The translations under genes were made by a program, and so were the position numbers. Of a stretch of 41,456 bases of DNA, positions 1 to 41,456 are shown in pieces (position 1 is the stretch's first letter; every line of letters starts with the position of its first letter). Origin of the DNA: Gammaproteobacteria bacterium (GTDB lineage Bacteria > Pseudomonadota > Gammaproteobacteria > Arenicellales > UBA868). The stretch covers positions 1-41,456 of the forward strand of contig DUBL01000026.1 of the NCBI GenBank assembly GCA_012960345.1, read 5' to 3'. The notes below the pieces were generated by a model, which saw only the letters and a list, made by a program, of their open reading frames with translations, had not been told where the DNA came from and did no database searches.

Positions 1-585
1 CAAGGTCTGAAAAGAGCGAAATCGATCTTCGCTGTCTTGTGGTTTTGCCGCACCGAAGTCCAGCAGCAAGGGTTCGCCGTTGCTTCGCAACAGTATGTTT
101 GCCGGCTTAATATCCATATGCAGCATATTTTTCTGGTGGAACTGTGATAACCCATCCCCGATTTTCGGGAAGACCTTGTTTAGGAATGCCATGTCCAATG
201 AACCGGCTAGTTTTCGGATAAACCAACTCAGATCACGACCGGTTTCATAGGCCATAACGATGTAGTAGGTTTCATTGGCCCGAAACGAATCGATCACGTG
301 TGCCATGTTGTCGTGTTTGACTTGGGACAGCGCCTTGGCCTCAAGCAGAAAACCTTTGAGGCCATCGTTATAAGCCGTTGTCGAAAGCGGCGACTCGATC
401 TTAATACTGCCGTCGGGTTGGCGCGTAACCACATCCTGGGGGCAATACTCTTTGATGACGAACTTCTCGCGCGAGAGTTCCTGTATCGCAAGGTAAACCA
501 AACTGAAGCCACCGCCGCCCAAGACTTCCTGAACGGTGTATCCGTTAAGCACGAAACCCTGCTTTAGAGGCAATCTAGCGGCCAT
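1..585 (-). CDS. Serine/threonine protein kinase, C-terminus truncated by window edge
   Basis: Reverse-strand translation from ATG at 585 gives MAARLPLKQGFVLNGYTVQEVLGGGGFSLVYLAIQE...VIKEYCPQ...NMLHMDIKPANILL...LLDFGAAKP: glycine-rich loop, catalytic loop (HMD) and DFG. Open to position 1. Confidence 0.88.
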   Translation of the reverse strand, partial: MAARLPLKQGFVLNGYTVQEVLGGGGFSLVYLAIQELSREKFVIKEYCPQDVVTRQPDGSIKIESPLSTTAYNDGLKGFLLEAKALSQVKHDNMAHVIDSFRANETYYIVMAYETGRDLSWFIRKLAGSLDMAFLNKVFPKIGDGLSQFHQKNMLHMDIKPANILLRSNGEPLLLDFGAAKPQDSEDRFRSFQTL

Positions 586-723
586 GGTAATCAGCAGACA
601 GCGTAGTAGGTCATTTTGTCAATTGGGTACGTTAACACCGCTCCGTTGCGCCAAGAGTATAGACTACGCAAGGGTGCGAGTGCGCGGGCAAGGGTTAAAG
701 TCATCACGCAAAGGAATGGCCAA

Positions 724-1590
724 ATGATAGCCAGCATGACCGGTTTTGCCCGGGAAACCGAACAGATTGAGGGCAGTGAGCTCACGTGGGAAATTCGTAG
801 CGTCAACCACCGTTATCTTGATGTTTCGCTCCGTTTAGGTCAGGTATTCAGAGAAAAGGAGTCTTTGTTTCGAAAAATACTGACCGAGTCTTTTGATCGT
901 GGGAGAATTGATGCGCAACTCCATTACCACGCGTCAGCGCAGGCAACAGACAGTGGCCGCCTACAGCCGGAGCGTGTGCGAGTCTTGCGAGAATGGGCAG
1001 CGGCAGTCCAAGAGATGTCACCAGAATCGGCCCCACTGAGCGTGGCTGAGGTGCTCAATTGGTCCGGTGTCATCATCGCCGATAGCGCCGATCCCCAGAT
1101 GCTTGTCGATCAGGCACAGGTGCTGTTGCAACGAACGGTGTTGAGCTTGCAGAGTCAACGGCATCGTGAAGGAGAGAGTTTGGGTGTTGCCATTACTAAG
1201 CGGATTGTTGAGTGCAGGCGCATCGCGCAGGGCGTTCAGTCCATGCTCGGGGAGATAGAAGCCGGTTTCCGACAACGCCTGCTGGAGCGCGTTGCGGGGC
1301 TTGATAGCACACCAGACGCTGGGCGACTTGAGCAGGAACTGGTGATGTTACTGGGGCGAACCGATATCAGTGAAGAATTGGACCGCTTACTCATTCATCT
1401 TCGGGAAACCGAAAACGTCCTGGCACGGGACGAGCCCGTTGGTCGGCGGCTCGATTTCCTGATGCAAGAACTGAACCGCGAAGCCAATACACTGGGGTCG
1501 AAGTCGGCTCATCCAGCCACCAGTGCCGCTGCGGTAGACCTCAAGGTACTGATCGAGCAGATGCGAGAACAGGTGCAGAATATCGAGTGA
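724..1590 (+). CDS. yicC: YicC family protein (endoribonuclease family)
   Basis: ORF 616-1590; internal ATG at 724 gives MIASMTGFARE...VNHRYLDVSLRLG and the C-terminal QELNREANTLGSKS...LKVLIEQMREQVQNIE typical of YicC; directly upstream of gmk. Confidence 0.93.
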   Translation: MIASMTGFARETEQIEGSELTWEIRSVNHRYLDVSLRLGQVFREKESLFRKILTESFDRGRIDAQLHYHASAQATDSGRLQPERVRVLREWAAAVQEMSPESAPLSVAEVLNWSGVIIADSADPQMLVDQAQVLLQRTVLSLQSQRHREGESLGVAITKRIVECRRIAQGVQSMLGEIEAGFRQRLLERVAGLDSTPDAGRLEQELVMLLGRTDISEELDRLLIHLRETENVLARDEPVGRRLDFLMQELNREANTLGSKSAHPATSAAAVDLKVLIEQMREQVQNIE

Positions 1591-2258
1591 GTGTAATGGG
1601 GCAGCAAGCCAGCGGCGGACGGGGTCGCTTGATTATATTGTCGGCTCCTTCGGGAACCGGTAAAACCACTATTGCGCGGGCTGTCGCTGCAAGTCATCCC
1701 AAGGTTGAAGTTTCTGTATCTCACACGACCCGTCAGCCGAGGCCAGAGGAAAAACACGGGCAAGATTATTTTTTTGTTGATCGACAAAGTTTCCTCGACA
1801 TGATCGAGAACGATCAGTTTCTTGAGCATGCAGAGGTGTTCGATCATTGCTACGGCACGTCTCACGGCGCAGTAGAGCGACAGTTAGCAGACGGCATTAG
1901 TGTTCTCCTGGTGATTGATTGGCGTGGCGCCCGCTTGGTACGCGGGCGTTTCGAGGACGTGCTAAGCATATTTTTCGTTCCGCTGTCCTACGCGGTACTG
2001 GAGCGGCGCTTGGCTGAGCGGGGCCAGGACAGTGACATAGCGATGAAACGACGCCTTCAGGAGGCGCTGGAAGAGGTCAGGCACCACCATGAATACGACC
2101 ATGTCATTGTTAACGATCATTTTGAGACAGCCGTTGAAGAATGTGAGAAATTGATTTTTTCCGCCGTGGCGCCGACTTCCGGGCGCTATTTCGATCCGGC
2201 CTCATTTATAGCGACGATGAAAAACGGTACACTCCGGGATCGCAGAGACGATGACTGA
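1587..2258 (+). CDS. gmk: Guanylate kinase
   Basis: P-loop LIILSAPSGTGKTTIA, SVSHTTRQPRPEEKHGQDYFFV, EHAEVFDHCYGTS; yicC-gmk-rpoZ order. Start GTG 1587 (overlaps yicC stop) or ATG 1596. Confidence 0.95.
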   Translation: MSVMGQQASGGRGRLIILSAPSGTGKTTIARAVAASHPKVEVSVSHTTRQPRPEEKHGQDYFFVDRQSFLDMIENDQFLEHAEVFDHCYGTSHGAVERQLADGISVLLVIDWRGARLVRGRFEDVLSIFFVPLSYAVLERRLAERGQDSDIAMKRRLQEALEEVRHHHEYDHVIVNDHFETAVEECEKLIFSAVAPTSGRYFDPASFIATMKNGTLRDRRDDD

Positions 2259-2370
2259 AGCCGGAGGTTGGTACGGCAGGGCATCAGCTGCTTCGAAAAC
2301 TAATGTGGTAGGCCGCTAAAACCTCATACTGGGTAAAGACTAGCAGGTCTGCGTTTAGGAGATACCACTG

Positions 2371-2784
2371 ATGGCAAGAGTGACTGTCGAGGATTGCCTC
2401 GAAAAAATCGATAACCGCTTTGATTTGGTACTAGTTGCCGCAAAGCGCACGCGCCAGTTGATGCTCGGCGCGGACCCATTGGTACCCGATGATCGCGATA
2501 AACCCACAGTTATCGCGTTACGAGAGATTGCTGAGGGGTTGGTGACGAGTGAGATTCTGACCGAAAAGGAGATTACGGCAGAGGAATACTTCTCTGACTT
2601 TTCTGGCAGTGACGAACGCTCAGAAGCCGTGGAAGATGGCGCAACGTTGGAACCACAGGATGCGTCTAAAGACTCAGCATCGATAAAAGACGAAGCGCCA
2701 AGACGCGAAACAGACGGCGCGGGATCTGAGGCTACTGATGAGCATGACCACGCCGCTGACGCGGAGAAAGACGCACCCAACTAA
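2371..2784 (+). CDS. rpoZ: DNA-directed RNA polymerase omega subunit with long acidic C-terminal tail
   Basis: [30 protein letters not shown]...[17 protein letters not shown]-like aggag upstream; followed by spoT. Confidence 0.95.
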
Positions 2785-4918
2785 TCGGGCTTCGGTCGCT
2801 GCTGGAGCCAATCGACGGTCCCTGCTCGGGGAGTTACTGCGGGATGTCGAGGCTTACCTCGAGCCGAATGAAGTAGAGGTCATTCAACGCGCGTGTGCGT
2901 TCGGTGCACAGGTCCACGCAGGACAACAACGACATAGCGGCGGGCCTTACATCGATCACCCCTTGGCGGTCGCGGCTATCCTGGCCAATATGCGTCTGGA
3001 TAGCCACAGTGTGACGGCGGCAATTCTGCATGACGTCATTGAAGATACCCCGGTGGTTTTGGACGAGCTGGCTAGCGAGTTCGGTCATGATATTGCTCAG
3101 TTAGTTGATGGCGTCAGCAAGATTGGGCGCATCGAATTTGACTCGAGGGAACACGCCGAAGCAGAAAACTTTCGCAAGATGTTGTTGGCTATGTCTAAGG
3201 ATATCCGCGTCATTTTGATCAAGTTGGCGGATCGACTCCACAATATGCGCACGCTCGACTCCTTAAGCCACGAGCGGCGCAAGCGCATTTCTAAGCAAAC
3301 ACTGGATATTTTTGCTCCGATTGCCAACCGATTGGGGATGCATGCGTGGACCCGGGAACTTGAGGACTTAAGTTTTCAGAACCTCTATCCAAAGCGTTAC
3401 AGCGCGATTCGTAAGGAGCTGGATAAACGGCGCGGCAATCACACCAAGATTATCGAATTAACTCGACGCAAGATTTCCAACGAACTGAAAGGGGTTGGGA
3501 TCGAATCAACGGTAGTGGGTAGGGAAAAAAACATCTATAGCGTTTACCGCAAGATGCAGGCGCGGCGAGTACCGATGTCCGAGATGCGGGACATCTTTGC
3601 AATTCGTGTCATTGTTGGTACAGCAGATCAGTGCTATCGCGTCCTTGGGGTTATCCATAATCTCTATAAGCCGGTGCCAGGCAAGTTTAAGGACTATATT
3701 GCGATTCCCAAGGCCAACGGCTACCAGTCGTTGCACACGTTGCTGTTCGGCACCTTTGGGCAGAGTCTTGAGGTGCAGATTCGGACGAACGATATGCACC
3801 GAGTGGCGGAGTCAGGGGTCGCTTCACACGGGCACTATAAATCGGGCAACAAAAGGGGAGAAACACCCCCGTTAGCGCACAGTTGGTTGATGGACCTGCT
3901 CGAAGTACAAGCATCGGTTGGCAATCCGGGGGAATTTCTTGAGCATTTGAAAACCGATCTTTTCCCCGACGAGATCTATGTTTTTACACCCCAAGGGGAC
4001 ATCAAGAAGTTACCTAAGGGTGCGACAGCCCTTGATTTTGCCTATGCCGTGCATTCGGACGTCGGCAATCAGTGCGTGGGCGCCAAGATTGAGCATGAAC
4101 TCGCGCCGCTGCACCAAACGCTGAGTAATGGCAATCATGTCGAGATCTTAACCGCCCGGTCGGCGCGACCAACGCCGTTGTGGCTGAACTACGTGGTTAC
4201 GGGGAAGGCGCGCGCGGCGATTGGAACGTATCTGAAGAATCAGCACGAGAGCGATGCAATCCGTTTGGGTCGTCAACTATTGGAACGCTCTCTCAAAGCA
4301 GTCGGCTTGACCACTCGGTTGAAGACTCAGCAGAAGGTACAACTACTGGGGCAATTGGGGCGCGATGATTGGAATGAGTTGCTCGCAGATATTGGTGCGG
4401 GGCGGCGGTTACCCATGGTGGTGGCGCGCCAACTGTTGCCGGAGGGTCGTCCTCCTGAAAAATCCGATAGTGCAGCGCCACTACCTATCAAGGGTGTAGA
4501 AGGTATGAGCATATCGTACGGTCGATGCTGTCGACCGATTCCCGGGGATCGCATCTTGGGATTATTTTCTACGGGTCGTGGCATTGTGATCCATAACGTC
4601 GCTTGTCCTAACGTCATTGAACAGGGTAAACGAACAGACAATTGGTTCAGTGTCGAGTGGGCGGCCGACGTTAAGGGAGATTTTGCCGCTGATGTTCGCC
4701 TTGAAGTGCTCAACCGTCCAGGAGTTTTGGCACAGTTGGCGGCGGTTGTGGCAGAAGAAGACTCTAATATCAATCGGGTAGCGGTAGTGGCGCGGGATGA
4801 TCGGAATTCAGCCATTCGTTTTACCATTGAAGTGCGTAATCGTCAGCATTTGGCGCGAATTATCCGTCGGTTGCGGGCTCGTCGTTCGGTGATTCGCGTA
4901 ACTCGGGCGAAAGGCTGA
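2738..4918 (+). CDS. spoT: Bifunctional (p)ppGpp synthetase/hydrolase (RSH family, SpoT-like)
   Basis: HD domain ([14 protein letters not shown]...[13 protein letters not shown]), synthetase region (DIFAIRVIV...GYQSLHT), TGS domain ([29 protein letters not shown]), C-terminal ACT-like region; rpoZ-spoT context. Start ATG 2738 or 2744. Confidence 0.94.
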
Positions 4919-4956
4919 AGGGGCTTTAGTTGTCCGAATTGTCGTGAGTCTCGGCG

Positions 4957-7050
4957 GTGGACAAGAAGAAGCTATTACCCAAATTGTCGATACAATCGGT
5001 CACTGAACTGAAGGGTGTGGGACCGGCGGTTGCCGACAAGTTGGCACACCTTGGCATCGATTCAGTGCAGGACCTGTTGTTTCATTTGCCGTTACGCTAC
5101 GAGGATCGCACGCGACGGACTGCCCTCGGCAGTTTGCGCTCCGGGCAGGAAGCGCTGGTCGCAGGCCAGATTCAGGCGTCTGGCGTACGGCCGGGCCGCC
5201 GGCGTAGTCTCGCAACGGTCATTGGTGATGGCACCGGTTCGGTCACTATGCGCCAGTTTCATTTCAAGCGCGCACAACAGGAAAACCTGATTCGGGGGCA
5301 ATGGGTGCAGTGTTTTGGTCAGGTTAGGATCGGGTCGGCCGGATTCGAGTTGGTGCACCCGGAGTACCAATTGTTGCCGTCAGCTGATGGGGTGAATGTG
5401 GCACCGACCTTGACGCCTGTTTATCCAACGACCCAAGGTTTGGGTCAGAAGACATGGCGTCATTTAACGCGGCAGGCGCTGGAACACTGTTTGGATGATG
5501 TCGTTGAATTACTGCCAGCCGACTTGACGGGTCTGGAAGGGTTGCCTGGACTTCAAGCTGCGTTGATGTTGGTTCATCGACCAGACCCTGATGTAGACGC
5601 GGCGGCGTTAGCCGCTGGGACTCACCCGGCGCAGGTTCGCCTGGTTTTTGAAGAGCTATTGGCACACCAGCTTGCAGTAGTGCAACGGCGAATGGAACGT
5701 GAACAAAGTCGAGCACCTGTGATAGATGCTCCACAGAATCTTTGGCCACGTCTGGAAGCGCTACTTGGGTTTTCGTTAACGCACGCTCAGAGCCGTGTAG
5801 TGGAGGAAGTCTTATCGACACTCGCCAAACCGCGGTCGAGTCTGCGTTTGATACAAGGTGATGTGGGCTGTGGGAAAACCGTGATCGCCGCGGCCGCCGC
5901 ATTGGCCGCGGTGGAAGCCGGTTATCAGGCTGTCATCATGGCGCCGACGGAGTTACTCGCCGAACAACATTTAAACAACTTTGAACGTTGGTTAAGGCAC
6001 GTCGATGTTCCGCTGGCCTGGTTAACGGGTCGACTGACCGCAGCGGAGCGGCGCGTGGCTTGCCACCGTCTTGCGACGGGTGAGGCAATGGTGGGCGTGG
6101 GAACCCACGCCTTGTTTCAAAACGATGTGACTTACCATGATTTGGGCCTTGTCATCATTGATGAACAACATCGTTTCGGTGTTCATCAGCGGTTGGCTCT
6201 GCGCGACAAGCGCCGGGTGGATGGCGAGGTTCCGCACCAGTTGGTGATGACCGCAACGCCGATTCCACGGTCCCTGACCATGGCGCTTTATGCTGACATG
6301 GATATTTCTTTGATCGATGAAATGCCGCCAGGCAGACAAACGATTGAAACAGTGGTCGTCCCGAATCTTCGACGCGCCGAAGTGCAGGCAAGAGTCCACA
6401 AGGCGTGTGTTGCCGGTCGTCGGGTCTACTGGGTGTGTGCGTTGATCGAGGAGTCTGATGTGTTGGCAGCGGAAGCGGCCACTGACCGTGCACGAATGCT
6501 ACGCGAGGCTTTGCCGGCGCTTCGTGTTGGTCTGGTGCACGGGCGTTCCCCTGTGTCAGAAAAGGAAACTGTGATGCGTAAGTTTCGCAACGGCGAGATC
6601 GACTTATTAGTGGCGACTACTGTAATTGAGGTTGGTGTCGATGTGCCCGAAGCCAGCTTGATTGTGATTGAAAATGCAGAGCGCATGGGTTTGGCACAGT
6701 TGCACCAGCTGCGCGGCAGGGTTGGACGTAGCGCTGAACGGGCCGCGTGTGTCTTGATGTATCAGCCGCCCCTTAGTCGCATGGCGCATGAACGATTATC
6801 CACTTTACGCAAAACAACGGACGGATTCTCCATAGCGGAGAAAGACCTTGCGCTGCGTGGACCTGGGGAGTTATTCGGTACGCGCCAGAGTGGTCTGCCG
6901 CAGTATCGCTTGGCGAACATCGGCCGTCATCAGTTGTTACTGCCGGCTGTGCAACAGGCTGCGGCTGATGTGCAGGCCCGCTTTCCTGATCAGGTTGCAC
7001 CTATGATGCGGCGCTGGCTTCCGTGTGCGAGTGCTCTGTCTGGTGTTTGA
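4957..7050 (+). CDS. recG: ATP-dependent DNA helicase RecG
   Basis: N-terminal LKGVGPAVADKLAHLGI...LLFHLPLRYEDR wedge domain, LIQGDVGCGKTVIA, DEQHRFGVHQR, TATPIPR, QLRGRVGR. GTG start. Confidence 0.95.
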   Translation: MDKKKLLPKLSIQSVTELKGVGPAVADKLAHLGIDSVQDLLFHLPLRYEDRTRRTALGSLRSGQEALVAGQIQASGVRPGRRRSLATVIGDGTGSVTMRQFHFKRAQQENLIRGQWVQCFGQVRIGSAGFELVHPEYQLLPSADGVNVAPTLTPVYPTTQGLGQKTWRHLTRQALEHCLDDVVELLPADLTGLEGLPGLQAALMLVHRPDPDVDAAALAAGTHPAQVRLVFEELLAHQLAVVQRRMEREQSRAPVIDAPQNLWPRLEALLGFSLTHAQSRVVEEVLSTLAKPRSSLRLIQGDVGCGKTVIAAAAALAAVEAGYQAVIMAPTELLAEQHLNNFERWLRHVDVPLAWLTGRLTAAERRVACHRLATGEAMVGVGTHALFQNDVTYHDLGLVIIDEQHRFGVHQRLALRDKRRVDGEVPHQLVMTATPIPRSLTMALYADMDISLIDEMPPGRQTIETVVVPNLRRAEVQARVHKACVAGRRVYWVCALIEESDVLAAEAATDRARMLREALPALRVGLVHGRSPVSEKETVMRKFRNGEIDLLVATTVIEVGVDVPEASLIVIENAERMGLAQLHQLRGRVGRSAERAACVLMYQPPLSRMAHERLSTLRKTTDGFSIAEKDLALRGPGELFGTRQSGLPQYRLANIGRHQLLLPAVQQAAADVQARFPDQVAPMMRRWLPCASALSGV

Positions 7051-7900
7051 CATTGTTTTTCTTTACCTTCGATTAGCGCGGCTCGATCGACCGATTGGCT
7101 GGTTGTTGTTGCTGTGGCCAACCCTATGGGCTGTTTGGATTGCTGGGGATGGCGCCCCTGCTTGGTCGATCGTTGCCGTCTTTATGGCCGGTGCGATTGT
7201 TACCCGTGCGGCTGGCTGTGTGGTTAATGACTACTTTGATCGCGATTTTGACCGTCACGTCGAACGCACACGCAAGCGCCCATTGGCCACCGGCGAGATC
7301 TCAGTTCGAGGCGCGTTGGTGTTTGCGCTGTGTCTCGGGTTGTTGGCCCTCGCTTTAGTACTCACGCTCAATCGTTTGGCCCAGTGGTTGGCTGTGGCTG
7401 GTGCACTGATTGCGGTGACTTATCCGTTATTCAAGCGATTTACTCACTTTCCCCAGTTTTATCTGGGACTCGCTTTCTCGTGGGGCATCCCTATGGCGTT
7501 CGCAGCTCAGCTAGACACCGTACCGAGCCTGGCGTGGATTTTGTTCCTTGCTAATCTGTTATGGACGGTGGCCTATGACACCATGTACGCCATGGCTGAT
7601 CGACCGGATGACATTAAGATCGGTGTCAAGTCGACTGCCATTTGGTTCGGTCAGTATGACCGAAGTGTGAATCTTTTGTGTCAGGTACTGTCACTTATAG
7701 TGTTGTATCTGTTAGGTCGACACCTTGAGTTCAGCGGCATATTTAATCTGGGGTTGAGTATGGCCGCGGGCACAGCTGTCTACCAGTACTGGTTGTGTCG
7801 CCAACGTGATCGGGGAGACTGCTTTAGAGCATTTTGTAACAACAACTGGTTTGGTGGGGCTATTTTCGCAGGGATTGTGCTGTCATACGCGATGCGTTGA
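7025..7900 (+). CDS. ubiA: 4-hydroxybenzoate polyprenyltransferase
   Basis: RLARLDRPIGWLLLLWPTLWAVW, NDYFDRDFDRHVERTRKRPLATG, multiple TM segments, DTMYAMADRPDD. Overlaps recG end; GTG start. Confidence 0.93.
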   Translation: MRVLCLVFDIVFLYLRLARLDRPIGWLLLLWPTLWAVWIAGDGAPAWSIVAVFMAGAIVTRAAGCVVNDYFDRDFDRHVERTRKRPLATGEISVRGALVFALCLGLLALALVLTLNRLAQWLAVAGALIAVTYPLFKRFTHFPQFYLGLAFSWGIPMAFAAQLDTVPSLAWILFLANLLWTVAYDTMYAMADRPDDIKIGVKSTAIWFGQYDRSVNLLCQVLSLIVLYLLGRHLEFSGIFNLGLSMAAGTAVYQYWLCRQRDRGDCFRAFCNNNWFGGAIFAGIVLSYAMR

Positions 7901-7933
7901 AGATGATGTGTCTACCGCGGTGGTGTCGTCTGG

Positions 7934-10111
7934 CTATAGTGGTTGTAGGCTCGCGTAAGCAAGCACTAACCATTTGTTACCTTCTTTTTCGAAATTCACT
8001 TGGACTCGTGCCGACGCCCCCTGCCCTTCTACCTTGACAAGCGTCCCATCGCCAAACTTTGTGTGACGAACCGCCCCTCCCAAACGAAGTTCAGTGGTTC
8101 CAAGCATAATGTTGTCGCTTGGGTTCGCAGCCATGGCAGCACTTGCGGATAAGGTCGGATAAGCGGTAACGGCGCGGACTTCGGTAATCAGATCTTCGGG
8201 TATTTCGGAAAGGAAACGAGATGCGGTGGTGTAATCCTCACGACCGTGCAGGCGTCGAACTTCAGCCCACGTCAGATACAGACGTTGCATAGCACGGGTC
8301 ATGCCGACGTAGCATAATCGTCGTTCTTCTTCGAGCTGGCCAGATTCTCCCAGGGAGCGCTGATGAGGGAACAGATTTTCTTCTAATCCCGTTAGAAACA
8401 CGACTGGAAATTCGAGCCCCTTGGCCATGTGTAGGCTCATTAATTGCACGCAGTCCTCCCATTCTTCGGCCTGACCTTCGCCTGCCTCCAGTGCTGCATG
8501 CGAGAGAAACGCACCGAGGGCATCTTGTCCTTCGTGCTCAATCGGATCGAAGGAAAAGCGACGGGCTGCGTTAACCAGTTCCTCTAGGTTTTCTACGCGG
8601 GTTTCCGCACGCTCGCCTCGTTCTTTGCGGTAATGGTCAATCAGCCCACTATGGCGGATGATCACGCTGACTTGTTCCGACAATGCTAGATCGGTGAGCT
8701 GATTGCCCAGTGCGGTGATCAACTCGAGAAAATTCTGTAAGGCAGAGCGGGCGCGCTTAGGAAGAGTATCTGATTGGACGAGCTGGACTGTCGCTTGCCA
8801 AAGCGAGAGGCTCTCGACACGCGCCGTCATGCGGACAGCTTCCAATGTGCGGGCTCCGACACCCCGCGTTGGCGTATTGACGATACGTTCGAAGGCGGGA
8901 TCCGAGTCATGGCTGTAGGCAAGCCGCAAGTAGGCGAGTGCATCCTTAATTTCTGCACGTTCAAAGAAGCGAAGACCGCCGTAGACGCGGTAGGGAATGC
9001 CCGCGTCGAGCAGTAGTTCTTCGAAGACGCGGGACTGTGCATTGGAGCGGTAAAGTACAGCAGCGGAATCACGGCGATGACCTTGACCAACCCAGTCCTG
9101 AAGTTGCTCGATGACAAACCGACCTTCGTCTATCTCGTTAAAAGCCGCATAGACCGAGATCTTTTCTCCCTCGGAACCTGCTGTCCATAAATTTTTCCCC
9201 AGGCGACTCGTATTATGTTCAATAACGGCATTAGCAGCTCGCAGGATATTCCCGGTAGAACGATAGTTCTGTTCCAGACGAACCACTTTAACCGGTCCAA
9301 AATCATGCTCGAAATGTGACATGTTTTCTACCCGCGCGCCGCGCCAGCCGTAAATCGATTGATCATCATCTCCCACGGCGACAATTTGCTTAGCGGGTTC
9401 GGCCAGAAGCCTAAGCCAACGGTATTGAACTGTATTGGTATCTTGAAATTCGTCCACTAAGATATGTGAAAACCGTTGGTGGTAGGCACAGAGCAGGTCG
9501 TCGTTGTTTTCTAACATTTCCACGGCTCTTAACAGCAGTTCAGAAAAGTCAACTAGTCCGAGTTGCTGGCATTGCGTTTCGTAGTGAGCAAAGATTCGGA
9601 CCAGCGTGTCGTGCTGTGAGTCCTCTGTGTCCGGCAGGTGGTGGGCACGGCGACCTTCGTCCTTGTGGTTGTTAATGAACCACTGGACCTGGCGTACAGG
9701 CCAGTACCCCTCATCCACATTGAGTTCCCGCAGTGCTCGCCGAACCAGGCGGAACTGGTCGTCGGAATCGAGAATCACAAACGTTTCGGGCAGGTTCGCC
9801 GCCTGCGGGTGCGCGCGGAGCAGGCGGTGGCAGATGCCGTGAAAAGTACCAATCCACATGCCGCGCAGAGAAAAGCCAAGAATATTCTCAATTCGCCCAC
9901 GCATTTCGCGGGCTGCCTTATTGGTGAAAGTCACTGCCAATACAGACAATGGAGAAACGTCCAGTGTCTCTACTAGCCATGCTATCCGGTGAGTCAGCAC
10001 ACGGGTTTTCCCGCTGCCGGCACCGGCTAAGACAAGGGTCGGTCCTGGAGGGGCTGCTACGGCATCGCGCTGTGCCTCATTGAGGGGATCGAGAAGGTGG
10101 GAGACGTCCAT
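7934..10111 (-). CDS. uvrD: DNA helicase II (UvrD)
   Basis: MDVSHLLDPLNEAQRDAVAAPPGPTLVLAGAGSGKTRVLTHRIAWL, VDEFQDTN, GDDDQSIYGWRGA, SLHMAKGLEFPVVFLTGLEENLFPH, C-terminal VKVEGQGASARVQVNF. Confidence 0.95.
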   Translation of the reverse strand: MDVSHLLDPLNEAQRDAVAAPPGPTLVLAGAGSGKTRVLTHRIAWLVETLDVSPLSVLAVTFTNKAAREMRGRIENILGFSLRGMWIGTFHGICHRLLRAHPQAANLPETFVILDSDDQFRLVRRALRELNVDEGYWPVRQVQWFINNHKDEGRRAHHLPDTEDSQHDTLVRIFAHYETQCQQLGLVDFSELLLRAVEMLENNDDLLCAYHQRFSHILVDEFQDTNTVQYRWLRLLAEPAKQIVAVGDDDQSIYGWRGARVENMSHFEHDFGPVKVVRLEQNYRSTGNILRAANAVIEHNTSRLGKNLWTAGSEGEKISVYAAFNEIDEGRFVIEQLQDWVGQGHRRDSAAVLYRSNAQSRVFEELLLDAGIPYRVYGGLRFFERAEIKDALAYLRLAYSHDSDPAFERIVNTPTRGVGARTLEAVRMTARVESLSLWQATVQLVQSDTLPKRARSALQNFLELITALGNQLTDLALSEQVSVIIRHSGLIDHYRKERGERAETRVENLEELVNAARRFSFDPIEHEGQDALGAFLSHAALEAGEGQAEEWEDCVQLMSLHMAKGLEFPVVFLTGLEENLFPHQRSLGESGQLEEERRLCYVGMTRAMQRLYLTWAEVRRLHGREDYTTASRFLSEIPEDLITEVRAVTAYPTLSASAAMAANPSDNIMLGTTELRLGGAVRHTKFGDGTLVKVEGQGASARVQVNFEKEGNKWLVLAYASLQPL

Positions 10112-10194
10112 TGGTGGTTGGTACCAGCGAGTTGATGAGCGACGTTTTCAGAGGGTGCGCAGCAACGATTGGATGATCTGGTCGGACGGAGTGG

Positions 10195-10665
10195 TCAGGG
10201 TTCAGTGCGATGATAACGGCAGAGTTTCAATCGCGGGTCCCCTGGTAGATCCGATACCGGTCCCGCTTTCCACAGAGCCGCGTCCAACTCGGGAAAGAAC
10301 ACAGCATCCCTAGCCTCAACCGTATCGGGCACCTGTGTTGTATCGACAATGTCGCAATAATCTAGTGCCGCCGCGTAGAGTTGTGCGCCACCGATGAACC
10401 AGGTGTCGCCTTCTATGGCGGTGAGTGCAGCTTCTATGTTGTCAAAGCATTCAACGTCGGAACGGCGTTGTTGGCTGATAACGATATTGCGACGTTGTGG
10501 CAACGCACGATGCGCAAGAGAGTCCCACGTTATTCGACCCATGATGATGGTGCTGCCGAGAGTGACTTGTTTGAATCGTTGCAGATCAGCAGGGTAGTGC
10601 CACGGCAGTTGCCCGGCAACACCGATCACCCTATTTCTTGACAGCGCAACAATTGCACCGCGCAC
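10195..10665 (-). CDS. folA: Dihydrofolate reductase
   Basis: IVALSRNRVIGVAGQLPWHYPADLQRFKQVTLGSTIIMGRITWDSL, FIGGAQLY; adjacent to thyA. Confidence 0.93.
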   Translation of the reverse strand: MRGAIVALSRNRVIGVAGQLPWHYPADLQRFKQVTLGSTIIMGRITWDSLAHRALPQRRNIVISQQRRSDVECFDNIEAALTAIEGDTWFIGGAQLYAAALDYCDIVDTTQVPDTVEARDAVFFPELDAALWKAGPVSDLPGDPRLKLCRYHRTEP

Positions 10666-10667
10666 GG

Positions 10668-11546
10668 TTATACGGCGACCTTGAACTGAATCGCTGGGTG
10701 CGGTGCATAACCAGACAACGCAAAGGTCGCGAGCAAATCTTCTGTACTGGCTTCAAACAGCTGTTCGATGTCGCTAAGGGAGCGGATGGTGGGGTCGATA
10801 GCAAGTCTAGGCAATGGCCTGGGTGAGCGTTCCAATTGTTGCCGAAGACCGGGTACATGGTCGTAATCAGATTCCCCCCCATCAGGTTTCGCAGTGTATA
10901 CATGTGCATCGATCAGTGTGTGCGCAAAACGGCCTACTGGGATACCACTTAACCGCGAGAACAGCTCAAGCAAAAACGCATACCCGGCAATATTGTAAGG
11001 TAAGCCGAGCGCGACATCACAACTGCGCTGAGTCAGATGCAAACATAGCGTAGGTTGATTTTGTTCATCTGTTTGCACATTGAGCACCCAGAACGCGTGA
11101 CAGGGCGGTAATGCGCTGTCGTGTGCATTTCCTGGTGCCCAGGCCGATACGACCAATCGACGACTGTTTGGATTGCGGGCGATTTCATCTAACACCCAAC
11201 GAATTTGATCAGCATGATCCGGCCTGCCCTCTGAGTGAACGGGAAACTGACGCCATAGGTTGCCATAGGCACTAGGGACATAACCTTGATCATCAGCCCA
11301 CGGGTCCCAAAAGTGGCAACCGTGTCGGTGCAACAGCCCGATGTGCCGTTGACCAGAAAGGAACCAAAGGTTTTCAACGACGATATTCTTCCACGAGATT
11401 GCTTTGGTGGTCAGTAATGGAAAGCCATCCCTAAGGTCAACCTCATAATTGATGTTAAAGGTCGATAGCGTATCGATGCCAGTACGATTGACTTTCCGTT
11501 CTCCGTGTTGGAGTACGCGTTCAACAACATTTAGGTACTGCTGCAA
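10668..11546 (-). CDS. thyA: Thymidylate synthase
   Basis: GERKVNRTGIDTLS, GFPLLTTKAISWKNIVVENLWFLSG, SALPPCHAFWVLNV (active Cys), QRSCDVALGLPYNIAGYAFLLEL. Confidence 0.95.
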   Translation of the reverse strand: MQQYLNVVERVLQHGERKVNRTGIDTLSTFNINYEVDLRDGFPLLTTKAISWKNIVVENLWFLSGQRHIGLLHRHGCHFWDPWADDQGYVPSAYGNLWRQFPVHSEGRPDHADQIRWVLDEIARNPNSRRLVVSAWAPGNAHDSALPPCHAFWVLNVQTDEQNQPTLCLHLTQRSCDVALGLPYNIAGYAFLLELFSRLSGIPVGRFAHTLIDAHVYTAKPDGGESDYDHVPGLRQQLERSPRPLPRLAIDPTIRSLSDIEQLFEASTEDLLATFALSGYAPHPAIQFKVAV

Positions 11547-11588
11547 TAGCGCTCCTTGTGCGTCGGGGCGGTTTGACTGTCTGTTTGG

Positions 11589-12827
11589 TTAGGATGGGTC
11601 GACAGAAAAGTAATGCTCGATGGCTTTTCGTGCGACGTATGCTGATTTTACATGCCAGTATTCTCGGTTAATACATAGGCTAGCAAAGGCCAGTTTCTTT
11701 TCCCCTCGATGTGCGTATCCGACAAACCAATCATAGCGGCCGGGTGGATTAAGACCGGTCAGGGTACCGGTTTTCCCCCCGACACGGACCTCGCTGTAAT
11801 CGCCGCGAAAAAAGTTTTTAAAAGATGATTTCGCCGAACCAATGCGGACCGTTGTCTCCATCATTTCTTGTAACTGGTCTGTCGTTTTCGATGCCAGTAC
11901 CCGTATGCGGGTTGTGGGGGGCGTTTCATAAAGAATAATACCGTGATCTTCAATCAGGGCATCGACCAGGGTTGGACGCACGCGGTAACCCCCATTGGCG
12001 ATGGTCGCAGCAATGACAGCACCATGGATGGGATTGAGCGTCGTTTCGCGAGTGTATCCCGCGGCGGTTTTTGCGATCAACCACGGATCGTCGCTGGTCA
12101 GTTGAAACGTGCTGTTGTCAAGAATGAAATCTGATCCGAGAGATTGGTTGAACCCAAACCGCTCAGCATAGGCTAATAGGTGTTCACGGGTTACCAGCTC
12201 GATGCCCATTCGTGCGAACACTGTGTTGACTGATTTTGCGAATGATTTTTTTAGTGTGAAGTGCCGAGTCCATTGGTTGTTCTTATGATGCAGTACGTTC
12301 TTGCGGTAGAGGCTCGTTTCTTTGCCATTAAATGGCAAGACAGTGTCAGCTTGGACTTTGCCCAGGTCGACAGCCGCTGCGGCCGTAATAATCTTGAATA
12401 CCGATGCCGCTGGGTAACTGGCTCTTAGTGCTAGGTTGTGCTCAGGGGTGCCCTCCCGTTGGTGACTGGCGATAGCCAGGAGGTGTCCGGACTCAGGATC
12501 AATGGCAACAAAAACCCCATAGTCGGGGCGATAATGCTCCAGGACGGCAGCCGTTGCATTTTGCAGGCTGGAGTCAATCGTGTACTGGATTGATGACGGA
12601 TGGGGTGTGTCTTTGTGGTTAACACTGATCCTTAAGGGGAAACGGCCGTTTGACAGGGGCGGCGAGATGGTCTGGGAGATTAATGCCCGATCCACGCCCC
12701 AAGTTGACAGACTTTGGCGCTCCAGAGAATCCAGTGAGGTTGGCCACCCGAGGCTACCGACCGCGACTGCGATAGGTACGGCCCAAACGCGTAGCAGCAG
12801 ACCTTGGATGTTACTTACAGGCCTCAC
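11589..12827 (-). CDS. Penicillin-binding protein, transpeptidase domain
   Basis: SxxK (SVFK in YPAASVFKIITAAAAVD), SxN (KSVNTVFARMG) and KTG (GGKTGTLTGL) motifs; hydrophobic N-terminus; no obvious PBP dimerisation domain in 412 aa. Confidence 0.87.
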   Translation of the reverse strand: MRPVSNIQGLLLRVWAVPIAVAVGSLGWPTSLDSLERQSLSTWGVDRALISQTISPPLSNGRFPLRISVNHKDTPHPSSIQYTIDSSLQNATAAVLEHYRPDYGVFVAIDPESGHLLAIASHQREGTPEHNLALRASYPAASVFKIITAAAAVDLGKVQADTVLPFNGKETSLYRKNVLHHKNNQWTRHFTLKKSFAKSVNTVFARMGIELVTREHLLAYAERFGFNQSLGSDFILDNSTFQLTSDDPWLIAKTAAGYTRETTLNPIHGAVIAATIANGGYRVRPTLVDALIEDHGIILYETPPTTRIRVLASKTTDQLQEMMETTVRIGSAKSSFKNFFRGDYSEVRVGGKTGTLTGLNPPGRYDWFVGYAHRGEKKLAFASLCINREYWHVKSAYVARKAIEHYFSVDPS

Positions 12828-12942
12828 AGGAGTCGTTTTAGACGGCCGGGGACATTGATGTCCATGGCGAATAACAGGGTCATGGCAGAGGAGTTGCTTT
12901 GATCCTTCATTATAGTGCGCTTATTAAGCCTTGGCGGGTGTG

Positions 12943-13659
12943 TTATTTTGCCAGTAACACATCTTTTGCTTTGTTGATCATTGCCGCTAGGTAATCGGAT
13001 CCCCCGCGATCTGAGTGCAATCGCTGAATTAGTCGCCGGTGGGCCTGAATAATGACCTTGTGGGGCGCGTCACCGCTGATGCCTAAGATCTCCGCTGCTT
13101 CTTGGCGGTTCATCGGGGCTGAAGCGGCAGTATGGACAGTTTCTTCGGTGGTCGTTTCGTCGTGTTTTCGCCAGGATGCGCCTTGAGTTCGATCGAGGTA
13201 GGCCTCTAGCAGGGCGGCAGACTGGGCATCGCCCGCACGTAATTGGTCGAGCAATTCGAGTAACTGATCCAAGGAGAGGTCTAACAGTTTCGATCCACTA
13301 AATGTCCCTTGGATCACCTCGCCGTTAAGATCACCCGTGTCGTGGTCGAGCGTCATACGCAAGAATGCTGTCTCAACACGCGAATTCTGACCGCTTTGCG
13401 GACGGCGCATGGATCGAAACGTGGTCCATGCCCGACGTGCCATCATCACCCGTTGTAGCCAGGGTAAGGCGGCCCCGATCAACGCGAACAACCAATGCAG
13501 TCGCCCGGTGAAGACCAGCAGCAGCAAGATTGCACCGGCACCATACAATAGGATCTGTTTCAGGGCCTTGGACCGCTGCGTTGCATTGGCGCGTCCCAAC
13601 CAGCGCGCTAGCGCGATCAATGCGATCAACGCCGTAGCGGCTAAAAGCAGCCGGATCAT
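12943..13659 (-). CDS. Membrane-anchored DnaJ-domain (Tim14/Pam18-like) protein
   Basis: Two N-terminal hydrophobic segments; C-terminal MNRQEAAEILGISGDAPHKVIIQAHRRLIQRLHSDRGGSDYLAAMINKAKDVLL resembles a short J domain, with HSD instead of HPD. Confidence 0.83.
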   Translation of the reverse strand: MIRLLLAATALIALIALARWLGRANATQRSKALKQILLYGAGAILLLLVFTGRLHWLFALIGAALPWLQRVMMARRAWTTFRSMRRPQSGQNSRVETAFLRMTLDHDTGDLNGEVIQGTFSGSKLLDLSLDQLLELLDQLRAGDAQSAALLEAYLDRTQGASWRKHDETTTEETVHTAASAPMNRQEAAEILGISGDAPHKVIIQAHRRLIQRLHSDRGGSDYLAAMINKAKDVLLAK

Positions 13660-13662
13660 CGC

Positions 13663-14412
13663 TTAGGGCTTGTGGGTAAAGGTGTGGGTTAAGCGACGAA
13701 CTGTACCGCCGCGGCGGCGCGAAAAATTCTCCAGTGCAACGCGACCACCCACCGCAAAAATAGCGACGGCACACATGAGATCACGTAGTTGTTCCGCGCT
13801 TGAACTGTCAAAGCGACAATAGGCGCCATGGCTTAATCCGGCCAGTCGTCGAAAAGCGGCTTCGGCCACCGGATCACTGCCGTCTTGAAAGAGGAACATA
13901 GGCACTCCGAGAATACCCAGTTCGCCTGCCATTTTATAAAGAGCATCGGGGTCTTCTTCCATGGCGTCACCGACAAAAACCAGAGCATGGATGTGGGCGC
14001 GTCGAGATTCAGCCAGCGCGTGTTTGAGTACCCGTCCGATTTGGGTTTGTCCGGCGTGGCACCGGATCGCTGTCATGTAGTGTAGTAAGTCGCGCGCGCT
14101 GCTGGTCCAGGGTGTCGCAGCAAACTCCATAAAGCCGCCATAGTGGGCGAGTTGAACGCTAAGACCGCCGATGGAAACGGTTTCGTTGAACATCTGCCCT
14201 TGAATATGGCAAGCGCGATCCCACACGGTTTCACGGCTTGCTGTTGCGTCCATCGCGAACAATAAGCGACCGTTTTGGTCGGCAACGTGGCCCACCGCGG
14301 TTGTCTTTATCGCGTCGATGAATGAATCGACTTCAGCTTGGGCGGAGGTCTGCGGCAATTTGTCGCGTGAGCGAGTCACCGGATGTCCTTCAAGACAGCG
14401 GTTACAACCCAA
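13663..14412 (-). CDS. VWA-domain-like protein
   Basis: LLFAMDATASRETVWDRAC (MIDAS-like DxTxS), HALVFVGDAMEEDPDALYKMAGELGILGVPMFLFQDG. Start may be GTG 14379 (VTRSRDKLP). Confidence 0.72.
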   Translation of the reverse strand: MGCNRCLEGHPVTRSRDKLPQTSAQAEVDSFIDAIKTTAVGHVADQNGRLLFAMDATASRETVWDRACHIQGQMFNETVSIGGLSVQLAHYGGFMEFAATPWTSSARDLLHYMTAIRCHAGQTQIGRVLKHALAESRRAHIHALVFVGDAMEEDPDALYKMAGELGILGVPMFLFQDGSDPVAEAAFRRLAGLSHGAYCRFDSSSAEQLRDLMCAVAIFAVGGRVALENFSRRRGGTVRRLTHTFTHKP

Positions 14413-14473
14413 CTATCACAGCACTCGATATGTTGGGTCAGTTTCATTAATGGTGGGTCGAGCGGTTTTCGTA

Positions 14474-17131
14474 TCAGGATGTTGCCAGTGTCCGAGTGCC
14501 GATTTCAGCAACATCGCGAGAGACCTGCGGGGCGCTCAGCACACGCTGAAGTTGTTCGCGCATCAACTGTTGACGGATGGGCTCATAACGGCGCCAGTGG
14601 CTCAGCGCGCCAACAAGCCGAGCAGCCAACTGGGGATTAGAGCGATCCAGCCGTATGACTTGATCGGCTAGAAAACGGTAACCCGCGCCATCGATCTGGT
14701 GGAAGTTGGGGGGGTTCGAAAAACAGAAGCCGCCAATTAGCGCATATATCTTGTTGGGGTTGTCCGACTCATAAGCAACGTGTCCGGTCAGTTCACGGAC
14801 TTTTTCAAGTGTATCGTGACGTGTAGAAGTCGCTTGAACACGAAGCCACTTATCGACGACTAGTGGGTAGGATTGCCACTTTTGGAAAAAATCGCCCAGG
14901 ATTTTTTCCCGGCGCGGAGCATGTGATGAGGCGAGAGTGCTGAGTGCCGCCAAAGCATCGGTCATATTGTCGGCGGTAGAAAGTTGTTGCATCGCTAGTG
15001 CGAAGACATTATCTGACTCCAGTTTCATCAGGTAAGTAAGGCAAACGTTACGCAATGCCCGGTTACCTACCGAATGTGAATCCCGACCGTAAGGTGCGGT
15101 AGTGGTCAGGGAGTGATACTTTGTGGTGAGTTGTTTTTCCAGATGCTGAGCCAGCGCGTGTTCGGTCGCTGCACGCGCCCGGTGAAGCAGTACCGGGTCA
15201 ATCACCGCGAGATCTTCTGCCAGATAGGCCTCTTCCGGAAGTGTCAGTGTAAGGGCCTGAAATGCCTGGTCCTCACTCGTTACATCGAGCACCTGGCTAA
15301 ACGCTCGGAGGAACGACTCGCTGATCATGGGTTCACACGAGGTGGCCAGCTTGTTCAGTGTGTCAAGGATTTCTAGACGCGCCAGGCGTTGGCCGGCATC
15401 CCAGCGGCAATACGGATCAGTATCGTGGTACATGAGCAGTGACAACGCGCTTGCATCTAACGGATAGTCTAGGATGACTGGTGCGGAAAATTCGCGTAAC
15501 AGGGAGGAGATGGGCTCACTCGTCACCTCGGAGAACACGAAATCCTGTTGGGTTTCCGTTAGTTCGAGTAGATGCTGGTGTGTGGTATCGCTGTCGCTAG
15601 CGAGACGGGACAACATCGGTTTACCGTCGTCATGTAATAGCGCTGTTTGCACCGGGATGTGAAGCGGCTGTGGCGAGGGGTGGCCAGGGAGTTTTGTCGA
15701 GACCTGACTTAGAGTCAGTGTGTATGTTTTATCCTGTGCATTGTATCGGCCGTTGGCGGTTACCCGTGGTGTCCCAACCTGGTCGTACCAGCGGCTAAAC
15801 TGGGCGAGATCGATGCCAGTTGCATCTGTCATCGCCGTAAGGAAGTCGTCGGTCGTGACGGCTTCGCCATCATGGCGTTCAAAATACAGGTCACAACCCA
15901 GGCGAAAACCGGCGGCACCTATGAGCGTGTGCAACATGCGCACCACTTCCGCACCTTTGATATAGACAGTCAGAGTGTAGAAATTGTTTATTTCCGCATA
16001 AGACAACGGCCGCACGGGGTGAGCCATGGGCCCACTGTCTTCCCGAAACTGGTGGGTTCGAACAAGCGCGACGTCTTCTATGCGTTTGACCGCAGCCGAC
16101 CCGATGTCTGCACTAAATTGCTGGTCTCGAAAAACAGTGAATCCTTCCTTCAGGCTGAGTTGAAACCAATCACGACAGGTGACGCGATTGCCTGACCAGT
16201 TGTGAAAGTACTCATGTCCGATGACACCGGCAATGTTATGGTAATCGTGATCAGTCGCCGTCTCAGGTTGGGCAAGGACATATTTTGTATTAAAAATGTT
16301 GAGACCTTTGTTCTCCATCGCACCCATATTGAAGTCACTGACTGCAACCACCATGTAAAGGTCAAGATCGTATTCGCGACCGTATTGCACCTCGTCCCAA
16401 TGCATTGCTTGTTTCAGTGACTCCAGGGCATGTTGGCATTGATCAATGTCACCTTGCCGCGCGTAAAGACGCAGATCAACGTCGCGCCCAGAACGCGTTG
16501 TGAACTTGTCCTGAAGGTATTCGAGGTCACCAGCGACGATAGCGAAAAGGTAACTTGGTTTGGGAAATGGATCACGCCACTTAGCCCAGTGCCGTCCACC
16601 TCCACGGGTTTCTTGTGCCACCAGATTACCGTTAGATAAAAGCACTGGGTAACATTGTTTATCTGCGGACATCTCGACGGTGTAGATCGACAGAATGTCG
16701 GGGCGGTCGATAAAGTACGTGATCCTACGAAACCCCTCAGCTTCGCATTGTGTAAAGAGGCTATGCTGCGACAGGTAAAGCCCACTCAGTGCGGTGTTTT
16801 GAGATGGATGAATGCGATTCTCGATACGCAACTTGCACCGATCGGGTAAGCCTTTTATGACTAATCCCCGGTCATGCATCTCTATGAATTTATCAGCCAG
16901 CGGGGCTTCATCAACATATAGGGCCGTTAGATTCAATGCCTCGCCATCGAGTTGGAGCGGCACTTGATCGGGCGTCACTCGTTCGATCGACAATCGGGAG
17001 CACACATGGGTTTCCTCCGCCTGCAGATCAAACTGAAGATCCACCTGAGGGATACGGTACGTCGGTGGGCGGTAATCGCGCAGATAGGTCCGGTCAGGTG
17101 CGCGGTGGCGAGGGGATAATTCAGTAGTCAT
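14474..17131 (-). CDS. pepN: Aminopeptidase N (M1 family)
   Basis: ORF 14474-17284; likely ATG at 17131 (MTTELSPRHRAPDRTYLRDYRPP). GAMENKGLNIFN, VIGHEYFHNWSGNRVTCRDWFQLSLKEGFTVFRDQQFS zinc site. Confidence 0.95.
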   Translation of the reverse strand: MTTELSPRHRAPDRTYLRDYRPPTYRIPQVDLQFDLQAEETHVCSRLSIERVTPDQVPLQLDGEALNLTALYVDEAPLADKFIEMHDRGLVIKGLPDRCKLRIENRIHPSQNTALSGLYLSQHSLFTQCEAEGFRRITYFIDRPDILSIYTVEMSADKQCYPVLLSNGNLVAQETRGGGRHWAKWRDPFPKPSYLFAIVAGDLEYLQDKFTTRSGRDVDLRLYARQGDIDQCQHALESLKQAMHWDEVQYGREYDLDLYMVVAVSDFNMGAMENKGLNIFNTKYVLAQPETATDHDYHNIAGVIGHEYFHNWSGNRVTCRDWFQLSLKEGFTVFRDQQFSADIGSAAVKRIEDVALVRTHQFREDSGPMAHPVRPLSYAEINNFYTLTVYIKGAEVVRMLHTLIGAAGFRLGCDLYFERHDGEAVTTDDFLTAMTDATGIDLAQFSRWYDQVGTPRVTANGRYNAQDKTYTLTLSQVSTKLPGHPSPQPLHIPVQTALLHDDGKPMLSRLASDSDTTHQHLLELTETQQDFVFSEVTSEPISSLLREFSAPVILDYPLDASALSLLMYHDTDPYCRWDAGQRLARLEILDTLNKLATSCEPMISESFLRAFSQVLDVTSEDQAFQALTLTLPEEAYLAEDLAVIDPVLLHRARAATEHALAQHLEKQLTTKYHSLTTTAPYGRDSHSVGNRALRNVCLTYLMKLESDNVFALAMQQLSTADNMTDALAALSTLASSHAPRREKILGDFFQKWQSYPLVVDKWLRVQATSTRHDTLEKVRELTGHVAYESDNPNKIYALIGGFCFSNPPNFHQIDGAGYRFLADQVIRLDRSNPQLAARLVGALSHWRRYEPIRQQLMREQLQRVLSAPQVSRDVAEIGTRTLATS

Positions 17132-17390
17132 CAGGACCCTAACAGCATGATCAGTGTGTGGAGCAAGAGAATAGCGCAACCCGGCCACGATAGGACCGGA
17201 TACCGGCTCGCCAGGACGGGAAATATCGCACCTCCGCCAGCGACAGGGGGATGAAAGTGGTGGGTAAAGGGAGTAGCATGTCACTGGGTGCGGGCGATAG
17301 ATACGGTTATCCCGGCACCAGAAAGCGGGACCGAGTTTTCTATTGCTGAATCAGCGGCGTTAACCGCTGGACAATGACTGAGGAGAGACA

Positions 17391-17597
17391 ATGGGTGTGG
17401 AATTATTCGATACATTGACAAACCGAATCAGCGAACTAAAGTCCGAGCACCGGGCACTTGATGACCAACTAGACGCACTCGCGGCTGATCCAGCCATTGA
17501 TGATTTACAGGTTCGTCGTCTAAAGAAAAGAAAATTATTCCTTAAAGACAGTATCGCGCATCTCGAAAAACAATTGATTCCCGACGCGACCGCGTAG
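17391..17597 (+). CDS. Small YdcH/DUF465-like protein
   Basis: 68 aa, FDTLTNRISELKSEHRALDDQLDAL...VRRLKKRKLFLKDSIAHLEKQL; SD-like gaggaga upstream. Confidence 0.82.
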   Translation: MGVELFDTLTNRISELKSEHRALDDQLDALAADPAIDDLQVRRLKKRKLFLKDSIAHLEKQLIPDATA

Positions 17598-17657
17598 CGC
17601 TGATGTAGGCACCGGCGGAAAAGCCTCGAGACCTCTGATGACTACACGACCCGTATT

Positions 17658-19070
17658 TTAGTAACGATAGTACTCTGGTTTGTACGGGCCCGAAGCGTCA
17701 ACGCCGATATAAGCGGCCTGGTCTTCTCGTAGTGTTGTCAATTCAGCACCAAGCTTGCCAAGATGTAACCGAGCCACCTGTTCATCAAGTTTTTTGGGCA
17801 GCACGTGTACGCTCTGAGAATAGCGCTCCGGGTTTTTCCACAGTTCAATTTGGGCAAGCACCTGATTGGTAAATGAGTTAGACATTACAAAGCTTGGGTG
17901 GCCAGTGCCGCAGCCGAGATTGACGAGGCGGCCCTGTGCAAGAAGGATCAACCGCTTGCCGTCCGGAAAAATAACATGGTCGACTTGGTCTTTGATATTT
18001 TCCCAAGGGTAGTTCTGCAGGCTGGCGACATCAATTTCGTTGTCAAAATGGCCAATGTTGCAGACGATTGCCTGGTTCTTCATTGCTCGAAGGTGATCGG
18101 CTGTGATGACATGGTAGTTGCCGGTGGCAGTGACAAAGATATCCGCCTTATCAGCGGCGTAGTCCATTGTGACTACGCGGTAACCTTCCATTGCGGCCTG
18201 CATGGCACATATGGGGTCGATTTCAGTTATCCATACATTGGCGCCTAGCCCGCGCAGGGATTGAGCACTGCCTTTGCCGACATCACCGTAGCCGGCAACG
18301 ACAGCAATTTTGCCGGCAACCATGACGTCCGTCGCTCGCTTGATTCCGTCTACCAGTGATTCTCGACAGCCATACAGATTATCGAACTTAGATTTGGTTA
18401 CAGAATCATTGACATTAATTGCCGGACAAGGCAGTTCTCCTCGCTCTTGCATCTGGTAAAGGCGATGAACACCGGTCGTGGTTTCTTCTGTGATGCCCTG
18501 CAGATTGCCGACAATGCGGCCATAGAATTCGGGATCCCTGTCAAGACGCTGCGCGATACTCGCGAAGAGCGCCTCTTCTTCTTCGCCGGCTGGTTTCTGA
18601 ATCAAGTTGCGATCAGTAGCCGCTCGGGCACCGAGAGTCACCAGCAAAGTCGCGTCCCCACCATCGTCCAGGATCATGTTGGGGGTCTCATTACCGGGCC
18701 ATTCCATAATGCGGTGGGCATAGTCCCAGTACTCGGTCAGTGACTCGCCCTTGTACGCAAATACGGGGACACCGCTGGTAGCGATAGCGGCAGCAGCATG
18801 GTCCTGGGTAGAGTAGATATTGCATGAAGCCCAACGTACGGTAGCACCCAAAGCTGTTAGCGACTCGATGAGTACAGCGGTCTGGATCGTCATGTGGAGC
18901 GACCCGGCGATGCGAGTGCCAGCAAGGGGTTGTGCAGCTTGGTATTCTTCCCTGACCGCCATTAGCCCCGGCATTTCCGTTTCGGCAATGCGAATTTCTT
19001 TACGACCCCATTCTGCCAAAGCAAGGTCCGCCACCACATAGTCGGTGCCAGAAACGGTTGCAGCATTCAT
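17658..19070 (-). CDS. ahcY: Adenosylhomocysteinase
   Basis: [72 protein letters not shown]-terminal [13 protein letters not shown] at 19070 follows GGAGAG; the supplied ORF begins at TTG 19076. Confidence 0.96.
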
Positions 19071-19109
19071 AGCCAACTCTCCAGAGTAACTAAGCGCAGT
19101 TTGCTTTTA

Positions 19110-19165
19110 AATGCATGCCGTTAGCCGAGCCTGACAGGGATATCCTGTTGCAACGCTTCTCGACA
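19110..19165 (-). ncRNA. Probable S-adenosylhomocysteine (SAH) riboswitch aptamer upstream of ahcY
   Basis: Minus strand reads GTCGAGAAGCGTTGCAACAGGATATCCTGTCAGGCTCGGCTAACGGCATGCATTT. P1 GTCGAG/CTCGGC (19164-19159 with 19129-19124, one G-U), P2 hairpin ACAGG-AUAU-CCUGU, SAH-aptamer-like GAAGCGUUGCAAC...CAGGCUCGG...AACGGC; about 40 nt before the ahcY start. The pseudoknot is shorter than I recall for the consensus. Confidence 0.8.
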
Positions 19166-19229
19166 ACAACAAGGCTCGCCTACTGGCAAGCTTAAGAAAT
19201 AACCGCTCGAGTCAGTAACAATCGATCAG

Positions 19230-20396
19230 TCACAGGCCTGCAGCGGATCGCATGATTTCGGCCTTATCTGTTTTTTCCCAATGGAAGTCGGGGTCTTCGC
19301 GGCCAAAATGCCCGTACGCTGCACTCTTGCGATAAATCGGTCGCAGTAAATCAAGTTCTCGAATGATGCCTTTGGGGCGCAGATCAAAGTGGGCATGCAC
19401 CAACTTTTCGATTTCCTCTTCTGGAATCATCGCGGTACCTTGGGTGTTGACCATTAGTGACACCGGTTGGGCAACGCCGATGGCATAAGCCACTTGCACT
19501 TCACATTGAGTCGCTAATCCTGCCGCAACAATATTTTTTGCTACGTAGCGCATGGCATAAGCGGCAGATCGGTCGACCTTGGACGGGTCTTTGCCGGAAA
19601 AAGCACCGCCGCCGTGGTGAGCGGCACCGCCATAAGTGTCGACCACAATCTTGCGACCCGTCAGACCACAATCCCCATGCGGTCCGCCGATGACGAAACT
19701 GCCAGTAGGGTTAACCAGATAACGTGTTTTTTCTGTGACCATGTTTTGCGGCAACACGGGTTTTATGATTTCCTCGATCACCGCCTCCGACAGGGTGCCA
19801 TGTTCAATGTCTTCCGCATGTTGGGTAGAGAGAACCACAGTATCCACCGAAACAGGTGCACCGTCTTCGTACAGTACAGTGACCTGGCTCTTGGCATCCG
19901 GGCGTAGCCAAGGCAAGCGACCGCTGCGACGCACCTGTGCCTGGCGCTCAACGAGACGGTGGGCATAGGTGATTGCAAATGGCATCAATACATCGGTTTC
20001 GCTGCACGCAAAGCCAAACATCAGGCCCTGATCACCTGCGCCTTGTTCTAGGTCAAGTCCTTCGCCTTCGTTGACTCCTTGAGCGATGTTGGGTGATTGC
20101 TTATCCAGCGCCACCATGACGGAGCAACTCTTATAATCGTAGCCCATGTCGGATGACGTGTAGCCGATATCTCGGATGGTGTTACGCACGATGTCGACGT
20201 AATCCACTTGAGCCGCAGTGGTGATTTCACCGGATACCAAGGCGAGGCCGGTATTGACGAGTGTTTCACACGCAACCCGCGAAGAGGGGTCTTGCATGAT
20301 CACAGCATCGAGTATCGAGTCCGAAATTTGATCAGCCATTTTGTCTGGATGACCCTCAGAGACCGATTCCGAGGTAAAGAGAAAACTGCGCGCCAT
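19230..20396 (-). CDS. metK: S-adenosylmethionine synthetase
   Basis: [75 protein letters not shown]. Confidence 0.97.
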
Positions 20397-20518
20397 GAGG
20401 GATTCTGCCGTTCAATCAAGTGGTGCCAACGAAGGCCGCATGGTACCAGAACAATACCGGTCAGAGATTATGCAACCTGGATTACTGCTATCCAACCAAC
20501 AACCCTTTTATGTCGTGA

Positions 20519-23500
20519 TTAACTTACCTTTTCTATCCTGATAACCCACCGGTGTTGCTCCAGCTGGTGTGATACGGAATTTGCTGCGTCTTGTGCTTCG
20601 TTTTCTAGCCAAGTGGTAGCGAGGGTCTCGGACATGATGTAGTCGCGGTAGGCCATTAAGACACCATCGATGGCGGGGGATCCTTGGATACCGAGTGCAA
20701 TGCGGTCAGATATTTGTAGGCCCGTTGTTTTTCGCGCTTCCTGAACGGTACGTACCATCTCGCGAGCGAGGCCCTCCGTTTCGAGGGCAGGGGTCAGTTG
20801 GGTATCTAGTGCGACCAGAAACCCCTCCGATTCCGCGCTGGCAAAGCCAGGGGCCGCTGTGGTTTCAACGAGTAGATCTTCTGGGCCAAACTCAAACGGT
20901 TGGCCTTCGACGTTAAGCGTGATGGAGTCTCCCGCAGCCTGGGCTTTGGCTACGTTGGCGCCATTAATGTCCTTTAGCATTGCCCTTACGGCAGGGACGT
21001 ACTTTCCTAGACGCTTACCGACCCTGGGTAGGTTCGGCTTGATGCGATATGTCACTAACTGTGCATCTTGTTCAATGACCTCAATGATCTTTACGTTCAG
21101 TTCGTCTAGCACCTGGTCGCAGTGTGCGTCGAGTTTTTCCACCATGTTTTTATTAGGCAGTCGGACTAACAGGCGAGAGAGTGGTTGACGCACCCGTATA
21201 CGGCTGCTTTCGCGTGCGGTGCGTCCGAGCGCGACCACTTTTTGCACCACGGACAGCGCTTCAATCAATGCGTCGTTTTGCCATGCAGGGTCGACCACAG
21301 GCCACGATGTCATATGTACGCTTACTGGCGCTGCCTGGTCGGTGGAACGAACCAGATTCTGGTAAATCTCTTCGCTGAGAAACGGGGTGAACGGTGCCAT
21401 GAGGCGATGGACCAGGTTGAGGCATTGGTACAATGTGAGATAGGCCGATTGCTTGTCGATTCCGCTCTCACTTTTCCAGAATCTCCGGCGGTTGCGGCGC
21501 ACGTACCAATTGCTGAGTTGATCGACAAACGATTCGATGACGCCGCCCGCACGGTGGGCGTCGTATTGTTCCAGTGCCGCGGTGGTTTGCTCTACCGTGC
21601 GATGAGCCAGCGCGAGAATCCATCGATCGATTTCCGGCCGGTCGGGCAAAGAGACATCTTGTTTGATGTCAACTTTGTCAAGGGAAGCATAAAGGGTAAA
21701 AAACGCGTAGGTGTTCCACAGCGTATTAATGAATGAACTGGCCACTTCCGCGATGATCGCGACGGAGATGCGTTTTTGCACATCCGGCGTTAGGCGGGCA
21801 AGGAAATACCATCGTAAGGGGTCGGCACCGATATGGTCAAAAACATCATAAGGATTGACAATATTGCCTAGCGATTTCGACATCTTCTTTCCATCGCCAT
21901 CCACAATGTGACTTAAACAGATACAATTTCGGTAGGCGACGCTGTCGGATACCAGCGTCGCGATGGCGTGGAGGCTGTAGAACCAGCCGCGGGTCTGATC
22001 GATCGCTTCACAGATGTAGTCAGCGGGGAAATGTTGTTCGAACACCTGCTGATTTTCGAACGGGTAGTGCCACTGGGCGTAGGACATGGCTCCGGAATCG
22101 AACCAACAATCGATAACTTCGGGCACGCGGCGATACTCCCGTCCATTATCGGGATGGGTAAAGTGCACTTCATCAATGGCGGGTCGGTGTAGATCAAGCG
22201 CCGCCAATGATCGACCGCACAGTGTTTCCAGTTCCTTTACTGATCCGATGCAAACGTAGTCACCCTCGCCATCGGTCCACACTGGTAGCGGTGTACCCCA
22301 AAAACGTTCTCGCGATAATGCCCAGTCGACGTTGTGTTCTAGCCAGTTGCCAAAACGGCCGCTGCGAATCGTTTCCGGAACCCAGTTAATGGTGGAGTTG
22401 AGCTCGACCATGCGGTCGCGCACTGCTGTGGTTCGGATATACCAGGCGTTCTTAGCGTAGTAGATCAGTGGGTCACCGGTGCGCCAGCCGAAAGGATAAT
22501 TATGGCGGTGGGTCTCGGATCGAAAAAGCAGGCCACGCTCGCGCAGTATCTCGATGATGGTGGGGTCTGCGTCTTTGAAGAATTGACCTTGAACGGGCGT
22601 GACTTCGTCCTTGAAACACCCGTCGAGGCCGATGCCGTGTACCACGGGTAAACCATGGGCTTGTCCCAGGGCAAGATCGTCCACGCCGTACGCAGGCGCA
22701 GTGTGGACGATACCAGTGCCATCGTCTGTGTTGACGAAATCAGCGGTCAGGACGCGACAGATATCTCCCTCGGCAGGTAGCTCATCGAATAACCGTTGGT
22801 AGCGCAACCCCATCAGATCCGCACCCTTTACGCGTCGCACAATGGTGTGCGGCCCCTCGCCAAGCACTTTGTCAACGAGCTGTGTGGCAAGAATCAGGGT
22901 TTCCCCACCGTGTTCGACAAAGGCGTAATCGATGCTTGCGCCGACCGCCAGAGCCAGATTGGCCGGTAAGGTCCACGGCGTGGTAGTCCAGACGAGAAAA
23001 TAGGTTTTATCCTCGTCGATAACTGGAAAACGGATGGTGATCGATGGGTCGTCAACCTCGCGGTAACCTTGGGCAACCTCGTGAGAGGACAAGGTAGCCC
23101 CGATACGAGGATCGTAGGGAACCACCTTGTAGTCCTGATAAATCAGATCTTTGTTCCAGATAGTTTTCAGGAGGTGCCAGACCGACTCGATATAGTGGTT
23201 ATCGAGCGTGTAATACGCTTGGTCGATGTCAACCCAGAAGCCCATACGTTCAGTCATCTTTTCCCAATCACCGATGTAACGCATCACGGATTCTCGGCAG
23301 CGTCGGGTGAACTCGGCGACGCCAACCTTTGCTTCGATTTCGGCTTTGTCAAAGATGCCCAGTTCCTTTTCTATCTCATGCTCGACGGGCAGTCCGTGGG
23401 TATCCCAACCAGCTTTTCGTGGCGCATAGAAACCGCGCATTGTTTTGTAACGGGGATAGATGTCCTTGAACGTGCGGGCCAGCACATGGTGAATGCCAGG

Positions 23501-23662
23501 CTGACCGTTTGCGGTCGGCGGGCCTTCGTTAAATGTGAAGAGCGGGCGCCCTTCAGATTGACTCAGCGTCTGGGAAAAAACATCCTTGTCACGCCAGAAA
23601 TCAAGGATGCGCTGCTCTAGTTGCGGTCCTGCGTAGCGAGAGGACACCGTTGAAAAAGACAT
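20519..23662 (-). CDS. ileS: Isoleucyl-tRNA synthetase, type-2-like with GIHH signature
   Basis: TFNEGPPTANGQPGIHHVLARTFKDIYPRYKTMRGFYAPRKAGWDTHGLPVEHEIEKELG, VWTTTPWTLPANLALAVG, KKMSKSLGNIVNPYDV; 1047 aa with long C-terminal region. Confidence 0.95.
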   Translation of the reverse strand: MSFSTVSSRYAGPQLEQRILDFWRDKDVFSQTLSQSEGRPLFTFNEGPPTANGQPGIHHVLARTFKDIYPRYKTMRGFYAPRKAGWDTHGLPVEHEIEKELGIFDKAEIEAKVGVAEFTRRCRESVMRYIGDWEKMTERMGFWVDIDQAYYTLDNHYIESVWHLLKTIWNKDLIYQDYKVVPYDPRIGATLSSHEVAQGYREVDDPSITIRFPVIDEDKTYFLVWTTTPWTLPANLALAVGASIDYAFVEHGGETLILATQLVDKVLGEGPHTIVRRVKGADLMGLRYQRLFDELPAEGDICRVLTADFVNTDDGTGIVHTAPAYGVDDLALGQAHGLPVVHGIGLDGCFKDEVTPVQGQFFKDADPTIIEILRERGLLFRSETHRHNYPFGWRTGDPLIYYAKNAWYIRTTAVRDRMVELNSTINWVPETIRSGRFGNWLEHNVDWALSRERFWGTPLPVWTDGEGDYVCIGSVKELETLCGRSLAALDLHRPAIDEVHFTHPDNGREYRRVPEVIDCWFDSGAMSYAQWHYPFENQQVFEQHFPADYICEAIDQTRGWFYSLHAIATLVSDSVAYRNCICLSHIVDGDGKKMSKSLGNIVNPYDVFDHIGADPLRWYFLARLTPDVQKRISVAIIAEVASSFINTLWNTYAFFTLYASLDKVDIKQDVSLPDRPEIDRWILALAHRTVEQTTAALEQYDAHRAGGVIESFVDQLSNWYVRRNRRRFWKSESGIDKQSAYLTLYQCLNLVHRLMAPFTPFLSEEIYQNLVRSTDQAAPVSVHMTSWPVVDPAWQNDALIEALSVVQKVVALGRTARESSRIRVRQPLSRLLVRLPNKNMVEKLDAHCDQVLDELNVKIIEVIEQDAQLVTYRIKPNLPRVGKRLGKYVPAVRAMLKDINGANVAKAQAAGDSITLNVEGQPFEFGPEDLLVETTAAPGFASAESEGFLVALDTQLTPALETEGLAREMVRTVQEARKTTGLQISDRIALGIQGSPAIDGVLMAYRDYIMSETLATTWLENEAQDAANSVSHQLEQHRWVIRIEKVS

Positions 23663-23836
23663 GGCGTTTGTTTGTCAGCGACTGAAAGTATAAGGCCTGT
23701 ATAAAGCAACTGACCCATTGAGTTATCGGTAGAACGGAGCGAAACCCATATTAGCCCTGTCACCCGGGCAATCTAACCGGGTCGTGACTGTGATAGCAAC
23801 CATGGGGCAGTTAGCACAACGTGAAAAGAAGCGAGC

Positions 23837-24814
23837 TCAAGAGACCCGCGGAGCGTCCACATCATGTGATTCGCTCATCAATAGGGTCTCAAGATGAACG
23901 CTAACGCTATGGGCCAGTGCGTTAAGATCATAGCCGCCTTCCAGGACGGAAATCAGGCGGCCACCGGCATGCTTGTCAGCCATTTCAAGCAGGCGTTTAG
24001 TCATCCAAGCATAATAATTAGTGCTGAGATTGATCGCCCCGAGAGGGTCGGCTTGGTGTGCGTCAAAACCGGCAGAAATAAGAATAGCTTCCGGTGAGAA
24101 ACGATCAATAGCAGGTAGAATTTTCTCAACGAAGGCATTGGTGTAATCATTGTCTCCTGCACCGGCAGACATCGGGCAGTTTAAAGTTGCCCCTATCCCC
24201 CTGCCGTCGCCGGTTTCGGATCGAGCGCCAGTGCCGGGGTAGTGTGGATATTGATGCAGGCTTGCAAAAAAGACTGACGGATCCGACTCAAAAGCATGCT
24301 GAGTACCATTACCGTGGTGGACATCCCAGTCGAGGATCAATATTTTCTCAAGACCATGCTGTCGCTGCAGGTATTTGGCCGCGATTGCGATATTGTTGAA
24401 GACGCAAAAGCCCAGTGCAGCATTGTGTTCAGCGTGGTGGCCGGGTGGCCTGACCAGTGCAAACCCATTGTCTGCGCGCCCTGCGATCACTTCATCGATA
24501 ACATTGATCAAGCCGCCAGCTGCCAGGAGTGCAGTGTCGTAGGTGGCTGTGCTGACGGCAACATCTGGCGTATCGAGGTACGGCAAGCCGGTACGGCAGG
24601 CGGATTCAGCTCTTTGCCCCAACGCGGGATCATGAATTTGATGAATCCACTCGAGATCGCATGCGATGGCCCTAACGGGTAACAGTTGTTGAAACCACGG
24701 TTGTTGGCGAAGATGGACGATCGTCGCGTTTAGCCGATCGGCCCTCTCCGGATGGCCAACACCGGTATCATGTTCCAGGAATTGGGGATCAAAACAAAAG
24801 GCAGTGTTCATCAA
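23837..24814 (-). CDS. Histone deacetylase family protein (acetylpolyamine/acetoin-utilisation type hydrolase)
   Basis: HPERADRLNAT, LVRPPGHHAEHNAALGFCVFNNIAIAAKYL, ILDWDVHHGNGTQHAF, ISAGFDAHQADPLG, SVLEGGYDL. Confidence 0.93.
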   Translation of the reverse strand: MMNTAFCFDPQFLEHDTGVGHPERADRLNATIVHLRQQPWFQQLLPVRAIACDLEWIHQIHDPALGQRAESACRTGLPYLDTPDVAVSTATYDTALLAAGGLINVIDEVIAGRADNGFALVRPPGHHAEHNAALGFCVFNNIAIAAKYLQRQHGLEKILILDWDVHHGNGTQHAFESDPSVFFASLHQYPHYPGTGARSETGDGRGIGATLNCPMSAGAGDNDYTNAFVEKILPAIDRFSPEAILISAGFDAHQADPLGAINLSTNYYAWMTKRLLEMADKHAGGRLISVLEGGYDLNALAHSVSVHLETLLMSESHDVDAPRVS

Positions 24815-25105
24815 ACAAGATTCGAGTCATCTGCAGCGGTTCATTTGTTTTGTTCTGACAACAACACAGCTTCGCCTGGCGTTAGGATAGCAGCTCGATT
24901 TGATAGCACTGTGGTCAGACATCTTTTTCCTCATTCGCGAATACCGGCATTGGTTTGCGTGGCCAGGACCGCGGGCGATAGTATCAAAGTGGCACGATGT
25001 GGCTGTCTATGGATGTCGGTATTAACAAAGGAATAATGATTTGGCAAGGTACCACCATTTCTGTAGGCCGTCTTGGCGTAATTTTTTGGGTCAGGTGGTT
25101 TAGTG

Positions 25106-25888
25106 ATGGGCACAGTACTGGTTATCATGTTCGTGGTGCTTGTTGCATTAATCGTTGTTTCGCGCTGGTGTTGGCCTCTTCCGCCTCAGGTGGGAAGGCT
25201 CGAAGCGCCTACTCTCCTGATTAAGGGTGAAGCGACTGTAGTCACGGTCGGAACTTTCAATATTCATCGTGCACGGGGTTTGGATGGCCGGAAAGATCTG
25301 GCCCGAGTGGCCCAAGTGGTTGGCGCGTGTGATGTGACGGGACTGCAGGAAGTCGAAGGCGTCACTTTATTCCATCGACAGAGCCAGGCTGAACGTTTGG
25401 CGAAACAATTGCAGTGCGAGGCTCACTTTGCGCCAACCCGGCTGCGCGCGTTTTTCCCAGAGCGGGGCAATGCACTGTTGAGTCAATGGTCAATTATTGC
25501 CTGGCGCCGACAGCCATTGGTGCGAGCGCGGCTGGGTGGCAAGGGTTATCGCAATTTCACCGAATACACCGTGCAGGTGGGTGGCCAACCTGTCGTGGTG
25601 ATCAATACCCATCTATCAAAGCCGGAAGGGAAAAACACGGGTCTTGAGCAGATCGTCGCAGCGTTTATGCGTCATGAACGTGCTGTCTTGTTGGGTGATT
25701 TCAATAGGCCGCCAGGCCACGAGAGCTTTGCATGCCTCTATGACGCGGGAGTCATTGATGCGTTGTCGAGTGAGGACAATCAGCGTGTCGATCATATTTT
25801 TGTGCGAGGATTCCAGGTCCTCTCGGCGTGGGCTTTGCCACCCGGGCCATCAGATCATCCGTTCTTTGCTGCGCGACTGTCTTTGTAA
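25106..25888 (+). CDS. Endonuclease/exonuclease/phosphatase (EEP) family protein with N-terminal membrane segment
   Basis: GTVLVIMFVVLVALIVV TM/signal; VGTFNIHRARGLDGRKD, DVTGLQEVEG, VVINTHLS, VLLGDFNRPPG, RVDHIFVRG, SDHPFFAARL. Start GTG 25103 or ATG 25106. Confidence 0.87.
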   Translation: MGTVLVIMFVVLVALIVVSRWCWPLPPQVGRLEAPTLLIKGEATVVTVGTFNIHRARGLDGRKDLARVAQVVGACDVTGLQEVEGVTLFHRQSQAERLAKQLQCEAHFAPTRLRAFFPERGNALLSQWSIIAWRRQPLVRARLGGKGYRNFTEYTVQVGGQPVVVINTHLSKPEGKNTGLEQIVAAFMRHERAVLLGDFNRPPGHESFACLYDAGVIDALSSEDNQRVDHIFVRGFQVLSAWALPPGPSDHPFFAARLSL

Positions 25889-25905
25889 TGAGAATTCGCG
25901 ACTAA

Positions 25906-26658
25906 TCACCGCTTCGGTAACTTAAATTCATAGGCCGCGAGAGCGGTTTTCGCTTGTTGATGAATGAGGGGTTCGGCCTGCCAGTTTTTTAAAAATCGAC
26001 GGAGGTCACGAGTGATTCCACGGCGGGCGAAAAAACGGCTTCGATGATGTTGAGTCGCATCCAGATCGATTAGCACCGGGTTGCCGTTTGCAATCAGGAT
26101 GTTGTCTGCCTTGAGGTCACCGTGCGAGTAACCGGCCCGCCATAGCTTAACCAATGTGTTGACAATGTTTGCCATCAATAGGCTCCTTTCTTGTTTTCGG
26201 TTTTCGAAGGTTGTATGGCAGTCGTCACCGTCCACTCGTTCCGAAATTAGCCACGAGCCGCGCTTAAGTCCGAGAGTTTTTTTTTGGACCCAGGCAATGG
26301 GTGGTGCGACAGCGACGCCGATATTGGCTAGTGCCTGTGCTTGCAACCAACAGTTTCGCGCGCGGGAGCGTTGAAAAAAACGTCGGATGCCGTGTGCTGG
26401 CGTCTTCCGGTTGTAGCGTTTGATGATGCAGCGATGAAGGTCGATGGTAATTTCCCAAACAGTGGTAGTGCCATCATCCTTGATTGGTTGAATGTCAGCT
26501 AGTGTGGCATCGGGATCGCGTAATACCCGTTCCAGTGTATCGGAGGCATAGCGCAGATCGTGATGACTGGTAAGGTGAGTGAATCTTAACTGCTGAATCA
26601 CGATCGGTTTTGACGTTGGGTTGGTTTGCGACCCACCGTATCGGTTTGTGTTCAACAC
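25906..26658 (-). CDS. Lipopolysaccharide kinase-like (Kdo/InaA-WaaP superfamily) protein
   Basis: CIIKRYNRK, WLISERVDGDD, GYSHGDLKADNILIANGNPVLIDLDATQHH kinase motifs; adjacent to LPS core genes. Confidence 0.82.
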   Translation of the reverse strand: MLNTNRYGGSQTNPTSKPIVIQQLRFTHLTSHHDLRYASDTLERVLRDPDATLADIQPIKDDGTTTVWEITIDLHRCIIKRYNRKTPAHGIRRFFQRSRARNCWLQAQALANIGVAVAPPIAWVQKKTLGLKRGSWLISERVDGDDCHTTFENRKQERSLLMANIVNTLVKLWRAGYSHGDLKADNILIANGNPVLIDLDATQHHRSRFFARRGITRDLRRFLKNWQAEPLIHQQAKTALAAYEFKLPKR

Positions 26659-26700
26659 GGCCGGATAAGTCGGCCTGTACGTCGTTTCTTATCTGTGGGT

Positions 26701-28791
26701 TTAATGCGGGGCATGCGGTTTTGCGGTTCGGACTGCGTTACCCAATTGGAGATCAGGCCCGCGGCGCACCTCGGCCCGATGTAGATTTCTCGCCCAGGAC
26801 TCGACCCGCCACCAGAATAAGCGGTTCCGAAGCGATTGGATGTTGCTCCAGAAGTTGGGTGACTTGCCCAGGCTCTGGTGCAGGGTTGTATCGCCCCGGT
26901 AGGTTCGAATAAATCGCAACAGATCGTTTCTCGTCAGCCCGAGGTTGAGACTGGAATAGTGAAGGCCTGCGATGTCTTTTACCTGCCACCTGGTTGGCGT
27001 GCGCCTGCGAAGTTGCATTCGGTGCAGGTCAATCACGAAGAGACGACTCGCATCGGCAGACAGGTGGCCGCCTCGATAACCCGGTTGGAGCAGAAAATGA
27101 CCTAAATAAAAATCGCGGTGATTAGCCCCGCTATTGTGCATTTTACGCGCTATAACCGCCACCTGTTCGATCAGCCGCCGTTTGAATCGAATTTCATGGG
27201 GACTCACCGGGGGATGTGTTTTCCACTCGCTGCAAAACTCCTCCAATGACTTAGAGTTGGTGATTTCGTCGGTGACGATAAACGAACGACGACGCGCCCA
27301 GTTGTACATCCCCCCGGTGGTGCCGTAGGCCGCTACCGACAGTGTCTTAATTCTTAGCCGGTGCAGATGATGAATGCCATGCCACTCATCCATCGCGCCG
27401 AGCACCGGTAAGCGGAAGTAAATCAAATTTTTCAAGATTTCCTGCCAGCCTACCCCGGTATGGGTTTTTATAAAGTAATGACGATTAGCCAAATCAAACC
27501 GAACCGTTCTGCGCCCCGTGCCTTCCGGTTCTCGGTAAGCTTCTCCTTGAGTGCGCATCATGTCGGAGAAGGTGGCTTTGCTACCCAGTACCTCTTTAAG
27601 GTCGTCGCGGTAGTACTCGTCCACTAGCTTGTGGGATGTTGGCTCAGCAATGGGATGGTCTTGACGTAGTGTGAGACAGTGATCTTCAATCAAGTCCACC
27701 GCAGTTTCCGGCATGCGGTAAAGTTCGGGCTTTCCATAGGCAAGGCCGTTTTGCGCCCATTTTTCACGCTCGGGTGACGTCAGCATGTGTGCCAGTGTTT
27801 GGTCGAGGAGAGATTGCTCAAACGGTGAGGAGAGGACGTGCCCCGCATTGGCTTGCTTAATGTGTGCGGCATAACCGCAAACGTCGGTTGCCAATACAGG
27901 TAGTCCGGCGGTGATGGCTTCGAGTAGCACGGTGCCTGTGTTTTCGGCGCGCGCTGGATGCACTAACAGGTCGCCGGCACTCAACAACTGAGGTATATCG
28001 CCGCGACCACCGAGAAAACTAATCTGGTTGAGCACGCCAGCCTTGCGGGCACGATTTGCATAGCGCCCGCGATTATCCCCCTCGCCAATGATCGCTAAAC
28101 GAGTTTTGAATCGCAGCGTCTCCGGCAGGTTGGCAAGCGCTGTGATGGCTCGATCAAGGCCTTTGACCTTGAATCCCGAACCGATGAAAAGCAGCAGATT
28201 GTCGCCCGGCCTCGTTGATAACTGGGCGCGCATTGACTCGCGCTCAATGGGACGATTTGGCACTGGCATTCGGTCGCTATCGAGCGTCGGTGGTAGCAGG
28301 CGAAAACGGTCTTCTTCGGTAAAGTAATGTTGCTGGTAGACGCTCTTTTCGCGTTCTGACAATGACAGTATAAGTGTCTTACTAGTCCGTCCGAACACGG
28401 CTTCCTCGAAGGTATGCGAATGGCGGTAGCGAGGGGCGATACGGTACCAAGGTCCGTAGCGGGGAACGGCGCGACCGATGTAACAGAAGTCCGCGCCGTA
28501 GTAGATATCGAGGTTCGGCATCCTGTCGAATCCGACCACGCAGTCAAAGTGAGAGCGGTGTAACTCGTGCTGGAGCTGGTGATGGAAGTGTTTGTTTTGG
28601 GCGTGATTGAAGATCCAACCCCAAGTCTTAAGCACCGTAACCTTTATCCCGGGCGGTTGCTGACCTTGCCACTGTGAGACGAAAGCGTGGACATCGTGTC
28701 CGCGTGATATGCACTCGGCGGAGATCCGCAGAAAGTCGCGCTGCAACCCGCCATAGGGAAAGTACTTGAATAGACAAAAAGCAAATTTCAT
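26701..28791 (-). CDS. Fused LPS core glycosyltransferase (WaaG-like GT4) and heptose kinase (WaaP-like)
   Basis: N-terminal MKFAFCLFKYFPYGGLQRDFLRIS...FIGSGFKVKGLDRAI...VHPARAENTGTVLLEAITAGLPVLATDVCGYA is WaaG-like; C-terminal YFIKTHTGVGWQEILKNLIYFRLPVLGAMDEWHGI...SGANHRDFYLGHFLL...LFVIDLHRMQLRRRTPTRWQVKDIAGLHYSSL is WaaP-like; continuous 696 aa. Confidence 0.9.
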   Translation of the reverse strand: MKFAFCLFKYFPYGGLQRDFLRISAECISRGHDVHAFVSQWQGQQPPGIKVTVLKTWGWIFNHAQNKHFHHQLQHELHRSHFDCVVGFDRMPNLDIYYGADFCYIGRAVPRYGPWYRIAPRYRHSHTFEEAVFGRTSKTLILSLSEREKSVYQQHYFTEEDRFRLLPPTLDSDRMPVPNRPIERESMRAQLSTRPGDNLLLFIGSGFKVKGLDRAITALANLPETLRFKTRLAIIGEGDNRGRYANRARKAGVLNQISFLGGRGDIPQLLSAGDLLVHPARAENTGTVLLEAITAGLPVLATDVCGYAAHIKQANAGHVLSSPFEQSLLDQTLAHMLTSPEREKWAQNGLAYGKPELYRMPETAVDLIEDHCLTLRQDHPIAEPTSHKLVDEYYRDDLKEVLGSKATFSDMMRTQGEAYREPEGTGRRTVRFDLANRHYFIKTHTGVGWQEILKNLIYFRLPVLGAMDEWHGIHHLHRLRIKTLSVAAYGTTGGMYNWARRRSFIVTDEITNSKSLEEFCSEWKTHPPVSPHEIRFKRRLIEQVAVIARKMHNSGANHRDFYLGHFLLQPGYRGGHLSADASRLFVIDLHRMQLRRRTPTRWQVKDIAGLHYSSLNLGLTRNDLLRFIRTYRGDTTLHQSLGKSPNFWSNIQSLRNRLFWWRVESWARNLHRAEVRRGPDLQLGNAVRTAKPHAPH

Positions 28792-28900
28792 ATCGGTGCG
28801 GTCAACTCGCGCAACGGCTTGGAGTCAAATAACAGGGGCAGTGGGGGTTGCGAGTCATGCAGTCTAACCTAGAATCGCGGGCGGTGGCCTCAGCGGCCGA

Positions 28901-29902
28901 TCAGCCGCTCGAATAGGATGCTTCCCAGTCGAGGGCGGTGCGGCAGATCAATTCCAGATCATCGTATTGCGGTTGCCAGTCCAACACTTCACGAATGCGT
29001 GTGTTATCGGCTACGACTTGCGCGGGGTCACCGGCGCGGCGACTGGTTTCAGTGACAGGAAATGATTTACCACTTACGCGATGCACCACGTTCAACACTT
29101 CGCGCACGCTGAATCCACGACCGTAGCCACAATTGAGCGTGCAAGACGCACCGCCACTGGATAGATAATTGAGTGCATCGACATGGGCAGCGGCAAGATC
29201 ATCGACATGAATGTAGTCGCGGATACAAGTGCCGTCCGGGGTGTCATAGTCAGTGCCAAATATGGACACACCGTTACGCGAACCATCTGCCGCTTCGCAT
29301 GCTACCTTGATCAGGTGGGTGGCATTAGCTGTTGCTTGTCCGAGTCCGCCCGAGACCCTTGCGCCGGCGACGTTGAAGTAGCGGAGCGATACATGGCGCA
29401 TGGGGGAGTTATGGGGGGCACTATTTGATAGGTCCTGCAGCATCCATTCAATGGCCAACTTGGTGCGCCCGTAAGGCGTGATCGGGTTAGGTGTTTGGGT
29501 CTCGGGCACAGGCGAAGTAGTGGCGTTACCGTAAACCGCTGCGCTAGAGGAAAAGATAAACGACGAGATTCCATGCACATGACATGCTTCGATCAAGCGG
29601 CAGGAGGCAACGACATTGTTATTATAATATTTAATGGGATTGGCAACCGATTCTGGTACCACGATGTAGCCGGCAAAATGCAGGACGGCCTCAATGTTAT
29701 TGTGTTTCAGTAAGTCGGAGATGGCGTCGATATTGCCGACGTCAATCTGGTGGAAATCTGCAGATTCGGGAACCGCCCAGGAATATCCACTGTAAAGATT
29801 GTCGACGACGGTGACGTTGTGGCCAGCCTCCACCAGTTGATGCGATGTATGGGATCCAATGTATCCGGCACCGCCGGAGACTAGAACGTTGATCGGCTGC
29901 AT
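28901..29902 (-). CDS. galE: UDP-glucose 4-epimerase
   Basis: ORF to 30058, likely ATG 29902 (MQPINVLVSGGAGYIGSHTSHQLVEAGHNVTVVDNL). SSSAAVYGN, PYGRTKLAIEWML, YDTPDGTCIRDYIHVDDLA. Confidence 0.92.
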   Translation of the reverse strand: MQPINVLVSGGAGYIGSHTSHQLVEAGHNVTVVDNLYSGYSWAVPESADFHQIDVGNIDAISDLLKHNNIEAVLHFAGYIVVPESVANPIKYYNNNVVASCRLIEACHVHGISSFIFSSSAAVYGNATTSPVPETQTPNPITPYGRTKLAIEWMLQDLSNSAPHNSPMRHVSLRYFNVAGARVSGGLGQATANATHLIKVACEAADGSRNGVSIFGTDYDTPDGTCIRDYIHVDDLAAAHVDALNYLSSGGASCTLNCGYGRGFSVREVLNVVHRVSGKSFPVTETSRRAGDPAQVVADNTRIREVLDWQPQYDDLELICRTALDWEASYSSG

Positions 29903-29934
29903 GGGGTAAGGAGTCCGCCGCGTTGGGCCTTTGA

Positions 29935-31002
29935 TTATAGAGGTGCAGGAGAGTCCGTTGCCGCCAGAGTGGTTGGTGCCGCTGCTAAACGGGCCATCGC
30001 GTCGAGCACCTGTTCGGGCGGTAACCTCGTCAGACAGTGTGTGTGCTGCAGTGGGCACGAGCGCTTAAAACAGGGAGAGCAATCCAATTCAAGTGACACT
30101 ATTTCCACATCAGCGCTTAGCGGTGGTGTCAGTGCTGGTGAGGTCGAGCCGAACACGGCGACCAGTGGCCGGCTTAGTGCGGCAGCGACATGCATCAGAC
30201 CCGAATCATTGGTCACTACGCAGCTTGCCGCACTGATCAGGTCAATAGCCTGGTCCAGATGGGTTTGCCCGGCGAGATTAAAGCAAGCAGGGCCAACTTC
30301 CCCTCGAATTTCCTCACCAATCAATTGGTCTGCACTATTACCGATGACCCACACCTGCCAACCTTCGGCCACTTTTGATTTTGCCACTGCAGCAAAAGAC
30401 TGGGCCGGCCAGCGTTTGGCAGGACCGAATTCTGCACCGGGACATAGCACCAGTGCAGGTTGGTCGAGCACATCGAATCCGATCGACTGTAGTACTTGGG
30501 TAGCGCGGCCGGGTTCGCTGGTCAGACGAGGCGATGGGTAATCTAACTTCAGCGGTGACTCGGCAGGCAAGCCCAGTTGCACGAATCGTGACACGGCAAG
30601 GGGGGTCTGTTGCGGGTTAAACGATCGAATGTCGTTGAGAAAGCCATAGCGTTTTTCGCCGAGAAAGCCGGTACGCTGTGGAATACCAGCGAGAAAGGGG
30701 ATGAGCGCTGCTTTGAGGGAGCCCGGCAGGATGATGGCTCGTCCAAATCCCATCTGCCGGATTGTTCTTGCTAAACGCCAACGTGCTGATAACTGCAACC
30801 GACCGTGAATGAATGGCGTAACAATGGTCTCCGCCACTTCGGGCATGCGCGCAAGCAGTGGTGCCATTAACGTCGGAACGAGAACTGACACGCGGGCGGG
30901 GCCATCGCCTTCGGTCATTATCTGAATCAGACTGTGGGCGATGACCATATCACCGACCCAGGATGGGCCGACAATCAGCACTTTATCTTGGGAATTCACC
31001 AT
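29935..31002 (-). CDS. waaF: ADP-heptose:LPS heptosyltransferase II
   Basis: KVLIVGPSWVGDMVIAHSLIQ, LPGSLKAALIPFLAGIPQRTGFLGEKRYGFLND, LCPGAEFGPAKRWP, VTNDSGLMHVAAALSRPLVAVFGSTSP. Confidence 0.93.
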   Translation of the reverse strand: MVNSQDKVLIVGPSWVGDMVIAHSLIQIMTEGDGPARVSVLVPTLMAPLLARMPEVAETIVTPFIHGRLQLSARWRLARTIRQMGFGRAIILPGSLKAALIPFLAGIPQRTGFLGEKRYGFLNDIRSFNPQQTPLAVSRFVQLGLPAESPLKLDYPSPRLTSEPGRATQVLQSIGFDVLDQPALVLCPGAEFGPAKRWPAQSFAAVAKSKVAEGWQVWVIGNSADQLIGEEIRGEVGPACFNLAGQTHLDQAIDLISAASCVVTNDSGLMHVAAALSRPLVAVFGSTSPALTPPLSADVEIVSLELDCSPCFKRSCPLQHTHCLTRLPPEQVLDAMARLAAAPTTLAATDSPAPL

Positions 31003-31051
31003 CGGTGACTAGTTTACTGTCACCGGAGGGTTAGTTGGAGCGGTCGAAGTG

Positions 31052-31249
31052 CTACTCGCCCTCTTCTAGTAGATAACGTGTGCCACAGTACGGACACAGC
31101 ACTTCACCTGTCTTTTCTATAGGAAGAAAAACACGCGGGTGCGCGTTCCACAACTGACTGCGATCAGTCGGGCAATGTAACGGTAGATCGCTGGTATTAA
31201 TCCGGCATATCCGTGCGGAGTGAAGGCCTGCACCGGGCGTATTAGACAT
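31052..31249 (-). CDS. Zinc-finger (CHCC-type) small protein
   Basis: 65 aa with LPLHCPTDRSQLWNAHPRVFLPIEKTGEVLCPYCGTRYLL; between ilvE and waaF. Confidence 0.82.
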   Translation of the reverse strand: MSNTPGAGLHSARICRINTSDLPLHCPTDRSQLWNAHPRVFLPIEKTGEVLCPYCGTRYLLEEGE

Positions 31250-32171
31250 AGGTTAGCCAGTCTCGGTGGTTCGGATTGCGCCCGTAAACACAATCGAAGA
31301 ACTGGCTTTGTAGCTGTTCCGTTACCGGACCACGGCCACCGGCACCGATGATGCGCCCATCGACTTCGCGGACGGGGGTCACTTCCGCGGCAGTCCCGGT
31401 GAAGAAAACTTCATCTGCAATATATACTTCGTCCCGAGTAATTCGTTTTTCTTTGACATCAAAGCCAAGCTCATTGGCCAAGGTGATGACGGTGTCCCGG
31501 GTAATGCCCTCTAGCGCTGACGTGAGATCCGGTGTGTAGATGATTGAATCACGCACGATAAAAATATTCTCGCCGCTCCCCTCCATGACATAACCTTGGG
31601 CATCCAACATCAGTGCTTCGTCGCAGCCTGCCGCCACTGCTTCCTGCAGGGCAAGCATTGAGTTGACGTAGTTCCCGCAAGCCTTAGCGCGGCACATAGT
31701 GATGTTGACATGGTGACGCGTGAAGGAGGAGGTTCGCACTTTCATCCCCTTTTGCATGTTTTCCTCACCCAGGTACGAACCCCAATCCCAACTGGCAATA
31801 GCAACATGGGTGCTCAGCATGTCGGCACGGATACCCATTCCCTCAGAGCCATAAAAAGCGAGTGGTCGAATATAGGCACTGTCAAGCTTGTTTTCCCTGA
31901 TGGTTTGAAGTTGTGCTGCGTTGAGTGTGGCCGTGTCGAACGGCATCTTCATGTTGAGAATGTGTGCTGAGCGATGCAGTCGACGCGTATGGTCGTCGAG
32001 ACGAAAAACGGCTGTGCCCTGATCAGTCTTGTAGGCCCGGATACCTTCAAATACCCCTAGGCCGTAATGCAGGCTGTGGGTGAGCACGTGTACCTTGGCG
32101 TCGCGCCACGGTACTAATTCGCCGTCGAACCAGATGACGCCGTCGCGATCGGAATAGGACATCAGATCCAA
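31242..32171 (-). CDS. ilvE: Branched-chain amino acid aminotransferase
   Basis: VIWFDGELVPWRDAKVHVLTHSLHYGLGVFEGIRAY, NYVNSMLALQEAVAAGCDEALMLDAQGYVMEGSGENIFIV, EVFFTGTAAEVTPVREVDGR. Start may be ATG 32162 (MSYSDRDG). Confidence 0.95.
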   Translation of the reverse strand: MDLMSYSDRDGVIWFDGELVPWRDAKVHVLTHSLHYGLGVFEGIRAYKTDQGTAVFRLDDHTRRLHRSAHILNMKMPFDTATLNAAQLQTIRENKLDSAYIRPLAFYGSEGMGIRADMLSTHVAIASWDWGSYLGEENMQKGMKVRTSSFTRHHVNITMCRAKACGNYVNSMLALQEAVAAGCDEALMLDAQGYVMEGSGENIFIVRDSIIYTPDLTSALEGITRDTVITLANELGFDVKEKRITRDEVYIADEVFFTGTAAEVTPVREVDGRIIGAGGRGPVTEQLQSQFFDCVYGRNPNHRDWLTYV

Positions 32172-32227
32172 GCCTTACAGGAATAGGTAAAAGAGACTGT
32201 CTTTCTAAGTCCAATGCCCGGCGTCTG

Positions 32228-32674
32228 TCAACCTGAAGAGCCGGTTGATATGGACTCAAGATCGTGATGGCCGAGCATGTGGCGCACCGCAAGGACTGCT
32301 GAGCGGCTATAGGGAATAACGCGCGCGTCCATTTGTTGTGGACTGATCTCCGGACCAAGGATACCCACGCCGATTGGTTTCATGAGTTCAAGTTGCAATG
32401 CGATGATAGCGTTTAGCACGGCATGTGCCATTACGATTCCGTGGCTAGTTTCTCCTTGCTCGATAACGCCAAGAGCAACCGCGGCGTCAATATCCGGGCG
32501 TTGTAACATCCGTTTTAGCGCGAGAGGTTTTTCCATTGAGCCTGGGACCCAGACTTCCTCGATCACCATCAGGGCATTGGCTGCTGCGATACGCCGCGCT
32601 TCATCAACCATGCACATGACGCGTTCGCGGTGAAATTCGCCGGCGACGAGGGCTAGATTGAAGGATTTGGGCAT
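32228..32674 (-). CDS. 6,7-dimethyl-8-ribityllumazine synthase-like protein (archaeal-type features)
   Basis: Likely ATG 32674 (MPKSFNLALVAGEFHRE). VPGSMEKPLALKRML, AAVALGVIEQGETSHGIVMAHAVLNAI, KPIGVGILGPEISPQQMDARVIPYSRSAVLAVRHML. Confidence 0.78.
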   Translation of the reverse strand: MPKSFNLALVAGEFHRERVMCMVDEARRIAAANALMVIEEVWVPGSMEKPLALKRMLQRPDIDAAVALGVIEQGETSHGIVMAHAVLNAIIALQLELMKPIGVGILGPEISPQQMDARVIPYSRSAVLAVRHMLGHHDLESISTGSSG

Positions 32675-32772
32675 GGTGCGGATGTCTATGGGGCTCAAGG
32701 GGAAAATGATTTTAGCGCAGCGCACGCCCCCGAGGGGTAGTGCGGTTACTTGATGATTTTGCCAAGTTCGCG

Positions 32773-35655
32773 TTACGCGCTGTTGGTGATCAGTTTCTGC
32801 CAGGCATTGGCGATGGCGTCGCGCTCGTCGGTTAACTCTGACCAGCCCACCTGTGAGAGTTTTTCCTGTAGTTTGAAGCGATTATCCATCTGAAGATAAC
32901 GTTCGACGATGTCAGTCAGCGTAGCACCCAGGCTGGGGTCAAGTAGGTGATGGCAGACCAGTGTATGCAGAATAGTTCGAGTCCGACGCGAATTAATTAA
33001 TTGCGGGTACTCCCCAGCCCAGCGCAGCATTAGAAATTGTACGATGAACTCGATATCAACCAGGCCACCGCGGCCCAGTTTGAAATCAAAAATATCATCG
33101 GTGCTAGTCGATCGAGTGCGTACAATGCGTTCGCGCATAGAGACCACGGCATCGCGCAACTCTGTTGGATGTCTTGGTTGACATAGAATTCGTCGCCGGA
33201 CTTGCTCGAAGGCCTCTTCCAGTGCGGGTGAACCGACTACCAGGCGTGCTCGCACCAGCGCCTGGTGTTCCCATGTCCACGCATGGGCCATTTGGTAGCT
33301 TTCGAAAGCAGAGAGTGAACTCACTATCGTGCCCGCGCGACCGCTTGGGCGCAACTGAAGATCGGTTTGGTAGAGGTTACCGGCAGCGGTTCGTGTGGTC
33401 AGAATATGAATTAGTCTTTGGATCACGCGACCGCAGTGGTGTGCTGTTGTATCGTTTTCTGGTGATCGGGTTGCGTCAGATTGGTAGAGAAAAACAATGT
33501 CAAGATCGGAGTTGTAGCCGAGTTCCTGACTGCCGAGTTTTCCGTACGCGACAATGCCAAGGTCAACAGAGTCGAGTTCGATTTTCCCGCCGAGACTTCG
33601 TCGGGCGACGCTCATACTTTCTTCAAGAGTCGCTTCAGCGAGCGCCGACAGAGCGGCTGAAACGGACTCGAACGACAATAGACCAGCGCTGTCGGCGGCA
33701 GCGATCTGCAGCGTTTGCGCATGACGGAACTCGCGCAGTAGATCCATCGCACGTTCGAGATCATTCGCCGGGGTCGTCTCCATACGCCGTTGCAATTCGG
33801 TGGACAGTGTTGCTCTATCGAGACTGACTTCTTGACCAATAGGGTTGAGTAGCTCATCAAGCATCACCGGGTGACGACCAATCCAATGGGCGATCCAGGA
33901 ACTTTGACTAATCAGATTTACCAGTTGAGAAAGAGCAAGTGCGTTCTCGCTCAACAGGGACAGATAAGCGGCGCGACGTCCGATTGATTCGATCACCCCA
34001 ACCAAACGGGCAAACGTAGTAAATTGGTCGGATTGCTGTGCACACGCTTGAATAGCTAGCGGCATTAGGCAGTCCATACGCGTGCGACCAGAGGTAGAAA
34101 ATGCGGTATAGAAAGCGCTGCCGCGAAGGTTCTGGCATAGGTTGAGCAAGCGGCTGGGCTCCGTGTAGCCGATGCGTTGCAATAGTCTTTCAGCGCTCGG
34201 CCTTTCTAGATGGCCTAGCCACAGGTCTGCCAATTCGGCCGTTTCGCTGTCCGCATCAGGTTCCGGTGCAAAGACCATTTGAAAGCATTCATGTACCGCT
34301 TCAGTGTGCGCACACAGTTGGGTATGAAAACCCGCCCAATCGGAATATCCCATTGCGGTAGCAAGGCGCAGCCTATGCAGATCATCTTTGGGTAGTTGGT
34401 GAGTTTGTTGGTCGTCGATCATTTGCAATCGATGTTCTGTACGCCGCAGAAAACTATAAGCCGAATGCAAAGTATCCGCTTTCGGCTTGTCTATGATCCC
34501 GAGGTCCACCAGTGTCTCCATCGCTTGCCACAGCCGATTGGTTTGTAGTCGGGGTTCGCGACCCCCTCGAATCAACTGGTAACTCTGGACGATAAATTCG
34601 ATTTCACGAATGCCACCGGAACCGAGCTTCAGGTCGTCTAAACGATCATCAGTACGCAACGCCTTTTCGATCATCCGCTTCATGTCGCGGATCGCGTCAA
34701 ATGCGCCGAAATCAAGGTATTTTCGATAAATGAATGGCCGTAATATTTCGAGCAACAAATCGCTGTTCCCGCCAGGGAGATCGAGTGCACGTGTTTTGAT
34801 TAACGCATAGCGTTCCCAGTCACGTCCGTGCGTGGTGTAGTAGTGGTCCATGGCATCGAATGAAAGTGCAAGCGGCCCACTGGTGCCATTAGGCCTCAGC
34901 CTAAGATCAATGCGAAACACAAAACCCTCTTCGGTGAACGTTTCTAATAACGAAACCAGGTGTTGCCCGACTTTAATGAAGAATTCGTGATTACTGATTG
35001 GCTTCTCGCTCTGTGTGTTACCTGCTTCCGCATAAGCCAACACAAGATCTATGTCAGAGGAGAAATTAAGCTCTCTTCCACCGAGTTTTCCGAGGGCGAG
35101 AACGACCAGGCGGACGGGGTTACCGCTGATGCTGCCTATGGGTTCACCATGTCGTTGTGCGACTTGATAGTGTGCGCACGCGAGCGCTACCGAGACGGCA
35201 TGATCTGCTACGGTTGAGAGTGTTTCGACAACTTCTTCAAGTTTTGCCCAACCTGCGAGGTCACGCCAACCGATGCGCACGAGTTCCGTACGGCGCCAGA
35301 CTCGCAGAGTGCTGCCGACGTGTTGAGAATCGGCTGCGTGCCCGCGTAATGCAACGCACTGATTTTCTAGATGCCCATTTGATCGCGGTTCGAGAACCGA
35401 ATCTGATCCAACGAGGGAAGCGAATAGTCCGGGTGTACGAGCCAGGCTGCGCCCGATATAGTCGCTGCCCGCGAGCACCTGGGGAAGGGACGTTAGCACG
35501 CTGTCTCCGGCCTCGTTGACAATGAGGGCATCAAGAGCTTGAACTGTGCCGGGTTGCTGTCGAATGGCCTGCCACCAGTTGGTGGCGATGGCATGAAGCG
35601 GTAGCGGCAATGCGGAAAGTGCCTGATTAAACCGGTGATTTGCCGGGTGTTGCAC
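32773..35655 (-). CDS. glnE: Bifunctional glutamine synthetase adenylyltransferase/adenylyl-removing enzyme
   Basis: Duplicated nucleotidyltransferase motifs LALGKLGGRELNFSSDIDLV and VAYGKLGSQELGYNSDLDIVFLY; FRIDLRLRPNG; 960 aa. Confidence 0.95.
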   Translation of the reverse strand: MQHPANHRFNQALSALPLPLHAIATNWWQAIRQQPGTVQALDALIVNEAGDSVLTSLPQVLAGSDYIGRSLARTPGLFASLVGSDSVLEPRSNGHLENQCVALRGHAADSQHVGSTLRVWRRTELVRIGWRDLAGWAKLEEVVETLSTVADHAVSVALACAHYQVAQRHGEPIGSISGNPVRLVVLALGKLGGRELNFSSDIDLVLAYAEAGNTQSEKPISNHEFFIKVGQHLVSLLETFTEEGFVFRIDLRLRPNGTSGPLALSFDAMDHYYTTHGRDWERYALIKTRALDLPGGNSDLLLEILRPFIYRKYLDFGAFDAIRDMKRMIEKALRTDDRLDDLKLGSGGIREIEFIVQSYQLIRGGREPRLQTNRLWQAMETLVDLGIIDKPKADTLHSAYSFLRRTEHRLQMIDDQQTHQLPKDDLHRLRLATAMGYSDWAGFHTQLCAHTEAVHECFQMVFAPEPDADSETAELADLWLGHLERPSAERLLQRIGYTEPSRLLNLCQNLRGSAFYTAFSTSGRTRMDCLMPLAIQACAQQSDQFTTFARLVGVIESIGRRAAYLSLLSENALALSQLVNLISQSSWIAHWIGRHPVMLDELLNPIGQEVSLDRATLSTELQRRMETTPANDLERAMDLLREFRHAQTLQIAAADSAGLLSFESVSAALSALAEATLEESMSVARRSLGGKIELDSVDLGIVAYGKLGSQELGYNSDLDIVFLYQSDATRSPENDTTAHHCGRVIQRLIHILTTRTAAGNLYQTDLQLRPSGRAGTIVSSLSAFESYQMAHAWTWEHQALVRARLVVGSPALEEAFEQVRRRILCQPRHPTELRDAVVSMRERIVRTRSTSTDDIFDFKLGRGGLVDIEFIVQFLMLRWAGEYPQLINSRRTRTILHTLVCHHLLDPSLGATLTDIVERYLQMDNRFKLQEKLSQVGWSELTDERDAIANAWQKLITNSA

Positions 35656-35684
35656 GAGAGTAAGTGTGGTGCGCGAGGAACGCC

Positions 35685-36860
35685 CTATCGGCTGATGGGT
35701 AGAACTGTACGCGCCAGCTCAACCCAATAAGCAGCGCCGATATTGAGGATATCGTCGTTGAAGTCGTAGTGCGGGTTATGCACCATGCAGCCGCCCGTCT
35801 CGCCAATTCCGTTACCGAGGAAGAGATAACAACCGGGTCGCTCGTGAAGCATCCAGCCAAAATCTTCCGAGCCCATGAGGGGGTCGATATTGGTGAAAAC
35901 ACGTTCAGGTCCGACGAGATTCGCCGCTACCTGTGAACAAATGTCTGTCTGTTCGTCATGGTTAACGGTCGCGATATCGCCTCGGACATACTGATACTCA
36001 GCGTCTACGCCACAGCCACTGGCAATACCCCGGGCGGTTTCGCCTAGCGCGCTTTCCAGCAGGTCACGAGTTTCATTTCTCAGGCACCGCACGGTTGCTC
36101 CCAGGGTGACCGAATCTGGGATTACGTTAATTGCGGCGCTTGCTTTGAACTGGGTGACGCTAATGACGGCAGAGTCCAGTGGGTCGACGCGGCGACTGAC
36201 AATCGTATTCCAGGCATCAACAATGCGAGCTGCAGCGAGCACTGGATCACGACATAGGTGAGGGAAAGCACCGTGGCCGCCGACGCCTTGTACTGTTACA
36301 TGGGCGGTATCCGCAGAAGCCATAAGGGGCCCCTTTCGGACTGCGAAGGTTCCCGCTTCAAACCCTGGCATGTTGTGCATACCAAAGACAGATTCGCAGG
36401 GAAATGCATCGAACAGACCTTCATCCATCATCCGTTTAGCACCATGCCCGCCCTCTTCGGCGGGTTGAAAGATGAAAAACACTGTGCCGTCAAAACTGGG
36501 GTCAGTGGATAAATGTTTCGCGGCGCCGAGCAACATCGCAGTGTGCCCATCGTGACCACACGCGTGCATTTTTCCATCGTGGAGAGAGCGGTGCTCAAAA
36601 TGATTGAGTTCTTGCAGGTTCAGTGCGTCTAGGTCTGCGCGCAGGCCGATTGCGCGATTACCGCGGCCTGCCGAGAGGACACCGACAACGCCGGTCTCTG
36701 CAAGACCCCGGTGTACCTCGAGACCCATTTGCTCGAGTTCTTTCGCAACCAGATCGGCAGTCCTCGTTTCTTGGTAAGCTGTTTCCGGGTATTGGTGAAT
36801 CTCATGTCGCCAGTGCACCATGTTTGGTTGCAGCGTAGAAAGTTGTTCAATCAAATTCAT
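35685..36860 (-). CDS. M20-family amidohydrolase (hippurate hydrolase/N-acyl amino acid amidohydrolase-like)
   Basis: WRHEIHQYPETAYQETRTADLVAKEL, IGLRADLDALNLQE, HACGHDGHTAMLLGAAKHL, FIFQPAEEGGHGAKRMMDEGLF, MGSEDFGWML. Confidence 0.92.
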   Translation of the reverse strand: MNLIEQLSTLQPNMVHWRHEIHQYPETAYQETRTADLVAKELEQMGLEVHRGLAETGVVGVLSAGRGNRAIGLRADLDALNLQELNHFEHRSLHDGKMHACGHDGHTAMLLGAAKHLSTDPSFDGTVFFIFQPAEEGGHGAKRMMDEGLFDAFPCESVFGMHNMPGFEAGTFAVRKGPLMASADTAHVTVQGVGGHGAFPHLCRDPVLAAARIVDAWNTIVSRRVDPLDSAVISVTQFKASAAINVIPDSVTLGATVRCLRNETRDLLESALGETARGIASGCGVDAEYQYVRGDIATVNHDEQTDICSQVAANLVGPERVFTNIDPLMGSEDFGWMLHERPGCYLFLGNGIGETGGCMVHNPHYDFNDDILNIGAAYWVELARTVLPISR

Positions 36861-36986
36861 GTGTTCGTTCCAGTAGTCCCTGGTGGTAGGTTATGTCTGT
36901 TTGTTCCCGGGGTGGGTGGTGTAGAAGTCACCCTAGCGCAGCCGGTTGCCCGGGACAAGAAGCATCAGAATAAGCAATGACACCCT

Positions 36987-38240
36987 TCATCCATTGACGG
37001 CATAGGGACGCGGGTCGAGTGTGAGTGTGCGTCGATCGATCATTTGTGCAATGAGTTGGCCAGTGGCAGGTGCCATCGACATTCCCAGCATGTTGTGGCC
37101 CGCGGCAACGTAAACGTTGTTAGCAATCGGGCAAGGCCCGATTCGCGGCAAGCCATTTGGAGTCATTGGCCGCCATCCACACCAAGGCGCTTCAGTTGGA
37201 TCTTCCTCCAGTTTCTGTAGGTACTGTCGTGCGCCTGACTTGAGGGCTTGCAACCGATCAGGGTTCAGGCGGTCATCGTATCCGGAAAATTCCATGATTG
37301 AGCCGATTCGCAAGGCAGTGTCCATTGGAGTGGCAACAACATTGTGATCGACAAAATGCACAGGCAATGCCGGGCATAGCTCTGGCCGTCGCATAGTGAG
37401 GGAATAGCCCTTGCCCGGCTGAATGGGGAGACGGCAACCTAGCTGGCTGGAAAGTTTTGGGGTCAAGGCACCGGTGGTAAATACGAAATGGTCGGCTGCC
37501 ACGTCACCGCTTTGGGTGATCAAATGAGTTGCAGTAGAGCCGCTTGTTGCCAGGCCAGTGACTTCGAGGCGTTCTACAATGGTGGCACCTCTCTCATTCA
37601 ATGAGTCGCGCCAACTCTGCAACAGTCGATCTGGTCGCAGATGCGCATCACCCGGGTAGTACCAGCCGCCAGCAAGACCGCTTCGCAGGGCCGGTTCAAA
37701 GTCCGTTAATTCCTCACCTTCTAGTCTTTGCCCGCTCAGTGAGAATTCCTTCGCCATTAACGCCTGTTTGCGGTCGTGAGTGGCCAGCGTCTTCTGCGTT
37801 AGAAAAACATGGAGATTGCCTTCGGTATGCCATTCGCATGCTAGGTCAAAGCGTGTTATCAGTTCTTCATAAAGGTGTCGCGACTGGTTGAGTAACGCAT
37901 GGTTGGCACGACAGGCATCTAACATAGACCGCTTTGTACAGTGTCGAGAAAATTGGTAAAGCCAGGTTAACAATGGCAAATCCAAGCGGGGTTTGATAAA
38001 GACGGTTGTCTCGCCGCGTAACCAGGACAACACGGCGTGTCGCACTGCTCCAGGTTCGGCCAGCGGTGCGATGTGACTTGGGCAGATGTTGCCACAGTTG
38101 CCTGACGAACATTGGCTACCAAAATCGGCTCGGTCCAGGATGGTGATTTCGTATCCTAGTTCCGTGAGGAAATGGGAGCAGGCCGCACCGATAACACCAC
38201 TGCCGACAACCACGACGCGACGGCGTGGGTTCGATGTCAA
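36987..38240 (-). CDS. FAD-dependent oxidoreductase, DadA-like (candidate D-hydroxyproline/D-amino acid dehydrogenase)
   Basis: RRRVVVVGSGVIGAACSHFLTELGYEITILDRADFGSQCSSGNCGNICPSH FAD-binding N-terminus; GWRPMTPNGLPRIGPCP...YVAAGHNMLGMSMAPATGQLIAQMI. Probable TTG start at 38240 overlapping the upstream stop codon; the ORF extends to 38354. Confidence 0.82.
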   Translation of the reverse strand: MTSNPRRRVVVVGSGVIGAACSHFLTELGYEITILDRADFGSQCSSGNCGNICPSHIAPLAEPGAVRHAVLSWLRGETTVFIKPRLDLPLLTWLYQFSRHCTKRSMLDACRANHALLNQSRHLYEELITRFDLACEWHTEGNLHVFLTQKTLATHDRKQALMAKEFSLSGQRLEGEELTDFEPALRSGLAGGWYYPGDAHLRPDRLLQSWRDSLNERGATIVERLEVTGLATSGSTATHLITQSGDVAADHFVFTTGALTPKLSSQLGCRLPIQPGKGYSLTMRRPELCPALPVHFVDHNVVATPMDTALRIGSIMEFSGYDDRLNPDRLQALKSGARQYLQKLEEDPTEAPWCGWRPMTPNGLPRIGPCPIANNVYVAAGHNMLGMSMAPATGQLIAQMIDRRTLTLDPRPYAVNG

Positions 38241-39184
38241 CGGATACCAGCCTTGAATGGATCGTCCGGGTCGAGTTGCAGGGTGGATTCTGCAGTGACA
38301 TAGGCCCACCCGGTAATCTCGGGCAAAACGCGTGGACCGTCCCATGTTCCGCATACTTCAAAGACACTTCCGACGATGCTTTGCTGGCGCCAGGTTTGGC
38401 CTGCCTCGAGTTCGCCATCGGCCATCAGGCACGCCACCTTGGCACTGGTTCCGGTTCCACATGGGGATCGATCGTAGGCACCACTGGGGCACAACACGAA
38501 GTTTTGGCTATCCGCGCCATTTTGCCCTGGCCCATAGAGTTGAATATGGTCGATTTCACCGCCATCTTCACCCGTAAGACCTTGTCGGGCCAGCTCGGAG
38601 CGAATGCCTCCAGCAAATCTTTCCAGATTGGCCACGTTATCCAGTGCAACCCGAAGATTATGGTCGCGGACCAGGAAAAACCAGTTTCCACCCCACGCAA
38701 TATCACCGGTCACACGCCCTACTCCGGTGATGGTCAGTTCGACCTCGGACTGATAGCGGTAACTGGCGACGTTATTTACGCTGACTTTTGCTTTGCCATG
38801 CATGTTAATCAGGACCTCGCCAACCGGCGTTTCGATACGATGCTGACCAAGCTTAATACGACCCATGTGCAGCAGTGATACCCCCAGCCCGATCGTGCCG
38901 TGGCCACACATGTTAATCACTCCGGCACTGTTGAAGTAAATAATCCCGGTTGCCGCTTCGGGGTTGACAGGTTGGCACAGTAATCCACCAACCCACACAT
39001 TGCTCGCTCGTGGCTCGCTAATGACGCTTGAGCAGAAATCACCAAACTGATGGCTCAATATTTGGCGGCGTTCTTTCATCGAGCCGGTTCCAAGATCAGG
39101 GCCACCTTCGATGATAATTCTAGTGGGTTCCCCGCCCGTGTGTGAGTCGATGACTTTGACCTGCTTCCATTGTTTTTCAGACAT
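38237..39184 (-). CDS. 4-hydroxyproline epimerase / proline racemase family
   Basis: ATG 39184 MSEKQWKQVKVIDSHTGGEPTRIIIEGGP; both catalytic Cys contexts present (NMCGHGTIGLG and DRSPCGTGTSAKVACL). Confidence 0.9.
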   Translation of the reverse strand: MSEKQWKQVKVIDSHTGGEPTRIIIEGGPDLGTGSMKERRQILSHQFGDFCSSVISEPRASNVWVGGLLCQPVNPEAATGIIYFNSAGVINMCGHGTIGLGVSLLHMGRIKLGQHRIETPVGEVLINMHGKAKVSVNNVASYRYQSEVELTITGVGRVTGDIAWGGNWFFLVRDHNLRVALDNVANLERFAGGIRSELARQGLTGEDGGEIDHIQLYGPGQNGADSQNFVLCPSGAYDRSPCGTGTSAKVACLMADGELEAGQTWRQQSIVGSVFEVCGTWDGPRVLPEITGWAYVTAESTLQLDPDDPFKAGIR

Positions 39185-39336
39185 TTGAGAGTCCTTAGCC
39201 AAGGGTTGAATCGCCGGGCGTTGCATCATCTCCGCACTTATTGACGAATCCTGTGCGTTGCCAGGTTTTGATTATCGGATCATAGTAGGACATTGTCTGA
39301 ATAAACTGAAAAATAGTTTCCCCAATTCTTTCGACT

Positions 39337-40185
39337 ATGCCAGATCCATTTAAGTTCTCTAAGCCGCGGTCGCGCTATGCTGTTGTTGGCCATCCGGTGA
39401 GTCACAGCAAGTCGCCTAGCATCCACCGTGCTTTTGCGGAACAGTGTACTGTGACCATGGAGTACGAAGCTATCCAACTCGATTTAGGTGGGTTCGCTCA
39501 GGGTGTTCGAAATTTGCAGGCGGCAGACTTTGGTGGTGCGAACGTCACACTGCCATTCAAGGAACAGGCGAGACGTATCGCTGATCGACTTTCACCACGC
39601 GCTACGATTGCTGGTGCTGTCAACACATTGAAGTTTGCTGATGACGGTGGTATCGAGGGTGACAACACAGACGGTGCGGGCTTAGTTGTTGACCTTATTC
39701 AGAACATCGGTATTTCTCTTGCTGGGACTCGTTTGCTTGTTATCGGGGCTGGTGGGGCTGTACGTGGGATTCTGGAGCCGCTGTTGGGCGCTGGTGTGGC
39801 GGGTGTAACGTTGGCAAATCGGACACATGAGAAGGCCGAACGTCTCGTGCAGGAGTTTTCTAGTTACGGTTTGGTTGAGGCTTGTGTGTTGGCAAAGGTG
39901 GGTCAGTTTCCGTTTGATCTCATCATTAATGGGACGGCCGCAAGCTTGGAGGGAGAGTTACCGGCCCTTCCCAGCACAGTGTTCGCCAAAACGACACTTG
40001 TTTACGACCTTGCTTACGCAGATCAGTTAACGCCGTTTTTGTCTTTAGCTAAAAGTGCGGGGGTGGATCGTATTGCTGATGGTTTGGGCATGCTCGTAGA
40101 GCAGGCAGCAGAGTCCTTTGCCATTTGGCACGGTATTCGGCCTGACACCGCAAGGATCCTGGCCGATTTGGGCGATCACGCGTGA
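39337..40185 (+). CDS. aroE: Shikimate dehydrogenase
   Basis: YAVVGHPVSHSKSPSIHRAFAEQC, GANVTLPFKEQA, AGAVNTL, GDNTDGAGLV, VIGAGGAVRGILEPLLGAG. Confidence 0.95.
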   Translation: MPDPFKFSKPRSRYAVVGHPVSHSKSPSIHRAFAEQCTVTMEYEAIQLDLGGFAQGVRNLQAADFGGANVTLPFKEQARRIADRLSPRATIAGAVNTLKFADDGGIEGDNTDGAGLVVDLIQNIGISLAGTRLLVIGAGGAVRGILEPLLGAGVAGVTLANRTHEKAERLVQEFSSYGLVEACVLAKVGQFPFDLIINGTAASLEGELPALPSTVFAKTTLVYDLAYADQLTPFLSLAKSAGVDRIADGLGMLVEQAAESFAIWHGIRPDTARILADLGDHA

Positions 40186-40187
40186 TT

Positions 40188-41222
40188 TCACTGATGCGCC
40201 TTTGTCGGCCAGCCCGCTAGGTGGTGTTGTATTAAGTCAGACAATGCTTGTATGTGGTCTTGGTTATCGTTGAGACACGGTATATAACGAAATGACTGCC
40301 CACCCGCGTTAATGAAGACATTGCGCAGTTGCTCTTTAACTTCTTCTAGTGTTTCAAGGCAATCTGCAGCAAATCCAGGACAGATAACGTCAACACTGGA
40401 TACGCCTTGGTCAGGTAATGCTCGCAAGGTCTGGTCGGTATACGGCTTCAACCATGGAGTGCGGCCGAAGCGGGATTGAAAGCTCAGGCGCCACGCGTTT
40501 TTTTCAAGGCCCAGCTGCTTTGCCAAGGCTGACGCGGTTTCATGACACTGACTGAAATAGGGGTCTCCTTGTTCGTGGTAGCGTTGTGGGGTGCCGTGGA
40601 AGGAAAACAAGATTAACTCGTTGCGCCCGTGCGTTTTCCAGTGTGAATCGACCGATGCACTCAGCGCTGACAGATAACCTTTGTTCAGATGGTAATCGTG
40701 TATCAACCGCAGTTCAGGAATGTTGCGCCACGTCATTAATTCTTTTGCTACTGCATCAAAAACTGAAGCCGTTGTCGATGAGGAGTACTGGGGATACAGC
40801 GGAACCACTAGAAGATGGTTAATACCGGAAGCCGCCATGTTGCGCATTGCTGATTGCAAAGAAGGTTGACCGTAACGCATTCCAAGATGTACTGAAACAG
40901 TGTCGCTATAGTGTTGATGGATGTGTTTCTGGACCGCGGTTACCTGTTGATGTGTGATGAGAGCAAGCGGTGAGCCATCCGGTTGCCAGATTGTTTGGTA
41001 AGCAGCTGCACTACGTTTTGGTCTGAGACGCAGAATGACACCATGAAGAATGGGACACCAAACCCAGCGAGATAACTCGATCACACGGCGATCATGGAGA
41101 AATTCTGAGAGAAAGGATCGTACGGCACCAGCGTCCGGCCGATTCGGTGTGCCAAGATTAACCAGAAGTACGCCCGTCTTATCATCCTGATCGGCGGCGA
41201 CACCCAATTGATACGCTGTCAT
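40188..41222 (-). CDS. hemH: Ferrochelatase
   Basis: GVLLVNLGTPNRPDAGAVRSFLSEFLHDRRVIEL, LVVPLYPQYSSSTTASVFDAV, ILFSFHGTPQRYHEQGDPY, SFQSRFGRTPWLKPYT, VICPGFAADCLETLEE. Confidence 0.95.
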   Translation of the reverse strand: MTAYQLGVAADQDDKTGVLLVNLGTPNRPDAGAVRSFLSEFLHDRRVIELSRWVWCPILHGVILRLRPKRSAAAYQTIWQPDGSPLALITHQQVTAVQKHIHQHYSDTVSVHLGMRYGQPSLQSAMRNMAASGINHLLVVPLYPQYSSSTTASVFDAVAKELMTWRNIPELRLIHDYHLNKGYLSALSASVDSHWKTHGRNELILFSFHGTPQRYHEQGDPYFSQCHETASALAKQLGLEKNAWRLSFQSRFGRTPWLKPYTDQTLRALPDQGVSSVDVICPGFAADCLETLEEVKEQLRNVFINAGGQSFRYIPCLNDNQDHIQALSDLIQHHLAGWPTKAHQ

Positions 41223-41290
41223 TAAGTTTTAGCCTGATCGTTCAGTCAATTGTGTCACAGGGGAGCTACCAAGCCGAGTGGCGAGTAGAC

Positions 41291-41323
41291 AAAAAAAGGG
41301 GGTGGCAGTTAACTGCCACCCCC
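41291..41323 (-). terminator. Rho-independent terminator
   Basis: Perfect 26-nt inverted repeat gggggtggcagttaactgccaccccc (41298-41323) followed on the minus strand by a run of seven T, downstream of the histone-H1-like gene. Confidence 0.9.
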
Positions 41324-41364
41324 GATTTCCTTAGACAACTGGGTCTTAAATCCAGCCGCTGAAG

Positions 41365-41456
41365 TTAGCGTTTCGCCTTCTTCTTAGCCGCTTTTTTCTT
41401 CGTCGCTTTCTTTGCTACCTTCTTCTTGGTAGCTTTCTTCTTAGTCGCTTTCTTCT
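41365..41456 (-). CDS. Lys/Ala-rich histone H1-like DNA-binding protein, C-terminus only (runs off window edge)
   Basis: Reverse translation KKATKKKATKKKVAKKATKKKAAKKKAKR followed by stop (TAA at 41367-41365); open at window end. Confidence 0.75.
   Translation of the reverse strand, partial: KKATKKKATKKKVAKKATKKKAAKKKAKR

Follow-up and report, generated by a model that had tools for sequence, protein, structure and literature searches.

Background

The occurrence of GxHH signatures in type 2 isoleucyl-tRNA synthetases (IleRS2) is a published phenomenon, reported by Brkic et al. (2023; PMC10485003) together with the millimolar mupirocin Ki values of such enzymes. According to that paper, the natural ALHH IleRS2 of D. 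radiodurans (DrIleRS2) is fully active with a mupirocin Ki of 6.6 mM, which drops 823-fold to 8.1 µM when ALHH is changed to HVGH, and GVHH in TtIleRS2 and PmIleRS2 raises the Ki by about 200- to 430-fold. The motif swap in IleRS1 abolishes activity (PMC10485003). Work on these other enzymes suggests that the tip of the HXGH helix in IleRS2 is displaced by about 2 Å, a shift that would let the histidine at position 3 assume the catalytic role of the position-1 histidine without the adenine being pushed, and that this bulky position-3 histidine would clash with mupirocin and sterically block it (PMC10485003). The published G/AxHH set comprises 86 sequences, and the main text of that paper makes no mention of proteobacteria, which have been reported as generally IleRS1-bearing (PMC4861432). 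A literature search on a GxHH ileS2 gene in marine Gammaproteobacteria found nothing. What is added here concerns the taxonomic spread of GxHH IleRS2 and the history of IleRS1 displacement in Gammaproteobacteria.

An Altered HXGH Signature in a Gammaproteobacterial IleRS

The window analyzed here is a stretch of 41,456 nucleotides (contig DUBL01000026.1) from a gammaproteobacterial draft genome. It encodes a 1047-aa protein that scored 939.6 bits in a profile search with TIGR00392 (cut-off 621.4), with the following signatures:

20519..23662, minus strand: ileS2, isoleucyl-tRNA synthetase type 2, 1047 aa (TIGR00392 profile match)
23486..23497, minus strand: GIHH at residues 56-59, a changed form of the class I HXGH signature (alignment and reverse complement)
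21872..21886, minus strand: KMSKS, second class I signature, intact, residues 593-597 (alignment)

The minus strand from 23497 to 23486 reads GGCATTCACCAT, which translates as GIHH (G56-I-H-H59) in frame within the ORF at 20519-23662 and occupies the same alignment columns as HIGH of E. coli IleRS and HXGH of ValRS, IleRS1, and canonical IleRS2; the context of the motif is the usual one (GPPTANGxPG-I-HHVLARTFKD). The replacement of HIGH by GIHH at this site, pointed out in a preliminary description, is thus borne out by reverse complement, reading frame, and alignment, and the neighboring residues quoted there (PTANGQPG..HVLARTFKD) match the sequence. GIHH is kept in all 60 motif-covering rows of the window's gammaproteobacterial clade, a count drawn from independent assemblies that are about 63-98% identical and in which a few rows represent the same contig twice. 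In the same alignment, HXGH is found in 25 of 25 IleRS1 rows and in the ValRS of the window's genome. Because the motif is conserved across a clade of independent assemblies while the IleRS1 and ValRS rows carry HXGH, GIHH is neither chance nor an assembly error.

The altered motif could be taken to disable or weaken the enzyme, leaving a degenerate or pseudo-synthetase, as the swap kills activity in IleRS1. However, the reading frame is open over its full length with KMSKS intact, the motif is strictly conserved across the clade in the apparently sole copy of an essential gene, and the natural ALHH IleRS2 retains full activity (PMC10485003). A degenerate enzyme is refuted for practical purposes and is given a negligible probability.

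Assignment to IleRS2

Domain searches and alignment placed the following features on the protein:

21800..23608, minus strand: catalytic domain including editing insertion, PF00133, residues 19-621 (domain search)
21176..21628, minus strand: anticodon-binding domain, PF08264, residues 679-829 (domain search)
20525..21118, minus strand: IleRS2-type C-terminal domain, PF19302 (DUF5915), residues 849-1046 (domain search)
23477..23479, minus strand: Ala62, at the position of the mupirocin-contacting Asn70 of P. megaterium IleRS1 (alignment)
21908..21910, minus strand: His585, equivalent in position to His582 of PmIleRS2 (alignment)

In a tree of 122 rows, the protein falls on the IleRS2 side of the long branch that separates all IleRS1. 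Its PF19302 domain is common to MupA and to the enzyme of plasmid pTML1, and the domain search found no PF06827 (zf-FPG_IleRS) zinc finger in it; E. coli IleRS shows the reverse (PF06827, no DUF5915). Residues 830-1047 contain one cysteine versus four in the E. coli C-terminus (CxxC..CxxC), and the Cys4 zinc cluster, the absence of which marks the eukaryote-like IleRS type (PMC4861432), is not present in the C-terminal domain. The mupirocin contacts Asn70 and Phe586 of PmIleRS1 are described as IleRS1-specific in PMC10485003; where the window protein has Ala62, 23 of 25 IleRS1 rows have Asn, and where it has His585, all 25 have the mupirocin-stacking Phe (Phe586 of PmIleRS1). Among solved structures, those of P. 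megaterium IleRS2 (8c8u-8c9d, about 900 bits) matched best, with 8c8w, an entry whose aligned sequence carries GVHH, as the top single match; T. thermophilus 1ile scored 876 bits and IleRS1 structures 350-382. E. coli IleRS catalyzes the same reaction on the same catalytic fold but carries HIGH, a C-terminal Cys4 zinc finger, and a place in the ribF-ileS-lspA operon. None of these marks of IleRS1 membership is found in the window gene, and IleRS1 enzymes are about 30-34% identical to its product over the catalytic part.

By tree, C-terminal domain, missing zinc finger, mupirocin-contact positions, and solved relatives, the protein is classed as an IleRS2. The type claimed in the preliminary description therefore holds, on the strength of the tree, the presence of PF19302, and the lack of zinc-finger cysteines; the placement within IleRS1 that it had named as its refutation did not occur, the protein lying among IleRS2 at a long distance from IleRS1. 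MupA (NF000257), the product of a mupirocin resistance gene of staphylococci, has the IleRS2 fold and C-terminal domain in common with the window protein, but it is an extra copy borne on plasmids and carries the canonical pattern HTGH in place of GIHH. The window protein scored 824 bits against NF000257 and 803 bits against NF000258, below the curated cut-off of 1900, and is therefore neither MupA nor MupB.

The closest described counterpart is the GxHH/AxHH subset of IleRS2 (D. radiodurans ALHH, S. griseus; Brkic et al., 2023; PMC10485003), with which the window enzyme shares the type 2 architecture, the swap of HXGH positions 1 and 3, the intact KMSKS, and the status of apparently sole housekeeping enzyme. 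It differs in belonging to a gammaproteobacterial clade known here from sequence alone. Both sequence marks of the subset, G/A-X-H-H in register with HXGH and an intact KMSKS, are found in the window protein. Since the position-3 histidine clashes with mupirocin, the enzyme is expected to withstand mupirocin at millimolar concentrations with little loss of catalysis. The earlier proposal of a candidate hyper-resistant IleRS2 is supported as far as the sequence goes, the link of GxHH to hyper-resistance having been published with kinetics for other enzymes, and homology supports the prediction of hyper-resistance.

An Apparently Single ileS and an Empty Ancestral Site

The window gene is the only match above the ileS cut-off in its genome, a draft of 309 contigs (91.4% complete, 4.7% contaminated). 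The next matches, apart from weaker ones, lie on two other contigs (C207, C77) and were rejected as a second ileS, being ValRS (HMGH) and LeuRS. Within the window, a possible ileS1-lspA pair, ORFs of 960 aa (32773-35655) and 165 aa (32228-32725), was rejected because the two encode GlnE and a lumazine-synthase-like protein. The check for a second ileS suggested at the outset thus found none by protein and TIGR00392 searches of this 91.4% complete draft, and the gene is apparently the sole ileS. Among 100 relatives, each genome carries one ileS where one was found, leaving aside genes cut at contig ends or by breaks in the reading frame, and relatives more complete than the window's genome likewise carry one. 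The exception is a draft genome of the same genus (G003) with two complete, near-identical type 2 ileS genes (C43, L009; C35, L135), 98 and 97% identical to the window IleRS, which probably represent two strains or a duplication. Within the order, GIHH IleRS2 occurs in families f1, f4, f5, f7, f8, and f12, and IleRS1 with HXGH in families f2, f6, f9, f10, and f11.

In E. coli and IleRS1-bearing relatives, the gene order is ribF-ileS(-lspA). On contig C139 of the window's genome, the reading frame of ribF overlaps that of lspA, ileS is missing between the two, and ispH comes next. At 30 further ribF loci, ribF is followed directly by lspA in 15 and by ileS1 in 15; every locus of the first kind belongs to an IleRS2-type genome or to one whose assembly yielded no ileS (G010, G029), and every locus of the second kind to an IleRS1-type genome. 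The abutment of ribF and lspA without ileS in IleRS2-type genomes indicates loss of the ancestral ileS1 at this site. The type 2 gene lies elsewhere, in the order ahcY-metK-ileS2 beside a histone-deacetylase-family gene:

19230..20396, minus strand: metK, S-adenosylmethionine synthetase, next gene downstream of ileS2, conserved in the nearest relatives
17658..19076, minus strand: ahcY, S-adenosylhomocysteine hydrolase, context

Two relatives (L038, L039) keep this order, which was absent from the more distantly related genomes examined. An empty ileS1 site together with ileS2 at a different locus supports displacement of the sensitive type by the hyper-resistant type in the window's lineage. 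Two further observations concern the window. An SAH riboswitch (RF01057, 44.3 bits) at 19085-19167 (minus strand) lies upstream of ahcY, in the gap that separates it from metK, which is a known arrangement. A 696-aa ORF at 26701-28791 (minus strand) is an apparent fusion of an N-terminal glycosyltransferase and a C-terminal RfaP/WaaP-like LPS heptose kinase.

IleRS2 genes do move on plasmids as resistance genes, and the GIHH enzyme could accordingly be an auxiliary copy beside a sensitive housekeeping IleRS1, as is MupA in staphylococci. Against this stand the single ileS found in the window's draft genome and in each relative in which any was found, save G003, whose copies are both type 2, the empty site between ribF and lspA, and the housekeeping character of the chromosomal neighbors. 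This explanation is largely refuted and very improbable. A plasmid origin was also rejected, the best plasmid matches being at most 45% identical.

Phylogenetic Origin

A type 2 enzyme was the best match by score in 13 of 276 sampled gammaproteobacterial genomes (GxHH in 11, HFGN in 2), and nearly all the remaining genomes matched at the IleRS1 level. In the trees, the window's clade and Woeseia-like enzymes form one fully supported branch with a long stem, nested among Chloroflexota GxHH sequences. Chloroflexota IleRS2 (e.g., L049, L048, L066) differ from the window in phylum, carry GVHH, GIHH, or GTHH, and are the closest relatives outside Gammaproteobacteria, at about 48-51% identity. The remaining GxHH enzymes of Gammaproteobacteria are nested with Rhodothermota/Bacteroidota. 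Forcing the two gammaproteobacterial groups together cost 238 log-likelihood units, and a single shared origin was rejected (p-AU 1.4e-68); two independent acquisitions are the simplest reading, with the probable donor direction read from nesting in the gene trees.

Unusual IleRS forms were also seen outside the window's clade. In gammaproteobacterial genomes of about 1.2 Mb (G212, G313), the only strong ileS match (L167, L169, L224) is a type 2 enzyme with HFGN, the fourth histidine of HXGH being replaced by asparagine; a single TGA codon lies in frame within the L224 match. Enzymes of the same family (L225, L226) have HHGH and HCGH, and in the tree the enzyme of plasmid pTML1 (L185, HHGH) branches with this group. 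A Chloroflexota MAG (L058:2325-5879) encodes, directly upstream of a normal GVHH IleRS2, a 1185-aa IleRS-like paralogue with GVHH, a degraded KMSKS (PMHKS), an odd GPITANNPM context, and the IleRS2 C-terminal domain. On a Rhodococcus opacus plasmid, genes for condensation-domain and phosphopantetheine-binding proteins are immediately followed by an ileS of GTHH type (L184:2971-6126), which is a candidate for self-resistance to a peptide product that targets IleRS.

Phylogeny and gene order indicate that an ancestor acquired a GxHH IleRS2 from a Chloroflexota-like lineage at a new locus, and that ileS1 disappeared from the ribF-lspA interval. The window gene is thus very probably a housekeeping IleRS2 with GxHH, expected to be hyper-resistant, that was acquired from a Chloroflexota-like lineage and displaced IleRS1, and nothing found contradicts this explanation.

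Cause of the Acquisition

A separate question, which bears on the cause of acquisition and not on the identity of the enzyme, is whether mupirocin-like selection was involved. GIHH may instead be inherited history, the intrinsically hyper-resistant enzyme having been acquired through drift, availability, or compatibility. The enzyme is widespread in the clade with an invariant motif, no antibiotic-synthesis genes were seen among the annotated neighbors of the window ileS2, and GxHH is already present in the Chloroflexota-like relatives, so that the motif came with the acquired gene. We somewhat favor this account. Two observations count against it, namely at least two independent GxHH acquisitions by Gammaproteobacteria and a seawater Pseudoalteromonas plasmid, pTML1, that carries ileS among polyketide-type genes; antibiotic selection by IleRS inhibitors is therefore a possible cause of the displacement. 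The fuller proposal, that GxHH IleRS2 displaced IleRS1 at least twice independently in Gammaproteobacteria, from Chloroflexota-like and Rhodothermota/Bacteroidota-like donors, under selection by IleRS inhibitors of other bacteria in the habitat, is considered rather unlikely as a whole; the displacement in it is supported, and the selection is a conjecture.

Implications

With the window's clade, a published resistance-associated change of the active site is extended to uncultured Gammaproteobacteria. The case shows an essential enzyme cleanly replaced in nature, with the site of the old gene still recognizable, and offers a setting for the joint study of intrinsic antibiotic resistance and gene displacement. 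As genes of this kind are chromosomal housekeeping genes, surveillance should not call them acquired resistance of the mupA type.
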